Shown: positions 1 to 64,000 of the stretch, piece after piece | Numbering within the stretch: position 1 is the first letter of the stretch | How the letters are laid out: the number at the start of each line of letters is the position of its first letter | Assembly: GCF_004363315.1 (NCBI RefSeq) | Contig: NZ_SNYL01000004.1 | Location: forward strand, 62,001 to 126,000 | Origin: Tepidicella xavieri | GTDB taxonomy: Bacteria > Pseudomonadota > Gammaproteobacteria > Burkholderiales > Burkholderiaceae_C | DNA: 64,000 bases | Direction of reading: 5' to 3' | The notes under the pieces: model-generated | Told to the model about the DNA's origin: nothing | The model's input: only the letters and a program-made list of their open reading frames with translations | Databases searched by the model: none | Position numbers and translations under genes: made by a program

Positions 1-1257
1 GACACCGATCAGGAGCGCTCCACCCAGGAGGCGGTGGACGTCATCCTCGAAAGCATGGCTTGGTTGGGGCTACAGCCGGACGAGGGCCCTTACTACCAAA
101 TGCAGCGCATGGACCGCTACAAGCAGGTCCTGGCCGAACTCCAGGCCGCCGGGCATGTGTATCCGTGCTACATGAGCGTGCAAGAGCTCGATGCCTTGCG
201 CGAACGCCAAATGGCCGCCAAGCAAAAGCCGCGCTACGACGGCACCTGGCGCCCCGAACCCGGCAAGGTGTTGCCGCCTGTGCCGGCCGGCGTGCAGCCG
301 GTCTGGCGCTTCCGCAACCCGACAGACGGCGTGGTGGCCTGGGACGACAAAGTCAAAGGACGGATCGAAATCCAGAACGCCGAGCTCGACGACCTCGTCA
401 TCGCCCGGCCGGATGGCACCCCCACCTACAACTTCTGCGTCGTGGTCGATGACATCGACATGCGCATCACCCATGTCATCCGCGGAGACGATCACGTCAA
501 CAACACCCCGCGGCAGATCAACATTTTCCGCGCCCTGGGCAAAGAGCCGCCGGTGTACGCCCATTTGCCCACCGTGCTCAACGAACAGGGCGAAAAAATG
601 AGCAAGCGCCATGGCGCCAAGCCCGTGACGTGGTACCGCGACGCCGGATTCCTGCCCGACGCCATGATCAATTACCTCGCGCGTCTGGGCTGGAGCCACG
701 GCGACGACGAAATCTTCAGTCGCGAGCAGTTCCTCCAATGGTTCGACCTGGACCACCTGGGCCGCAGCGCCGCCCAGTTCGACGAGGCCAAGCTACGCTG
801 GGTCAATGGCCAGCATATGAAAATGACCCCCGATGCGCAACTGGCGACCTGGGTGGCCGCCCATCTGGCGCGGGAGGGTATCGAGGCCGACCCACGGCTG
901 CCCGCCATTTGCGGCCTGTTCAAAGACCGCTGCGATACCACCGTGGCCTTGGCGCAATGGGCGCGGCTTTTCTACATCCAGGCGCAACCCAACGACGCCG
1001 ACCGCGCGCAGCACCTGACGCCAGCCATCGCCCCCGCCATTGCCGCCTTGGCCCAACGCCTGCGCGACATCGACTGGCAACCCCAGGCGATTGCGGCCGC
1101 TTTCAAAGACACCCTGGCCGAATTCGGTTTGAAAATGCCGGCCTTGGCCATGCCCGTGCGCGTGTTGGTCATGGGCACGCCACAAACGCCTTCGGTGGAT
1201 GCGGTGCTACACCTACAGGGCCGAGAAAAAGTATTGACCGCCCTGCAAAACCTCTGA
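1..1257 (+). CDS. gltX: glutamyl-tRNA synthetase, 5' end missing
   Basis: Charges tRNA-Glu with glutamate in the cytoplasm (class I aminoacyl-tRNA synthetase). The frame is open from the first base of the window, reading [12 protein letters not shown], a block that normally follows the HIGH motif, so the start and the ATP-binding HIGH motif lie upstream. About 418 codons are visible of a protein usually 460-490 residues long. The KMSKRHG signature is at 595-620, followed by the conserved helical region [20 protein letters not shown]. The anticodon-binding domain fills the C-terminal third, and the stop is TGA at 1255-1257. It lies directly upstream of a tRNA array that contains three tRNA-Glu genes, its own substrate. 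The protein could be non-discriminating (also charging tRNA-Gln), which cannot be judged here. Confidence 0.96.
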
Positions 1258-1272
1258 AATTCGGTATAGAAT
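1244..1272 (+). promoter_or_regulatory. possible sigma-70 promoter for the tRNA array
   Basis: A TAGAAT -10-like hexamer is at 1267-1272, about 30 bases before the first tRNA. Seventeen bases upstream is only a weak -35 (TGCAAA, 1244-1249) inside the end of gltX. The position is right for a tRNA promoter, but read-through from gltX is equally possible. Confidence 0.3.
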
Positions 1273-1303
1273 CCAAGTCTTGCCAAAAACGAAGGCAATC
1301 CAT

Positions 1304-1379
<76 letters not shown>

Positions 1380-1420
1380 AGCGGCTTGCTTTGTGGTTGG
1401 CAAAAGTTTTTCAGGTTTGT

Positions 1421-1496
1421 GACCCTATCGTCTAGAGGCCTAGGACATCACCCTTTCACGGTGAGTACCGGGGTTCGAATCCCCGTAGGGTCGCCA
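1421..1496 (+). tRNA. tRNA-Glu(TTC), copy 1
   Basis: This is a 76-nt cloverleaf with encoded CCA. The acceptor stem is GACCCTA/TAGGGTC. The anticodon arm TCACC-CTTTCAC-GGTGA gives anticodon TTC. It is identical to the other two Glu copies, and a second CCA follows the encoded CCA before the Asp gene. Confidence 0.97.
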
Positions 1497-1499
1497 CCA

Positions 1500-1576
1500 G
1501 GAGTGGTAGTTCAGTTGGTTAGAATACCGGCCTGTCACGCCGGGGGTCGCGGGTTCGAGCCCCGTCCACTCCGCCA
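1500..1576 (+). tRNA. tRNA-Asp(GTC), copy 1
   Basis: This is a 77-nt cloverleaf with encoded CCA. The acceptor stem is GGAGTGG/CCACTCC. The anticodon loop within CCGGCCTGTCACGCCGG gives GTC. Only three bases separate it from the preceding tRNA-Glu. Confidence 0.97.
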
Positions 1577-1594
1577 ACGGTTTTGCTAGGTTTT

Positions 1595-1670
1595 GACCCT
1601 ATCGTCTAGAGGCCTAGGACATCACCCTTTCACGGTGAGTACCGGGGTTCGAATCCCCGTAGGGTCGCCA
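1595..1670 (+). tRNA. tRNA-Glu(TTC), copy 2
   Basis: This 76-nt gene has the same sequence as the Glu gene at 1421-1496, including the encoded CCA. It begins the second Glu-Asp repeat, which lacks an Ala gene in front. Confidence 0.97.
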
Positions 1671-1717
1671 AGTTTGCAGCCACTTGGCTTGCGTCGGCAA
1701 GCGAAGGCTGTCTGCCA

Positions 1718-1794
1718 GGAGTGGTAGTTCAGTTGGTTAGAATACCGGCCTGTCACGCCGGGGGTCGCGGGTTCGAGCCCCGTCCACTCCGCCA
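1718..1794 (+). tRNA. tRNA-Asp(GTC), copy 2
   Basis: This 77-nt gene is identical to the Asp gene at 1500-1576, with encoded CCA. The spacer from the preceding Glu gene is 47 nt and unrelated to the other Glu-Asp spacers. Confidence 0.97.
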
Positions 1795-1803
1795 GTTGCT
1801 TTT

Positions 1804-1879
<76 letters not shown>

Positions 1880-1892
1880 AAATCCTCGTGCG

Positions 1893-1968
1893 GACCCTAT
1901 CGTCTAGAGGCCTAGGACATCACCCTTTCACGGTGAGTACCGGGGTTCGAATCCCCGTAGGGTCGCCA
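1893..1968 (+). tRNA. tRNA-Glu(TTC), copy 3
   Basis: This 76-nt gene is identical to the other two Glu genes, with anticodon TTC and encoded CCA. It lies 13 nt after tRNA-Ala copy 2. Confidence 0.97.
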
Positions 1969-1982
1969 GTCACTCAAGGCCG

Positions 1983-2059
1983 GGAGTGGTAGTTCAGTTG
2001 GTCAGAATACCGGCCTGTCACGCCGGGGGTCGCGGGTTCGAGCCCCGTCCACTCCGCCA
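1983..2059 (+). tRNA. tRNA-Asp(GTC), copy 3
   Basis: This 77-nt gene has anticodon GTC and encoded CCA. It differs from the other two Asp copies by one T-to-C change in the D loop (GGTCAGAATAC versus GGTTAGAATAC). It is the last gene of the array. Confidence 0.97.
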
Positions 2060-2067
2060 ATCCTTTG

Positions 2068-2076
2068 TGTTATAAT
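2068..2076 (+). promoter_or_regulatory. extended -10 promoter upstream of rpsO
   Basis: TGTTATAAT is a perfect TATAAT preceded by TGn, the extended -10 form that does not need a good -35. It starts 9 bases after the last tRNA and about 100 bases before the rpsO start codon, so it most likely gives rpsO its own transcript start near 2083. Confidence 0.6.
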
Positions 2077-2084
2077 CAAAAGTT

Positions 2085-2102
2085 GCCCGATATGTTTCGG
2101 GC
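2085..2102 (+). other. stem-loop at the 5' end of the rpsO leader
   Basis: GCCCGA, loop TATGTT, TCGGGC form a perfect 6-bp hairpin right after the predicted transcript start. No T tract follows, so it is more likely a 5'-protecting leader hairpin than a terminator of the tRNA operon. Confidence 0.4.
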
Positions 2103-2177
2103 TTCACGCCCGTTGCGGCCAACCGGCTGTCTGGTCGGTCTCTGCGGCGGGATGCAAGTCTTCAACGAAGGAAAATC

Positions 2178-2444
2178 ATGATTTCTCAAGCCGCCAAGGC
2201 CGAAGTGATCGCTGCCAATGCCCGCAGCGCCAACGACACCGGCAGCCCCGAAGTGCAGGTCGCCATTCTGACCGCCCGCATCAACGAGCTGACCCCCCAC
2301 TTCAAAACCCACCACAAAGATCACCACGGTCGCCGTGGCCTGCTCAAGCTGGTCAGCCGCCGTCGCAAGCTGCTGGACTACCTGAAGTCCAAGGATTCCG
2401 ACCGTTACGTGGCCCTGATCCAGAAGCTGGGTCTGCGCAAGTAA
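2178..2444 (+). CDS. rpsO: 30S ribosomal protein S15
   Basis: Primary 16S rRNA-binding protein of the 30S platform. It is 88 aa, close to the 89 aa of E. coli S15. It has the family core [17 protein letters not shown] and, near the C-terminus, [20 protein letters not shown], the rRNA-binding helices. AAGGAA at 2168-2173 is a good ribosome-binding site 4-5 bases before the ATG. It has its own promoter (2068-2076) and terminator (2477-2510). pnp follows downstream, the same rpsO-pnp pairing as in E. coli and most proteobacteria. In E. coli, S15 represses its own translation through its leader; the roughly 95-nt leader here could do the same, but that is inference. Confidence 0.98.
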
Positions 2445-2476
2445 TCTCTGGTTTGGTGCCTCGCTGAACCTACAGG

Positions 2477-2510
2477 ACGCCTGGGTTGCTCCGTCGCCCC
2501 AGGCGTTTTT
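2477..2510 (+). terminator. Rho-independent terminator after rpsO
   Basis: ACGCCTGGG (2477-2485) pairs perfectly with CCCAGGCGT (2498-2506) around a 12-nt loop and is followed by TTTTT. It lies 33 bases after the rpsO stop codon and would partly separate rpsO from pnp, as in E. coli. Confidence 0.88.
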
Positions 2511-2549
2511 CGCTTCAATCACCGGAGTCCGCTGTTCAGATCGAAGCTG

Positions 2550-2648
2550 TGTCATTCCAACGGGGCGGCCGGGCCGTCGCCGCTACGCTGGAATGGCATC
2601 GTGTTCTGAGGGCGTGTCTCCAGGCAGCGGGTGTGGCCTGATACACCC
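2550..2648 (+). promoter_or_regulatory. pnp leader with two stem-loops, possible RNase III/PNPase autoregulation site
   Basis: TGTCATTCCA (2550-2559) pairs with TGGAATGGCA (2589-2598), with one G-U pair. Inside it GCGGC (2565-2569) pairs with GCCGC (2579-2583). A second hairpin, GGGTGT/ACACCC (2629-2634 and 2643-2648), ends just before the AGGAG ribosome-binding site of pnp. In E. coli the pnp leader forms hairpins that RNase III cuts, after which PNPase represses its own mRNA. The architecture fits, but no cleavage is shown. Confidence 0.5.
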
Positions 2649-2666
2649 ACCACACAGGAGCACAAC

Positions 2667-4799
2667 ATGAGCCTCTTCAACAAAGTCACCAAAACCTTCC
2701 AGTGGGGTCGCCACACCGTGCGCATGGAAACGGGCGAAATCGCCCGCCAGGCCACGGGCGCCGTCTTGCTGGACATGGACGGCACCGTCGTGCTGGCCAC
2801 GGTCGTTGCCAAGCAAGACGCCAAGGCCGGGCAGGACTTCTTCCCTCTGACGGTCGATTACATCGAGAAGTCCTACGCCGCGGGCAAGATTCCGGGCAGT
2901 TTCTTCAAGCGCGAAGGCCGCCCCAGCGAGTACGAGACCCTGACCAGCCGCCTGATCGACCGTCCGATCCGGCCGCTGTTCCCCGAGGGCTTCTTCAACG
3001 AAGTGCAGGTCGTGGTGCACACCCTGTCGCTCAACCCCGAGGTCGATGCCGACATTCCGGCCATGATCGCCACCAGCGCGGCGTTGGCCATCTCGGGCAT
3101 TCCGTTCAACGGGCCCATCGGTGCGGCGCGCGTGGGCTATGTCAACGGTCAGTATGTGCTCAACCCGGGTCAGTCCGAGCGCGCCAACAGCCAAATGGAT
3201 CTGGTGGTGGCCGGGACCGAGGCCGCCGTGCTGATGGTGGAGTCCGAGGCCGATCAGCTCTCCGAGGAGGTGATGCTGGGCGCGGTGGTGTTTGGGCACG
3301 AGCAGGGCAACATCGCCATTGCCGCCATCAACGAACTGGTGCGCGAAGCCGGCAAGCCGGCGTGGGACTGGCAGCCGCCGGCGCAGGATGAGGGGCTCGT
3401 TGCCAAGGTCGAGGCCCTGGGTCGTGACAAGCTGGCTGCCGCCTACCAGATCCGCAACAAGCAGGCCCGCACCCAGGCCTGCCGCGAGGCTTACGCCGCG
3501 GTGATGGACGGGCTCAAGGCCGAAGGCATCGAGTTCGATCCGGTCAAGGTCGAGGGATTGCTGTTCAACATCGAGGCGGCCATCGTGCGTGGCCAGATTC
3601 TGGCCGGCGAGCCCCGCATCGACGGCCGCGACACCCGCACCGTGCGCCCGATCGAAATCCGCACCGGCGTGTTGCCGCGCACCCACGGCTCGGCGCTGTT
3701 CACCCGTGGCGAAACCCAAGCGCTGGCCATCGCCACCCTGGGCACCGACCGCGATGCGCAGAAGATCGATGCGCTGGCCGGCGAGTACGACGACCGCTTC
3801 ATGCTGCACTACAACATGCCACCGTTTGCCACGGGCGAGACGGGCCGCGTCGGCTCGCCGAAGCGCCGTGAAATCGGTCACGGCCGCCTGGCCAAGCGTG
3901 CCCTGGTGGCCGCGCTGCCCAGCAAGGACGAATTCCCCTACACCATCCGCGTGGTGTCGGAAATCACCGAATCCAATGGCTCCTCCTCCATGGCTTCCGT
4001 CTGTGGCGGCTGCTTGGCGTTGATGGATGCCGGCGTGCCGATGAAGGCCCATGTGGCCGGCATCGCCATGGGGCTGATCAAGGAAGGCAACCGCTTCGCC
4101 GTGCTGACCGATATCCTGGGTGACGAAGACCATCTGGGCGACATGGATTTCAAAGTGGCCGGCACCACGCACGGCATCACCGCCTTGCAGATGGACATCA
4201 AGATCCAGGGCATCACCAAGGAGATCATGCAGGTGGCCCTGGCCCAAGCCAAAGAGGCGCGCATGCACATCCTGGGCAAGATGCGCGAAGCCATGGGCGA
4301 GGCCAAGGCCGAGATTTCCGATTTCGCGCCGCGCCTCTATACCATGAAGATCAATCCGGAGAAAATCCGCGATGTGATCGGCAAGGGCGGCGCCACCATC
4401 CGCGCGCTGACCGAAGAAACCGGCACGCAGATCGACATCGCCGAAGACGGCACCATCACCATCGCCTCCACCGACAGCGCCCGGGCGGCCGAGGCCAAGC
4501 GCCGTATCGAGGAAATCACGGCCGAGGTGGAAATCGGCAAGGTGTACGAAGGGCCGGTCACGAAGATTCTGGACTTTGGCGCGCTCGTCAATCTGCTGCC
4601 GGGCAAAGATGGCTTGCTGCACATCAGCCAGATCGCCCACCAGCGCGTCGAGAAGGTCACCGACTTCCTCAAGGAAGGCCAGATCGTCAAGGTCAAAGTG
4701 CTGGAGGCCGACGAGAAAGGCCGCGTCAAACTCTCGATGAAGGCCTTGATCGACCGCGAGGATGCGGCCGCTCAACAGCAGCAGCAACAGCAGCAGTGA
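2667..4799 (+). CDS. pnp: polyribonucleotide nucleotidyltransferase (PNPase)
   Basis: Phosphorolytic 3'-to-5' exoribonuclease of the RNA degradosome and RNA quality control. It is 710 aa, the usual size. In order: a first RNase PH domain, a helical domain, a catalytic second RNase PH domain ([20 protein letters not shown], then [14 protein letters not shown]), a KH domain around residues 550-610 ([20 protein letters not shown]) and an S1 domain near the C-terminus ([16 protein letters not shown]). The ATG at 2667 was chosen because AGGAG sits 6 bases upstream and [14 protein letters not shown] is the family N-terminus; an earlier in-frame start lacks this support. Odd: the protein ends in eight glutamines. 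It is preceded by a hairpin-rich leader that may mediate autoregulation. Confidence 0.98.
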
Positions 4800-4809
4800 T
4801 CGCAGCGGC

Positions 4810-5820
4810 ATGACGCAGACCATGCGAGTGGTGGAAATTTCGGCCTATGGCGCGCCCGAGGTGCTGCGTCTGGCCGAGCGCGAGCGTCCGCAGCCCGGCG
4901 CGGGCGAGGTGTTGATCCGCGTGGCCGCTTCCGGGGTCAATCGGCCCGACGTGTTGCAGCGCACCGGCAACTATCCCGTCCCGCCGGGGGCTTCCGACAT
5001 CCCGGGGCTGGAGGTGGCCGGTGTCATCGAAGCCGGAGATGTCCAGGCGATGGCCGAGGCGGGTCTGGCGATCGGCGATCACGTCTGCGCCCTGGTGGCT
5101 GGCGGCGGTTATGCCGAGTACTGCGTGGCGCCGGTGGGGCAGTGCCTGCCCGTGCCCAACGGCTGGAGCGATCTCGATGCGGCGGGCTTGCCCGAAACCT
5201 TTTTCACCGTCTGGAGCAATGTGTTCGACCGGGGGCGTTTGCAGCCGGGCGAAATCTTGCTGGTTCAAGGCGGATCGAGCGGCATCGGCGTGACGGCGAT
5301 TCAGATGGCCAAGGCCTTTGGGGCGCGGGTCATCGTGACGGTCGGTAGCCCGGACAAGGCCCAGGCCTGTCTGGCGCTGGGGGCCGATCATGCCATCCTG
5401 TACAAGACCGAGGACTTCGTCCGCGCCGTTGCCGACTACACCGGCGGGCGCGGCGTCGATGTCATCCTCGACATGGTGGCCGGCCCCTATGTGGCCCGCG
5501 AACTCGACTGTCTGGCCGAGGATGGTCGCCTGGTCATCATCGCCGTCCAGGGCGGAGTGCAGTCCGACATCCACGCCGGCAAAGTGCTGCGCCGCCGCTT
5601 GACCATCACCGGGTCCACCTTGCGTCCGCGTCCGGTGGCGTTCAAAGCTGCCATTGCCCGCCATCTGCGTCAGCATGTCTGGCCCTGGCTGGAAACCGGC
5701 CGCATCCGGCCCGTGACGCATCGCGTCTTTGCCCCCACGCAGGCGGCTGAAGCCCATGCCCTCATGGAGTCCAACCAGCACATCGGCAAGCTGGTGATCG
5801 ACTGGTCTTTGCCGGGTTGA
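4810..5820 (+). CDS. NAD(P)H-quinone oxidoreductase, zinc-independent MDR family
   Basis: Probable one- or two-electron reduction of quinones with NADPH in the cytoplasm. It is 336 aa. The N-terminal GroES-like domain ([20 protein letters not shown]) lacks the zinc ligands of true alcohol dehydrogenases. The Rossmann domain carries [19 protein letters not shown] at about residues 145-165 and the adenine-binding stretch [20 protein letters not shown]. It most resembles the PIG3/TIGR02824 quinone oxidoreductase branch. The start at 4810 follows the pnp stop by 10 bases; a second ATG at 4822 is also possible, and neither has a strong ribosome-binding site. tpiA follows after 7 bases, so the two are probably co-transcribed with pnp or from within it. 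The physiological substrate is unknown. Confidence 0.88.
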
Positions 5821-5827
5821 GGCAGCT

Positions 5828-6583
5828 ATGCGCAGAAAACTCATCGTTGGCAACTGGAAGATGAACGGCAGCCTGGCGGCCAACGCCGAACTGCTGCAAC
5901 GTCTGCGCGCCGGGGCAGGGCAAGCGCCGGGGGTGGATCTGGCCGTGTGCGCCAGCGCCCCTTATCTGGCGCAACTGCAAGCCTTGCTCAGCGGCTCGGG
6001 CATCGATTGGGGGGCGCAGGACGTGTCCACCCACGAGTCGGGTGCCTACACCGGTGAAGTCAGCGCGGCCATGTTGCGCGATTTTGGGTGTCGCTACGTG
6101 ATCGTGGGCCATTCGGAGCGCCGCCAATACCACGGCGAAAGCGATGACGCGGTGGCGCTCAAGGCCCAGCGTGCATTGGCCGCCGGCATCACGCCCATCG
6201 TGTGTGTCGGCGAAACGGGGAAAGACCGCGAAGCCGGACGCACCGAATTCGTGGTCAAGCGCCAGCTCTCGGCCGTCATTCATGCCGTGGGGCACTGCAC
6301 CAGCGAGATCGTGGTGGCTTATGAGCCGGTCTGGGCCATCGGTACCGGTCACACCGCCACCCCTGAGCAGGCGCAGGCGGTGCATGCGGTGCTGCGGACC
6401 CAGCTGCGGGCCGCCACGCCGGGGGCTGAACGTATCCGGATCCTGTATGGCGGCAGCATGAACCCGGCCAATGCGGCCGATCTGCTGGCGCAGCCCGACA
6501 TCGATGGCGGCCTCATCGGCGGTGCCTCGCTCGATGCCGCGCAGTTCTTGTCCATCGCCGCCGCGTGTCCGGTGGCACAGTGA
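5828..6583 (+). CDS. tpiA: triosephosphate isomerase
   Basis: Interconverts dihydroxyacetone phosphate and glyceraldehyde-3-phosphate in glycolysis and gluconeogenesis. It is 251 aa, normal for the family. The substrate lysine lies in GNWKMN (about residues 8-13), the electrophilic histidine in IVGHSERR (about 93-100), and the catalytic glutamate in [12 protein letters not shown] (about 164-175). The phosphate-binding loops GGSMNPANA and GGLIGGASL are intact. It is seven bases after the quinone oxidoreductase and 19 bases before secG. The tpiA-secG pair ahead of the nuo operon is a standard arrangement in many proteobacteria. Confidence 0.98.
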
Positions 6584-6602
6584 TTTTTTTGGAGTCTCTT
6601 TC

Positions 6603-6968
6603 ATGAACGTTGTGTTGACCATCCTGCTTGCGGTTCAGTTGCTTTCGGCCCTGGCCATGATCGGCCTCATTCTGGTGCAACACGGCAAAGGCGCCGATGC
6701 CGGTGCGGCCTTCGGCGGCGGGGGCGCGGGCTCGGCCACGTTGTTCGGCGCCAGCGGCGGCGCCAACTTCCTGTCTCGCAGCACCGCGCTGCTGGCCACG
6801 GTGTTCCTGGCCTGTACCTTGGCGCTGGCCTACTTTGGCAAGCAGCAGCCCGTTTCCAGCGGCAGCGTGCTGGAAAACCTGCCGGCTGAGACGGCCCCGG
6901 CCGCTCCGGCCCAGATCCCCGATGCCGCTCCGGCGCCCGCGGGTGCCGCGCAGATTCCGGGGCAGTGA
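6603..6968 (+). CDS. secG: preprotein translocase subunit SecG
   Basis: Small inner-membrane subunit of the SecYEG channel that assists SecA-driven export. It is 121 aa. The start MNVVLTILLAVQLLSALAMI was chosen over an upstream in-frame start that would run through the end of tpiA; GGAG lies about 9 bases before this ATG. There are two membrane segments (about residues 3-25 and 58-78), joined by the glycine-rich cytoplasmic loop typical of SecG (GKGADAGAAFGGGGAGSATL). The C-terminal tail is rich in Ala and Pro and is probably disordered. It is followed by tRNA-Leu(GAG), the same neighbour as in E. coli. Confidence 0.96.
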   Translation: MNVVLTILLAVQLLSALAMIGLILVQHGKGADAGAAFGGGGAGSATLFGASGGANFLSRSTALLATVFLACTLALAYFGKQQPVSSGSVLENLPAETAPAAPAQIPDAAPAPAGAAQIPGQ

Positions 6969-6978
6969 ACGGGACTCC

Positions 6979-7002
6979 GAAAAAACCCTGAGTTTTCAGG
7001 GT
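6979..7002 (-). terminator. minus-strand Rho-independent terminator after secG
   Basis: Read on the minus strand, ACCCTGA, loop AAAC, TCAGGGT is followed by a run of T (the A run 6980-6985 on the plus strand). On the plus strand the hairpin has no T tract. There is no minus-strand gene here, so it could only stop antisense transcription entering secG and tpiA. Confidence 0.5.
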
Positions 7003-7007
7003 AGAAT
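7002..7007 (+). promoter_or_regulatory. possible -10 element for tRNA-Leu and nuo
   Basis: TAGAAT lies 67 bases before tRNA-Leu and resembles the TAGAAT at 1267-1272 before the tRNA array. No convincing -35 is present and it overlaps the base of a hairpin, so this is only a candidate start for the tRNA-Leu/nuo transcript. Confidence 0.3.
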
Positions 7008-7073
7008 CGTGGTCTGTCGAGCGGCAGGCCACGGGGTAAAGCCCCAGACATCCTGCCGTCAGACCGCTCATTT

Positions 7074-7158
7074 GCCGACGTGGTGAAATTGGTAGACACG
7101 CTATCTTGAGGGGGTAGTGGCGAAAGCTGTGCGAGTTCGAGTCTCGCCGTCGGCACCA
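7074..7158 (+). tRNA. tRNA-Leu(GAG)
   Basis: This is an 85-nt class II tRNA with a long variable arm (TGGCGAAAGCTGT) and encoded CCA. The acceptor stem is GCCGACG/CGTCGGC. The anticodon arm CTATC-TTGAGGG-GGTAG gives GAG. It lies between secG and nuoA; the secG-tRNA-Leu(GAG) neighbourhood is also found in E. coli. Confidence 0.97.
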
Positions 7159-7198
7159 ATTCAACAAGGCGCCTCTGGCGCGCCCGCAGGATAGCCAA

Positions 7199-7558
7199 AT
7201 GAACCTAGAGCAATACCTTCCAGTTCTTTTGTTTATTCTGGTGGGTCTTGCAGTTGGGGTACTCCCCCAGGTGTTGGGCTACATCCTGGGTCCCAACCGG
7301 CCAGACCCGGAAAAAAACTCCCCTTACGAATGCGGCTTCGAGGCGTTTGAAGACGCGCGCATGAAGTTCGATGTGCGCTACTACCTCGTGGCCATCCTGT
7401 TCATCCTGTTCGATCTGGAAATCGCCTTCCTCATCCCTTGGGCGGTGGCGTTTTCCGACATCGGCCCGGTCGGTTTCTGGGCGGGCGTGATGTTCCTCGC
7501 CATTCTGGTTGTGGGCTTTGTCTACGAGTGGAAAAAAGGCGCCCTGGATTGGGAATGA
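7199..7558 (+). CDS. nuoA: NADH-quinone oxidoreductase subunit A
   Basis: Small membrane subunit of proton-pumping complex I. It is 119 aa with three predicted membrane helices. The family loop between the first and second helix is present ([20 protein letters not shown]), whose cysteine and acidic residues lie near the quinone site. It opens an uninterrupted nuoA-to-nuoN operon and starts 40 bases after tRNA-Leu with a modest AGG ribosome-binding site. nuoB follows after 28 bases. Confidence 0.97.
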
Positions 7559-7586
7559 CGACGTCGAACCGGGCAAGGAGTCTCGC

Positions 7587-8066
7587 ATGATTGAGGGTGT
7601 CTTCAAGGAAGGTTTCATCACCACCAGCTACGACTCGGTGGTGAACTGGGCCAAGACCGGCTCGCTGTGGCCCATGACCTTTGGCTTGGCCTGCTGCGCG
7701 GTCGAGATGATGCACGCCGCCACGGCGCGCTACGACCTGGCCCGCTTCGGGGCGGAGGTGTTCCGGGCCAGCCCGCGCCAGTCCGACCTGATGATCGTGG
7801 CCGGTACGCTGTGCAACAAGATGGCCCCGGCCCTGCGCAAGGTCTATGACCAGATGGCCGAGCCGCGCTGGGTGATCTCCATGGGGTCGTGCGCCAACGG
7901 CGGCGGCTATTACCACTACAGCTATTCCGTGGTGCGCGGCTGCGACCGCATCGTGCCGGTGGACGTCTATGTGCCGGGCTGTCCGCCCACGGCCGAGGCG
8001 CTGATCTACGGCATCATTCAGCTGCAGCAGAAGATCCGCCGCACCAACACCATTGCACGCGCCTGA
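7587..8066 (+). CDS. nuoB: NADH-quinone oxidoreductase subunit B (cluster N2)
   Basis: Peripheral-arm subunit carrying the terminal 4Fe-4S cluster N2, which hands electrons to quinone. It is 159 aa. The cluster ligands are visible: the tandem cysteines in [12 protein letters not shown], the cysteine in [11 protein letters not shown] and that in [12 protein letters not shown]. The start at 7587 is set by AAGGAG at 7575-7580; a longer in-frame reading reaches back into nuoA and has no family similarity. It works directly with NuoD at the quinone site. Confidence 0.98.
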
Positions 8067-8085
8067 GAGGCGGGAGGCTAAATCG

Positions 8086-8727
8086 ATGACGCACGCAGTC
8101 AAGGGCGCGGTTCATGTGGGTGTGTGGTCCGCCGTGCCGCCCGAATCCTTGCGCGACACCTTGGTACAGACGCTGGGCGATCGCGTGTCCCGGGTCGAGT
8201 TGGTTCGCGGCGAAATCACCCTGGATGTGCCGGCCGACCGGTATGTGGAAGTCATGCGCACGCTGCGGGATGCGCCGGGGTGTCAGTTCGAGCAATTGAT
8301 CGATCTGTGTGGCGTCGATTACTCCGAATACCGCGATGGAGCCTGGGAGGGCGCCCGCTTCGGCGTCGTGGTGCATCTGCTGTCGGTGTCGTTGAACCAG
8401 CGCGTGCGCGTGCGCGTGTTCTGTCCGGATGACGACTTCCCGGTGGTGGACTCCGTGACCGCCATCTGGTCCTCGGCCAACTGGTACGAGCGCGAAGCCT
8501 TCGATCTGTATGGCATCGTCTTCGAGGGCCACGAGGATTTGCGCCGTATCCTGACCGACTACGGTTTCATCGGCCACCCCTTCCGCAAAGACTTCCCGCT
8601 GTCCGGTCATGTGGAGATGCGCTACGACCCCGAACGGCGCCGCGTCATCTACGAGCCCGTGACCATCGAGCCGCGCGAAATCACGCCGCGCATCATCCGT
8701 GAAGACCACTACGGCGGGTTGCACTGA
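8086..8727 (+). CDS. nuoC: NADH-quinone oxidoreductase subunit C (30 kDa)
   Basis: Hydrophilic connecting-arm subunit of complex I. It is 213 aa. The 30-kDa signature [11 protein letters not shown]-type block is present ([25 protein letters not shown]), followed by [18 protein letters not shown]. It is a separate gene, not the fused nuoCD of E. coli. The start ATG at 8086 is preceded by GGGAGG at 8072-8077. It ends two bases before nuoD. Confidence 0.97.
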
Positions 8728-8729
8728 TC

Positions 8730-9983
8730 ATGGCTGAAATCAAGAACTACACCCTGAACTTCGGTCCGCAGCACCCGGCCGCGCACGGCGTGTTGCGCCT
8801 GGTGCTGGAGCTCGACGGCGAGGTCGTGCAGCGTGCCGACCCGCACATCGGGCTGCTGCACCGCGCCACCGAGAAGCTCGCCGAGCACAAGACCTTCATC
8901 CAGTCGCTGCCCTACATGGACCGGCTGGACTACGTCTCGATGATGTGCAACGAGCACGCCTACTGCCTGGCCATCGAAAAGCTGCTGGGCATCGAGGTGC
9001 CGATCCGCGCGCAATACATCCGCGTGATGTTTGCCGAAATCACGCGCCTGCTCAACCACCTCATGTGGCTGGGCTCGCACGGCAACGACTGCGGCAGCTC
9101 CACCATCCTCATCTACTGCTTCCGCGAGCGCGAAGACCTGTTCGACATGTACGAGGCGGTCTCGGGCGCGCGCATGCACGCGGCCTACTTCCGCCCGGGC
9201 GGTGTGTACCGTGACTTGCCGGACACCATGCCCCAGTACAAGGTCAGCAAGATCCGCAACGCCCGCGCTCTGGAGGAGCTCAACAAGAACCGCCAGGGCT
9301 CCTTGCTGGATTTCATCGACGACTTCACCCAGCGCTTTCCCAAGTACCTGGACGAATACCACACGCTGCTGACCGACAACCGCATCTGGAAGCAGCGCAC
9401 GGTCGGCATCGGCGTGGTCAGTCCCGAGCGGGCGCTGAACATGGGCATGACCGGGCCGATGCTGCGCGGCTCCGGCATCGCCTGGGACTTGCGCAAGAAG
9501 CAGCCTTACGACGTGTACGACCGGCTGGACTTTGACATCCCGGTGGGCAAGACCGGCGACACCTACGACCGCTATCTGGTGCGCATGGAGGAAATGCGCC
9601 AGTCCAACCGCATCATCAAGCAATGCGTGGATTGGTTGCGGGCCAACCCTGGGCCGGTGATCACCGACAACCACAAGGTGGCACCGCCCTCGCGCGAAGC
9701 CATGAAGTCCAACATGGAAGAGCTGATCCACCATTTCAAGCTCTTCACCGAAGGCTTTCATGTGCCCGAGGGGCAGGCCTACGCCGCCGTCGAGCATCCA
9801 AAGGGCGAGTTCGGCATTTACCTGGTCAGCGATGGGGCCAACAAGCCCTACCGCCTGAAGATTCGCGCGCCGGGCTTTGCGCACCTGTCGTGCATGAACG
9901 AAATGGCCAAAGGCCACATGCTGGCCGATGCGGTGGCCATCATCGGCACCATGGACATCGTGTTTGGAGAGATTGACCGATGA
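8730..9983 (+). CDS. nuoD: NADH-quinone oxidoreductase subunit D (49 kDa)
   Basis: Forms most of the quinone-binding pocket together with NuoB and descends from the [NiFe]-hydrogenase large subunit. It is 417 aa. Typical blocks are the N-terminal [33 protein letters not shown], the [12 protein letters not shown] stretch with the quinone-site tyrosine and histidine region, and the C-terminal GDIDVVFGEVDR-type end (here [11 protein letters not shown]). Its stop overlaps the nuoE start in ATGA, indicating translational coupling. Confidence 0.98.
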
Positions 9984-10504
9984 GTGCGACTCCACGAGCC
10001 ATCGAGCCCATGGCGTTTTCCGAGGCGACTTTGGCCCGCTTCGCCCGCGAGGTGGCCAAATACCCGCCAGACCAAAAGCAATCGGCCGTCATGGCCTGTC
10101 TGTCCATCGTGCAGCAGGAGCAGGGATGGGTCAGCCCTGAGGCGGAAAAAGGCGTGGCCGATTATCTGGGCATGCCCGCCATGGCGGTGCACGAGGTCAC
10201 GACCTTCTACAACATGTACAACCAGCGGCCGGTGGGCAAGTTCAAGCTCAACGTCTGCACCAACCTGCCGTGCACCCTGCGCGATGGTGGCAAGGCCTTG
10301 CAGTACCTGGAGCGCAAGTTGGGCATTCACATGGGCGAAACCACGCCCGATGGCCTGTTCACCCTGCAGCAAAGCGAATGCCTGGGGGCCTGCGCCGATT
10401 CCCCGGTGATGCTGGTCAACGACCGCCACATGTGCAGCTTCATGACCCAGGACAAGCTCGACCAGTTGATCGACGGTCTGAAGGCCGCGGAGGATCAGGC
10501 ATGA
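9980..10504 (+). CDS. nuoE: NADH-quinone oxidoreductase subunit E (24 kDa)
   Basis: Thioredoxin-like subunit of the NADH dehydrogenase module carrying the 2Fe-2S cluster N1a. It is 174 aa. The four cluster cysteines lie in [11 protein letters not shown] and [10 protein letters not shown]. It overlaps nuoD by 4 bases upstream and nuoF by 4 bases downstream, so D, E and F are translationally coupled. With nuoF and nuoG it forms the NADH-oxidising tip. Confidence 0.97.
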
Positions 10505-11853
10505 AGGCCAACCAAGTGCTCGAACAATTCCAGGCCCGCGGGGTCGAGACCTGTTTCCACGGCCGCCACATCAGCCCGCAGATCTATGCCGGTCTCGATG
10601 GCAACAACTGGTCGCTCAAAGACTATGAAGCCCGGGGCGGCTATCAGGCTTTGCGCAAGATTTTGGGCAAAGACGGTGGCGAGGGCATGACCCAGGACCA
10701 GGTGATCGCCACGGTCAAGGAATCCGCCTTGCGCGGCCGCGGTGGCGCGGGTTTTCCCACCGGGCTGAAGTGGAGCTTCATGCCGCGTCAGTTCCCTGGC
10801 CAGAAATACCTGGTCTGCAACTCGGACGAGGGCGAGCCAGGCACCTGCAAGGACCGCGACATCCTGATGTACAACCCGCACATCGTCATCGAGGGCATGG
10901 CGATTGCGGCTTACGCCATGGGCATTTCCGTGGGCTATAACTACATCCACGGGGAAATTTTCCAGGTGTACGAGCGCTTCGAGGCCGCGCTGGAAGAAGC
11001 CCGCGCCGCTGGCTACCTGGGCGACAACATTTTGGGCTCTGGTTTCAGCTTCCAACTCCACGCCCACCACGGGTTTGGGGCCTACATTTGCGGCGAGGAA
11101 ACCGCGCTGCTCGAATCCCTCGAAGGCAAGAAAGGCCAGCCGCGCTTCAAGCCGCCGTTTCCAGCCAGCTTTGGCCTGTACGGCAAGCCCACCACCATCA
11201 ACAACACCGAAACCTTTGCCGCGGTGCCGTGGATCATTCGCCACGGTGGGCAGGCCTACCTGGAAGTGGGCAAGCCCAACAACGGGGGCACCAAGATCTT
11301 CTCCGTCAGCGGCGATGTGGAGCGCCCTGGCAACTACGAGATTCCGCTCGGCACGCCGTTTGCCAAGCTGCTGGAGCTCGCCGGTGGCGTGCGGGCCGGG
11401 CGTCAGCTCAAGGCGGTGATCCCGGGCGGGTCGTCCGCGCCGGTGCTGCCGGCCCACATCATGATGGACTGCACGATGGACTACGACTCCATCAGCAAGG
11501 CCGGCTCCATGCTGGGATCCGGCGCGGTCATCGTGATGGACGACACCCGTTGCATGGTCAAGTCCTTGCAGCGACTGAGCTATTTCTACATGCACGAGTC
11601 GTGTGGCCAGTGCACCCCATGCCGCGAAGGCACGGGGTGGCTATGGCGCATGGTCGATCGCATCGAACGCGGCGAGGGCAAGCCCAGCGATCTGGCCTTG
11701 CTCGACAACGTGGCCGAAAACATCATGGGGCGCACCATCTGCGCGCTCGGTGATGCGGCCGCCATGCCGGTGCGCGGCATGATCAAACATTTCCGCCACG
11801 AGTTCGAGCACCACATCGAACACAAGACCTGCATGGTCCCGGCCTACGTCTGA
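10501..11853 (+). CDS. nuoF: NADH-quinone oxidoreductase subunit F (51 kDa, FMN/NADH site)
   Basis: Binds NADH and FMN and carries 4Fe-4S cluster N3; this is where electrons enter complex I. It is 450 aa. The glycine-rich FMN/NADH loops are [15 protein letters not shown] and [15 protein letters not shown], with [17 protein letters not shown] later. The cluster cysteines are in [13 protein letters not shown] and RTICALGD near the C-terminus. The ATG at 10501, overlapping the nuoE stop, was chosen; a longer in-frame reading runs through nuoE and is not similar to the family. Confidence 0.98.
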
Positions 11854-11864
11854 GGCAACATCAA

Positions 11865-14000
11865 ATGGTAGAAATCGAACTCGACGGCAAGAAAGTGGAG
11901 GTGCCACCGGGCAGCATGGTCATGCATGCGGCCGAAAAGGCGGGCACCTACATTCCCCACTTCTGCTACCACAAGAAGCTGTCCATCGCGGCCAACTGTC
12001 GCATGTGCCTGGTGGACGTGGAAAAAGCCCCCAAACCCATGCCCGCCTGTGCCACGCCGGTGACGCAGGGCATGATCGTGCGCACCAAGAGCGACAAAGC
12101 GATCAAGGCGCAGCAGTCGGTGATGGAGTTCCTGCTCATCAACCATCCGCTGGACTGCCCGATCTGCGATCAGGGCGGCGAATGCCAGCTGCAGGACCTG
12201 GCCGTCGGTTACGGAGGCGGGGCGTCGCGCTACCAGGAAGAAAAGCGCGTCGTGTTCCACAAGGATGTCGGTCCGCTCATTTCGATGGAGGAAATGAGCC
12301 GCTGCATCCATTGCACGCGCTGCGTGCGCTTCGGGCAGGAAATCGCCGGCGTCATGGAACTGGGCATGTCGCACCGTGGCGAGCACTCCGAGATCGAGAC
12401 CTTCCTAGGGCAGAGCGTGGACTCTGAACTGTCGGGCAACATGATCGACCTCTGTCCGGTGGGCGCACTGACCAGCAAGCCCTTCCGCTATCAAGCCCGG
12501 ACCTGGGAGCTGTCGCGCCGCAAGAGCATCAGCCCGCACGACTCCACGGGTGCCAATCTGATCGTCCAGGTCAAGAACCAGCGCGTCATGCGTGTGGTGC
12601 CGCTGGAAAACGAAGCCGTCAACGAGTGCTGGATTGCCGACCGCGACCGCTTCAGCTACGAGGCCCTCAACGGCGAGGACCGCCTGACCCGCCCGATGCT
12701 GAAGCAGGGCGGGCAATGGCAGGAAGTGGACTGGCAGACCGCGCTGGAGTATGTGGCCAATGGCCTCAAACAAGTGCAAGCCGCGCACGGCGCGGGGGCG
12801 ATTGGCGTGGTGGCCAGCCCGCACAGCACGGTGGAGGAGTTGTTCCTCGCCACCGCGTTGATGCGCGGCCTCGGCAGCCCGAACATCGATACCCGCTTGC
12901 GCGCGGCCGATGACCACAACCGGGCACCCGCTGGATCGGCCCGCTGGCTGGGCATGCCGATTGCCGACCTTTCCACCCTCGATCGGGTGCTGGTGGTCGG
13001 CTCCAACCTGCGCAAAGACCATCCGCTCTTTGCCCAGCGCATCCGTCAGGCGGCTCGCAAGGGGGCGCAAGTGCATGCCTTGTGGGCACAGCCTCAGGAC
13101 TGGGCGCTGCCGGTGGCCCAGGCGGTGCAGGCCGAGCCCGGCCGGTGGGCAGCCGCTTTGGCCGGGATCGCCGCGGCAGTGGCCGAGGCCAAAGGGGGGC
13201 CTGCCCCGGTGGCGGCCGAGATCACGCCTGCGGCCCGTGCCGTGGCCGCTTCGCTGCTCTCGGGCGAGCGCAAGGCGGTGCTGCTGGGCAACGCGGCCGC
13301 GCATCACGAGCAGGCGTCCAGTCTGCTGGCGCTGGCGCAGTGGATCGGTGAGCAAACCGGGGCTCGGGTGGGCTATCTGACCGAAGCGGCCAATACCGTG
13401 GGCGCGCAGCTGGTCGGGGCTCTGCCTGGGCCAGGCGGCCTCAACGCCACGCAGATGCTGACGGGCGGCCTCAAGGCGGCGCTGCTGCTGCAGGTCGAGC
13501 CGGGCCTGGACAGCGCGGCTTGCGGCCAAGGGCTGGAGCGCAGCGACATGGTCGTGACGCTGAGCCCCTTCAAGACCAATCTCGATGTCAGCGATGTGCT
13601 GCTGCCCATCGCGCCCTTTACCGAGACCTCAGGATCCTTCGTCAATGCCGAAGGCCGCCTGCAAAGCTTCCATGCGGTGGTCAAGCCCCTGGGCGAAACC
13701 CGGCCGGCCTGGAAAGTGTTGCGCGTGCTGGGCAACCTGCTGGGGCTGCCGGGCTTCGATGCCGACTCCTCCCAGGCCGTGCTGGCGCAAGCGCTGCCAG
13801 GCGTGGCCCCTGGGGCCATCGTTGATGCCGCGCGGCTGGACAATCGCACCCAGGCCCCCATCGACATCCACGCCACGATGGGCGAGCCGTGCGTGGCCGC
13901 GATTTACCAGCTCGACGGATTGGTGCGTCGCGCCCCGTCGCTCCAACTCACCGCTGATGGCCGGGCCGCCCGGCGTGCCGAAGAAGGGGTGTGCGCATGA
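11865..14000 (+). CDS. nuoG: NADH-quinone oxidoreductase subunit G (75 kDa)
   Basis: Large subunit of the NADH module with several Fe-S clusters. It is 711 aa, the shorter form, compared with about 908 in E. coli. The N-terminal 2Fe-2S ferredoxin domain has cysteines in [16 protein letters not shown] and [40 protein letters not shown] and [13 protein letters not shown] supply the 4Fe-4S ligands within the first 210 residues. The rest is a molybdopterin-oxidoreductase-like fold with no expected Mo site. It overlaps nuoH by 4 bases. Confidence 0.97.
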
Positions 14001-15073
14001 TCGACGCCATGTACAACGGTGGCCTCAACCTGCTGTCTGCCCCCTGGTGGCAGACCGCCGCTTGGCCCGTCATCTGGAACCTGATCAAGATCGTCGCCGT
14101 GCTCGCGCCCCTGATGGGGGCGGTGGCCTACCTCACGTTGTGGGAGCGGCGCCTGCTGGGCTTCATGCAGGTGCGCCTGGGGCCGAACCGGGTAGGGCCT
14201 TTTGGGCTGCTGCAGCCGATTGCCGATGCGGTCAAGCTCTTGAGCAAGGAGCTCATCAGCCCGACGGCGGCCTCCAAAGGGCTGTTCCGGCTCGGCCCCA
14301 TCATGGCCATCATGCCGGCGCTGGCCGCCTGGGTGGCCGTGCCGTTTGGGCCGGAGGCCGTGTTGGCCAATGTGAATGCCGGGCTGCTCGTGATTCTGGC
14401 CATCACCTCGATCGAGGTCTATGGCGTGATCATCGCCGGCTGGGCTTCGAACTCGAAGTACGCCTTCCTCGGTGCGTTGCGCGCATCGGCCCAGATGGTC
14501 AGCTACGAAATCGCCATCGGCTTCTGTTTCCTGGTCGTGGTGATGACGGCCGGCAGCCTGCACCTGGGTGAGATCGTGGCCTCTCAGCAGAGCGGCATGT
14601 TTGCCGACATGGGGTTGAACTTCCTGTCCTGGAACTGGCTGCCGCTGCTGCCCATTTTCGTGGTGTATCTGATTTCCGGCGTCGCTGAAACCAACCGCCA
14701 TCCTTTCGACGTGGTCGAGGGCGAGGCCGAGATCGTGGCCGGCCACATGGTCGAGTACTCGGGCATGGGCTTTGCCATTTTCTTCCTGGCCGAATACGCC
14801 AGCATGTGGCTGGTGTCTATCCTGGCGGTATTGATGTTCCTGGGTGGCTGGGATGCCCCGGTGGCCGCGCTGGACTTCATCCCCGGCTGGATCTGGCTGG
14901 GCATCAAGACGTTCGTGGTTGTTTCCATGTTCATCTGGATTCGCGCCACTTTCCCCCGCTTCCGCTACGACCAGATCATGCGTCTGGGCTGGAAGATCTT
15001 CATTCCCGTGACGCTGGTGTGGCTGCTGCTGGTCGGCGCCCTGATGCAGACGTCCTGGAACATCTGGAAGTAA
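13997..15073 (+). CDS. nuoH: NADH-quinone oxidoreductase subunit H
   Basis: Membrane subunit that joins the quinone tunnel to the first proton-transfer region. It is 358 aa with about eight membrane helices. Signature blocks: [39 protein letters not shown] and the [20 protein letters not shown] loop with its acidic residues. The ATG at 13997 overlaps the nuoG stop; a GTG six bases earlier is possible but less likely. Confidence 0.97.
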
Positions 15074-15086
15074 GGAGGCCGCACGC

Positions 15087-15596
15087 ATGTCTGCCACCGC
15101 TGTTGCTCCCTTCTCGCTGAAGGACTTTTTCAAGAGCTTCCTGCTGGTCGAACTGTTCAAGGGCATGGCCCTGACCGGCCGCTATGCCTTGCGCCGCAAG
15201 GTCACGGTCCAGTTCCCCGAGGAAAAAACGCCGTTGTCGCCGCGCTTTCGCGGCCTGCATGCCCAGCGCCGCTACGAAAACGGTGAAGAGCGCTGCATTG
15301 CCTGCAAGCTGTGTGAAGCGGTGTGCCCGGCCATGGCCATCACCATCGAGTCGGCGGTGCGTGACGACGGCACCCGTCGCACGACGCGCTACGACATCGA
15401 CCTGACCAAATGCATCTTCTGCGGCTTCTGCGAGGAGGCTTGCCCGGTCGATGCCATCGTCGAGACCCACATCCTCGAATACCACGGCGAAAAGCGCGGC
15501 GACCTGTATTTCACCAAGGACATGCTGCTGGCCGTGGGCGATCGCTACGAAAAAGAAATCGCAGCGGCCAAGGCGGCCGATGCCAAATACCGCTGA
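15087..15596 (+). CDS. nuoI: NADH-quinone oxidoreductase subunit I (two 4Fe-4S)
   Basis: Ferredoxin-like subunit carrying clusters N6a and N6b, which pass electrons towards N2 in NuoB. It is 169 aa. Two classical motifs are seen: [16 protein letters not shown] and [18 protein letters not shown]. The N-terminal amphipathic segment ([19 protein letters not shown]) probably lies on the membrane. A near-ideal AAGGAGG ribosome-binding site at 15072-15078 sets the start. Confidence 0.98.
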
Positions 15597-15615
15597 AAGG
15601 CCAGGCAGAAACAAC

Positions 15616-16263
15616 ATGGATTACCAAGCGGGCTTTTTTTACGTCTTCGCGGCGGTGCTGCTGTTCGCCGCGTTCAAGGTCATCACCGCGCGCAACCCGG
15701 TGCACGCCGTGCTGTATCTGATGCTGGCGTTTTCGCAGGCGGCTGCGGTGTGGCTGCTGCTCAAGGCCGAGTTCCTCGGCATCACGCTGGTCTTGGTCTA
15801 CCTGGGCGCGGTGATGGTGCTGTTCCTGTTCGTCGTGATGATGCTGGACATCAACGTCGATGCGATGCGGCGCGGCTTCTGGAAGCACTTCCCGTTGGCC
15901 GCCGTGCTCGGCGGCATCGTCAGCGCGCAGCTGATCGCGGTCCTGTGGGCAGGCTTTCCCACGCTCACTGTCAATGAACTGGCGGCCCAATCGGCCATGC
16001 ACGATCCCGATCACTCCAACACGTACGAACTCGGCATCCTGCTGTACTCCGACTACCTGATGCCGATCCAGGTGGCCGCCGTCATCCTGCTGGTGGCCAT
16101 GATTGCCGCCATCGCCCTGACGCTGCGGCAGCGCAAGGACAGCAAGTTCATCGATCCGGCCGATCAGGTGCGGGTGAAGGCCGCAGACCGGCTTGTGGTG
16201 GTGCCCATGGCTGCCACGCCCAAGGCCAGCGAGTCGGCCGCGGGCGAGGAGGGCAAAGCATGA
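15616..16263 (+). CDS. nuoJ: NADH-quinone oxidoreductase subunit J
   Basis: Membrane subunit of complex I whose third helix takes part in coupling. It is 215 aa with five predicted helices in the first about 165 residues (for example [23 protein letters not shown], shown only in part here as [16 protein letters not shown]). The C-terminal 50 residues are hydrophilic. The start [20 protein letters not shown] was preferred over a longer reading that overlaps nuoI out of frame. It overlaps nuoK by 4 bases. Confidence 0.95.
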
Positions 16264-16571
16264 GCACGTTGACACTGGGGCATTTCCTGTCGCTGGGCGC
16301 GATCCTGTTCGCGCTGTCGGTGGTCGGGATCTTTCTGAACCGGAAAAACCTGATCGTGCTGCTGATGGCCATCGAGTTGATGCTGTTGGCCGTCAACATG
16401 AATTTCGTGGCCTTTGCCCATTACTTGGGCGATTTGCACGGCCAGGTGTTCGTGTTCTTCATCCTGACCGTGGCGGCCGCTGAGTCTGCCATCGGTCTGG
16501 CGATCCTCGTCCTGCTGTTCCGCAACAAGTCGTCCATCAACGTGGATGAACTCAACACGCTCAAGGGCTAA
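16260..16571 (+). CDS. nuoK: NADH-quinone oxidoreductase subunit K
   Basis: Small MnhC-like membrane subunit with three helices. It is 103 aa, the normal length. The conserved glutamates of the proton path lie in [20 protein letters not shown] and [20 protein letters not shown]. It is translationally coupled to nuoJ by an ATGA overlap and followed by nuoL after 27 bases. Confidence 0.97.
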
Positions 16572-16598
16572 GGCTCGGGGCCCAACGACTTCACAAGC

Positions 16599-18629
16599 AT
16601 GAGTACAAGCCTTTCTGCAAGCACGCTGCTGGCGGTGCCTCTGGCCCCGCTGGTGGGGTCGGCACTGGCCGGCATTCTGGGCACCAAGTTTGGCGGCAAC
16701 TGGTTCGGTCGTCGCCTCTGCCACTCGCTGACCATCCTCGGGGTGCTGGTGTCGTTCATCCTCTCGGCCATGACGCTCAAGGCGGTGGCCATGGACGGCG
16801 CCCGCTTCAACGAGACCATCTACGAGTGGATGGTGATCGGTGGGCTGAAGATGGAAATCGGCTTCATGGTCGATGGCCTGACGGCGATGATGATGTGCGT
16901 GGTGACTTTCGTGTCGCTGATGGTGCACATCTACACCATCGGCTACATGGAAGAGGACGCGGGCTACAACCGTTTCTTCGCCTACATTTCGCTGTTCACC
17001 TTCTCCATGCTCATGCTGGTCATGAGCAACAACCTGCTGCAGTTGTTCTTTGGCTGGGAAGCGGTGGGACTGGTGTCGTACCTGTTGATCGGCTTTTGGT
17101 ACAACAAGCCGACGGCCATCTTCGCCAACATGAAGGCCTTCCTGGTCAACCGGGTGGGTGACTTCGGCTTCATCCTGGGCATCGGCCTGATTGCCGCGTA
17201 TACCGGCACCCTGAACTACACCGAGATCTTCGAGAAGCTGCCCGAACTGGCGCATGTCGAATTCCCCTGGTACATCCTCGGCCAGGACGCCATGCTGATG
17301 ACCGTCATTGGCATCTGCCTGTTCATCGGCGCGATGGGCAAGAGCGCCCAGTTCCCGCTGCACGTCTGGCTGCCGGATTCGATGGAGGGCCCCACGCCCA
17401 TCTCCGCGCTGATTCACGCTGCCACCATGGTGACGGCGGGTATCTTCATGGTGGCCCGGATGTCGCCCATCTACGAGCTGTCGGACACGGCGCTGAATTT
17501 CATTCTGATCATCGGCGCCATCACCGCCTTGTTCATGGGGTTCCTGGGCATCATCCAGAACGACATCAAGCGCGTGGTGGCGTATTCCACGCTGTCGCAG
17601 CTGGGCTACATGACGGTGGCCTTGGGCGCTTCGGCCTATTCGGTGGCGGTGTTTCACCTGATGACGCATGCCTTCTTCAAGGCGCTGCTGTTCCTTGCAG
17701 CCGGCTCGGTGATCATCGGCATGCACCACAACCAGGACATCCGCTACATGGGCGGCGTGCGCAAGTACATGCCCATCACCTGGCTGACCTTCCTGCTGGG
17801 CACCCTGGCACTGATCGGCACGCCGCTGTTCTCGGGCTTTTATTCCAAAGACGCGATCATCGAGGCGGTGCACTTCAGCAACCTGCCGGCCTCGGGTTTT
17901 GCCTACTTTGCCGTGCTGGCTGGCGTGTTCGTGACGGCGTTCTACTCGTTCCGCCTGTATTTCCTGGTGTTCCACGGCGCGGAGCGCTATGACCAGAACC
18001 CGGAGGCGCACGGTCACCACCATCACCACGACGACCACGGCGACGGCAAGCCGCACGAATCGCCCTGGGTGGTGACGGTGCCGCTGCTGCTGTTGGCCAT
18101 TCCCTCGGTGGTGATCGGCTACATGACCATCGGCCCGATGCTGTTCGGCGACTTCCTGGCCGATGCCATCACCGTGAACACCGAGGCGCATCCGGCCATG
18201 GCCGAGTTCGCCGCGGTCTTCAGCGGCCCGCTGGGCATGGTGGCACATGCTTTCTTCACGCCGCCGCTGTATCTGGCCGCCGCTGGCGCCCTGTCCGCCT
18301 GGTACATGTACATGGTCAATCCGGCCTTGCCGGCGGCCATCGCCCGCAAGCTGCGCCCGATCGTGGTCATTCTGGAAAACAAGTACTACATGGACTGGAT
18401 CAACGAAAACGTCATCGCCAAGGCGGCTCGCGGCATCGGCGTGGGGCTGTGGAAGGGTGGAGACCGTGGCGTGATCGAGGCCGGGGTGGTCAACCTCAGC
18501 TGGAAGGTCATCGGGTTCTTCGCCGGCATCGTGCGCCGCGTGCAGACCGGCTACCTCTACCACTATGCCTTCGTGATGATCGTCGGTGTGCTGGCGTTCA
18601 TGACCTACTTCGTCTGGCTCGCCAAATAA
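16599..18629 (+). CDS. nuoL: NADH-quinone oxidoreductase subunit L
   Basis: Distal antiporter-like proton-pumping subunit with the long lateral helix. It is 676 aa. Typical blocks: FFGWEAVGLVSYLLIGFWY with the key glutamate, the MGKSAQFPLHVWLPDSMEGP loop, LIHAATMVTAGIFMVARMSP and LMTHAFFKALLFLAAGS with the proton-path lysine and histidines. Around residues 467-485 a loop is rich in His and Asp (AHGHHHHHDDHGDGKPHE). The C-terminal roughly 120 residues form the lateral helix and last membrane segment. Confidence 0.97.
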   Translation: MSTSLSASTLLAVPLAPLVGSALAGILGTKFGGNWFGRRLCHSLTILGVLVSFILSAMTLKAVAMDGARFNETIYEWMVIGGLKMEIGFMVDGLTAMMMCVVTFVSLMVHIYTIGYMEEDAGYNRFFAYISLFTFSMLMLVMSNNLLQLFFGWEAVGLVSYLLIGFWYNKPTAIFANMKAFLVNRVGDFGFILGIGLIAAYTGTLNYTEIFEKLPELAHVEFPWYILGQDAMLMTVIGICLFIGAMGKSAQFPLHVWLPDSMEGPTPISALIHAATMVTAGIFMVARMSPIYELSDTALNFILIIGAITALFMGFLGIIQNDIKRVVAYSTLSQLGYMTVALGASAYSVAVFHLMTHAFFKALLFLAAGSVIIGMHHNQDIRYMGGVRKYMPITWLTFLLGTLALIGTPLFSGFYSKDAIIEAVHFSNLPASGFAYFAVLAGVFVTAFYSFRLYFLVFHGAERYDQNPEAHGHHHHHDDHGDGKPHESPWVVTVPLLLLAIPSVVIGYMTIGPMLFGDFLADAITVNTEAHPAMAEFAAVFSGPLGMVAHAFFTPPLYLAAAGALSAWYMYMVNPALPAAIARKLRPIVVILENKYYMDWINENVIAKAARGIGVGLWKGGDRGVIEAGVVNLSWKVIGFFAGIVRRVQTGYLYHYAFVMIVGVLAFMTYFVWLAK

Positions 18630-18642
18630 GGAGAACAAGAAC

Positions 18643-20118
18643 ATGGGTTTGCTGAGCCTTGCGATCTGGACGCCGATTCTTTTCGGTGTCGTCCTGCTCG
18701 CGATCGGTCGTGACGAGCATGCCAACATGGTGCGCTGGATCGCCCTGATCGGCGCGCTGCTCGGGCTGGCCGTGACCATTCCGCTGTACACCGGCTTCGA
18801 AGTCGGGTCTGCGGCGCTGCAGTTCGTCGAGAAAGCGGTGTGGATCGAGCGCTTCAACGTCCACTACCACCTGGGGGTGGATGGGATTTCGCTGTGGCTG
18901 GTGTTGCTGACCGCCTTCATCACGGTGATCGTGGTCATCGCGAGCTGGGAGTCGATCACCGAGCGCGTGAACCAGTACATGGGCGCGTTCCTGATCCTCT
19001 CGGGCCTGATGATCGGCGTCTTCGCGGCCGCCGATGCCATGCTGTTCTACATCTTCTTCGAAGCCACGCTGATCCCGATGTACCTCATCATCGGCATCTG
19101 GGGCGGGCCGAACAAGATCTACGCCGCGTTCAAGTTCTTCCTCTACACGCTGCTGGGCTCGCTGTTGATGCTGGTGGCGCTGATTTACCTGTACAACGTC
19201 TCCGGCGGCAGTTTCGACCTGGCCACCTGGCACCAGCTGCCGTTGGGCTCGACGGCGCAGACCTTGCTGTTCTTTGCCTTCTTCGCGGCTTTTGCCGTGA
19301 AGGTGCCCATGTGGCCGGTGCACACCTGGTTGCCAGACGTGCACGTGGAGGCGCCGACCGGTGGCTCTGCCGTGCTGGCCGCCATCATGCTCAAGCTCGG
19401 GGCCTATGGTTTTCTGCGCTTCTCGTTGCCCATCACCCCCGATGCCTCCCACGAGTGGGCAGGGCTGATGATCGGGCTGTCGCTGATTGCCGTGATCTAC
19501 GTGGGTCTGGTGGCGATGGTGCAGCAAGACATGAAGAAGCTGGTGGCCTATTCGTCGGTGGCGCACATGGGCTTCGTGTCGCTCGGTTTCTTCCTGTTCA
19601 ATGACTTGGCGGTGGCTGGCGCCATCGTGCAGATGATCGCGCACGGCTTTGTGTCGGCCGCGATGTTCCTGGGCATTGGCGTGCTCTACGATCGGGTCCA
19701 TTCCCGCGAGATCGCCGCCTATGGCGGCGTGGTCAACACCATGCCCAAATTCGCTGCATTCGCCTTGCTGTTCACCATGGCGAACGCCGGTCTGCCGGGC
19801 ACGGCCGGATTCGTGGGGGAATGGATGGTGATCCTGGGGGCCGTGCAAGTCAACTTTTGGGTCGGCATGGCAGCGGCCACGGCGCTGATCTTTGGGGCCT
19901 CGTACTCATTGTGGATGTTCAAGCGGGTCTATCTGGGCGCTGTCGGTAACGACAACGTCAAGGCGCTGCTGGACATCAACAAGCGCGAATTCTTTGTGAT
20001 GGCGTTGCTGGCGGTGATGGTGCTGTACATGGGCATCCATCCCAAGCCTTTCACCGATGTGATGATGCCGTCCGTGACCGAACTGCTGCAGCATGTGGCG
20101 GTTTCCAAGCTGCCCTGA
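18643..20118 (+). CDS. nuoM: NADH-quinone oxidoreductase subunit M
   Basis: Antiporter-like proton-pumping subunit. It is 491 aa with about 14 helices. Family blocks: NVHYHLGVDGISLWLVLLTA, FYIFFEATLIPMYLIIGIWG with the conserved glutamate, AVKVPMWPVHTWLPDVHVEA with the lysine of the half-closed helix, and LVAYSSVAHMGFVSLG. It starts 13 bases after nuoL, with AAGGAG overlapping the intergenic spacer (18628-18633). Confidence 0.97.
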   Translation: MGLLSLAIWTPILFGVVLLAIGRDEHANMVRWIALIGALLGLAVTIPLYTGFEVGSAALQFVEKAVWIERFNVHYHLGVDGISLWLVLLTAFITVIVVIASWESITERVNQYMGAFLILSGLMIGVFAAADAMLFYIFFEATLIPMYLIIGIWGGPNKIYAAFKFFLYTLLGSLLMLVALIYLYNVSGGSFDLATWHQLPLGSTAQTLLFFAFFAAFAVKVPMWPVHTWLPDVHVEAPTGGSAVLAAIMLKLGAYGFLRFSLPITPDASHEWAGLMIGLSLIAVIYVGLVAMVQQDMKKLVAYSSVAHMGFVSLGFFLFNDLAVAGAIVQMIAHGFVSAAMFLGIGVLYDRVHSREIAAYGGVVNTMPKFAAFALLFTMANAGLPGTAGFVGEWMVILGAVQVNFWVGMAAATALIFGASYSLWMFKRVYLGAVGNDNVKALLDINKREFFVMALLAVMVLYMGIHPKPFTDVMMPSVTELLQHVAVSKLP

Positions 20119-20150
20119 GCCGCCCTCACTGGTTTTGAAAGAGCACCACA

Positions 20151-21638
20151 ATGATTGACAGTCTCAGCTGGGCCACGGTCTATCCCGAACTGCTGTTGCT
20201 GGGTATGGCCTGCGTGATCGCGATCTACGACCTGTTCGTGACTTCGCCACTGCGTGGCGCCACCCACCGTCTGACGCTTCTGACCCTGGCCGTGGTGGCC
20301 GTGCTGACCGGTTATGCCGCCGCCAGCGGGGAGACGATTGCCGGCTTTGGCGGGATGGTGGTCAGCGACCCGATGGGCAACTGGCTCAAATGTTTTGCCA
20401 CCATCGCCATGATGGTGACACTGGTCTATGGCCGCCCATATGCCGGCGCCCGTGACATGCTGCGGGGCGGTGAGATGTTCACCCTGTCCATGCTCGCGCT
20501 GCTGGGCATGTTCGTCATGATTTCGGGGCACAACTTCCTGGTCATTTATCTGGGGCTGGAACTCTTGACGCTGTCGAGCTATGCCCTGGTGGCGCTGCGC
20601 CGGGACGATCTTAAGGCCACCGAAGCAGCGATGAAGTATTTCGTGCTTGGCGCGCTGGCCAGCGGCTTCCTGCTTTATGGCTTGTCGCTGGTCTATGGGG
20701 CCACGGGCTCGCTCGACATCCCGACGGTGGCACAGGTGATTGCCGCAGGCGTCGATCAGCCGCAAGTGCTGGTGCTGGGCCTGGTGTTCGTGGTCGCTGG
20801 TCTGGCCTTCAAGCTCGGCGTCGTGCCTTTCCACATGTGGGTGCCCGATGTCTATCACGGCTCTCCCACGGCGGTGACGTTGATCATTGGTGGCGCGCCC
20901 AAGCTGGCGGCGTTTGCCATCGTGATCCGCCTGTTGGTCGAAGGCCTGGTGCCCCTGGCATTCGACTGGCAGCAGATGGTGGCCGTGTTGGCGGTGGTGT
21001 CGCTGCTGGTGGGCAACCTCGCGGCCATCGCGCAAACCAACATGAAACGCATGCTGGCGTTTTCCACCATCGCCCAGATGGGCTTCATGCTGCTCGCGTT
21101 CGTGGCTGGCGTGGGCGCGGGCGGTGACGGCAGCAACATGGCCAATGCCTACGGGGCCGCCATGTTCTATGTGGTGACCTATGTGCTCACCACGCTGGCC
21201 ACTTTCGGTGTGCTCCTGCTGCTGACCCGGCAAGGTTTCGAATCGGAGGACATCGCCGATCTGGCGGGCTTGAACCAACGCAGCCCACTTTACGCCGGGG
21301 TGCTGGCGGTCTGCATGTTCTCCTTGGTCGGGGTGCCGCCGCTGGTGGGCTTCTATGCCAAGCTGTCGGTGCTGCAGGCTTTGTTGGAGGCCGGTGGCAG
21401 CGCGCACCTGTGGCTGGCCGTGTTTGCCGTGCTGATGTCGCTGGTGGGGGCTTTCTACTACCTGCGTGTGGTGAAGGTGATGTATTTCGATGCCCCGACG
21501 CAGACCGCGCCGATCGAGGCGCCGCTGGACGTGCGGGCGGTGTTGTCCGTCAACGGGGCCCTGGTGCTGGTGCTGGGCATCATCCCCGGCGGGCTCATGG
21601 CCTTGTGCGCCCAGGCGGTGGCGGCCATGCTGCTCTAA
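20151..21638 (+). CDS. nuoN: NADH-quinone oxidoreductase subunit N
   Basis: Third antiporter-like proton-pumping subunit and last nuo gene. It is 495 aa with about 14 helices. Blocks typical of the family: FLVIYLGLELLTLSSYALVA, FKLGVVPFHMWVPDVYHGSP with the key lysine, KRMLAFSTIAQMGFMLLAFV, and the late PPLVGFYAKLSVLQALLEAG. The DUF2818 gene follows after 14 bases and is probably in the same transcript. Confidence 0.97.
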   Translation: MIDSLSWATVYPELLLLGMACVIAIYDLFVTSPLRGATHRLTLLTLAVVAVLTGYAAASGETIAGFGGMVVSDPMGNWLKCFATIAMMVTLVYGRPYAGARDMLRGGEMFTLSMLALLGMFVMISGHNFLVIYLGLELLTLSSYALVALRRDDLKATEAAMKYFVLGALASGFLLYGLSLVYGATGSLDIPTVAQVIAAGVDQPQVLVLGLVFVVAGLAFKLGVVPFHMWVPDVYHGSPTAVTLIIGGAPKLAAFAIVIRLLVEGLVPLAFDWQQMVAVLAVVSLLVGNLAAIAQTNMKRMLAFSTIAQMGFMLLAFVAGVGAGGDGSNMANAYGAAMFYVVTYVLTTLATFGVLLLLTRQGFESEDIADLAGLNQRSPLYAGVLAVCMFSLVGVPPLVGFYAKLSVLQALLEAGGSAHLWLAVFAVLMSLVGAFYYLRVVKVMYFDAPTQTAPIEAPLDVRAVLSVNGALVLVLGIIPGGLMALCAQAVAAMLL

Positions 21639-21652
21639 AGTAAGCTCCTGGC

Positions 21653-21955
21653 ATGACATCGTCCTTTTCCGTATGGCTGGTCATTGGGCTGGCCGTGTTG
21701 TTGGCCAATCTGCCCTTTCTCAATGAACGCGTGCTCGCGGTGGTGCCCTTGAAAGGCGGCCTCAAGCCCTTGTGGGCGCGCGTGTTGGAGTTGGTGCTGC
21801 TGTACTTCGTCGCTGGCGGGGTGGGGCTGGCGCTGGAGCACCACCAGGGGCAGATCTATCCCCAGGGGTGGGAGTTCTACGCCGTCACGGCATCGATGTT
21901 CCTGACGTTTGCCTTTCCCGGTTTCGTCTATCGTTATCTGCTGCGTCGGCACTGA
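21653..21955 (+). CDS. DUF2818 family small membrane protein
   Basis: Function unknown. It is a 100-aa protein with three predicted membrane helices: residues about 5-22 (VWLVIGLAVLLANLPFL), 45-62 (VLELVLLYFVAGGVGLAL) and 78-97. It has a conserved-looking amphipathic middle (EHHQGQIYPQGWEFYAV). It lies 14 bases after nuoN on the same strand. In Burkholderiales, DUF2818 genes commonly follow nuoN, which suggests, but does not prove, a link to complex I assembly or membrane packing. Confidence 0.85.
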   Translation: MTSSFSVWLVIGLAVLLANLPFLNERVLAVVPLKGGLKPLWARVLELVLLYFVAGGVGLALEHHQGQIYPQGWEFYAVTASMFLTFAFPGFVYRYLLRRH

Positions 21956-22038
21956 GCCGGGTGCCGTCGCTTGGCCCCGCTGAAGGGGTATTGGGCTGCC
22001 ACCGGCCCGCAGGTGGTTGAGCCGCGATAATCCTAGCC

Positions 22039-22494
22039 ATGAAAGTCTTGGATCTGGCCTGTGCCCATGGGCACGTGTTCGAAGGGTGGTTTGCGTCCGA
22101 GGACGACTACCTGGCCCAGCGTGAGCGTGGCCTTTTGGAGTGCCCGGTCTGCGGCGTCAAGGACGTGGAAAAGCGGCTGACGGCACCCCGGCTGAACCTG
22201 GGCAAAGGCCAGCCGCCGGCCGGGCCCGATGCCGCACAGACCACGCCGCCATCCCAAGGCCCCCTCGAAGCGATGCAAGCGGCGTTTTTGCAGGCTCTCC
22301 AACACATGGTGGCCCGCACCGAGGACGTGGGCGAGCGTTTTGCCGACGAGGCACGGCGCATCCACCATGGTGAGGCGCCGGTTCGCGGCATTCGAGGGCG
22401 GGCCTCTGTCCAAGAGGCCGCCGAGTTGGTGGAGGAGGGTATCGACATCGTGCCGCTGCCCGATCTCCCCCTGCTGAAGAAAACCCTCCAGTGA
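22039..22494 (+). CDS. DUF1178 family protein
   Basis: Function unknown. It is 151 aa, soluble. The N-terminus MKVLDLACAHGHVFEGWFAS with a later CPVCGVKDVEKRLTAPRL block is typical of DUF1178: one early Cys/His pair and a CxxC make a probable zinc ribbon. The C-terminus GIRGRASVQEAAELVEEGID matches the family end. A low-complexity linker (about residues 55-75) separates the two halves. It is convergent with gdhA, 12 bases away. Confidence 0.85.
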   Translation: MKVLDLACAHGHVFEGWFASEDDYLAQRERGLLECPVCGVKDVEKRLTAPRLNLGKGQPPAGPDAAQTTPPSQGPLEAMQAAFLQALQHMVARTEDVGERFADEARRIHHGEAPVRGIRGRASVQEAAELVEEGIDIVPLPDLPLLKKTLQ

Positions 22495-22506
22495 ATCCCT
22501 GACGGA

Positions 22507-23802
22507 TCAGGGGTAGAGGCCGCGCAGGTCACGGGCGTGCAGGATGCGCTGGCAGGCCACGATGAAGGTGGCCGTGCGCAGGCTGACCTTGTGGTCCTCG
22601 GCCACCTGCCAGATGGTGTGGAAGGCGCCGCGCATGATTTTGGCGAGCCGCTCGTTGATCTCTTCCTCGCTCCAGAAGAAGCTGGAGAAGTCCTGCACCC
22701 ATTCAAAATAGCTCACCGTCACGCCGCCCGCGTTGGCGATCACGTCCGGGATGACGAGCACATTGCGCTCGTTGAGGATGTCATCGGCCAGCGGCGTGGT
22801 GGGGCCGTTGGCGCCTTCGATGACCATACGGGCGCGGATGCGGCCCGCGTTGGCCTCAGTGATCTGCCGCTCCAGGGCCGCCGGCACCAGAATGTCGCAC
22901 TCCACGTCCCAGAACTGGTCGGTGGGCAGGGCTTCGGCATGGGGGAATCCGGCGACGCTGCCGGTGCTGGCGACGTGCCGGGTCAGGGCGGGGATGTCGA
23001 TGCCGCCCGGGTGATAGACGGTGCCAGCGTGGTCTTGCACGGCCACGATGCGCGCGCCAGCTTCCGCAAACAGCTTGCCGGTAACGCCGCCCACATTGCC
23101 AAAGCCCTGGATGGCGACGCGTGCGCCGGCGATGTCCAGCCCGATGCGCCGAGCCGCTTCCTGGCCGACGATGAAGACGCCGCGCCCGGTGGCCTCGCGC
23201 CTGCCCAGTGAGCCGCCGAGGTCGATGGGCTTGCCCGTCACCACGCCGGTCGCGGTTTCACCGATGTTCATGGAGTAGGTGTCCATCATCCAGGCCATCA
23301 CCCGTTCGTTGGTGTTCACATCGGGGGCTGGGATGTCTTTCGTCGGGCCGATGATGAGGCCGATTTCGCTCGTGTAGCGCCGCGTGACACGCTCCAGCTC
23401 GGCAGCGGTCAGCTCTTTCGGGTCCACGCGGATCCCACCCTTGGCACCGCCATACGGCACGTTGACGGCGGCGTTCTTGATGGACATCCATGCCGCCAGC
23501 GCCATGACTTCGGACAGCGTGACGTCCTGGTGGAAGCGGACCCCGCCCTTGCCAGGGCCGCGGGAGGTGTTGTGCTGCACCCGGTAGCCTTCGTAATGGG
23601 CCACGCGACCGTCATCGAGGTGGATGGGAACGTCCACGATGAGGGTGCGTTTGGGGCGCTTGAGGGTTTCCACCCAGCGGCCCAGTTTGCCCAGATAGGG
23701 GGTGACGCGGTCCACCTGTTGCAGAAAATCGCCCCAGGGACCGAGATCGTTGCGGTCCAGGTAGGAAGGCAGGGCGTGCGGATGATCGGAATGCAGGTTC
23801 AT
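22507..23802 (-). CDS. gdhA: Glu/Leu/Phe/Val dehydrogenase (glutamate dehydrogenase)
   Basis: Oxidative deamination of glutamate to 2-oxoglutarate, or the reverse, in the cytoplasm. It is 431 aa, hexameric-class size. The substrate domain has [20 protein letters not shown] and the catalytic lysine block [15 protein letters not shown]; the dinucleotide domain has [21 protein letters not shown]. The start [19 protein letters not shown] at 23802 was chosen; a frame that stays open another 198 codons upstream runs across comEA and has no matching domain. Coenzyme choice (NAD or NADP) cannot be told reliably. The gene stands alone, facing DUF1178. Confidence 0.93.
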
Positions 23803-23903
23803 GACCTCAAGGTTGTGGTTGCGAAGCCCTGAGCTTACGGCTGGCTTGCAAGCTTGTCCAAGGCCGCGTCGTGATGCCGCCATGCGTTTTTTGCATGATT
23901 GAG

Positions 23904-24278
23904 TCAACGGGCGGGATCGACCGGCCGGGGGATCATCGGCTGCCACCAAACTTCCTGAGCAGGAGACGCGGCGGCAGGCTCGTAGCGTTGGCCATTGACC
24001 GTCAGCCCGTTGGCCGACAACTTGCTGGCCGTGGCCGGCCCGATACCGCGCACCCGCTGGATGAAGTCGGCCCAATCGGTGAAGGGGCGTTGACGCCGGG
24101 CTTCGACGATGCGTTCGGCGGTGGCCGGCCCGATGCCTTTGATGGCCACGAGATCCTGCGGGGGCGCACGGTTGGCTTCCACCACGGCCCAAGCCCCGTG
24201 GAAAGGGGCGCATAAAACCAGGACGAGCAGCCATTGGGCAGCCAGTCGCCATGGGTGTCGCCATGGGGTCAGCGGCAT
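23904..24278 (-). CDS. ComEA-like helix-hairpin-helix DNA-binding protein
   Basis: Likely secreted or periplasmic DNA-binding protein, as in natural transformation. It is 124 aa. It has a signal peptide of about 30 residues ([21 protein letters not shown]) and two helix-hairpin-helix motifs: [20 protein letters not shown] and [20 protein letters not shown]. The ATG at 24278 is chosen because GGGAG lies 7 bases upstream; a start 14 codons earlier would place charged residues before the signal. The last 25 residues are Pro-rich. No other competence gene is nearby. Confidence 0.85.
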
Positions 24279-24337
24279 GTGTGTTCTCCCTGCAAATCGT
24301 TCTGTGACGCGTGTGTGCATGGTAGTCTAGCCCGATC

Positions 24338-24997
24338 ATGATCGATCCCCGAACCGCCCCGGTCGTGGGGGTGGATCGCCACCTGCCGGCGGTCACCCCT
24401 GAAAGCTGCCGGCCCGATGCCTTGCGAGCGCGCTTCCGCCATCCCCCGCTCTGGGAGCCTGAAGTGCGGCTGGAGCCACGCTTCGTGGAGCGTCCGGCGC
24501 AACCCGCCGCGGTGCTGGTGCCGGTGGTGATGCGCGATCAGCCCACGTTGTTGCTGACCGAGCGCACGGCGCATTTGCCTACTCACGCCGGGCAGGTGGC
24601 GTTTCCCGGCGGGAAAATCGACGCGGGCGACGCCGATGCCGTGGCCACCGCATTGCGCGAAGCCGAGGAGGAGGTCGGGCTGTGGCCTGGGCATGTGGAG
24701 GTGCTGGGCACCCTGCCGGTGTATACCACCGGCACGGCCTTCATGGTCACGCCGGTGGTCGCCCTGGTGGACCCGCGGCATACCTTGCGCCCCAATCCCC
24801 AGGAAGTGGCCGAGGCTTTCGAGGTGCCGCTGGCGTATCTGATGAACCCGGCGCACCACCGCCGGCACGAGGTGGTCTGGGAGGGGCGGCTGCGGCAGTG
24901 GTTCTCTATGCCGTACCACGATGGGCACGCCGAGCGCTTCATCTGGGGGGCCACGGCAGGCATGGTGCGCAATCTGTATCGGCTGTTGAGCGCCTGA
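24338..24997 (+). CDS. Nudix hydrolase, CoA pyrophosphatase family
   Basis: Probably cleaves CoA and acyl-CoA at the pyrophosphate, giving phosphopantetheine and 3',5'-ADP. It is 219 aa. The Nudix box runs [25 protein letters not shown] (about residues 90-114, key residues [10 protein letters not shown]), directly preceded by HAGQVAFPG. The upstream [20 protein letters not shown] matches the CoA-pyrophosphatase signature. It is divergent from comEA with 59 bases between. It resembles E. coli NudL; specificity is inferred from the extended signature. Confidence 0.85.
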
Positions 24998-25058
24998 TTG
25001 CGGGTTAATCCGGGGGGCTGGCGCGTTGGGCGGCGTCAGTCGTCGCTATGATGCCGGC

Positions 25059-25985
25059 ATGAGTTTTTTCGCGATTCTGTTGGCGCTCATGCTCGATCAG
25101 GCCAGACCGCTGGGGCGAGACAACCCAGTCTATGAGGCGATGCGTGGCTGGGCGCGCTGGACGCGCCAGACGCTCGATGCAGGCCAGACGCACCACGGCT
25201 GGCTTGCGTGGTGGCTGGCGGTGGCCGCGCCTGCCCTGGGCGCCATGGCCGTGTACTGGGCGCTGTGGGCCATCCATGGGTTGCTGGCATTTGCCTGGAT
25301 GACGCTGGCGTTGTATTTCACGCTCGGGTTCCGGCAGTTCAGCCACCATTTCACGGCCATTCGGGTGGCGCTGGAGTCCGGCGACGAGGCCGGTGCCCGC
25401 GCGGCGTTGGCCCGTTGGAAAGGCGCTGACGTGGCCGATGGGCCGCGGGAGGAGTTCTTGCGTCAGGTGATCGAGCACTCGGTGCTGGCCGCGCATCGCC
25501 ATGTGTTCGGGGTGTTGGTGTGCTTCGTGGTGTTCGCGGCCCTGGGGCTGGGGCCGGCCGGCGCCGTGATGTATCGCATGGCCGAGCATCTCTCGCGTCG
25601 CTGGGCGGCACAGTCGGCCGACGAGCACAGCGACGCCTCGCGCCAGGCGGCGCGCGGTGGCTGGCACGCGGTCGATTTCTTGCCGGTGCGCGCGACCGCT
25701 TTGGCTTTCGCGGTGGTGGGCAATTTCGAAGAGGCGATTGCCAACTGGCGCCAGGAGCGCATGGCCTCCCCGAGCAACGACGGCTTGCTGCTGGCGGCCA
25801 CGGCCGGCGCGATGAATGTGCGTCTGGGTGGGCAGTCGGCCGCTGCTGGCGGCCCAGACTGGCCGGGCAGCGACCAGCGCGCGCCCCAACTGGCGCATCT
25901 GGCCAGCGCGGTGGGGTTGGTGTGGCGCTCGGTGGTGTTGTGGCTGTTGCTGCTGGCGCTGGGCATGCTGGCCCGTTTCTGGTAA
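25059..25985 (+). CDS. CobD/CbiB (AmpE)-like membrane protein
   Basis: Membrane protein of the CobD/CbiB superfamily. CbiB attaches aminopropanol to cobyric acid; AmpE-like relatives sense cell-wall state. It is 308 aa. The N-terminus MSFFAILLALMLDQARPLGR is typical. Membrane segments lie near residues 45-100, 145-175 and 285-305. The internal ALALARWKGADV-type stretch and FLPVRATALAFAVVGNFEEA, containing a CbiB-like FDVLPAR-type block, are recognisable. The start at 25059 was chosen because it begins at the first membrane segment. No other cobalamin gene is in the window, so true adenosylcobinamide synthesis is uncertain. Confidence 0.7.
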   Translation: MSFFAILLALMLDQARPLGRDNPVYEAMRGWARWTRQTLDAGQTHHGWLAWWLAVAAPALGAMAVYWALWAIHGLLAFAWMTLALYFTLGFRQFSHHFTAIRVALESGDEAGARAALARWKGADVADGPREEFLRQVIEHSVLAAHRHVFGVLVCFVVFAALGLGPAGAVMYRMAEHLSRRWAAQSADEHSDASRQAARGGWHAVDFLPVRATALAFAVVGNFEEAIANWRQERMASPSNDGLLLAATAGAMNVRLGGQSAAAGGPDWPGSDQRAPQLAHLASAVGLVWRSVVLWLLLLALGMLARFW

Positions 25986-26016
25986 GCGGGGCGATGGCGC
26001 AGCGGTGCCGTTGGCC

Positions 26017-26913
26017 TCAATAGCGCGGAGCCGCCGCCAGCTCTTCATACAACTCGGCGTAGAGGCGGTAGCGTTGCGGGGTGATTCCGTGGCCGACGGC
26101 TGCTCGGACCGCGCAGTCGGGCTCGTGCAAATGGCTGCAGTTGTGAAAACGGCACTGCCCCGCCAAGGACTCGAAGTCTGGCATCAGCAGGGCCAGCTTG
26201 GGGGCAGGGATGTGATGCAGGCCGAATTCCTGAAAGCCAGGGGAATCGATCAAGGCGGTGTGGCGGCTGCGATCGATCCAATACCAAGTGGTGCTGGTGG
26301 TGGTGTGCCGCCCGGTGTTGAGCGCTCGGGAAATCTCGCTGGTGGCCGCTGCCGCATCGGGCACCAGCCGGTTGACCAGGGTGCTTTTGCCCACGCCCGA
26401 CGGTCCCAGGACCAGCGTGGTCTTTCCCTCCAGTTCAGCACGCAGGTCCGACAGGCCCGCTTCGCGGGTCAAGCTCAGTGGCCACACCCGTTGACCCATG
26501 GCCCGATAGGGTTGGAGCCGGCTCCATGCTTGCTGGAACGGCTCGGCCAGGTCGCTTTTGTTCAGGGCCACGATTGCAGGCAGCCCCTCGGCGCGTGCCG
26601 CGATGAGCGCCCGGTTGAGTTGGCTTTCGGAGAACACCGGTTCGGCCGCCAGCAACACGAGCACCTGGTCCAGATTGGCCGCGAAAGACTTGGTGCGCAC
26701 CGCGTCCTGCCGATAGAGCAGATTGCGGCGTGGTTCGACCTGCTCGATGGTGCCTTCGTCGCGGCTGGGCTGCCACCACACCCGGTCGCCCACCACGGCG
26801 GTTTGCCGCTTGCCGCGCGGATGGCACAGGCGACGCTCGCCGCTGTCGGTTTCGATCCAGCAGTGGCGGCCGTGGGTGGCCACCACGAGCCCCTGCAACC
26901 AGCCGGTTTTCAT
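26017..26913 (-). CDS. rsgA: ribosome small-subunit-dependent GTPase A
   Basis: Circularly permuted GTPase that checks maturation of the 30S subunit. It is 298 aa. An N-terminal OB fold occupies residues 1-75. The G motifs are in permuted order: ALNKSDL (G4), then GPSGVGKSTLVNRLVPDA (G1), then LIDSPGFQEFGLHHI (G3). A C-terminal zinc knuckle is CRFHNCSHLHEPDC. Ten bases separate it from the M48 peptidase gene upstream, so the two are likely one operon read on the minus strand. Confidence 0.96.
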   Translation of the reverse strand: MKTGWLQGLVVATHGRHCWIETDSGERRLCHPRGKRQTAVVGDRVWWQPSRDEGTIEQVEPRRNLLYRQDAVRTKSFAANLDQVLVLLAAEPVFSESQLNRALIAARAEGLPAIVALNKSDLAEPFQQAWSRLQPYRAMGQRVWPLSLTREAGLSDLRAELEGKTTLVLGPSGVGKSTLVNRLVPDAAAATSEISRALNTGRHTTTSTTWYWIDRSRHTALIDSPGFQEFGLHHIPAPKLALLMPDFESLAGQCRFHNCSHLHEPDCAVRAAVGHGITPQRYRLYAELYEELAAAPRY

Positions 26914-26923
26914 GGGCAGCGGC

Positions 26924-28192
26924 TCACGCCAGGCGGGCCAGCCGCTCGGCCGCCGGAGGGTGGGAATAATAGAAACGCACGAACACCGGGTCTGGGGTCA
27001 GGGTGCTGGCGTTGTCCTTGTGCAGCTTGAGCAGGGCGTTGGCCAGATCGCGGCCGTCGGCATGTCGGGCCGCGAAGGCATCGGCCTCGAACTCGTGGCG
27101 GCGCGACAAACCGCTCATCAGCGGGGTGATGAAAAAGGTGAACAGGGGCACCACGTTGAGGAACAGGATGAGAGCCAGCGCGCTGTTGGGGTGCAGCAGG
27201 CTGGGCATGACGCCCAAGCCGGTGTAGAACCAAGGTTGCTGCGCGGCCCATCCGAGCAGGGCAAAACCGATCAAGCTGACCCCGAAAAGCAGCACGATGC
27301 GCTGCAGGATATGCCGGTGCTTGAAGTGCCCAAGCTCGTGGGCCAGCACGGCATCGATTTCCGCAGGCGTGAGCTGCTGCAGCAGCGTGTCGAAGAACAC
27401 CACGCGCTTGGCCGGGCCGAAGCCGGTGAAGTAAGCGTTGGCATGTGCGCTGCGCTTGCTGCCGTCCATCACGAACAGCCCCTTGGCGCTGAAGCCGCAG
27501 CGGGCCATCAGGGCTTCGACGCGCTGGCGCAAGGTCTCGTCTTCCAAGGGTTGGAAGCGGTTGAACAGGGGCGCGATGAGGGTGGGGTAGAGCACGAGCA
27601 GCAACAGGTTGAAGCCCATCCACACGCCCCAGGCCCACAGCCACCACAACGGGCCGGCGCTGTCCATCAGCCACAGCACGAGCGCCACCAGCGGCAGACC
27701 GACGATGGCACCGATCAGCAGACCCTTGAGGCCGTCGGCGATCCAGAGCCGCCAGGTCATGCGGTTGAAGCCAAAGCGCTCTTCGAGGCGGAAAGTCCGC
27801 CACCAGGCCATCGGCAGGTCGATCAGGCCACCGATGAGCGCGAAGGCGACCACCAGCGCCACTTGCTGCAGCAGCCCGGGGCCGATCCAGCCCAGCAGGG
27901 CTTGATTGAGCAGGTGCAGCCCTCCCAGCAGCGTCCAGCCCACGAGCACGGCGGCCGCCACGGCGGCTTCGATCATGCCGAGCCGGGTTTTCTCCAGGGT
28001 GTAGAGCGCGGCCTTGCGGTGGGCCGCCAGGTCCACCGTTTGGGCAAAGGGCTCGGGCACTTGGTTCGCATGGGCGGACACATGCCGCATCTGCCGGCCC
28101 GCCAGCCACAGCCGCGTGAGCAGACCCGCCAGCAGCAAGGCGCAGAAAGTCAGGGTCCAGATCGATTCTGCTGAGTAGGAAACCACATCCAT
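26924..28192 (-). CDS. M48 family metalloprotease (CAAX prenyl protease 1-like, Ste24)
   Basis: Zinc protease of the inner membrane. It is 422 aa with several hydrophobic segments (one near the N-terminus, a cluster about residues 75-215, and another pair after the active site). The HExxH zinc site is [15 protein letters not shown] at about residue 280, and the third ligand is in [14 protein letters not shown] at about residue 365. Its length and membrane layout match Ste24-type proteases, not the short HtpX. The ATG at 28192 was taken because 18 further in-frame codons upstream would run into the divergent orn promoter region. The substrate is unknown; membrane-protein quality control is likely. 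Confidence 0.88.
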
Positions 28193-28251
28193 GGGCAGCA
28201 AGTCTAGCCAAGTTGGGGGTGCTTTGCCGGGATCGGCGAAAATCACGCCTC

Positions 28252-28845
28252 ATGGACGCACACATCAACGTTGCCGAGGCTTCGTCGCCGCCGCCTGCCG
28301 ACCTGCCCAAGAGCGACCAGAACCTGGTCTGGATAGACTGTGAAATGAGCGGGCTCGATCCGGAGAAGGAACGCCTGCTGGAGGTGGCGGTGGTCATCAC
28401 CGGCCCGCAGTTGACGCCGCGCATCGACGGGCCGGTGCTGGTGATTCACCAGAGCGAGGCCGTGCTCGATGCGATGGACAACTGGAACAAAGGCACGCAC
28501 GGCAAGAGCGGCCTGATCGACAAGGTGCGCGCCAGCACGCTGACCGAAGCCCAGGCCGAGGAGCAACTGCTGACTTTCATTCAGCGGTACGTGCCCCGCA
28601 ACAGTTCGCCCATGTGCGGCAATACCATCGGGCAGGACCGGCGGTTTCTGGTGAAATACATGCCCAAGCTGGAAGCGTATTTCCACTATCGCAACCTCGA
28701 TGTCAGTACCCTCAAGGAGCTGGCCAAGCGTTGGCGCCCGGAGGTGTATGCGGCCTTCAAGAAACAGCAGCGGCACACGGCGTTGGCCGATGTGCATGAG
28801 TCGATCGACGAGTTGGAGCACTACCGGCAACATTTCCTGCGCTGA
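28252..28845 (+). CDS. orn: oligoribonuclease
   Basis: DEDDh 3'-to-5' exonuclease that finishes RNA decay by degrading di- to pentaribonucleotides. It also clears pGpG, the product of c-di-GMP breakdown. It is 197 aa. Catalytic residues are in [20 protein letters not shown] (D and E), [11 protein letters not shown] (D) and [14 protein letters not shown] (H and D). It is divergent from the M48 protease gene with 59 bases between. Its presence is relevant to the three c-di-GMP enzymes elsewhere in the window. Confidence 0.97.
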
Positions 28846-28922
28846 GGCGCGCTTTTGCTTTCCCGAAGCGGCACCCTAGGCCCCTGCAGAGGGCCGGGAC
28901 CGTTGATACCCGAGCACACATC

Positions 28923-30551
28923 ATGAACATTCCCCTCAAGCCCGCCACGCGCGCGGGCGAAGAACATCTGCGTCAGATGTTGCGGCTGGCCGCGGCCGTG
29001 GCGTTTTTGGTGGCCGTGGGCCTGTATGCGGCATTCAATGTCGATCACCTGCCGGGCCTGAGCACGCAGGCGCTGTGGTTTTTGATCGTCGCGGCGGCGG
29101 TGGGTGGCTACATGGCCATGAACATCGGCGCCAACGACGTGGCCAACAACATGGGACCGGCCGTGGGCTCAGGCGCCATCACACTCGGGTGGGCCATCCT
29201 GATTGCCGCGGTGTTCGAGGCCCTGGGGGCCATTGTGGCTGGCGGTGAGGTGGTGGGCACGATCAAGGGCGGGATCATCGATACCCGCGCCTTTGACGAT
29301 CCAGAGCGGTTCACCTGGCTGATGCTGGCAGCGCTGCTGGCCGGTGCCTTATGGCTCAATCTGGCGACCATGCTGGGGGCGCCGGTGTCTACCACCCACT
29401 CCATCATCGGCGCGGTGATGGGGGCGGGGATTGCCGCGGGTGGCTGGGGCCTGGTCAACTGGGGCACCATCGGCTCGATCGTGGCCAGTTGGGTGATTTC
29501 GCCGCTCATGGGCGGGGTGATCGCGGCGGGGTTTCTGTATGTCATCAAGCGCACCATCACCTACCAAGGCGACATGTCGCAGGCTGCGGCCCGGGTGGTG
29601 CCCCTGCTGGTGGCACTGATGGCCTGGGCTTTTGGCACCTTCATGTTGCTCAAAGGCGTGTCGCAGGTCATCAAGGTGAGCTTTGCGTTTTCGGTGTTGG
29701 GCGGGCTGGCGATGGCGGTGGTGGTTTATCTGCTGCTGCACAAGCCCATTGGGCGCATGGCGCGCCGGTTGCCCAGCAGCAAAGACAGCGTCAATGCCCT
29801 GTTCACCTGGCCGCTGGTGTTTGCGGCCGCTCTGCTGAGTTTTGCCCATGGGGCCAACGACGTGGCCAATGCGATCGGCCCGTTGGCCGCGATTTACGAG
29901 GCAGTGGCCAGCGGTGCGGTGGCGGCCCGGGCGGTCACGCCGATGTGGATCATGATTCTGGGCGCCATCGGTCTGTCGGTGGGGCTGGCCCTCTACGGCT
30001 CGCGCCTGATTTTGACCGTGGGCAAGGAAATCACCGAATTGGACCGGATGCGGGCCTATTCGATCGCCATGGCCGCCACGATCACCGTGATCCTGGCGGC
30101 GCACCTCGGCATGCCGGTGTCCACCACGCACGTGACCATCGGTGCGGTGTTCGGTGTCGGCTTTCTGCGGGAGTTGCTCAAGGTCAACTACGCCAAAATG
30201 GAGGCCGTGGTGCGGGCCGGTCACCAGGGGGAGGATCGTGAGGCGGTGGAAGCCTACCTGGCCCGTTTCGAGGCCGCCCCGGTGGACGAGAAAAAGCGCA
30301 TGCTCGCCGAGATGAAGAAGCGCGCGGCGGCGCACAAGCACAAAATGACGGTCGGGCAGCCTTCGTCCAGCGAGGTGCCCACCCCATTCGACAAGAAAGA
30401 GCGCAAGGCGTTCAAGAAGGCTTACAAGAAGGAGCTGGTCAAGCGTTCGGTGGTGATGCGTATCGTGGCCGCCTGGATCGTGACGGTGCCTGCCACAGCG
30501 GTGTTGGCTGCTGTGCTGTATCACTTGTTGGCCCGCTTGCTGGCCCATTGA
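28923..30551 (+). CDS. inorganic phosphate transporter, PiT family
   Basis: Low-affinity, proton- or cation-coupled uptake of phosphate, probably as metal phosphate, across the inner membrane. It is 542 aa with about 10-11 membrane helices. The two inverted PiT signature repeats are present: NIGANDVANNMGPAVGSGAI (about residues 65-84) and FAHGANDVANAIGPLAAIYE (about 305-325); each is echoed by a GAPVSTTHSIIGA and GMPVSTTHVTIGA block. A long Lys/Glu-rich cytoplasmic region (residues about 430-510) precedes the last helix. It resembles E. coli PitA, and no regulatory PhoU-like gene is adjacent. Confidence 0.93.
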   Translation: MNIPLKPATRAGEEHLRQMLRLAAAVAFLVAVGLYAAFNVDHLPGLSTQALWFLIVAAAVGGYMAMNIGANDVANNMGPAVGSGAITLGWAILIAAVFEALGAIVAGGEVVGTIKGGIIDTRAFDDPERFTWLMLAALLAGALWLNLATMLGAPVSTTHSIIGAVMGAGIAAGGWGLVNWGTIGSIVASWVISPLMGGVIAAGFLYVIKRTITYQGDMSQAAARVVPLLVALMAWAFGTFMLLKGVSQVIKVSFAFSVLGGLAMAVVVYLLLHKPIGRMARRLPSSKDSVNALFTWPLVFAAALLSFAHGANDVANAIGPLAAIYEAVASGAVAARAVTPMWIMILGAIGLSVGLALYGSRLILTVGKEITELDRMRAYSIAMAATITVILAAHLGMPVSTTHVTIGAVFGVGFLRELLKVNYAKMEAVVRAGHQGEDREAVEAYLARFEAAPVDEKKRMLAEMKKRAAAHKHKMTVGQPSSSEVPTPFDKKERKAFKKAYKKELVKRSVVMRIVAAWIVTVPATAVLAAVLYHLLARLLAH

Positions 30552-30582
30552 TCGGGTGGTTTTAAGGGGAAACCCGAAACTG

Positions 30583-30591
30583 TGTGATAAT
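30583..30591 (+). promoter_or_regulatory. possible extended -10 promoter for the DEAD-box helicase leader
   Basis: TGT followed by GATAAT (5/6 match to TATAAT, with TGn) lies 32 bases after the phosphate-transporter stop. There is no good -35. If used, transcription would start near 30598 at the base of the adjacent hairpin. Confidence 0.4.
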
Positions 30592-30596
30592 GCAAG

Positions 30597-30624
30597 ATTC
30601 ACCCTCCTGAAGGGGGTGAATTTT
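30597..30624 (+). terminator. hairpin after the phosphate transporter, possible terminator
   Basis: ATTCACCCTC (30597-30606) pairs with GGGGGTGAAT (30612-30621), with one T-G pair and a 5-nt loop, followed by TTT. It is a strong stem with a short T run. It could end the phosphate-transporter transcript or form the first hairpin of the helicase leader. Confidence 0.5.
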
Positions 30625-30853
30625 GTGCATCTGCCTCACACTTTGAAAACGGGGTGATCACCCAGGCCAGAAGGTCATGGGAGGCTACCCGTTTTGGGCG
30701 TTTGAGACGTTGCCCCTGACAGGGGGTGCGTCGCTCGCTGATCGGTTGGTGGTCGATGTGTCTTTCCACCTTGAACCGATCGGGCACGCCGAACGCCTGG
30801 CAGGCGTCTGTGCTCGGGATGTTCCTTTGCGCTTTCGCGCATGGACCGATGAC
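30625..30853 (+). promoter_or_regulatory. gene-free structured leader of the DEAD-box helicase
   Basis: The gene-free stretch 30552-30853 is about 300 bases long. Beyond the hairpin above, AAAACGGG (30646-30653) pairs perfectly with CCCGTTTT (30688-30695), enclosing the palindrome GGGTGATCACCC (30652-30663) and a CCCA..GCC/GGT..TGGG stem. GGGC/GCCC (30696-30699 and 30712-30715) and CCCCT-GAC-AGGGG (30713-30725) offer further, partly exclusive pairings. No coding signal is convincing. A long, foldable 5' UTR is known for cold-shock RNA helicases such as csdA/deaD. Confidence 0.45.
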
Positions 30854-32440
30854 ATGACAGACATGATTTCCTCACCGCTGGCGACGACCGAGTCGCGGCT
30901 TCCCCAGCCCTTTGCCGAACTGGGCCTGGCCACGCCGTTGCTGCAGGCCGTGGCCGACCTGGGCTACACCCAGCCCACCCCGGTGCAAAAAGCGGCCATT
31001 CCCATGGCCATGCAGGCCGGTGATGCCGCCGATGCGTTTACCGACCTCATGGTGTCGAGCCAGACGGGCAGTGGCAAGACCGCCGCTTTCCTGCTGCCGG
31101 TTCTGCATACCTTGATCCAGCAACAGGCCGAACGCGAGGCAGCCGAGCAGGCCGATTGGGCCCGGCGGGCGGCCGAAGCGCAAGCGGCCGGGCAGCCCGC
31201 GCCAAAGCGCCCCAAGCGCAAAAACCCTTTGCTGGCCCGCCACTTCAAGCCTGCCGAGCCGGGCGCGCTGGTGTTGTGCCCCACGCGGGAACTGGCCCAG
31301 CAGGTGGCGCACGATGCCATCGACCTGGTCCGCCATTGCCGTGGCCTGCGGGTGGCCAATGTGGTCGGGGGCATGCCCTACCAGACCCAGATCGCGAGGC
31401 TGCAAAACGCCCATCTGGTCGTGGCCACGCCAGGGCGCCTGCTCGATCTGCAGCGCAGCGGACAGATTCGGCTGGAGCATGTGCAGTTCTTGGTGGTCGA
31501 TGAAGCCGACCGCATGCTGGATCTGGGTTTTGCCGATGATCTGGCCGATATCCATGCCCTGACGGCCCGGCGTCGTCAGACGATGATGTTCAGTGCCACC
31601 TTCGCGCCGCGCATCCAGGCGCTGGCGGCCCGGGTGATGCGTCAGCCCCAGAAGGTGCAAATCGACACCCCGCAGGACCGGCACGCCCACATCGAGCAGC
31701 GCCTGTACTGGTGTGACAGCCCTGAGCACAAGCGGCAGTTGCTGGACCACTGGTTGCGGGTCGATGGCATCGACCAGGCCATCGTGTTTGCGAGCACCCA
31801 GGTGGAATGCGATGCCCTGGCCGAAGATCTGCAGCAAGCCGGCTTTGCCGCCGTGGCGTTGCACGGGGCGCTGAGCCAGGGCTTGCGCAACCGCCGCCTG
31901 ATGGCCTTGCGCAATGGGCAGGTGCAGTTCCTGGTGGCCACCGATGTGGCCGCCCGTGGCATCGATGTGCCGACCATCACGCACGTGTTCAATTACGGCC
32001 TGCCGATGAAGGCCGAGGATTACACCCATCGCATCGGCCGCACGGGCCGCGCAGGCCGCCAGGGGCTGGCCGTCACCATGGCCGAATTCCGCGATCGCCG
32101 CAAGATCGGGGAAATCGAGGCCTACAGCCGGCAGCGGTTTCAGGCCCAGACGATTGCCGGGCTGGAGCCGCGCAAGCCGGTGGCTGACATCGGCCATGAG
32201 CGCCGTGACGGACGCGGACCGCGCCGTGGCCGCCACGGTGGCAACTGGGGGGAAGAGCGTCGCTATCCCGGGGAGGGCGGACAGCGCTCAGGCGGCGCTC
32301 GCCATGCCCGTGGGCCGGGTGAGGGCGCTCGGGTGGGCTTTGCCCCGCCCGCGCCTGGGGGCCGTCATCCTTCGGGCGAGAAACGGGCCCGCCACCAGGA
32401 CTCGAAGTCCTTCGCCGGCAGAGGGCGCGCCAGCAGGTAA
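30854..32440 (+). CDS. DEAD-box ATP-dependent RNA helicase
   Basis: Unwinds RNA duplexes in ribosome assembly or mRNA decay. It is 528 aa. Motifs in order: Q motif (YTQPTPVQKAAIP), I (SSQTGSGKTAAF), Ia (PTRELAQQ), GG region (VVGGMPYQTQI), Ib (TPGRLLD), II (VDEADRMLD), III (SATFAP), IV-V (VFASTQVEC, ATDVAARGIDVP), VI (HRIGRTGRAG). A 50-residue charged insertion (Glu/Ala-rich then Lys/Pro-rich) separates motifs I and Ia. The C-terminal tail is basic and RG-rich (GRGPRRGRHGGNWG), an RNA-binding extension as in RhlE. ATG 30854 was taken; 30863 is an alternative. Its last 76 bases overlap the convergent GGDEF-EAL gene. Confidence 0.93.
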   Translation: MTDMISSPLATTESRLPQPFAELGLATPLLQAVADLGYTQPTPVQKAAIPMAMQAGDAADAFTDLMVSSQTGSGKTAAFLLPVLHTLIQQQAEREAAEQADWARRAAEAQAAGQPAPKRPKRKNPLLARHFKPAEPGALVLCPTRELAQQVAHDAIDLVRHCRGLRVANVVGGMPYQTQIARLQNAHLVVATPGRLLDLQRSGQIRLEHVQFLVVDEADRMLDLGFADDLADIHALTARRRQTMMFSATFAPRIQALAARVMRQPQKVQIDTPQDRHAHIEQRLYWCDSPEHKRQLLDHWLRVDGIDQAIVFASTQVECDALAEDLQQAGFAAVALHGALSQGLRNRRLMALRNGQVQFLVATDVAARGIDVPTITHVFNYGLPMKAEDYTHRIGRTGRAGRQGLAVTMAEFRDRRKIGEIEAYSRQRFQAQTIAGLEPRKPVADIGHERRDGRGPRRGRHGGNWGEERRYPGEGGQRSGGARHARGPGEGARVGFAPPAPGGRHPSGEKRARHQDSKSFAGRGRASR

Positions 32441-35346
32441 CCCTGCATCTGATCACAGCCGCGTTGCTGCAGGAAGGCCCGCTGGGCTTCGGTTTCCACC
32501 CCTTCGGCCACCGTTTTGAGCCCCAGGCTGCGGGCCATCTGAATGATGGTCTCGACGATGCCGGCGTCTTCGGCGTCGTCAGGCAGCCCGCGGACGAAGG
32601 ACTGGTCGATTTTGAGCTTGCCGATCTGGAACCGCTTGAGGTGGTTGAGCGAGGAATAGCCGGTGCCGAAATCATCCAGCGAGAGGTGCACGCCCAGCGC
32701 GCGCAGGGCGTCCACGGTGGCGATGGCGGCTTGCGGGTCGTGCATGGCAGTGCTTTCGGTGAGTTCCAATTCGAGCCACTCGGCGGGCAGGCCCGAGTCT
32801 GCCAGGGCTTGGGCGACCCGCTGTACCAGATCGGGCTGGCGAAACTGCGCAGCCGACAGGTTGACCGCCACCACCATGGACGGCAGGCCCGCCTGACGCC
32901 ATTGCTGGAGCTGCACACAGGCCTGGCGCAATACCCACTCCCCGATCGTCACGATCTGCCCGGTGTGCTCGGCCACGGGGATGAATTCGGCCGGCGAAAT
33001 GGCGCCGAGCGTCGGGTGATTCCAGCGCAGCAGGGCCTCCACCCCGATCAGTGAGCCATTGCACAGGGAGATCTGGGGCTGGTAGTGCAAGCACATCTCA
33101 CCCCGCTCGATGGCCCGTCGCAGGGCGTTTTCCAGTTGCAGGCGGCGCATGGCCAGGGCCTGCATTTCCTGCGTGAAGAAGGCGTGGCGGTTGCGCCCTT
33201 CCTGCTTGGCGCGGTACATCGCCGTGTCCGCGCAACGGTACAGGGTCTCGAAGTCGCTGCCATCGTTGGGGTAGAGCGCGATGCCGATGGAGGGTGTGAC
33301 GGTGAGCTCCTGGGTGCCCAGGTCGTAGGGCTGGCCCAGCGTCTTGAGCAAGACTGTGGCAGCGTGGGCGGCGCCTTCGGCGCCGGTCTCTGGCAGCACG
33401 GCCACGAACTCGTCGCCACCAAGCCGCGCCACGGTGTCCTGTTCCCGCACCAGGGATCGGATGCGCCGGGCCACCTCTACGAGCAGTTGGTCGCCGACCT
33501 GGTGGCCGAGCGAGTCATTGACGTGCTTGAAATGGTCCAGATCGATGAACAACAGGCTCAGCGGCTTGTCGTATCGGCGGGCCATGCTCAGGTCGTGCTG
33601 CACGCGATCGCGCAGCAGCGTGCGGTTGGCCAGGCCGGTCAGGTTGTCGTAGTAAGCCAGATCGCGGATGCGTGCTTCCTGTTCCAGACGCCGGCTGATG
33701 TCGCTGAAGATGGCCACGTAGTGGGTGGTCTGGCCCGAGCCGTCCTGAATGCGGCTGATGGACAGCCACTCGGGATACTCTTCGCCGTTGCGGCGCCGGT
33801 TCCAGATTTCGCCTTCCCAATGCCCGGTCTGACGAATGCTGCGCCACATCGCTTCGTAGAAGGTGCGGTCGTGCCGCCCGGAAGACAGGATGCTGGGCTT
33901 TTGGCCCATGACCGCTTCTTCCGGATACCCGGTGATGGCCGTGAAGGCCGGGTTGATCTGGATGATGCGCTGCTGGGCATCGGTGATGACGAAGCCCTCG
34001 CTGCTGCCTGCGAAAAACTGCGCGGCCAGGTGGTACTGCAGCTCGGCTTGCTTGCGCGCGGTGATGTCGCGGGCCAGGGCGATGAAGCGCGCCGGGGTGG
34101 CGCTGGTGCTGTCAGCAGCGGAGGCAGCCTTGGCTGCCATGGACAACTCGAACCATTGTCGCCCCTGTGGCGTGTCGATGGGGTATTGCCGACCGCTGGA
34201 ACGGCCGTCCCGGGCCGCATCGGCCATGCTGGCGCGAATGGTTTGGAGCGCATCCAGTGGCAGGAAGTCGGCAATGTTGCGGCCCTGGATGTGCTGCGGG
34301 GCGTAGAGCGTTTGGGTGCGGTGATGGGTGTGGACGGCATGCAGCATGCCATCGGCATCGAGGTCGAACAAGACGTCGGGCACCGCGTTGAGGGTGGCTT
34401 GGAGTTCCTGCCGGGCTTCCTCGATTTCCCGGGTGCGTTGCGCGACCTGGTGTTCGAGCGCCACCTTTTGTGTGGTGCGAGCCAGCAGCAACCACACGAG
34501 CAAGGCGAGCATGGCGCTGAAAGCCATACTGAAAGCGCCCTGGATGAGCAAGGGGCCGATCTGCGCCCAGCCTGCGCGCGGCTCTACGTCCAGCAACCAT
34601 TCCCCATTGGGCACCTTCACCGATCGCCCGACGCCTTGCTTGAGCGGCTGGCCGCTGATCACATCTTCCGAGGCAGCAATCACCTGCCGCTGGCCGGTAT
34701 CGGGATGCCGGCGCCACAGTTCGTACCGGTAGCCGCGTTCGGTCAGGCTCTCCAGCCCCAGGCCCTCGAAGGCGTCGGGGAAACGGATGGTGACGAACGC
34801 GAAGCCCCAGAATTGAGGTTCCTGGCGTTGCGGATGGGGCAGAAACACCGGCAGCCGACCCACCGCGCCCAGCCCGCCCTGAACGAGGTTCAGCGGCCCG
34901 GCCAAGGTGAGGCGGCCGGTGTCGCGGGCCAGGAAGGCTTCGGGGCTTTGCACGGGGTCGGCCAGCTGGTTGAAGCCGATCGTGGCCCGGTTCGGTTCCA
35001 GTGGAATGGCGTAACGGACGATGCCGCCCGGCGCCAAGCCCAGGGAGGTGACGCCAGGGTAGAAAGGCAGCATTTCGGTGGCGAGTTGTTCGAACTGCGT
35101 GACCTCGCCCCCATTGGCCCGGACGAAGGCGGCCATCAGGTATGTGGCCGACATGAGCCGCTCCATCCGGTTTTCCAGCGCCTGGGCCACGTCGCCGGCG
35201 AGCAGCCGGGCCTCGGCGCGGTGGGCGTCTATCCGCTGCATTTCGGCCCGCCACGCAAAGCCACCCAACACCAGGCCGCTGACCAGAAAAACGGTCAGGG
35301 CCATCCACCCATGACGTCGCGCCAGGGCGCGCAGGGTTTCGGTCAT
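32365..35346 (-). CDS. CHASE-PAS-PAS-GGDEF-EAL c-di-GMP enzyme
   Basis: Membrane-bound regulator that makes and/or degrades c-di-GMP. It is 993 aa. A membrane helix at about residues 14-32, a CHASE-type periplasmic sensor (about 60-260), a second helix (about 265-288), two PAS domains (about 315-425 and 440-555), GGDEF (motif LGGDEF at about 643) and EAL (EALLRW at about 770). The GGDEF domain keeps IDLDHFKHVNDSLGHQVGD and an RxxD inhibitory site (REQD) five residues before the motif. The EAL metal ligands (NLS, ELTE, DDFGTGYSS, KID, EGVE) are all present. Both activities are therefore possible. The start ATG at 35346 follows comparison with the first membrane segment. Confidence 0.93.
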   Translation of the reverse strand: MTETLRALARRHGWMALTVFLVSGLVLGGFAWRAEMQRIDAHRAEARLLAGDVAQALENRMERLMSATYLMAAFVRANGGEVTQFEQLATEMLPFYPGVTSLGLAPGGIVRYAIPLEPNRATIGFNQLADPVQSPEAFLARDTGRLTLAGPLNLVQGGLGAVGRLPVFLPHPQRQEPQFWGFAFVTIRFPDAFEGLGLESLTERGYRYELWRRHPDTGQRQVIAASEDVISGQPLKQGVGRSVKVPNGEWLLDVEPRAGWAQIGPLLIQGAFSMAFSAMLALLVWLLLARTTQKVALEHQVAQRTREIEEARQELQATLNAVPDVLFDLDADGMLHAVHTHHRTQTLYAPQHIQGRNIADFLPLDALQTIRASMADAARDGRSSGRQYPIDTPQGRQWFELSMAAKAASAADSTSATPARFIALARDITARKQAELQYHLAAQFFAGSSEGFVITDAQQRIIQINPAFTAITGYPEEAVMGQKPSILSSGRHDRTFYEAMWRSIRQTGHWEGEIWNRRRNGEEYPEWLSISRIQDGSGQTTHYVAIFSDISRRLEQEARIRDLAYYDNLTGLANRTLLRDRVQHDLSMARRYDKPLSLLFIDLDHFKHVNDSLGHQVGDQLLVEVARRIRSLVREQDTVARLGGDEFVAVLPETGAEGAAHAATVLLKTLGQPYDLGTQELTVTPSIGIALYPNDGSDFETLYRCADTAMYRAKQEGRNRHAFFTQEMQALAMRRLQLENALRRAIERGEMCLHYQPQISLCNGSLIGVEALLRWNHPTLGAISPAEFIPVAEHTGQIVTIGEWVLRQACVQLQQWRQAGLPSMVVAVNLSAAQFRQPDLVQRVAQALADSGLPAEWLELELTESTAMHDPQAAIATVDALRALGVHLSLDDFGTGYSSLNHLKRFQIGKLKIDQSFVRGLPDDAEDAGIVETIIQMARSLGLKTVAEGVETEAQRAFLQQRGCDQMQGYLLARPLPAKDFESWWRARFSPEG

Positions 35347-35413
35347 GACCAGACCTGGCTGTCCGTCGGTTGGAGAAGGCTCGCGATCGCGGGCGATTCG
35401 GCAAAGTGGAGCA

Positions 35414-35440
35414 TGGACAACGACGCCGGATGTGTAATAT
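35414..35440 (+). promoter_or_regulatory. possible promoter of the alpha/beta hydrolase gene
   Basis: TGGACA (35414-35419) and TAATAT (35435-35440) are separated by 15 bases, shorter than the ideal 17. They lie 63 bases before the hydrolase ATG in the intergenic region shared with the divergent GGDEF-EAL gene. Confidence 0.3.
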
Positions 35441-35502
35441 GGAAAAAAACGCTGGGGCGACCGTCTGCGCGGCCCTTGCAAACAATCTTACAGGAGACGC
35501 GC

Positions 35503-36363
35503 ATGCCACGGTGGAACAAGCAAGAACTGGACCGTCTGTACAACAATCGGGCCCTCGTGCCCGACTTCGCCAGCCATTTCCAGCGCTGGCAGCGCGCTTC
35601 GGCGCAGGCGAGGGCCGAGCATCCGCGCCCGGCTCTCGATGTGCCTTATGGTGACGGGCCCGCCCAGCGGCTCGACGTGTTTCCGGCCACGACCGGCCAG
35701 GGGCGGGCGCCTGTCATGGTGTTCATTCACGGGGGGTACTGGCGCTCGTTGGACAAGGCCGACCATGCCTTTGTGGCGCCGGTGTTCAACCGCCAAGGGG
35801 TGTGCGTGGTGGTGCCCAATTACGCCTTGTGCCCCGCCGTCTCGATACCAGAGATCACGATGCAAATGGTGCAGGCGTTGGCGTGGACGAGCCGGCACGT
35901 TGCCGCCTGGGGCGGGGATCCGGGCCGCATCACGGTGGTGGGGCACTCGGCCGGTGGGCATTTGGCGGCCATGTTGTTGCTGTGCCGCTGGCGTGACGTG
36001 GACCAGGATTTGCCCAAGCGACTGGTGCGGCGCGCGCTGTCCATCTCGGGGCTGTACGATTTGGCGCCGCTGCGCCACACCCCGTTTCTGCAACCAGACC
36101 TGCGTCTGACGCCCAAGCAGGTGCGGCAGGCCAGCCCGGCAGGCCTGCCCCGGCCGGACAAAGGGAAGCTCTATGCGGTGGCCGGTGCTGACGAGAGCAG
36201 CGCCTTTTTGCAGCAGAACCGCCTCATACGCAAGGCTTGGGGGCGCAAGCGGGTGCCCGTGTGCGAAGCCCTGTCGGGGCTCAACCACTTCAGCGTGCTG
36301 GAAGCCCTGGTGGAACCTGGGCATCGGCTCCACCGCCTGGCCTGGGCGCTGCTGGCGGATTGA
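35503..36363 (+). CDS. alpha/beta hydrolase, arylformamidase-like
   Basis: Serine esterase with an alpha/beta hydrolase fold. It is 286 aa. The oxyanion motif FIHGGYWRSLD, the nucleophile elbow VVGHSAGGHLA (Ser about 149), a candidate acid in AVAGADES and the histidine in GLNHFSV are visible. HGGYW is typical of kynurenine formamidases (AFMID type) and related carboxylesterases. AGGAG 6 bases before ATG 35503 sets the start; upstream open frame in the same phase overlaps the minus-strand GGDEF-EAL gene and is not coding. No tryptophan-degradation gene is adjacent, so the substrate remains open. It is convergent with guaC, 12 bases apart. Confidence 0.85.
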   Translation: MPRWNKQELDRLYNNRALVPDFASHFQRWQRASAQARAEHPRPALDVPYGDGPAQRLDVFPATTGQGRAPVMVFIHGGYWRSLDKADHAFVAPVFNRQGVCVVVPNYALCPAVSIPEITMQMVQALAWTSRHVAAWGGDPGRITVVGHSAGGHLAAMLLLCRWRDVDQDLPKRLVRRALSISGLYDLAPLRHTPFLQPDLRLTPKQVRQASPAGLPRPDKGKLYAVAGADESSAFLQQNRLIRKAWGRKRVPVCEALSGLNHFSVLEALVEPGHRLHRLAWALLAD

Positions 36364-36375
36364 GCGCCCGCTGGC

Positions 36376-37353
36376 TCACATCAGCAGGTGCTCGCCGGCG
36401 TTGTCCCCGCCCAGGATGACGTAATTCACCTTGCGAATGTCCATGAGCTGCCGGCCGCCCGCGTAGCTGATGGAGCTTTGCAGGTCTTCCTGCATTTCGC
36501 GCAGCGTGTCGGCCAGCTTGCCCTTGATCGGTTCGAGGATGCGCTTGCCTTCGACGTGCTTGTACTCGCCCTTGTTGAAGTCGCTGGCCGAACCGTAATA
36601 CTCTTTGTAGAGCCTGCCGTCCACTTCCACCGTCTGGCCGGGGGACTCCTCGTGGCCGGCCATCAGGGAGCCGATCATCACCATCGTGGCGCCGAAACGG
36701 ATGGATTTGGCGATATCGCCATGCTCGCGAATGCCGCCGTCGGCGATGATGGGCTTGGTGGCGACGCGGGCACACCATTTCAGGGCCGACAGCTGCCAGC
36801 CCCCGGTGCCAAACCCCGTCTTGAGCTTGGTGATGCACACCTTGCCTGGCCCAATGCCGACCTTGGTGGCGTCGGCGCCCCAGTTTTCCAGATCGATGAC
36901 CGCTTCGGGCGTGCCCACGTTGCCGGCAATGATGAAGCTGCCGGGCAGCTTCTGCTTGAGGTGCGCGATCATGCGCTGGACGCTGTCGGCGTGGCCATGC
37001 GCGATGTCGATGGTGATGTATTCGGGCATCAGCCCCTCGGCGGCCAGTCGCTCGGCAGTGGCGTAATCGGCCGCCTTCACGCCCAGCGAAATGGAGGCGA
37101 ACAGCCCTTGGTCATGCATGCGGCGCACGAAGGCCACGTTGTCCAGGTCGAAGCGGTGCATGACGTAGAAGTAGCCATGGGCGGCCAACCACTCGGCGAT
37201 CTTCTCGTCGAGCACGGTTTTCATGTTGGCTGGCACCACGGGCAGCTTGAAGCGGCGTGGGCCGAACTGCACCGAGGTGTCGCATTCCGAGCGGCTTTCC
37301 ACCCGGCACTTGCGCGGCAGCAGCAAAATGTTGTCGTAGTCGAAGATTTCCAT
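36376..37353 (-). CDS. guaC: GMP reductase, type 2
   Basis: NADPH-dependent conversion of GMP to IMP and ammonia in purine salvage. It is 325 aa. The IMPDH/GMPR barrel is complete: [15 protein letters not shown] at the N-terminus, the catalytic cysteine in [40 protein letters not shown] and [14 protein letters not shown]. It has no CBS domains, so it is not IMP dehydrogenase. Its length and EHGDIAKS wording match the GuaC2 group common in Firmicutes and some betaproteobacteria. AAGGAG lies 9 bases before the ATG at 37353; a 35-codon upstream extension is unsupported. Confidence 0.92.
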
Positions 37354-37401
37354 GATCCAGGCTCCTTGGTCGGTGAAGAGGGGGTGAGCGCTTGGCCTGA
37401 A

Positions 37402-37453
37402 TCCGGCAACAAAAAACCGGACGCAAGAAACTTGGGCCCGGTGATTGATTGTA
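37402..37453 (-). promoter_or_regulatory. guaC promoter and leader hairpin
   Basis: On the minus strand, a TACAAT -10 (37453-37448) in the context GTGTATACAATC lies about 95 bases before the guaC ATG. Downstream, TCCGG and CCGGA (37421-37417 and 37406-37402) form a hairpin with a T-rich 10-nt loop. A -35 is not evident. Confidence 0.4.
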
Positions 37454-37596
37454 TACACATTCCCACGGTGTCGGGGAACGATCCGCTCGATGGCATGGGT
37501 GCGAGAGGCTTGGGGGCTATCTACCGGGGGGTTTGCCCCTTTCAGCCTTGTTTAAAATCTGCTAAAAACCTAAAAAACATCCTTGCGAGGCGAAAT

Positions 37597-39405
37597 ATGA
37601 GCAGTTGGACGTCGTTATCTTTGAAGCAGCGGCTCATATGGACCACGGGGGCGCTGGTCGCTTTGAGTGTGCTGGCGGTTTCGACCTTGAACTTTTTCAC
37701 GGTGCGTAATGCCGCCATGCAATCCCTGACGCAAAGCACGGCGGCTCTTTCGGAGGCGCGGGTCAGTGGCATCGCCGAATGGGTGAAGACGCGATCCGAC
37801 ATCACCCAGGCCATGCTGCCGGCGACGGCGGTGGACGATCCCCTGCCGGCATTGACGCAGGCAGTCGTCAGTGGAGGGTTCGATACCACCTACATCGGTT
37901 ACGCCAACCGCACGGCCATTTTTTCCACCCCACAGAATCTGCCGCCAGATTGGGACCCGACCGGTCGCCCTTGGTACCGGCAGGCGGCGGCGGGCAATGG
38001 GGTGGTGTTGACCGAGCCGTATGTGGACGCCGGCAGCGGGCGGCTGGTCATGACCTTCGCCGTGGCCGCCCGCGAGGGAGGAGCCGTGCGGGCAGTGGCG
38101 GCCTCCGACGTGTTCATGGATGTGGTGGCCAACAGTGTGACGGCCATCGCGCCGACGCCATCGAGCTATGCCTTCGTTGTCTCCAGCGCCGGCAAAGTGC
38201 TGGTACACAAGAACCTGGAACTGGTGCTCAAGGATGTGGCCGAGATTTCCCGTGACCTCAGTGGTCCCCGGGTCCAGCAGATTGCCCAAGATGGCGGCCT
38301 GGTACCGGTGAGCATCGATGGGGTGGGGCGGCTGATCAGTGCGCGACCGATCGTTGGCACCGACTGGTGGTTGGTGATTGCCCTGCATGGAGGCGAGGCC
38401 ATGGCCGGCGTGCGCCAACTGTTGACCAGTTCGCTGGTGGCTGGGCTGCTGGTGGCGTTGGCATCGGTGCTCGTGTGCGCGGCCGTGGTGGTGCGCTCGC
38501 TGACGCGGCTGGGTCGGCTGGAAAAAGCCATGCTGGATGTGGCTTCGGGCGAAGGCGATCTCACCAAGCGACTCAATGCCGACGGCTCCGACGAACTCGC
38601 GCGCATCGCGGCGGCGTTCAATGAATTCGTGGCCAAGATCCAGGGCACGCTGCGCGTGATTCGTGAAACCAGTGACTCGGTGAACGTGGCGGCTCGTGAG
38701 ATCGCGTCAGGCAATCACGACCTGTCGGCCCGCACCGAACAGACCGCATCCAGCCTGGAAGAAACGGCCTCCACCATGGAGGAGATGATCAGCGCCGTGA
38801 CGCAGTCGGCCGACACCGCTACCGAGGCCAACCGGATTGCCGCCGCGGCGGCACAGTCCGCCGCGCGAGGCGGGGAGGTGGTTTCAGAGGTGGTGCGCAG
38901 CATGGACGACATCACCCACCGCTCACGCCGCATCAACGACATCATCGCCGTGATCGACGGCATTGCCTTCCAGACCAACATCCTCGCGCTCAATGCGGCG
39001 GTGGAGGCGGCTCGCGCGGGTGAGCAGGGCCGCGGTTTTGCCGTGGTGGCCAGCGAAGTGCGCACCCTGGCGCAGCGCTCTGGTGAGGCTGCCAAGGAGA
39101 TCAAGGGCCTGATCGAAGGCTCGGTGCAGGCGGTGGAAAACGGCTCGGTGCTGGTGAACCAGACGGGCGAAGTGATGCAGGCCATCGTCACCGACGTGCA
39201 GAAGGTGGCCCATTTGATGAATCAGGTGGCGCTGGCCGCCAATGAACAGCGACAGGGCATTTCGCAAATTGGCGATGCCGTGACCAATCTGGATCAGATG
39301 ACGCAGCAGAATGCGGCGCTGGTCGAAGAAAGTGCCGCGGCCGCCACGGCGCTGAGCGAGCAGGCCGACAGTCTGGCGGCCACGGTGGCGCAGTTCAAGA
39401 TCTGA
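37597..39405 (+). CDS. methyl-accepting chemotaxis protein with dCache sensor
   Basis: Inner-membrane chemoreceptor. It is 602 aa. Helix 1 at about residues 13-34, a periplasmic dCache_1 domain (about 40-270), helix 2 (276-299), HAMP (300-350) and a signalling domain whose tip reads [20 protein letters not shown]. The dCache pocket contains GRPWYRQA and, further on, EPYVDAGSG, resembling the R-x-W-Y and Asp ligand residues of amino-acid-sensing dCache domains; the position usually occupied by a Tyr is Trp (PPDWDP). It has no C-terminal NWETF-type CheR tether (it ends AQFKI). GAGG precedes the ATG at 37597. Confidence 0.93.
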
Positions 39406-39431
39406 ACGGAAACGGTTAATCTGGCGGCCTG

Positions 39432-41849
39432 ATGCAACACGAAGTCACCGCCCTGATTCGAGACCTCGGCATGAATGCCGGTCTGCTGGCCATGCTGGCG
39501 GTGGCGTATGGCGTGGCAACACGCGGCACCTTGCACAAGCGGCGCGAGGTGCGACGGGCCCGCAGCCGTTGGCTGGTATGGCTGGGGGGGCTTCTGTTTG
39601 GAGGTGTCGGTATCCTGGCCATGATGGTGCCAGTGACCGTGGCCCCAGGTGTGATCATGGATGCCCGCAACGTAGTGGCAGCCCTGGCCGGGGCTTACCT
39701 GCCGCTGGCTCCGGCAGCGCTGGCGGCGGTCATCATGGCCATCTATCGGGAGTCTTTGGGAGGCATAGGGGTGTATCCGGCCCTGTTGGCGATCGGACTC
39801 AATCTGCTTGTTGGCGTGGTGATGCGGCGTATACGTCCCGACTTCGATGAGCGTCTCGGACGCTTTGGCGGCTTGTGGGGCTGGTTGCTCGTCTTGGGGC
39901 TTGGTTCGGCGTTGGTCACGCAGATGGCCACCTGGACCTTGCCGAGTGATTTGGGCGCTCAGGTCTGGCGTCAGACCGCCGTGCCGGTGACGGTCATGTC
40001 GCTCATGGCCATTCTTTGCGTGGGCTATCTCCTCGACAACAGCCTGTATCTGAGGGAGCGGGAAGTTCGTCTGGCACAGTCCACCGCGCGGTTGCAGCAG
40101 GCGCTGGCCGAAGCCCGGCAGGCGGCCAGTGTGTTTACCCACAGCCCGGCCACGATTTGCATCATGAAGCCACGCGGGGAGATTCTCGATGTCAACCCCG
40201 CCTACTGCCAGACCTTGGGTTACACCCGCGAAGAACTCATTGGCATGCAGTCCGACCTGCTGCGCGTAGGGGCTGAAACGCAAGGCGACAACTTTCGGCT
40301 CGTGGTGGCGCGTGCCATTCAGACCGAAGGACGCTGGCAGGGCCAGGTCCAGCGGCGTCGCAAAAATGGTGAGGTGTTCTGGTCGGATGTGACCATCGAA
40401 GGACTTCCTGACAGTGACGGCGTGGTGCGGCGCTGGGTATCGGTGGGCAAGGACTTGACTGAGAAGCGCCGAATGGAGGAAGCGGTGGCCAGAGCGGCTC
40501 ACTACGATCAGCTCACCGGGCTGCCCAACCGGCGCCAGATCACCCAACGCCTGCATGGTTGGCTGGCACAGGCTGCTGGCCGTCCCGGGTGCCTGGCGAT
40601 CTGTGTCCTGGATTTGGACGATTTCAAGGCCGTGGTCGATCAAGTGGGGGCATCGGCTTCTGACGATGTGCTCTGTGCGGTGGCCAGAGTGCTGCAGGGC
40701 GGGGCCGATGAATCGAGGCTGGTGGGTCGGCTCGGCGGGGATGAGTTCGTGGTGGTGATCCATGGCTGCGCAGAACCAGTGGAGGCTTTGCAGCAACTCG
40801 AAGCCTTGCGGGTCTGCGTTCGCGGCCCCCATGCCGTGGCTGACCGGATGCTGACCTTGGCATGCAGCGGCGGCGTGACCTTCTACCCGGCGGACGGCGG
40901 AGATGCCGACATGCTGCTGCGCCACGCCCATTTGGCCATGTTGCTGGCCAAAGAACAGGGCAAGAACCGCCTGTGTGTGCACGATGTTCACCGTGAGGCC
41001 CAGGTGCAAAGCCAGCGAGACCATCTGGCCCGCATTGAACAGGCGATCGATCAGGGCGAGATGGTGTTGTACTTCCAGCCCAAGGTGCGTCTGGCTGACG
41101 GCGAAGTGATCGGGGTGGAGTCCCTGATTCGCTGGCGGCATCCTGAACGGGGTGTGCTGGCGCCGGGTGTTTTTCTGGATGCAGTGCAGGGCACACCGCT
41201 GGCCACGCGGCTGGACGGCTGGGTGCTGCATGAAGCGTTGCGGATTGGCAGCCGCTGGATGGCCTCCGGAACCGTGTTGCCCGTGAGCGTGAACCTGCAT
41301 GTCTCCACCCTCGTGCGGCCCGAGTTCCTGCAAGACGTGCAGCAACTGTTGGCCGCCTATCCGGCATTGCCAAGGGGGTACCTGGAAATCGAACTGCTCG
41401 AATCCGAAACGTTGCATGACCTTTCTCTGGTGTCTTACGTGATCGAGGAACTGGCCCGCTTAGGGGTGCCATGCTCCATCGACGACTTCGGTACGGGGTA
41501 TTCCTCTCTGGCTTACCTGCAGCGTCTGCCGGCGCAGATCATCAAGATCGACCAGTCTTTCGTGCGGGATATGCTCGTCAATGAGCGTGACCGCACCTTG
41601 GTGCGCGGCGTCATCAGCCTTGGGAAGGCCTTTGGCTGCACCGTGGTGGCCGAAGGCGTGGAAACCGACGAGCATGCCGCCGCCTTGCACGATATGGGTT
41701 GCGACATCCTGCAGGGATACGGGATCGCCCGACCCATGCCGGCAGACGACATACTGAGTTGGGTGGCCGGTTGGGAAATGCCGGAGTCCTTCGTCGGCCA
41801 TGCCATCCGGGATGCCTTTGACGACTTGGTGCGCCGAGTGCGCGACTGA
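39432..41849 (+). CDS. LytS-type 5TM sensor-PAS-GGDEF-EAL protein
   Basis: Membrane c-di-GMP regulator. It is 805 aa. The N-terminus has a 5TM-5TMR_LYT sensor (helices about residues 13-30, 48-68, 80-105, 115-131, 148-170 and 185-202) with its signature GVIMDARNVVAALAGAYLPL and YRESLGGIGVYPALLA. PAS spans about 230-345. The GGDEF motif is intact at 435, but the substrate block reads LDLDDFKAVVDQVGASASDD: the Asn of FKxxND is Val, His of GH is Ala, Gly of GD is Ser, and there is no RxxD site. The EAL domain (ESL at 563) keeps Asn, Glu, DD, Lys and EGVE ligands. Net phosphodiesterase activity is likely. Confidence 0.92.
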   Translation: MQHEVTALIRDLGMNAGLLAMLAVAYGVATRGTLHKRREVRRARSRWLVWLGGLLFGGVGILAMMVPVTVAPGVIMDARNVVAALAGAYLPLAPAALAAVIMAIYRESLGGIGVYPALLAIGLNLLVGVVMRRIRPDFDERLGRFGGLWGWLLVLGLGSALVTQMATWTLPSDLGAQVWRQTAVPVTVMSLMAILCVGYLLDNSLYLREREVRLAQSTARLQQALAEARQAASVFTHSPATICIMKPRGEILDVNPAYCQTLGYTREELIGMQSDLLRVGAETQGDNFRLVVARAIQTEGRWQGQVQRRRKNGEVFWSDVTIEGLPDSDGVVRRWVSVGKDLTEKRRMEEAVARAAHYDQLTGLPNRRQITQRLHGWLAQAAGRPGCLAICVLDLDDFKAVVDQVGASASDDVLCAVARVLQGGADESRLVGRLGGDEFVVVIHGCAEPVEALQQLEALRVCVRGPHAVADRMLTLACSGGVTFYPADGGDADMLLRHAHLAMLLAKEQGKNRLCVHDVHREAQVQSQRDHLARIEQAIDQGEMVLYFQPKVRLADGEVIGVESLIRWRHPERGVLAPGVFLDAVQGTPLATRLDGWVLHEALRIGSRWMASGTVLPVSVNLHVSTLVRPEFLQDVQQLLAAYPALPRGYLEIELLESETLHDLSLVSYVIEELARLGVPCSIDDFGTGYSSLAYLQRLPAQIIKIDQSFVRDMLVNERDRTLVRGVISLGKAFGCTVVAEGVETDEHAAALHDMGCDILQGYGIARPMPADDILSWVAGWEMPESFVGHAIRDAFDDLVRRVRD

Positions 41850-42007
41850 GTGCTGCCTGAGACCCTGTTGCATTCCTCCTGGCCGTCGCGGTCAAACAGG
41901 CCGACAGACACCGCGTTTTTTTCGCTTTAGCCAATGCCTGTGCTGGTGAACGATGCGGCACAATCCCAGCGTGCGGTGGCCTCAAGCCGCCCAGAGGAGT
42001 CTGCCGG

Positions 42008-42868
42008 ATGAACCCATCCACCCTGATCGGGATGGTGGCCAGCGTCTTGCTGCTGGTCGTCGTCATGATTTTCGCGGCCGAAGACCCGCTGCTGTTCATC
42101 GACCTGCCTGGCCTGGCGATCGTTCTCGTCGGTACCATGGCGGCGACTTTCATGAGTTATCCGCTCAAGGAAGTGTTGCGTGTTTTCAAGCTGATCAAGA
42201 CGGTCATCCGCAACGAACGGCTCTATACCCAGAAAGACATCGAGGAACTGGTCGATGTTTCTCGCCTGTGGATACGGGAAGATCCGGTGGCGGTGGAAAA
42301 GGCCCTGCAGCGCGTGACCAATCCTTTCCTACGTACCGGGGTGCAACTCGTCATCGAGCGCACGCCGGAGGAAGACATCCTCGACCTGCTGCAGTGGCGC
42401 ATCTCGCGCATGAAGGCCAAGGAAGCGGCCGAGGCGCAGCTGTTTCGCGTCATGGCCAGCTATGCGCCCGCCTTCGGGATGATCGGCACGCTCGTCGGGC
42501 TGGTCAACATGATGGACATACTCGGCACGGGCGACATGGTGGTCATTGGCAGGCACCTGGCCGTGGCGCTGATGACGACCTTCTACGGCATTTTGCTGGC
42601 CAATCTGGTGTTCAAGCCGGTGGCCGTCAAGCTGGAGCGCCGCACCGAGCAGCGTGTGGTCCTCATGAACATGGTGATGCAGGGCATTGCCATGATGACG
42701 GCCAAGCGCAGCCCCTCGCTGATGCGCGAGACGCTCAAGTCCTTCGTCGCGCATTATGAGGACGAGATTTTCGACGGCCCGCAGGACAATGGTCGTCGCC
42801 CTGGGCTGCTGCGTCGTGGTCCCGCCACCCCCAAGCCTACCCCTGGCGCAGGGGCAAACCGGTCATGA
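42008..42868 (+). CDS. motA: flagellar motor stator protein MotA (PomA-like)
   Basis: Stator subunit of the flagellar motor that, with MotB, conducts ions and drives rotation. It is 286 aa with four membrane helices (about residues 5-22, 32-52, 148-170 and 180-202). The large cytoplasmic loop between helix 2 and 3 carries the charged residues that contact FliG (DIEELVDVSRLWIRED, ISRMKAKEAAEAQ). The conserved proline-containing YAPAFGMIGTLVGLVNMM starts helix 3. The branch looks closer to PomA/MotA than to ExbB. It overlaps motB by 4 bases (ATGA). Confidence 0.92.
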   Translation: MNPSTLIGMVASVLLLVVVMIFAAEDPLLFIDLPGLAIVLVGTMAATFMSYPLKEVLRVFKLIKTVIRNERLYTQKDIEELVDVSRLWIREDPVAVEKALQRVTNPFLRTGVQLVIERTPEEDILDLLQWRISRMKAKEAAEAQLFRVMASYAPAFGMIGTLVGLVNMMDILGTGDMVVIGRHLAVALMTTFYGILLANLVFKPVAVKLERRTEQRVVLMNMVMQGIAMMTAKRSPSLMRETLKSFVAHYEDEIFDGPQDNGRRPGLLRRGPATPKPTPGAGANRS

Positions 42869-43725
42869 GCGGGGGCACGTTGCTTGAAAAAATGTGGGGC
42901 GAGATGCAGGCATCGTCCCAGTCCACGTCGGCTGCCACCTCCGCCAGCGACTCCGGACCGAACCGGGCCATCAGTGCCCTGCGCAGCGGGCGATTCGAGC
43001 GCTGGCACACCGATCCCGTGCCACCGCAGGAAGATGAGTCTTGGCTTGTCACTTACCTGGATGTGGTCACCCTGCTGCTCGCGATGATGGTGGTGATGCT
43101 GGCTTTTTCCGAGCCCATCAGCGAGTCGTTCCGTGGTGAGAAACGGGAAAGTGCGCTCGACCGGCAGTCGCCCATCGTTCAATCGGCGGCCGATGCCGGC
43201 ACCAGCATCGTGCCCCCCATTCCCTTGCCCCATCCGGCCACCGCGCCCGCCCGCGTGGAGGGCGAGCCGCAGGACATGAGGCCCGCGCCGCCGCGGCCCG
43301 CCGTCGAAGTGGGTGATCTGGGCCAGGGGATCGAGGTCACCACTGGCCAGGGCGTGGTGCGCTTTCGCATCAGCAGTGAAGTGCTGTTTGCGTCTGGCGA
43401 CGCCTCGCTAACGCCCGAAGGGCAGGCCGTAATCGATCGCCTGCTGCCTGCCTTCAACCAGGCGCCCGATCACACCATCGTGGTCGAGGGCCATTCCGAC
43501 AACGTGCCCATCAACACCCCACGTTTCCCGTCGAACTGGGAACTGTCTGCCTCCCGCGCCGGTGCAGTGGTGCGGCATCTGGAGGCGCGCGGCATCAACC
43601 CCACCCGGCTGCGTGCTTCCGGCTTGGCCGATACCCGCCCCGTGGCCGACAACGCCACGCCCGAGGGGCGAAGCCAAAACCGACGCGTGGAAATCGTGAT
43701 GGAGGCGCCAGACCCCCAGCGGTGA
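42865..43725 (+). CDS. motB: flagellar motor stator protein MotB
   Basis: Ion-channel and peptidoglycan-anchoring half of the stator. It is 286 aa. A single membrane helix (about residues 62-82) carries the ion-binding aspartate in TYLDVVTLLLA (Asp66). The C-terminal OmpA-like domain (about 165-283) has VEGHSDNVPINTPRFPSNWE, with the peptidoglycan-contact Asp and Arg in SASRAGAVVRHLEARGI. Unusual: the cytoplasmic part before the helix is about 60 residues and Ser/Ala-rich, longer than the usual 20-30. No other flagellar gene is in the window. Confidence 0.92.
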   Translation: MSGGTLLEKMWGEMQASSQSTSAATSASDSGPNRAISALRSGRFERWHTDPVPPQEDESWLVTYLDVVTLLLAMMVVMLAFSEPISESFRGEKRESALDRQSPIVQSAADAGTSIVPPIPLPHPATAPARVEGEPQDMRPAPPRPAVEVGDLGQGIEVTTGQGVVRFRISSEVLFASGDASLTPEGQAVIDRLLPAFNQAPDHTIVVEGHSDNVPINTPRFPSNWELSASRAGAVVRHLEARGINPTRLRASGLADTRPVADNATPEGRSQNRRVEIVMEAPDPQR

Positions 43726-43774
43726 ACGGGCCCGTGCTCGCTGAGCCTGGGCAGGCATTTCTACAATGCGGGCT

Positions 43775-46210
43775 ATGTCTTGTCCTGCCTCGACCGATCC
43801 GGCACGCTCGCCGCTGCTGCAAGCCCTCAATCCCGAACAACTCGCCGCCGTCACCCTCCCAGCGGCGCATGCGCTCATTCTGGCCGGCGCGGGTTCGGGC
43901 AAGACCCGGGTGTTGACCACCCGCATCGCCTGGCTGCTGAGCACCGGTCAGGTCACGGCGGGCGGCATCATGGCGGTGACCTTCACCAACAAGGCCGCCA
44001 AAGAGATGCTGACCCGGCTGCAGGCCATGCTGCCGTTGAATGTGCGGGGCATGTGGATCGGCACGTTCCACGGGTTGTGCCATCGACTGCTGCGGGCCCA
44101 CTGGAAGCTGGCCGCACTGCCCCAAACCTTCCAAATCCTGGACACGCAAGACCAGCTCAGCGCCATCAAGCGTCTGGTCAAGCAGCAGGGGCTGGACGAG
44201 GAGCAGTTCAAGCCGAAGGAACTGCAGTGGTTCATCGCCCACTGCAAGGAAGAGGGGCTGCGCCCCCACCAGATACCCATCCATGATGAGGACCATCGGC
44301 GCAAAGTCGAGATGTACCAGCTCTACGAGGCGCAATGCCAGCGCGAAGGCGTGGTGGACTTTGGCGAATTGATGCTGCGCAGCTTCGAGCTGTTGCGCGA
44401 CCAGCCGGCGCTGCGCGAGCACTACCAGCAGCGCTTTCGCCACATCCTGATCGACGAATTTCAGGACACCAACCGGCTGCAATATGCCTGGCTCAAGCAG
44501 CTCGCCGGGCACGAAGAGCAAGGCCGCTTCGTTCCGGGTTCCAATGCCGTGCTGGCCGTGGGCGACGATGATCAAAGCATTTATGCCTTCCGTGGCGCGC
44601 GGGTGGGCAACATGGCGGACTTTGTGCGCGAATTTGGCGTGCGCCACCAGATCAAGCTGGAGCAAAACTACCGCAGCCACGGTCACATCCTGGACGCCGC
44701 CAACCATCTGATCGACCACAACCGCAGCCGGCTGGGCAAGCAATTGCGTACCGATCAAGGCGCGGGCGAGCCGCTGCGGGTGTACGAAGCCCCCACCGAT
44801 TTCGCCGAGGCGCAGTGGATCGTCGATGAAATCCGCCACTTGGTGAAAAACGACGGCCTGCCGCGCCAGGAGGTGGCCATTCTGTACCGCAGCAATGCGC
44901 AAAGCCGCGTGTTGGAAAGCGCCTTGTTCAATGCCGGCGTGCCGTACCGGGTGTACGGCGGCTTGCGGTTTTTCGAGCGGGCGGAAATCAAGCACGCCCT
45001 GGCGTATTTGCGGCTGCTGGACAACCCGCACGACGACACCAGCTTCCTGCGCGTCGCCAACTTCCCGCCGCGCGGCATCGGGGCGCGAACCCTGGAGCAA
45101 TTGCAGGACAGGGCCCGCAGCCGGGGGTGTTCGCTGCACGATGCCGTCGAGCACCTGGGGGGCGCGGCGGCCACCAAGCTGCGCGCCTTCGTGGCCAAGA
45201 TCGATGTGATGCGCGAAGCCACCGCCGGGGCCACGCTGCGCCAAATCATCGACATCATGCTGCAGCACAGCGGCTTGCTGGCGCATTACCGGGACGACCG
45301 CGATGGCGCTGACCGGGTGGAAAACCTGGAGGAACTGGTCAATGCCGCGGAAAGCTTTGTCATGCAGGAAGGGTTTGGCCGTGATGCCGTGGCCTTGCCG
45401 CTGGACGAAACCGCATCGACCTTGGCCGTTGCGGGCCAGTCCCCCGTCAGCCAGGGGTTGGACCCCACGGCCGCGCTGCTGGATTTGCCCTTGTCCGATG
45501 CCGTGGCGGCGGAGACGGGCGAAACCGTCAGCCCGCTGGTGGCGTTTCTGACCCATGCCGCGCTGGAGTCGGGCGACAATCAGGCCCAGGCGGGCCAAGA
45601 CGCGGTGCAGCTCATGACCGTGCATGCGGCCAAAGGTCTGGAGTTCGACGCCGTGTTCATCGCCGGATTGGAAGAAGGGCTGTTTCCGCACGAGAACAGC
45701 CTCAGCAACATGGACGGGTTGGAAGAGGAGCGTCGGCTGATGTATGTGGCCATCACCCGGGCGCGCAAACGCCTGTATCTGACCCATGCCCAGACCCGCA
45801 TGCTGCACGGACAGACCCGCTACCACCTGCGCAGCCGCTTCTTCGACGAATTGCCCGAGCATTGCTTGAAATGGCTCACGCCGCCGTCTGCCGGCTGGGG
45901 GGCGGGCGAGCGCGGCAGCCCCTGGGGCGCTGCGCCGTCTCGGGTGGGCATGCAACCTGCCTGGGGCCGCAGCGGCTTGGCAGAGACGGGCTTCACAGTG
46001 CCAGCATCCGCGCGCCAGACCGCCTCACCCGCGCAGGCAGCGGCGCCTCACGGCATCCGCGCCGGGATGCAGGTGTTTCACCCCAAGTTCGGGGAGGGCA
46101 AGGTCTTGACCGTGGAAGGGCAGGGCGACGATGCCCGGGCCCAGGTCAGCTTTATGCGCCATGGCTCGAAATGGCTGGCATTGAGCGTGGCCAAGCTCAC
46201 GCCCATCTGA
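43775..46210 (+). CDS. UvrD/Rep/PcrA-type superfamily 1 DNA helicase
   Basis: 3'-to-5' DNA helicase for repair and replication restart. It is 811 aa. Motifs: Q-like LNPEQLAAVTLP, I (LAGAGSGKTRVLTTRIAWLL, Walker A), Ia (VTFTNKAAKEMLTRL), II (LIDEFQDTNRLQYAWL), III (VGDDDQSIYAFRGA), IV (LEQNYRSHGHIL), V (LMTVHAAKGLEFDAVFIAGL), VI (MYVAITRARKRLYLTHA). The C-terminal about 150 residues include a Tudor-like GMQVFHPKFGEGKV block that binds RNA polymerase in PcrA/UvrD. The start at 43775 gives the typical short N-terminus; 43766 is also possible. UvrD is more likely than Rep from the tail. Confidence 0.93.
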   Translation: MSCPASTDPARSPLLQALNPEQLAAVTLPAAHALILAGAGSGKTRVLTTRIAWLLSTGQVTAGGIMAVTFTNKAAKEMLTRLQAMLPLNVRGMWIGTFHGLCHRLLRAHWKLAALPQTFQILDTQDQLSAIKRLVKQQGLDEEQFKPKELQWFIAHCKEEGLRPHQIPIHDEDHRRKVEMYQLYEAQCQREGVVDFGELMLRSFELLRDQPALREHYQQRFRHILIDEFQDTNRLQYAWLKQLAGHEEQGRFVPGSNAVLAVGDDDQSIYAFRGARVGNMADFVREFGVRHQIKLEQNYRSHGHILDAANHLIDHNRSRLGKQLRTDQGAGEPLRVYEAPTDFAEAQWIVDEIRHLVKNDGLPRQEVAILYRSNAQSRVLESALFNAGVPYRVYGGLRFFERAEIKHALAYLRLLDNPHDDTSFLRVANFPPRGIGARTLEQLQDRARSRGCSLHDAVEHLGGAAATKLRAFVAKIDVMREATAGATLRQIIDIMLQHSGLLAHYRDDRDGADRVENLEELVNAAESFVMQEGFGRDAVALPLDETASTLAVAGQSPVSQGLDPTAALLDLPLSDAVAAETGETVSPLVAFLTHAALESGDNQAQAGQDAVQLMTVHAAKGLEFDAVFIAGLEEGLFPHENSLSNMDGLEEERRLMYVAITRARKRLYLTHAQTRMLHGQTRYHLRSRFFDELPEHCLKWLTPPSAGWGAGERGSPWGAAPSRVGMQPAWGRSGLAETGFTVPASARQTASPAQAAAPHGIRAGMQVFHPKFGEGKVLTVEGQGDDARAQVSFMRHGSKWLALSVAKLTPI

Positions 46211-46233
46211 ACCGCCGATGGGCGCGCAGTCAT

Positions 46234-47016
46234 TCAGGCCGGGGCTTGGCCGTCGTCGGTGGTGAAACTGTCGCGGAAGGTGAAGTAGAGCGACGAGAAG
46301 AACATCGCGCTCATCAGCATGGCCACCGGAAACAGCAACAGGCTCAGCAGCTTGGGGCCGCCGAGCAGCGTGGCCAGCAGCACCAGCCCGAGCGAGACGC
46401 CGAAGAACACGCCGGTCCAGCCCAGGAAATAGACCAACAGCGCGCCTTTGTTCGTCCAGCAAGCCAAGGCGCTGAAAAACAGGCTTTTCGCCGGTGACAC
46501 GCCGTGCCAGTGCACCAGCGCCGGCGCGTGCCAGAACAGCAGCCCCAGCGGCACGTACAGCACGAGGCTGACCAGGAGGCCGCGCATCACCCCTGGCTGG
46601 CGCAGCAGCTCGCCGGCCGATTCCACCTGTTCGGGATCGATGGCCACCGGGCCGGTGCCGGCGATCAGCGCCGTCAGTCCCATGATGACGAAAGAGCCGG
46701 CGGCGTAAATGGCGCCGAGCACGAGCATCGCGCGCACCCGTTCGCGTCCGGCCTGGAAGGCGCTGGCCAGTACCGTGGGCATGGGAAACTGGCCGGCGGC
46801 AGCCTCCCGGGTGGCTGCCATCAGGCCCAGCGTGGCAGCGGGCAGCAGCGCCAGGGCCAGCGCATGCCCCAGCACCGGCACGATGGACAGCACCGAGACC
46901 ACCAGCATGAACATGAAAAACAACCCGGCCAGGGCCAGCGGTTGCCGGAAGAACGTGCGAATGCCCAGCTTCACCCACTGGATGCCGGCGCTGGCGGGAA
47001 CGTGATGCAGCTTCAT
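46234..47016 (-). CDS. BPSS1780 family membrane protein
   Basis: Function unknown. It is 260 aa with about six membrane helices, including residues 28-50 (LALAGLFFMFMLVVSVLSIV), 55-70, 95-120, 155-175, 205-225 and 230-245. The N-terminal SAGIQWVKLGIRTFFRQPLA is amphipathic, typical of the BPSS1780/DUF4013-like group of betaproteobacterial inner-membrane proteins. It overlaps the thrB stop region by 4 bases, so it is the second cistron of a thrB operon. It is convergent with the UvrD gene, 23 bases away. Confidence 0.75.
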   Translation of the reverse strand: MKLHHVPASAGIQWVKLGIRTFFRQPLALAGLFFMFMLVVSVLSIVPVLGHALALALLPAATLGLMAATREAAAGQFPMPTVLASAFQAGRERVRAMLVLGAIYAAGSFVIMGLTALIAGTGPVAIDPEQVESAGELLRQPGVMRGLLVSLVLYVPLGLLFWHAPALVHWHGVSPAKSLFFSALACWTNKGALLVYFLGWTGVFFGVSLGLVLLATLLGGPKLLSLLLFPVAMLMSAMFFSSLYFTFRDSFTTDDGQAPA

Positions 47017-47966
47017 AAGGCCTGGATCCGCGCGCGCAGCACGCGTTCAAAATGGGTGGGGTCGTGGGGCTTGAGCATCGAGGCTTCGCGCGGCAAGTAC
47101 CAGTCCCACAGGCGCGAGATCCAGAAGCGCAGCGCTGCGGCCCGTTTCATGGCGGGCAGCAGCTGCCGCTCGGCGGCCGTCAGCGGGCGCACGCCTTCGT
47201 AAGTGTTGAGCAGGGCCTGTTCGCGCTGGGCGTCGGCGCAGCCGCTGGCCCAGTCGATGCACCAGTCGTTCAGGCAGACGGCGATGTCGAACAGGAACGT
47301 GTCGCAGCCGGCGAAGTAGAAATCGAAAAAGCCGCTGAGCTGCCCGCCATCGAACATCACGTTGTCGCGGAACAGGTCGGCGTGAATGGGGCCGCGTGGC
47401 AGCGCTTCGTAAGCAGGCGTCTGGGCCAGGTGGTTCTGATAGGCCAACTCGCTGCGCAGCAGGTTGGCCTGCTCCGCGCTCACGTGGGGCAGCACCACGG
47501 GCACCGTTTCGTTCCACCAGGCCAGCCCGCGCAGGTTGGGCTGAACGCGTTCGTAGTCCTGCCCGGCCAGGTGCATGCGCGCCAGCATGGCGCCCACTTG
47601 GGCGCAGTGGGAGGCATCGGGCGCCAGTTCGCTGTGGCCACGCAGCCGGTCCACCACGGCAGCCGGCTTGCCTTGCACGCGGTGCAGAATCTCACCCCGA
47701 TCGTCTGCCGCGGGCGCGGGCACCGGTATGCCCTTGGCGGCCAGATGCTTCATCAGGTACAGGTAGAACGGCAGCTGCTCGAAAGACAGGCGTTCGAACA
47801 GCGTCAGCACATAGTCGTGGCGCTGGCCATCGCGCTCGGTGCTGACGAAGTAATTGGTGTTTTCGATGCCCCCGGTGATGCCCGCCATGTCGGTGAGCGT
47901 CCCCAGGCCCAGTCGGCGCAGTAGGGCCGTGGCCTCATCGCGTGAGACTTCGGTGAAGACGGCCAT
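47013..47966 (-). CDS. thrB: homoserine kinase, ThrB2 (phosphotransferase fold)
   Basis: Phosphorylates homoserine in threonine biosynthesis. It is 317 aa. It belongs to the aminoglycoside-phosphotransferase-like ThrB2 group, not the GHMP ThrB of E. coli. The active-site block is GPIHADLFRDNVMFDGGQLSG (H-x-D-x-x-x-x-N) followed by FFDFYFAGCDTFLFDIAV, the metal-binding Asp. The N-terminus FTEVSRDEATALL and GGIENTNYFV match TIGR00938. It lies two bases after the DUF2782 gene and overlaps the BPSS1780 gene by 4 bases. Confidence 0.94.
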   Translation of the reverse strand: MAVFTEVSRDEATALLRRLGLGTLTDMAGITGGIENTNYFVSTERDGQRHDYVLTLFERLSFEQLPFYLYLMKHLAAKGIPVPAPAADDRGEILHRVQGKPAAVVDRLRGHSELAPDASHCAQVGAMLARMHLAGQDYERVQPNLRGLAWWNETVPVVLPHVSAEQANLLRSELAYQNHLAQTPAYEALPRGPIHADLFRDNVMFDGGQLSGFFDFYFAGCDTFLFDIAVCLNDWCIDWASGCADAQREQALLNTYEGVRPLTAAERQLLPAMKRAAALRFWISRLWDWYLPREASMLKPHDPTHFERVLRARIQAL

Positions 47967-47968
47967 GG

Positions 47969-48322
47969 TCAGAACTGGAGCACGCGCCAGCTGCTTTTGC
48001 CAGAGGAGCCGCGATCATCCTGCGAACGGGCCGGGTCGATGGGTTGTACCTGATAGCCGGGCACGCGGCTGTTGGTCTGCACCTCGATGCTGCGGGTCTG
48101 GCCGCCGATGCGCAGTTCCTCGATGCGGCTGCCGGCGTCCTGATGCACGATGCGCTCGGTTTTTTGCTCCAGGGTGCGTACGGGCTCACGCTCCAGGGGG
48201 GCGGTGCCAGCGGGCTGGGCCATGGCCGTCACACTCAGCCCCGCAAGGCCCAGCAGACACAGGGCAAGCAGGGGCGCAGCGCGCAGCGGTCGCAAGGAAG
48301 GGCGTAGGGCGAAAAAGTCCAT
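47969..48322 (-). CDS. DUF2782 family periplasmic protein
   Basis: Function unknown. It is 117 aa with a signal peptide of about 36 residues (APLLALCLLGLAGLSVTAMA). The mature part has the DUF2782 core VRTLEQKTERIVHQDAGSRI and EELRIGGQTRSIEVQTN, then GYQVQPIDPARSQDDRGS and WRVLQF. The start ATG at 48322 is supported by MDFFALRPS and the signal peptide; a longer reading with 17 more residues runs into the polA start. It is divergent from polA with 49 bases between. Burkholderiales often place this gene between polA and thrB. Confidence 0.82.
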   Translation of the reverse strand: MDFFALRPSLRPLRAAPLLALCLLGLAGLSVTAMAQPAGTAPLEREPVRTLEQKTERIVHQDAGSRIEELRIGGQTRSIEVQTNSRVPGYQVQPIDPARSQDDRGSSGKSSWRVLQF

Positions 48323-48371
48323 CCCTCCATTGTAGGCAATGCCCCTGCTGGTTTGCCGGCACAATCTGGCC

Positions 48372-51146
48372 ATGAGTCAAGCCAATTCCACCCTGGTGCT
48401 GGTCGATGGGTCCAGCTATCTGTACCGCGCTTACCATGCCATGCCAGACTTGCGAGCCGTGCCCGGCGACCCCAGCAGCCCGGCCACTGGCGCCATCCGC
48501 GGCATGATCAACATGCTGCAGGCGCTGCAAAAGGAGCATCCGGCCGAGTATGTGGCCTGTGTGTTCGACGCCTCCGGCCCCACCTTCCGCGACGCGCTTT
48601 ATCCCGAGTACAAGGCCCATCGCAGCCCCATGCCCGAGGATTTGCGGGCCCAGATCGCCCCCATCCACGAAGTGGTCCGTCTGATGGGCTGGACCGTGTT
48701 GGATGTGCCGGGCGTGGAGGCCGATGACGTGATCGGCACGCTGGCCACCGTGGCGGCCGCCCAGGGCGTACGGGTCATCATTTCCAGTGGCGACAAGGAC
48801 TTGAGCCAACTCGTCGATGAGCGCATCACCATCATGGACACCATGAGCGGCAAGGTGCGAGATGTTCAGGGGGTGATGGCCGAGTTTGGCGTGCCGCCAT
48901 GCCTGATGGTCGATTACCAGACCTTGGTGGGCGATGCGGTGGACAACGTTCCGGGGGTGGACAAAGTGGGCCCCAAGACGGCGGCCAAGTGGCTCAATGA
49001 GTACGGTTCGCTTGACGCCCTGCTGGCCCATGCCGACGCCATCAAAGGGGTGGCGGGTGAAAACCTGCGCAAAGCCCGAGACTGGCTGCCGCTGGGGCGG
49101 CAGTTGGTGACCATACGCACCGACTGCGATTTGCATGAGCACGTTCCGGGCCTGCCCGCGCTGGATGCGCTGGCGCGTCGCATGCCGCAGCCCGAAGCGC
49201 TGCGGGCCTTTTATGAGCGCTATGGCTTCAAAACCCTGGCGCGGGCGCTGGCTGAGCAGATGGGGGCCGATGCCGTCGCCCCGGATGCGGCGCCGCCTGC
49301 ACAGGCCGGCGCCGCCGATCGACAGCCGCCCGCGCCCGAGGTGACGCGCCGCTACGAGACGGTGTGTGATTGGCCCACCTTCGACGCCTGGCTCCAACGG
49401 TTGCAGGCAGCACCTTGCGTGGCGCTGGATACCGAGACCACCTCCATCGACGAGATGCAGGCCGAGATCGTGGGCATTTCATGGGCGGTTGAGCCTGGGG
49501 TGGCGGCCTATGTGCCGCTGGCGCATGACTATCCGGGGGCTCTGGCGCAGTTGCCACGCGATGAGGTGTTGGCGCGCTTGCGCCCTTGGCTGGAGGACGC
49601 GAGCCGCCCCAAGCTGGGGCAACACATCAAATACGACCGCCACGTGTTTGCCAACCATGGCATCGAGGTGCGCGGTTATGCGCACGACACGATGCTGCAA
49701 AGCTATGTGCTCGAAGTCCACAAGCCGCACAGCCTCGACAGCCTGGCCCAGCGGCATTTGGGGCGGCAGGGCATCAGCTACGAAGACCTGTGTGGCAAAG
49801 GGGCGCATCAGATCCCGTTTGCCCAGGTGGCCATCGACAAGGCGGCCGAATACGCCTGTGAGGACAGCGACCTGACCCTGGCCGTGCACCAGGTATTGTG
49901 GCCGCGCTTGCAGGCCGACGACCGCTTGCGACGTATCTACGAACTGGAGGTGGCATGCAGCGAAGTGCTCTATCGCATCGAGCGGCACGGGGTGCTGATA
50001 GACGCCGATGTCCTGTCCCGCCAAAGCCACGAACTGGGTCAGCGCATCCTCCAACTGGAGCAGGAAGCCTATGCCATCGCCGGGCAGCCCTTTAACCTCA
50101 ACAGCCCCAAGCAACTGGGCGAGATTTTTTTCGACAAGCTGGGTTTGCCCGTGGTCAAGAAGACCGCCACCGGCGCGCGCAGCACCGATGAGGAGGTGCT
50201 GGAAAAACTGGCCGAAGACTACCCCTTGCCGGCCAAGATTCTGGAGCACCGTTCGCTGACCAAGCTCAAGGGGACCTACACCGACAAGCTGGCGGCCATG
50301 GCGCATCCGCGCACCGGGCGCGTGCATACCCACTATGCCCAGGCGGTGGCGGTCACGGGGCGGCTGTCGAGCAACGACCCCAACCTGCAAAACATCCCGA
50401 TCCGCACGCCCGAGGGCCGGCGCATCCGCGAGGCCTTCATCGCCGCGCCCGGGCACGTGCTGGCCAGCGCCGACTATTCCCAAATCGAACTGCGCATCAT
50501 GGCCCACTTGAGCGAGGACGAAGCTCTGCTGCGCGCCTTTGCCGAGGGCTTGGACGTGCACCGCGCCACGGCGGCCGAGGTGTTTGGGCTGGCGCCGGAG
50601 CAGGTCAGCAGCGAACAGCGTCGCTACGCCAAGGTCATCAATTTCGGGCTCATCTACGGCATGAGCAGTTATGGCCTGGCCAAAGCGCTGGGCATCGACA
50701 ACACCGCCGCGAAAAACTACATCGAGCGCTACTTCCAGCGTTTTGCCGGGGTACGCCGCTACATGGACGACACCAAGGCCCAGGCCAAGGCCCGCGGTTA
50801 TGTAGAGACGGTTTTTGGCCGACGGCTATACCTGCCCGAGATCAACAGCCCCAACGGCCCGCGCCGCGCCGCAGCCGAGCGCGCCGCCATCAACGCGCCC
50901 ATGCAGGGCACGGCGGCCGACCTCATCAAAATGAGCATGGTGGCGGTGCAGCAGGCGCTGGACGCGCAAGGCAAAGGCACGAAGATGATCATGCAAGTGC
51001 ATGACGAACTGGTGTTCGAGGTGCCCGAAGCCGAAGTGGATTGGGTGCGCACGGAAGTGCCTAAATTGATGGCAGAAGTGGCTAAATTGAAAGTTTCTCT
51101 GCTGGCGGAGGTCGGCGTGGGGGAAAACTGGGAGCGTGCGCATTGA
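48372..51146 (+). CDS. polA: DNA polymerase I
   Basis: Repair and Okazaki-fragment polymerase with 5'-nuclease, 3'-5' exonuclease and polymerase domains. It is 924 aa, full-length. The 5' nuclease has LVDGSSYLYRAYHAMPDL and the YKAHRSPMPEDLRAQ region. The 3' exonuclease has ALDTETTSIDEM, GQHIKYDRHVFANHGI and YACEDSDLTLA, so proofreading residues look intact. The polymerase has motif A (SADYSQIELRIMAHLSEDEA), the O helix RRYAKVINFGLIYGMSSYGL and motif C (MQVHDELVFEVPEAE). ATG at 48372 was chosen over an upstream start with no ribosome-binding site. Confidence 0.98.
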   Translation: MSQANSTLVLVDGSSYLYRAYHAMPDLRAVPGDPSSPATGAIRGMINMLQALQKEHPAEYVACVFDASGPTFRDALYPEYKAHRSPMPEDLRAQIAPIHEVVRLMGWTVLDVPGVEADDVIGTLATVAAAQGVRVIISSGDKDLSQLVDERITIMDTMSGKVRDVQGVMAEFGVPPCLMVDYQTLVGDAVDNVPGVDKVGPKTAAKWLNEYGSLDALLAHADAIKGVAGENLRKARDWLPLGRQLVTIRTDCDLHEHVPGLPALDALARRMPQPEALRAFYERYGFKTLARALAEQMGADAVAPDAAPPAQAGAADRQPPAPEVTRRYETVCDWPTFDAWLQRLQAAPCVALDTETTSIDEMQAEIVGISWAVEPGVAAYVPLAHDYPGALAQLPRDEVLARLRPWLEDASRPKLGQHIKYDRHVFANHGIEVRGYAHDTMLQSYVLEVHKPHSLDSLAQRHLGRQGISYEDLCGKGAHQIPFAQVAIDKAAEYACEDSDLTLAVHQVLWPRLQADDRLRRIYELEVACSEVLYRIERHGVLIDADVLSRQSHELGQRILQLEQEAYAIAGQPFNLNSPKQLGEIFFDKLGLPVVKKTATGARSTDEEVLEKLAEDYPLPAKILEHRSLTKLKGTYTDKLAAMAHPRTGRVHTHYAQAVAVTGRLSSNDPNLQNIPIRTPEGRRIREAFIAAPGHVLASADYSQIELRIMAHLSEDEALLRAFAEGLDVHRATAAEVFGLAPEQVSSEQRRYAKVINFGLIYGMSSYGLAKALGIDNTAAKNYIERYFQRFAGVRRYMDDTKAQAKARGYVETVFGRRLYLPEINSPNGPRRAAAERAAINAPMQGTAADLIKMSMVAVQQALDAQGKGTKMIMQVHDELVFEVPEAEVDWVRTEVPKLMAEVAKLKVSLLAEVGVGENWERAH

Positions 51147-51224
51147 ATAAAAGGCGTAATGCACCATTTTTCTCAATGTTTACCCTATATATGTGCTGAA
51201 AGTTGGCTGCCATAATCATCGGCC

Positions 51225-52181
51225 ATGTTCGTCGCAGCCCCCCTGCCGTCCAACTCGTCTGGTCAAGTCGAGACCGTGGCTTTGGCGTGGGTGTCTCGGC
51301 TGACCAGCGCCCGTGACCGACGCGAACTCGCTCAACTGCTGCTGCAAGGCGTGCGCTCTTGGCCGGGAGTGGAGCGCGCCGAGCTGGACGAACAGGTGGA
51401 GGTGGCGGCCGACGCGGTGTTGCCGGATCCCGAAGGCTGCCAGTGTTGGGAGATGCGGTCCGAGTATGGTGAACAGTCGCTGCTGCGGGTGTGGGCGGCC
51501 GCCGATGTGCCCGACACCATGGACTTCATTGGCCATCTGGTGCGGGCCTACCAGCATGTGCTGCGCCTGATCGACGGCGCCGAGCGCGACCCGATGACCG
51601 GATTGTTCAACCGCAAGTCTTTCGACGAAACCTTCTGGCGCTTGAGCACCCATTGCCTGCAAACCACCAGACCGATTGTGCTGGATGGTCAAGCGGTGGC
51701 TCAGCCGGAGCGCCGCCACGAGGTGCCGCCCTCGGGTTACTGGCTCGGGGTGCTGGATGTGGATCATTTCAAGCGTGTCAACGATGAGCACGGGCACCTC
51801 ATTGGGGATGAGGTGCTGATCCTGTTGGCCCGACTGATGCGGCAGGTGTTTCGCCGGCAGGACCGCTTCTACCGTTTTGGCGGCGAGGAGTTCGTGGTAC
51901 TCCTGCCATCGACCGATGCCACCGTCGCCGAATCCCTGTTTCAGCGCTTGCGCCAGGCGGTCGAGGGGCACGTGTTTCCCCAGGTCGGACGGATCACCGT
52001 CAGCCTGGGCTACACCCAGATTCGCCCCAACGATACCCCATCGGCCGCGTTCGACCGCGCCGATCGGGCCGTTTACCTGGCCAAAAAGAGCGGGCGTAAC
52101 CGGGTGGTCTGCCACGACACGGAGCCCTCTCTCTCTGCGGCATCAGTCCTGCATCAAAGCGGCGGCGTGGAATTGTTTTGA
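51225..52181 (+). CDS. diguanylate cyclase (GGEEF), cytoplasmic
   Basis: Makes c-di-GMP from two GTP. It is 318 aa with no membrane segment. The first 115 residues are an uncharacterised alpha-rich sensor (SARDRRELAQLLLQGVRSWP). The GGDEF domain starts at about residue 118 with DPMTGLFNRKSFDE. It keeps LDVDHFKRVNDEHGHLIGDE and RFGGEEF (219-223). The inhibitory RxxD site is present (R210 to D213). Unusual: about 30 residues (141-171, including VLDGQAVAQPERRHEV) are inserted between the first helix and the substrate strand. The promoter region is the AT-rich stretch 51147-51224. Confidence 0.92.
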   Translation: MFVAAPLPSNSSGQVETVALAWVSRLTSARDRRELAQLLLQGVRSWPGVERAELDEQVEVAADAVLPDPEGCQCWEMRSEYGEQSLLRVWAAADVPDTMDFIGHLVRAYQHVLRLIDGAERDPMTGLFNRKSFDETFWRLSTHCLQTTRPIVLDGQAVAQPERRHEVPPSGYWLGVLDVDHFKRVNDEHGHLIGDEVLILLARLMRQVFRRQDRFYRFGGEEFVVLLPSTDATVAESLFQRLRQAVEGHVFPQVGRITVSLGYTQIRPNDTPSAAFDRADRAVYLAKKSGRNRVVCHDTEPSLSAASVLHQSGGVELF

Positions 52182-52202
52182 GCCGCCCCGGGCGGGGGCG
52201 GC
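52182..52202. other. GC-rich hairpin between convergent genes
   Basis: GCCGCCCC (52182-52189) pairs perfectly with GGGGCGGC (52195-52202) around a 5-nt loop. It starts at the stop of the diguanylate cyclase and faces the convergent lipoprotein gene. Neither side has a T tract, so intrinsic termination is doubtful. Confidence 0.4.
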
Positions 52203-52216
52203 CGGTTCCGCGGCGT

Positions 52217-52909
52217 TCAGCGCAGGGCGGTGGCCAATCCCATCGAGAGCGCCTGCTGCGGCCCGTACATTTCGGTTTCCCGGCAGGTGGCCGCTTCCAG
52301 CTTTTGATAGACGGCAGTGGCTGTGGGAGAGGGCAGCATGGCACGCAGATAACGGGCCAATGTCAGTTGTTGCCCCCGGCTCCATTGCGTTTCGCAAACC
52401 TGGCGGCCGAAATCCGCATCAGGGGGAATTTGAGAGAATGCGATGCGTGCCGGCTGAGGCGCAACAGGCATCCAACGCTCTACGCCCGCAGCGAACACCA
52501 TCAGGCAAGGTGTGTCGCAGACTGTTCCAGCGGCCACTTGGGTGGCATAGCCCCGGTTGCGGAGCATGGCGCCTGCCGTGATGGCGTCACCCAGCACCCC
52601 GCGGCTGGCGTGGAGCACCAAGGTTTTTCGGCCACAGCCAGACAGGTCCACGGCCTGCAGGGCTTGGTGCATTTGCCGCAGGGCGGCGGCCTGTATCTCG
52701 CCGCGCAGTTCCAGCACACATTCACCGCTTTGAGTGCGCAGCCTCAATTCGCCGCCGGTGTACGGGAATGCCTGCACAGGAGGGGTGGTCGGCACGGGAG
52801 CCGCCGGAGGTGGCGCGGTGGTGCATCCTGCGAGCCAGGCAGCCAGAGCCAACACCGGTATAGCGGTGGCCGTGCGCAGGCGGAAAGACGACAAAGTGAG
52901 TGATCGCAT
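52217..52909 (-). CDS. COG3904-like periplasmic lipoprotein with a ClpP-like fold
   Basis: Function unknown. It is 230 aa. The lipobox LALAAWLAGCTTA puts the acylated cysteine at residue 29, followed by a Pro/Ala linker. The rest resembles the COG3904 predicted periplasmic ClpP/crotonase-like group: ELRGEIQAAALRQMHQAL, LHASRGVLGDAITAGAMLRN and AAGTVCDTPCLMVFAAGVER. In the family the last block usually reads C-S-x-C with a catalytic Ser and a downstream His; here the equivalents are Thr-Pro and Ser (IAFSQIPP), so proteolysis is doubtful. ATG 52909 was chosen; GTG 52912 is adjacent. Convergent with the diguanylate cyclase. Confidence 0.65.
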   Translation of the reverse strand: MRSLTLSSFRLRTATAIPVLALAAWLAGCTTAPPPAAPVPTTPPVQAFPYTGGELRLRTQSGECVLELRGEIQAAALRQMHQALQAVDLSGCGRKTLVLHASRGVLGDAITAGAMLRNRGYATQVAAGTVCDTPCLMVFAAGVERWMPVAPQPARIAFSQIPPDADFGRQVCETQWSRGQQLTLARYLRAMLPSPTATAVYQKLEAATCRETEMYGPQQALSMGLATALR

Positions 52910-53022
52910 CACCGTATTGTGCGCGGTTCATGGGCGTTTCGGTGCCCGTCGCTGGCGTCAAGGTGTCGCGGTCTTCGGGTAAAGTGCGGCTCTAACGAAA
53001 CTTGAGTCCTTCGATCACACCA

Positions 53023-54126
53023 ATGGCCAAAGGCATGATTCTGGCAGCGGGGCAGGGCACCCGCGTGCGTCCGCTGACCAAAGACCTTCCCAAACCCATG
53101 GTGCCCATCCTGGGCAAGCCGGTCATGGAGTACCTGATCGAGCATCTGGCTCGGCATGGCGTGACCCAGATCATGGTCAACGTCGCCTACAACCATCGCA
53201 AGATCGAAGAATATTTTCGCGATGGCCACCGTTGGGGCGTGGAGTTGGGGTATTCCTACGAAGGGGTGTATGACCATGGCGACATCCTCCCGCGCCCGCT
53301 CGGCTCGGCGGGGGGGATGCGCCGGATTCAGGACAACAGCGGTTTTTTCGATGAAACCACGATCGTCCTGTGTGGCGATGCCTTGATCGATCTGGACATC
53401 GGCGCGGCGCTCCAGGAGCACCGCGCTCAAGGGGCCATGGCCAGCGTGGTGACGCTGGATGTGCCGCGCGAGCAGGTGAGCAACTATGGCATCGTGGTGG
53501 CGGACGAGCACGGCAAGGTGCGTTCGTTCCAGGAAAAGCCCCGCCCGCAGGAAGCCCGGTCCACCTTGGCCAGCACGGGCATTTATATTTTCGAGCCGTC
53601 GGTGTTGGACCTGATTCCCCGCGGCGAGGTGTTCGACATCGGCAGCCAACTCTTTCCCTTGCTGGTGAAGCGGGACATGCCTTTCTACGCCCAGAACCGC
53701 TCGTTCAACTGGATCGATATCGGTCGGGTGAGTGATTACTGGTCGGTGTTGCAGCAGGTGCTCAAAGGGGAAATCGATCAGATGCGCATGCCGGGTACCC
53801 AGGTGCGGCCTGGCGTGTGGGTGGGTCTGAACACCCGGGTGGACTGGGAGACCGTGCATGTGCAGGGGCCGGTGTACCTGGGTTCCAGCGTGAGACTGGA
53901 GCCGGGATGCACGATCATCGGGCCGGCGTGGATCGGGCATGGCAGCCACGTGCGCGCAGGCGCTCGGGTCGAGCGCAGCATCCTGTTCGAGTACACCCGC
54001 ATCGGCGCAGGCATGCTGTTTCAGGACATGATCGTCTCGCCCAGCTATTGCGTGGACCGCCTGGGCAACGCCACCTACGTGGGGGACGATCGCTTCCCGT
54101 TGCGCTGGGGCGATGCCCGGGCCTGA
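53023..54126 (+). CDS. nucleotide-sugar pyrophosphorylase (mannose-1-phosphate guanylyltransferase-like)
   Basis: Probably activates a sugar-1-phosphate with an NTP for envelope polysaccharide synthesis. It is 367 aa. The N-terminal nucleotidyltransferase domain has KGMILAAGQGTRVRPLTKDL, KPMVPILGKPVMEYLIEHL and the metal/sugar sites VLCGDALIDLDIG and NWIDIGRVSDY. The last about 100 residues show hexapeptide-like left-handed beta-helix turns (VYLGSSVRLEPGCTIIGPAW). The branch is GMPP/RfbA-like; base and sugar specificity cannot be told. Start ATG 53023 lacks a clear ribosome-binding site; TTG 53002 or ATG 53035 are alternatives. Confidence 0.8.
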   Translation: MAKGMILAAGQGTRVRPLTKDLPKPMVPILGKPVMEYLIEHLARHGVTQIMVNVAYNHRKIEEYFRDGHRWGVELGYSYEGVYDHGDILPRPLGSAGGMRRIQDNSGFFDETTIVLCGDALIDLDIGAALQEHRAQGAMASVVTLDVPREQVSNYGIVVADEHGKVRSFQEKPRPQEARSTLASTGIYIFEPSVLDLIPRGEVFDIGSQLFPLLVKRDMPFYAQNRSFNWIDIGRVSDYWSVLQQVLKGEIDQMRMPGTQVRPGVWVGLNTRVDWETVHVQGPVYLGSSVRLEPGCTIIGPAWIGHGSHVRAGARVERSILFEYTRIGAGMLFQDMIVSPSYCVDRLGNATYVGDDRFPLRWGDARA

Positions 54127-54149
54127 CCCGGGACTGATCTGCGCGCCCT

Positions 54150-55727
54150 TCAGCGCAGCTTGAACCGGCTGACCAACTGGGCCAGTTCCTGGGCCTGATC
54201 CTTCAACGAAGCGGCCGCGGCCGAGGCTTCTTCCACCAGCGCGGCGTTTTGTTGCGTGACGCCGTCCATGAGGGCCACGGCGCTGTTGATCTGCGTCAGC
54301 CCTTCGGCCTGCTCGCTGCTGGAGGTGGAAATTTCACGCATGAGCTGGGTCACCCGCTCGATGCTTTCGACGATCTCTTTCATCGTGGCGCCGGCCTGAG
54401 CCACCTGCTCGGTGCCGTCGGCGACCTTGGAGACGGAGTCATCGATCAGGCCCTTGATTTCCCGCGCGGCTTGCGAGCTGCGCTGCGCCAGGCTGCGCAC
54501 TTCGGCGGCCACCACGGCAAACCCCCGGCCTTGCTCGCCGGCGCGCGCGGCCTCCACCGCCGCGTTGAGCGCGAGGATGTTGGTCTGGAAGGCGATGCCG
54601 TCGATCACGCCGATGATGTCCACGATCTTGCGCGATGAGGTGTTGATGTTGTCCATCGTGTGGACGACCTGCGAGACGACCTCCCCGCCGCGGGCGGCCA
54701 CGCTGGAGGCGGTCTCGGCCATGTCATTGGCCAGCCGGGCGTTGTCGGCGTTTTGCCGGACGGTGCTGTTGAGTTCTTCCGTGGCCGAAGCGGTCTGCTC
54801 CAGCGAACTGGCCTGCTGCTCGGTGCGCTGCGAGAGGTCCAGCGTGCCGCTGGCCACCTGGGCTGCCGCGCTGGCGATGGCGTCCGCCCCCTGGCTGACC
54901 TGGGTGATCACATTGCGCAGGTGGCCCTGCATCTGGCGCATCTGACGCAGCAGATGGGCGATTTCGTCTTGCCCGCCGTGGGCCGTGATTTCTTCCGTCA
55001 AGTCGCCGTTGGCGATGGCCGTGGCGGTGCGGTCGGCCTGCTCGAAGCCGGTGGACAGGCGGCGCAGGGTCAGCAGCATCAGCACCGTCACCGGGATGGC
55101 GCCGAGTATCACGATGGCGGCAAACAAAATCTGGCTGGCCTGGTAGCGTTGGTCTGCCAGACGGGTTTCTCGGTCTGCCATTTCGGCCTGGTAATTGCGC
55201 AAGGCCGAAATCGACTTCTCGAACGCGTCACCTTCCATGCGGCCGGCCACGAGGAAGAAATTCATGGTGGCAGGAGAAAAATCCCCGGCGCGCAGGGCGT
55301 CCAGCGCCTGATTGCGCTTGGCCTGCCAAGCCCGGCGCTTGGCCTGCATGTCATCCACCAAGGCCTGTTCCTCGGCCGACATCGGGCGGTTCAGCACGAT
55401 CTGGAAGGCCTCATCGTTGGCCGCGACGGTGGCTTGCAGCGCGTTGAAATGCAGGTCGATGCTGTGGTCGTGAATCTGATACAGCGGCCCGTCCGGGTCG
55501 TGCTGGAAAGCCAGCAGGATTTGCAGGCGGTTTTCGTAGAAGTTGCGGTTGATGACCGCCAGCGCTTCGACCACCTGCATGCGCTCGTTATGCACATGGT
55601 GCAGGGCATCGCGCGCCGTGCGCATGCCGAAAATGCCTGCGGCCATGGCCAGCAGAAACACCAGCCAGTAAACGACCACGACGGTCCAGACGCGATGGGT
55701 CAGGCGAAAGCGATCGAGCAGGCGCAT
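54150..55727 (-). CDS. methyl-accepting chemotaxis protein (4HB/TarH sensor)
   Basis: Inner-membrane chemoreceptor. It is 525 aa. Helix 1 at about residues 12-35, a four-helix-bundle periplasmic sensor of about 150 residues (ERMQVVEALAVINRNFYENR), helix 2 (about 196-217), HAMP (about 218-270) and the signalling domain with tip [20 protein letters not shown]. The C-terminal VSRFKLR has no CheR tether. A possible sigma-28 promoter lies at 55784-55810. The sensor is not distinctive enough to predict a ligand. It is convergent with the nucleotide-sugar gene. Confidence 0.93.
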   Translation of the reverse strand: MRLLDRFRLTHRVWTVVVVYWLVFLLAMAAGIFGMRTARDALHHVHNERMQVVEALAVINRNFYENRLQILLAFQHDPDGPLYQIHDHSIDLHFNALQATVAANDEAFQIVLNRPMSAEEQALVDDMQAKRRAWQAKRNQALDALRAGDFSPATMNFFLVAGRMEGDAFEKSISALRNYQAEMADRETRLADQRYQASQILFAAIVILGAIPVTVLMLLTLRRLSTGFEQADRTATAIANGDLTEEITAHGGQDEIAHLLRQMRQMQGHLRNVITQVSQGADAIASAAAQVASGTLDLSQRTEQQASSLEQTASATEELNSTVRQNADNARLANDMAETASSVAARGGEVVSQVVHTMDNINTSSRKIVDIIGVIDGIAFQTNILALNAAVEAARAGEQGRGFAVVAAEVRSLAQRSSQAAREIKGLIDDSVSKVADGTEQVAQAGATMKEIVESIERVTQLMREISTSSSEQAEGLTQINSAVALMDGVTQQNAALVEEASAAAASLKDQAQELAQLVSRFKLR

Positions 55728-55783
55728 GATGGAACTGCCTTAGAGGGTAGGGTGCATGGGCAAGAAAATGATAGTTACATTAT

Positions 55784-55810
55784 GTATCGGAAACGGTTTG
55801 TATTTTTTTG
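55784..55810 (-). promoter_or_regulatory. possible sigma-28 (FliA) promoter of the chemoreceptor gene
   Basis: On the minus strand CAAA (55810-55807), 15 bases, then TCCGATAC (55791-55784) match the flagellar consensus TAAA-N15-GCCGATAA at 3 of 4 and 6 of 8 positions with exact spacing. It lies 57 bases before the start codon of the chemoreceptor at 54150-55727, a typical class-3 motility gene. Confidence 0.5.
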
Positions 55811-55966
55811 GGGCTTTCCCGGCTTGCAAAATGAAAACCCTGAAAATGCAAGCCGTTTGACGCAGATCAAGCGTCGGATATGCCTTGGGGTGCCTGCATG
55901 TCTGGCACGGACGGCGTACAGTCAGTGGTTCTGTCGCCAGGCGACGCCATTGAAGGAGACATTCCC

Positions 55967-56866
55967 ATGAGCCGATTCGCATTTGAGCAAGACCTTCGTG
56001 CCCTGGTGCCGGGCCAAAGCACCGCCGATGGGGCTACCCGCCGCACCGCGTTGAAAGCGGCCTTGGGGGTGGGGTATGCGGCCGCCGCGCTACCTGTCAT
56101 GGCCCAGACCGCCATTCGTACCCCTGCCGATGGGCTGACCGTCGGGGAAGTGAAGATCACGGTGGCGGGGCACAGCGTGCCGGTGTACCGGGCCGCCCCA
56201 GCCGGCCAGACGGGGTTGCCGATCGTGCTGGTCATTTCCGAAATTTTCGGTGTGCATGAATACATTGCCGATACGGCCCGCCGCTTCGCCCGCGCGGGCT
56301 ACATGGCGCTGGCCCCGGAGTTGTTCGATCGGCAGGGCGATCCGCAAAGCTATGGCGAAATCGCCCGGCTGATTGCCGAGGTGGTCTCGAAAGTGCCCGA
56401 TGCCCAGGTGGCGGCCGACCTGGATGCCTGCATCGATTGGGCCGCCGCCCACGGCGGCGATGCGGGCAAGGTTGGCGTGACCGGCTTTTGCTGGGGCGGG
56501 CGGCAGACCTGGCTGTACACCGCGCATCAGCCCCGGGTGAAGGCCGGGGTGGCTTGGTATGGCCGGCTGGTGGGCCAGAGCAACCCGCTGCAACCCAAGC
56601 ACCCGGTGGACATTGCCGGTCAACTGCATGCGCCGGTGTTGGGGCTCTACGGGGGCGCCGATGAGGGCATCCCCCTGAGCACGGTGGAGCAAATGAAGGC
56701 CGCTCTCGCTCAGGGCAATGCCGCGTCCCGAGCCTCGGAATTCGTGATCTACCCCGACGCGCCGCACGCCTTCCATGCCGATTACCGCCCGACCTACCGC
56801 AAAGAGGCGGCCGAAGACGCCTGGAAGCGCTGCCTGGCGTGGTTCCAGCGGCACGGCGTGGCGTAA
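55967..56866 (+). CDS. dienelactone hydrolase family protein with export signal
   Basis: Alpha/beta hydrolase of the carboxymethylenebutenolidase family, probably exported. It is 299 aa. Residues 24-46 form a twin-arginine-like signal (TRRTALKAALGVGYAAAALP, then VMAQ), although it starts 24 residues in. The catalytic triad is in GVTGFCWGGRQTW (Cys), GADEGI (Asp) and DAPHAFHADYRP (His), with VISEIFGVHEYI supplying the helper Glu. AAGGAG at 55953-55958 sets the start ATG at 55967. The natural lactone substrate is unknown. Confidence 0.87.
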   Translation: MSRFAFEQDLRALVPGQSTADGATRRTALKAALGVGYAAAALPVMAQTAIRTPADGLTVGEVKITVAGHSVPVYRAAPAGQTGLPIVLVISEIFGVHEYIADTARRFARAGYMALAPELFDRQGDPQSYGEIARLIAEVVSKVPDAQVAADLDACIDWAAAHGGDAGKVGVTGFCWGGRQTWLYTAHQPRVKAGVAWYGRLVGQSNPLQPKHPVDIAGQLHAPVLGLYGGADEGIPLSTVEQMKAALAQGNAASRASEFVIYPDAPHAFHADYRPTYRKEAAEDAWKRCLAWFQRHGVA

Positions 56867-56951
56867 AAGCCCCGCCTTCGCCGCCCCTGCCGGGGCAAGG
56901 GGGCTTGGGGTGCGGTAAAGTCTTTGCCTCGTTCAACGACCCCCTTGCTCC

Positions 56952-57785
56952 ATGACCTTGTTCGCGATCTTGCTGGGCACTGTGTTGGCCGGCGTGGGCA
57001 GCGTGTGGATTGCCGCTGCCATCAGTCTGGGCGTGTTGGCCCGTTATACCCAGCACATGCTGAGCCTGGCGGCTGGCGCTTTGATGGCCACGGCCTTCAT
57101 GCATCTGTTGCCTGAAGCTTTTGAAAGCGCTGCCGGCGCCCACGATCTGTTTGCCCTGTTGCTGGTAGGGCTGGTGTTTTTCTTTCTGTTGGACAAGGCC
57201 GAACTCTGGCACCACGGGCATGAGCATCACCATCCCGCGCCAGTGCAGCGTGGGCACGCCCACCACGCCCACGCGAGCGCCCATGCGCACGGCCACGGGG
57301 ATGCGCACGATCATGGGCACCGCGAAGCCCGTTCGGGCGGCTGGAGCGTGCTGGCCGGTGACAGTGTGCACGCGTTTGGCGACGGCATTCTGATTGCCTC
57401 GGCCTTTCTGGCGGATATCCGCCTCGGGGTGGTGGCGGCGCTGGCGGTTCTGGCCCATGAAGTGCCCCACCACATGGGCGATCTCGTCGTGCTGCGACAG
57501 ACCTCTGGCACCCGGCGCGCCGCCATTGTGAAGGTGTCGCTGGCGGGCACCGTCACCGCGGTCGGTGGCCTGTTTGGTTACTGGATCGTGAACCGTTTGG
57601 AGGACTATCTGCCGTATTTCCTCGTCCTGGCCTCCAGCAGTTTCGTGTATGTGGCCCTGGCGGACTTGATTCCCCAACTGCAAAAGCGCCTGAGCGCGCG
57701 CGAGACGGCCGCGCAAGTGGCTTGGTTGGGGGTGGGCATCGGTCTGGTGACGGTGGTCAGCGTGTTGGCGCACGCCCACCACTGA
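56952..57785 (+). CDS. ZIP family metal transporter
   Basis: Probable import of Zn2+ or related divalent metal across the inner membrane. It is 277 aa with about eight helices. A long His-rich cytoplasmic loop (residues 87-124, for example HAHHAHASAHAHGHGDAHD) separates helices 3 and 4. The metal site in helices 4 and 5 is VHAFGDGILIASAF and LAHEVPHHMGDLVVL. It most resembles bacterial ZIP proteins of the ZupT/GufA side with an extra His loop. It is convergent with the sulfurtransferase gene. Confidence 0.9.
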   Translation: MTLFAILLGTVLAGVGSVWIAAAISLGVLARYTQHMLSLAAGALMATAFMHLLPEAFESAAGAHDLFALLLVGLVFFFLLDKAELWHHGHEHHHPAPVQRGHAHHAHASAHAHGHGDAHDHGHREARSGGWSVLAGDSVHAFGDGILIASAFLADIRLGVVAALAVLAHEVPHHMGDLVVLRQTSGTRRAAIVKVSLAGTVTAVGGLFGYWIVNRLEDYLPYFLVLASSSFVYVALADLIPQLQKRLSARETAAQVAWLGVGIGLVTVVSVLAHAHH

Positions 57786-57791
57786 GGCCGC

Positions 57792-58670
57792 TCATCCGCC
57801 CCGCGCGCATGGCAGGCCCGGGGTCCGGCTCCACTCGCTCCAACTGCCGGGGAACAGGGCGGCCCGCCCCAGCCCGGCCAGTTCCATGGCCAATAAGTTG
57901 GGCACGGCTGTGACGCCGCTGCCACAATGGTGCACGACGCTTTCGGGTGGGCGGCCGGCGAGCAGGGCCTCGAATTCGGCGCGCAGCTGATCGGCGGGCT
58001 TGAAGCGGCCGTCTGGCAGAAAGTTGTCGGTGAACGGCCGGTTCAGCGCGCCAGGGATGTGCCCTGCCACCGGGTCCAGCGGCTCCATGTCGCCACGGTA
58101 GCGCGCGGGCGCTCGGGCGTCGAGGATGGTTTGCACTGGGGTGCCGAGTTGCCGGGCCACTTCCTGGGCGCAAGTGGTTCGCATCAGCGGCGGCTGCAAC
58201 ACGAAGCGCCCTGGCGCTCGGGGCGCGGCATCCGGTCCGCTGACCACGGGCCCGCCGGCTGCCTGCCAGGCGGGCAGGCCGCCATCGAGCACGGCCACGG
58301 CGTCGTGTCCGCACCATTTCAGCATCCACCACAGGCGCCCGCAATACTGCATGCCCTGCCGGTCATAGACGACGGCCTGCATTCCAGGCTCGAACCCCCG
58401 GCTGCGCAGGCGCTCGGCGAAGGTTTCGCGCGAGGGCAGCGGGTGGCGGCCGCCCGAAGCAGTATCGGTGGCGCCCGAGTGGTCGCTCAAGTCCCGGTCC
58501 AGGTGCATGTACGTCGCGCCGGGGATGTGTGCCTGGGCGTACAGGTCGTCGCCAGCGGCGGGGTTCATCAGGTCGAAGCTGCAGTCGAACACCATCAGCG
58601 GCTGACCGCTGGCTTGCAGGTGCATGAGGGCTTGGGCCGTGATGAGGGTGGTGTAAGGCGTGGGGGTCAT
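57792..58670 (-). CDS. sulfurtransferase (3-mercaptopyruvate or thiosulfate type)
   Basis: Two-domain rhodanese that moves sulfane sulfur to cyanide or a thiol. It is 292 aa. The inactive N-terminal domain has FDCSFDLMNPAAGDDLYAQA and HIPGATYMHLDRDLSD. The active domain has ILDARAPARYRGDMEPLDP and HIPGALNRPFTDN, then HHCGSGVTA with the persulfide-forming cysteine (about residue 249). CGSGVTA is closer to mercaptopyruvate sulfurtransferases (SseA) than to thiosulfate rhodaneses (CRxGx[RT]). It overlaps the EamA gene by 4 bases. Confidence 0.9.
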   Translation of the reverse strand: MTPTPYTTLITAQALMHLQASGQPLMVFDCSFDLMNPAAGDDLYAQAHIPGATYMHLDRDLSDHSGATDTASGGRHPLPSRETFAERLRSRGFEPGMQAVVYDRQGMQYCGRLWWMLKWCGHDAVAVLDGGLPAWQAAGGPVVSGPDAAPRAPGRFVLQPPLMRTTCAQEVARQLGTPVQTILDARAPARYRGDMEPLDPVAGHIPGALNRPFTDNFLPDGRFKPADQLRAEFEALLAGRPPESVVHHCGSGVTAVPNLLAMELAGLGRAALFPGSWSEWSRTPGLPCARGG

Positions 58671-59545
58671 GCGTGTTCCTCTGCGGGCAACTTGGGCACG
58701 GCGCGTTCGCGCAGGAAGGTGGCAGCGATGCCGCTGACCACGATCACGCCCATGCCCAGCCAGCCGATGAGGGGCAGTTGGTCACCAAAGACGATGATGC
58801 CGTAAGCCCCGGCGAATGCGATGCCGAAGTATTGCAGATTGGCCACGACCAAGGTGGCGCCACTGGCATAGGCGCGCGTCATGCAGAGCTGGCCCAGCAC
58901 GGCCAGCAGGCCGATGGGCAGCAGCCACAGCGCACTGGGCCAGTGCCAGGCATTGAAGCCGAAGATGGCCATGCCCGCCAAGCCGAACAGGGCCGCGCCG
59001 ATGGAAAAGTAGAACACCGTGCGGCTTTCCGGCTCGCCGGCGCGTGCCAGCGCCGCCACCTGCAGATAGGCCAGTGCCGACACCAGGCCAGACATCAGGC
59101 CGGACAGGCCGCCCAGCACCTGCTGCTCATCGAACGTGGGCCGCAGCACCATGGCCACGCCCGCGAAGCCGGCGAGCACCGTCACGAACAGCGGCCCTTG
59201 CTGACGCAAAGGGGCGCTGGACTTTTGCAGCAACAACGTACCACCGAGCAGGAAGGCCGCGATCCAGATGCTGCTCATGTAGTTGAGCGTCATCGAGGTG
59301 GCCAGGGGCAGCACCGAGATGGAGTAGAACCAGGTCAGCAGGGCCGTGACCCCGACGACGCTGCGCCACAAGTGCATCATGGGCACCCGCGTGCGCAGCG
59401 ACACGCCCCGGGCCCGGGTCAGGAAGACGAGAAAGACCACGCCGATCAGGCCCCGGTAGGCCACGATCTCGAAGCTGTTGAAGTGGTCTGAGGCGAATTT
59501 GATACACACCCCCATGGTGGCGAACAAGAACGCCCCCAGCACCAT
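58667..59545 (-). CDS. EamA family (DMT) transporter
   Basis: Inner-membrane exporter of the drug/metabolite superfamily. It is 292 aa with ten predicted helices in two EamA repeats (starting MVLGAFLFATMGVCIKFAS, then LGGLSGLMSGLVSALAYLQV). The substrate is unknown; the family exports amino acids, purines or toxic metabolites. The frame stays open back to the stop of the Rieske gene, but the first ATG is at 59545 and directly precedes helix 1. Its stop overlaps the sulfurtransferase start by 4 bases, so the two are translationally coupled. Confidence 0.88.
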   Translation of the reverse strand: MVLGAFLFATMGVCIKFASDHFNSFEIVAYRGLIGVVFLVFLTRARGVSLRTRVPMMHLWRSVVGVTALLTWFYSISVLPLATSMTLNYMSSIWIAAFLLGGTLLLQKSSAPLRQQGPLFVTVLAGFAGVAMVLRPTFDEQQVLGGLSGLMSGLVSALAYLQVAALARAGEPESRTVFYFSIGAALFGLAGMAIFGFNAWHWPSALWLLPIGLLAVLGQLCMTRAYASGATLVVANLQYFGIAFAGAYGIIVFGDQLPLIGWLGMGVIVVSGIAATFLRERAVPKLPAEEHA

Positions 59546-59605
59546 CCAGAGTGCCTGGATGGTCTGGGTGCTTGGGGGGTGAGAGGCGGGAGCCGGGCCG
59601 ATGGC

Positions 59606-60757
59606 TTACCCCGGCAGGTGTTCGCCCAGGCGGGCGCGATACCACTCGTGGAAGTGCTGCATGCCGTCTTCCATCGGGCTTTGGTACGGCCCGACCTCGT
59701 TGACACCGCGCTCTAGCAGGGCTTTGCGGCCAGCGTCCATGCGCTCGGCGATCTCGTCGTCCTCGATACAGGTCTCCATGTAGGCCGCGCGTTGCGCCTC
59801 CATGAATTCGGGCTCGAAGGCAACGATTTCCTCGGGGTAGTAGAACTCCACCATGTTCAGCGTTTTGTCCACGCTGATGGGGTGCAGGGTGGAGACCGTC
59901 AACACGTGCGGATACCACTCCACCATGATGTGGGGATAGTAGGTCAACCACACGGCGCCCTGTTCGGGCAGTTGGCCGTTGCGGTAGCGCATCAGTACCT
60001 CGTGCCAGCGCTGATAGACGGGGCTGCCGCTCTTGGCCATCAGGTTCTGCACCCCCACGGTTTGCACCGAGTACTCAGGCTTGAATTCCCACTTCAAGTC
60101 GTCGCAAGTCACGAAGTTGCCCAGGCCGGGGTGGAAGGGCACGACGTGGTAGTCTTCCAGATAGACCTCGATGAAGGTCTTCCAGTTGTAGTTGCACTCG
60201 TGCAGTTCCACGTGGCCCAGCACCATGCCCTCGAAGCTCAGGGTGGAGACCGGGCCCATGCCTGCCAGGTCAGCCGCGATGTCGCGGCCATTGTCCTCGA
60301 ACAGCAAGCCGTTCCACTCGCGCAGCGGGTAGCGCTGCAGGTTGAGGCAGGGGTCGTGCGCGAAGTGGGGCGCGCCGATGAGTTCGCCCAGGTTGTCCAT
60401 GGCCGAGCCGCCAGAATACGTCCAGCGATGCAGCGGGCAGACGATGTGGCCGCCGGCGTGGCCTTTGGCGTTGTCGCCCAGGTTGCCGCGGCCTTTGAGC
60501 ATGACGGCCTGCCGGTGGCGGCAGACGTTGCTGACGAGTTCCACGCCCTGGGCGGTGCGAACCAGGGCGCGGCCTTCCCCTTCTTGGGGCAGAGCGAAAT
60601 AGTCCCCCACGTTGGGAACGGCGTTGGAGTGCCCCACATAGCGGGGCCCGCGCTGAAAGATAGTCTCCAGTTCGCGCTGGAACAGCGCCTCGTCGAAGTA
60701 GCTGGAAACGGGCAATTGGCTTGCGGCCTGCTGCAATTGAAGACTCAAATCAGACAT
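59606..60757 (-). CDS. aromatic-ring-hydroxylating oxygenase, Rieske alpha subunit
   Basis: Rieske non-heme iron oxygenase that probably hydroxylates or demethylates a small aromatic or amine. It is 383 aa. The Rieske 2Fe-2S motif is NVCRHRQAVMLKG and HIVCPLHRWTYSGG (C-x-H and C-x2-H). The C-terminal SRPBCC catalytic domain has the mononuclear iron ligands in YNWKTFIEVYLEDYHVVPFH (the two His). No ferredoxin, reductase or beta subunit gene is adjacent, so it must borrow electron partners. It is the first of the Rieske-EamA-rhodanese set on this strand. Confidence 0.87.
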   Translation of the reverse strand: MSDLSLQLQQAASQLPVSSYFDEALFQRELETIFQRGPRYVGHSNAVPNVGDYFALPQEGEGRALVRTAQGVELVSNVCRHRQAVMLKGRGNLGDNAKGHAGGHIVCPLHRWTYSGGSAMDNLGELIGAPHFAHDPCLNLQRYPLREWNGLLFEDNGRDIAADLAGMGPVSTLSFEGMVLGHVELHECNYNWKTFIEVYLEDYHVVPFHPGLGNFVTCDDLKWEFKPEYSVQTVGVQNLMAKSGSPVYQRWHEVLMRYRNGQLPEQGAVWLTYYPHIMVEWYPHVLTVSTLHPISVDKTLNMVEFYYPEEIVAFEPEFMEAQRAAYMETCIEDDEIAERMDAGRKALLERGVNEVGPYQSPMEDGMQHFHEWYRARLGEHLPG

Positions 60758-60843
60758 GATGGTCCTGACCTAAAGACTCCCCCTATGAAGGGGCAGGGAA
60801 GCGCATGTTGAGACGAATGAACGAATCAGCGCGGGAAGGGTGG

Positions 60844-60863
60844 AAACAACTCCCATCGAGTTG
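60844..60863 (-). terminator. weak terminator-like hairpin between VWA and Rieske genes
   Basis: CAACTC (60847-60852) pairs with GAGTTG (60858-60863) around a 5-nt loop and is followed on the minus strand by only TTT. It may separate the moxR operon from the Rieske group, but it is a poor intrinsic terminator. Confidence 0.3.
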
Positions 60864-60929
60864 AAAAAGGGACCGGGATTGTACCCCGGGGTTCCCCGGA
60901 TGGGGTGAAAAATTCGCTGTCGTTGTGGC

Positions 60930-61979
60930 TCAGGCGATACGGTTGAACCACCACAGCGACAGGCCCGCCGACAACAGGCCCAGCACGGCCGCGAGCAGGG
61001 CAAACAGGGCCGAGACCTCGGTTTCCCGTTTTTCCATCGTCAAGCGGCTGCCCAGGGTTTCATAGACGTGGCGCAGATTCTCCGCCGTGCCGGCGTAGAA
61101 ATATTCGCCATGGGTGCGAGTGGCCACTTCCTTGAGCGTTTCCTCGTCCAGCCGCACGCGCATGGACCAGCCCTCGAAGCCGATGGTCTCGCCTTCCACC
61201 GTGCCCACGCCCACGGTGTAGATTTTCACCCCGCGCTCGGCCGCCATCTGGGCGGCCTGTAAGGTGTCCACGCCCGTGGTGCGTTGCCCATCGGTCAGCA
61301 GGATGATGGCCGCCGAGGTGTATGAGCCGGGCGGCACCGGTTGGTGGGGTGGGCGTTGGGCGCCGGCTTGATCGAGCGATCGCCCCCGGTGGGGCGCCTG
61401 GCCATAGAGGATATCGGCCAGGTCGATGCCTTCGTCGGGGAAAATCTCGGCCAGCGACACCACGATGGCGCTGCCGATGGCGGTGGCGCGTTGCAACTGG
61501 AAGCGGTCGATGGCGGCGATGAGGTCGTCTCGATTCAGCGTGGGTTGCTGCACCACCTGGGCCGTGCCGGCAAACGCGACGATGCCCACGCGCACATGGC
61601 GAGGCAGGTCGGCCAGGAAGGCTTTGGCGGCGTTTTGGGCCGCCACCAGCCGGTTGGGCTCCACGTCGGTGGCGCGCATGCTGCCCGAGACGTCCATCGC
61701 CAAGATGATGGTCTGCTGTGGGTTGGGCAGCATGATGACGGCGTAGGGCCGGGCCGCGGCGATCAGCATCGCTGTGAGCGCCAGCAGGAAAAGCACCGGC
61801 GGCACATGGCGGCGCCAGCTGCGCCCGCCCATGGCTTCTTTGACCAGCGACAGGCTGGCATAGCGCAGCGCGGTTTGTCGCTTGCGCCGCAGCAGCAGCC
61901 AGTAGGCCAGCACCAGCAGGGGAACGGCGAGCAGCAGCCACAGCAGCTGGGGCCAAAAGAAGGTCAGCGGCAGGTTCAT
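60930..61979 (-). CDS. VWA domain protein, BatA-like
   Basis: Membrane-anchored von Willebrand A protein. It is 349 aa. Two helices at about residues 9-30 and 60-76 precede the VWA domain, and one closes the protein (about 325-345). The metal-ion site is intact: LAMDVSGSMRA (DxSxS, D96), a Thr in RATAIGSA and the Asp in LLTDGQRTTG. An insertion of about 35 residues (DILYGQAPHRGRSLDQAGAQ and following) interrupts the domain after SLAEIFPDEGIDLA. It is fused in the operon moxR-DUF58-VWA; the usual BatB and TPR partners are absent downstream. Start ATG 61979 overlaps the DUF58 stop by 4 bases. Confidence 0.87.
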   Translation of the reverse strand: MNLPLTFFWPQLLWLLLAVPLLVLAYWLLLRRKRQTALRYASLSLVKEAMGGRSWRRHVPPVLFLLALTAMLIAAARPYAVIMLPNPQQTIILAMDVSGSMRATDVEPNRLVAAQNAAKAFLADLPRHVRVGIVAFAGTAQVVQQPTLNRDDLIAAIDRFQLQRATAIGSAIVVSLAEIFPDEGIDLADILYGQAPHRGRSLDQAGAQRPPHQPVPPGSYTSAAIILLTDGQRTTGVDTLQAAQMAAERGVKIYTVGVGTVEGETIGFEGWSMRVRLDEETLKEVATRTHGEYFYAGTAENLRHVYETLGSRLTMEKRETEVSALFALLAAVLGLLSAGLSLWWFNRIA

Positions 61980-62959
61980 GCGGTTCTCACTCCATGAGGC
62001 CGACGTTTGCGCAGGGCGGCCAGCCGCAGTAGGGCCGTGCCCAGGTCGTCGTCGGTCGAAAGCTCCAGCGTGTCCACGCCAGCGCGGACCAGGCCCGCGC
62101 GCAGCTGCGCTTCCCGTTCGGCGGCCAGGCGCTGGAAGCGCTCGCGAAAACCGGCATCGTGGGTATCCACCCACAGACGCTCGCCGGTTTCGGCGTCGTA
62201 CAGGGGCAGCAGCCCCAGGTCGGGCAGGTGCAGTTCCAGCGGATCGAACAGGCGCACGGCCAGCACGTCGTGACGCAAAGCCATGCGGCCCAAGGGCTGC
62301 TCCCAGCCGGGCGCGCTGATGAAATCCGACACCACGAAGACGGCGCTGCGCCGTCGCGAGAATGCGCCGGCTTCGCGCAGCCATTCGGCCAGCCGGGTCT
62401 CGCCCCGCGCATCGGGCCGGGCGTGTCGGCGTTGCGCGCTCATCAGGGCCTGGATGATGCGCAGCACCTGCTCGCGACCGCCGCGGGCGGGCAGCACGCG
62501 GGCCGGGCCCGAGCCGTAGATGAGCGCCCCCACCCGGTTGCCATGCCGGGCCAGCAGCCGCGCCAGCACGGCCACCCATTCCAATTGCACTTGCTGCTTG
62601 CTGCGCGAGCCGGAACCGAAATGCAGGGATGGGCTGGCATCGATGACGAACCAGGCGGTCACGTCCCGATCTTCGAGAAACTGCCGCACATGCGGCTGCT
62701 GCAGCCTGGCGGTCACGTTCCAGTCGATGCGGCGCACGTCATCGTGAGGCTGATACTCCCTCAGATCGGCCAGATCCAGGCCGCCGCCGCGCATGAGGGT
62801 GCGATGCTCGCCTTGCACTTGCCCGGCGAGCCGGCGCAGCACCGTCCATTCGAGGCGGTGCAGCAAGGCGTCGGCTTCGCGCGGGGGCGCATCGGGCGCA
62901 TCCAGCGCAGGGGCGGCCGCAGTCGGCTCATTGGCTGCCCGGCGTCGCCACCACCGCAT
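61976..62959 (-). CDS. DUF58 domain protein
   Basis: Cytoplasmic partner of MoxR ATPases with a VWA-like fold. It is 327 aa. Family blocks are GEHRTLMRGGGLDLADLREY, QPHDDVRRIDWNVTARL and FVIDASPSLHFGSGSRSK, in which the DxSxS metal site reads DASPS. No membrane segment. It is the middle gene of moxR-DUF58-VWA, 10 bases after moxR and overlapping the VWA gene by 4 bases. In known cases the three act together as a chaperone-like complex for metalloenzyme or envelope-protein maturation. Confidence 0.88.
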   Translation of the reverse strand: MRWWRRRAANEPTAAAPALDAPDAPPREADALLHRLEWTVLRRLAGQVQGEHRTLMRGGGLDLADLREYQPHDDVRRIDWNVTARLQQPHVRQFLEDRDVTAWFVIDASPSLHFGSGSRSKQQVQLEWVAVLARLLARHGNRVGALIYGSGPARVLPARGGREQVLRIIQALMSAQRRHARPDARGETRLAEWLREAGAFSRRRSAVFVVSDFISAPGWEQPLGRMALRHDVLAVRLFDPLELHLPDLGLLPLYDAETGERLWVDTHDAGFRERFQRLAAEREAQLRAGLVRAGVDTLELSTDDDLGTALLRLAALRKRRPHGVRTA

Positions 62960-62969
62960 GGCCGGCTCC

Positions 62970-63974
62970 TCAGGCGGCCTTGGCCATGGCCTCGTGGGCC
63001 AGGGGCTTGGCCGGTACGGGGATGCGGCCCATGATGCGCTCGATCAGGGCGTCGCTGGTCCAGCCTTCGGCCAGACCTTCGTAGGAGAGGACGAGCCGAT
63101 GCCGCAACACGTCGGGGACGAGGTCGGTCATGTCTTCCGGCAGGGCGTAGGTGCGGCCCCGCAGCAGGGCCAGCGCCCGGGCGCCTTCGGTCAGGGAAAT
63201 CGTCGCGCGTGGGCTGGCGCCATAGGTGATGAAGCGCTGCCATTCGCCCAGGCCGTGATCCTGCGGCCGGCGGGTGGCCGACACCAGCTTGACCGCATAC
63301 TGCACCAGCGATGGATCCACATACACCTGGCGGCAGTGCTGTTGCAGCGCAGCGAGTTCCTCTGTCGTGGCCACCGGTGTGATGTCGATGCGCGGGCCGG
63401 TGACGCGTTCGACGATGACGGCCTCCTCCTCGTCGGTGGGGTAGTCCACCAGCACCTTCATCATGAAGCGGTCCACCTGGGCCTCGGGCAAAGGGTAGGT
63501 GCCCTCGGTCTCGATGGGGTTTTGGGTGGCCATGACCAGGAAGGGTTCGGGCACCCGATGGGTTTCGCCCGCGATGGTGACTTGCCGCTCCTGCATCACT
63601 TCCAGCAGGGCGCTCTGCACCTTGGCCGGCGCGCGGTTGATTTCGTCGGCCAGCAGCAGGTTGGTGAACACCGGGCCCAGCGTGGTGCTGAATTCGAAGG
63701 TTTTCTGGTTGTAGATGCGGGTGCCCACCAGGTCGGCCGGCACCAGGTCGGGCGTGAACTGGATGCGCCGGAAATGCCCGCGCACCGCCTGCGCCAGGGT
63801 CTTGACCGTCAGCGTCTTGGCCAGGCCCGGCACGCCTTCGACCAAAAGATGCCCCTGCGCCAGCATGGCCACCATCACCCGCTCCAAAAAGCGATCCTGA
63901 CCGACGACGATGCGCTTGACTTCATACAGGATGCGCTCCATGAGCTGGGCCTGTTCGGCGGGCGTGGTGTTCAT
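62970..63974 (-). CDS. MoxR family AAA+ ATPase
   Basis: AAA+ chaperone-like ATPase. It is 334 aa. Walker A is LLVEGVPGLAKTLTVKTLA (about residues 43-60), Walker B is TNLLLADEINRAPAKVQSAL, sensor 1 is FLVMATQNPIETEGTYPLPE and the arginine-finger region follows at EAQVDRFMM. It starts the operon with the DUF58 and VWA genes. The ATG at 63974 is preceded by AAAGG. It ends 10 bases before the DUF58 gene. The client protein is unknown; no adjacent metalloenzyme points to one. Confidence 0.94.
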   Translation of the reverse strand: MNTTPAEQAQLMERILYEVKRIVVGQDRFLERVMVAMLAQGHLLVEGVPGLAKTLTVKTLAQAVRGHFRRIQFTPDLVPADLVGTRIYNQKTFEFSTTLGPVFTNLLLADEINRAPAKVQSALLEVMQERQVTIAGETHRVPEPFLVMATQNPIETEGTYPLPEAQVDRFMMKVLVDYPTDEEEAVIVERVTGPRIDITPVATTEELAALQQHCRQVYVDPSLVQYAVKLVSATRRPQDHGLGEWQRFITYGASPRATISLTEGARALALLRGRTYALPEDMTDLVPDVLRHRLVLSYEGLAEGWTSDALIERIMGRIPVPAKPLAHEAMAKAA

Positions 63975-64000
63975 GCGTAGCCTTTCTGTGCAGGGTCAGA

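Follow-up and report, generated by a model that had tools for sequence, protein, structure and literature searches.

The protein encoded at 39432-41849 on the forward strand of the analysed window (the whole stretch of 64,000 nucleotides of Tepidicella xavieri DNA) is best read as an inner-membrane c-di-GMP phosphodiesterase whose GGDEF domain would no longer act as a cyclase and would serve as a folded relay or dimerisation module; we put the probability of this at roughly 0.77. The sequence-only reading had also taken the protein for a likely phosphodiesterase with a degenerate GGDEF part, and three observations point the same way: the checked EAL positions are complete and the GGDEF signature damaged in all ten members of the clade described below, and the GGDEF domain has diverged in excess of the EAL domain. 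The reading frame is open throughout, and the gene and its domains are as follows.

39432..41849, + strand: 5TMR_LYT-PAS-GGDEF-EAL protein, 805 aa (open reading frame and Pfam)
39432..40055, + strand: membrane sensor domain, residues 1-208, Pfam match at 44-202 (Pfam and hydropathy)
40128..40484, + strand: PAS domain, residues 233-351 (Pfam)
40497..40970, + strand: GGDEF domain, residues 356-513, motif intact, N335V/H340A/G343S, without I-site (Pfam and residues)
41031..41735, + strand: EAL domain, residues 534-768, ESL motif, checked catalytic residues complete (Pfam and residues)

All four Pfam domains (5TM-5TMR_LYT, PAS, GGDEF and EAL) score above their own curated cut-offs, with 221.2 bits against 31.3 for the EAL profile and 50.7 bits against 24.6 for PF07694 (5TMR_LYT). 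The PAS domain is an addition to the sequence-only reading, which had missed it. The AlphaFold model has a mean pLDDT of 75.3 and a pTM of 0.47; it is poor up to about residue 230, where the block means fall below 65 and the alignment holds no homologues, and mostly good beyond, with a GGDEF domain that is complete and mostly confident.

The GGDEF motif itself is intact (G435-F439), and three site positions are changed, namely N335 to V402, H340 to A407 and G343 to S410 in PleD numbering. The I-site positions are D426 and R429, so that the inhibitory RxxD is absent; all of this had been read correctly from the letters. The PleD numbers were placed by motif spacing and the usual labels, and the match to PleD (query 5-162 to chain 289-448), when read without gaps, falls within one residue of them. 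D327 (D394), D329, F331, K332, D336, D344 (D411), R366 and K442 are retained, and for D344, D327, K332, R366 and K442 this had not been pointed out before. Thus one guanine ligand is lost (N335, now V402) and the other is kept (D344, D411): PMC7288161 describes N335 and D344 as the guanine contacts, H340 and G343 not being so described there, and calls D327, N335 and D344 essential for GGDEF activity. The N335V change is real and rare within our sample, because Asn prevails in both sets that were compared. The N335 column of 120 aligned GGDEF rows, some of them redundant, contains N in 113, a gap in 3, Y in 1, I in 1 and V in 2, both V rows being the window's own domain, which is present twice; among the GGDEF domains of the same genome (33 places found, of which 30 were examined and 3 had no locus), the position is N in 28, Y in 1 and V only in the window protein. 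The cyclase activity of the GGDEF domain has most likely been lost, and perhaps GTP binding too. The protein is a clear case in which a motif scan would report a cyclase by mistake, with a perfect GGDEF motif and the guanine-binding Asn gone.

In a tree of 90 sequences, ten GGDEF-EAL sequences form one clade with support of 100/100 and a stem of 0.51. Its members are the window protein, one relative without PAS and eight full-length relatives, about 51-54% identical, that come from two other genera. Two sequences were kept out of the clade counts: L208, a second copy in genome G440 whose contig ends before the GGDEF domain (42.5% over residues 1-334), and the row L240_+_1, which is a different gene. 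L206 and L207 can be aligned with the window protein over the full length, at 54% and 51% identity, respectively, while L214 is 51% identical over GGDEF-EAL, with neither PAS nor 5TMR shown by Pfam and an N-terminus that matched weakly. In the tree, the window protein pairs with L206 on weak support (98/64). The GGDEF signature is damaged in all ten members, which keep 13-17 of its 20 positions; at least 18 are kept by 69 of the 80 sequences outside the clade and by 24 of the 26 other rows in the wider group around it. The lesions differ among the lineages. Besides N335V/H340A/G343S in the window protein, L206 carries D336L/H340A/G343C and AGDEF, the seven g241 copies have LSSR for LPNR (LASR in L241), H340Q and G343A, with D336E in five of them, and L214 has D327N, H340R and DGDQF. 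H340 is lost in every member and RxxD in nine, L214 retaining it. Within the clade N335V is confined to the window protein; the GGDEF domains of the eight full-length relatives may still bind GTP, because N335 and D344 are both kept in them. Since both N335 and the motif are retained in some members and lost in others, the clade is a natural test series for the role of a non-cyclase GGDEF domain.

The nine full-length members fall into three lineages, between which the identity is 44-50% in the GGDEF domain and 64-71% in the EAL domain. For relatives with a near-intact signature, the mean GGDEF identity is 59.3% in the EAL 60-65% bin (27 pairs, lowest 43.6%) and 65.6% in the EAL 65-70% bin (11 pairs, lowest 55.6%); this set was picked by signature retention, its pairs are non-independent, and the minimum of the EAL 60-65% bin reaches down to the level of the clade. 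The GGDEF domain has thus diverged between the lineages beyond what the EAL domain predicts. Among the seven g241 orthologues, dN/dS (ratios of mean values, from our own script) is 0.131 for the membrane part, 0.085 for PAS, 0.153 for GGDEF and 0.127 for EAL; with a value of 0.153, the GGDEF domain is under purifying selection in g241 and is no decaying junk.

In c-di-GMP receptors of the LapD type the EAL domain is degenerate and inactive. The window protein differs in that its EAL positions are complete: all 14 checked positions are kept in it and in all ten clade members, in agreement with the earlier claim that the metal ligands are present, and DDFGTGYSS is intact in nine members. When mapped by spacing, E175, R179, N233, D295, D296 and E352 of RocR, named as metal and substrate positions in PMC7911125, correspond to E563, R567, N621, D684, D685 and E741 of the window protein. 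Outside the 14, Q161 and E265 of RocR correspond to Q549 and E654 and are invariant in a three-protein alignment. As a point on the other side, the EAL domain departs from the consensus clade-wide at two positions, E586 and G595. ESL stands in place of EAL, as had been seen before, its Glu being E563. The motif is ESL in 4, ECL in 4 and EAL in 1 of the nine full-length clade members, and EAL in 64, EVL in 7, ELL in 5, ETL in 2, ESL in 1 and ECL in 1 of the 80 other sequences. Since PA0285 of Pseudomonas aeruginosa is an active phosphodiesterase with ESL (PMC10874727), ESL is no defect and its middle letter no warning sign. PA0285 is also like the window protein in being a membrane-anchored PAS-GGDEF-EAL protein with an intact GGDEF motif and no I-site; by its description in the same source, it differs in having two PAS domains, two transmembrane portions, no 5TMR_LYT and a GGDEF domain that binds GTP.

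The LytS-type 5TM sensor is present as proposed (5TM-5TMR_LYT at 44-202 by Pfam). A simple hydropathy scan, judged by eye, gave about seven hydrophobic segments in this '5TM' domain, which fits the '5TMR' domain of PMC11109136, where it is given seven helices, six in an S-component fold and one more at the N-terminus. The same source names BtsS and YpdA as pyruvate sensors and describes an NxR motif between helices 1 and 2; at its likely position are D77-A-R79 in the window protein, DAK in L206 and DAR in L207. The pairing had been called uncommon, and this did not hold. Across 399 order-level genomes, 5TMR_LYT matches were found in 27 (the window's own included) at 30 places, two of them below the cut-off; GGDEF and EAL were found by Pfam at ten other places (L163-L172), making 11 of the 30 with the window protein, and PMC11109136 (2024) calls such fusions frequent, with PAS, GGDEF and EAL often joined to 5TMR. 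The remaining 19 places gave no EAL motif by simple pattern, two of the frames (L176 and L183) being end-clipped. The ten proteins have the same 5TMR_LYT-(PAS)-GGDEF-EAL set as the window protein, with PAS in seven (L163-L168 and L171), and N335, H340 and G343 are kept together in 7/10. Nine of them (all but L171) are in the tree, and since these nine are scattered over several parts of it and none joins the clade, the architecture has probably originated on more than one occasion.

Among the matches listed in 60 related genomes, including the same-genus G001 and G002, none outside the window's own genome starts before residue 164, and the best span about 205 to 790 at 41-44% identity. When residues 1-233 were searched against 399 family genomes, matches at E<1e-30 were found solely in G440, G711 and the window's genome and any match at E<=0.001 in 29, with none in G001 and G002. 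In the genus of G711, 7 of 47 genomes have a copy 84-100% identical to the 233-residue query from L207, and 35 give any match to it. Among the 5000 matches listed in a plasmid search, no place covers 80% of the window protein. The gene has a GC content of 63.1% against 64.5% in the window and a GC3 of 0.748 against 0.79-0.87 in four neighbours, which is compatible with acquisition and does not prove it. The protein clade itself is new to us, and no literature on it was noticed in searches that could not go by sequence; the protein kind is well known.

In the window, the phosphodiesterase gene and a chemoreceptor (MCP) gene sit between a guaC-like gene and motAB.

36376-37458, - strand: guaC-like gene, presumably for GMP reductase (named from its sequence), abutting the region
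37597..39405, + strand: dCache_1-HAMP-MCPsignal chemoreceptor, 602 aa, ending 26 bp before the phosphodiesterase gene
42008..42868, + strand: MotA-like flagellar stator protein, 158 bp downstream of the phosphodiesterase gene
42865..43725, + strand: MotB-like protein (MotB_plug, OmpA; Pfam)

A gain at the guaC-motA site, or repeated loss, is likely, because guaC and motA are neighbours in G001, G002 and G440 with neither gene between them, and G580, of another genus (L280), has an 85% identical MCP at the site with the phosphodiesterase gene absent. A conserved chemoreceptor-phosphodiesterase cassette was considered and set aside. An MCP does lie just upstream of the gene in the window, L206 and L214; in L206 it is a C-terminus of 48 aa (64.6% identical, in a widely conserved part of the MCP) at the contig end, and in L214 it is of the 4HB type with a different ligand domain. 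But neither the window's MCP nor its MotA found a match in the seven g241 loci. Ten loci around close relatives of the MCP were also inspected: in no case does the phosphodiesterase gene sit next to the MCP, and the nine besides G580 give no match to the phosphodiesterase protein at all. The MCP type is common on its own, since its sensor half has some match in 158 of the 399 family genomes. The chemoreceptor-phosphodiesterase link is only suggestive. A consensus scan gave 7 terminator-like sites where 3.4 were expected, all of them outside the MCP-phosphodiesterase gap and the gap preceding motA, and no promoter-like site where 0.7 was expected. Another chemoreceptor, of 525 aa (TarH/4HB_MCP_1, HAMP, MCPsignal), is encoded at 54150-55727 on the reverse strand.

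For the proposed phosphodiesterase, the enzyme activities, the direction of signalling, the ligand and the motility role are all what we infer. Signals received by the 5TMR_LYT and PAS domains would travel along the long helix and through the GGDEF domain before reaching the EAL domain, where c-di-GMP would be hydrolysed; the GGDEF domain would have lost c-di-GMP synthesis and persisted as a folded module for relay or dimerisation. A drop in c-di-GMP would promote swimming, which fits the neighbouring genes (the chemoreceptor upstream, motAB downstream), though this motility link is weak. In Azospirillum, ChsA is linked to a neighbouring chemoreceptor gene. It is a c-di-GMP phosphodiesterase tied to chemotaxis (PMC5845226) and is likened to the window protein here by description. 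Precedent for the relay role comes from PA0285, in which changing GGDEF to GAAAF lowered hydrolysis even though GTP had no specific effect (PMC10874727), and from RbdA, whose phosphodiesterase is controlled by the linked cyclase domain (PMC11372557).

That the GGDEF domain is a working diguanylate cyclase, making the protein bifunctional, is very hard to credit, even with the motif, the metal ligands and D344 intact. The RxxD inhibitory site is not present in all cyclases, and its loss alone need not stop the cyclase. However, PMC7288161 reports that N335 is essential, changes affect H340 and G343 too, and PA0285, with its GGDEF motif intact, shows no cyclase activity in vitro (PMC10874727). 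It is unlikely, though worth weighing, that GTP binding persists in the GGDEF domain, by way of D344 and the phosphate and metal ligands, and that the domain regulates the EAL domain allosterically as a GTP sensor, like CC3396/PdeA, RmcA and RbdA. PA0575 (5m3c), which we take to be RmcA, and RbdA (PA0861, 5xgb/5xgd) have the same GGDEF-EAL tandem as the window protein and differ in their N-terminal sensors. The best PDB sequence match is 5m3c, in which PA0575 has GTP bound, and it is also among the best by fold: ranked by E-value, 5xgb leads and 5m3c_B is fifth, with DosP entries both above and below the latter, and the GGDEF-EAL pair of the model gives a TM score of 0.84 by target length against 5m3c_B and 0.57 against 5m3c_A. 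PMC10874727 describes GTP sensing by RmcA and RbdA, whose phosphodiesterase is activated in this way, and PMC8846402 describes GTP activation of FimX, which has a degenerate GGDEF domain. The retention of D327, K332, D344, R366, K442 and the full motif, and the purifying selection in g241, would suit such a sensor. Yet in the window protein Val has replaced N335, which supplies one of the two side chains that bind guanine, two further positions of the surrounding loop are altered, and the lesions vary from lineage to lineage, as under relaxed substrate constraint. CC3396 of Caulobacter also joins a degenerate GGDEF domain to an active EAL domain (PMC7288161), but its GGDEF motif is itself divergent and it binds GTP, whereas the window protein keeps the motif and has an altered guanine site. 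A long shot is that the guanine pocket, with N335V but with D344 and the phosphate ligands retained, has been re-purposed for a different nucleotide, in a chemoreceptor-phosphodiesterase-motAB circuit setting c-di-GMP at the flagellar stator. The phosphodiesterase with a non-cyclase relay remains our preferred reading, and apart from its motif and its clade it would be one more among many GGDEF-EAL phosphodiesterases, an ordinary type of bacterial signalling protein.

Other GGDEF domains were also observed nearby. At 32365-35481 on the reverse strand, a second protein of 1038 aa contains CHASE, PAS, GGDEF and EAL domains with an intact GGDEF signature, and at 51225-52181 on the forward strand a 318-aa open reading frame has a GGDEF match that begins at profile position 37, so the front of this domain looks missing or diverged. 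The 33 GGDEF places in the 2.79 Mb of the window's own genome look dense for its size.
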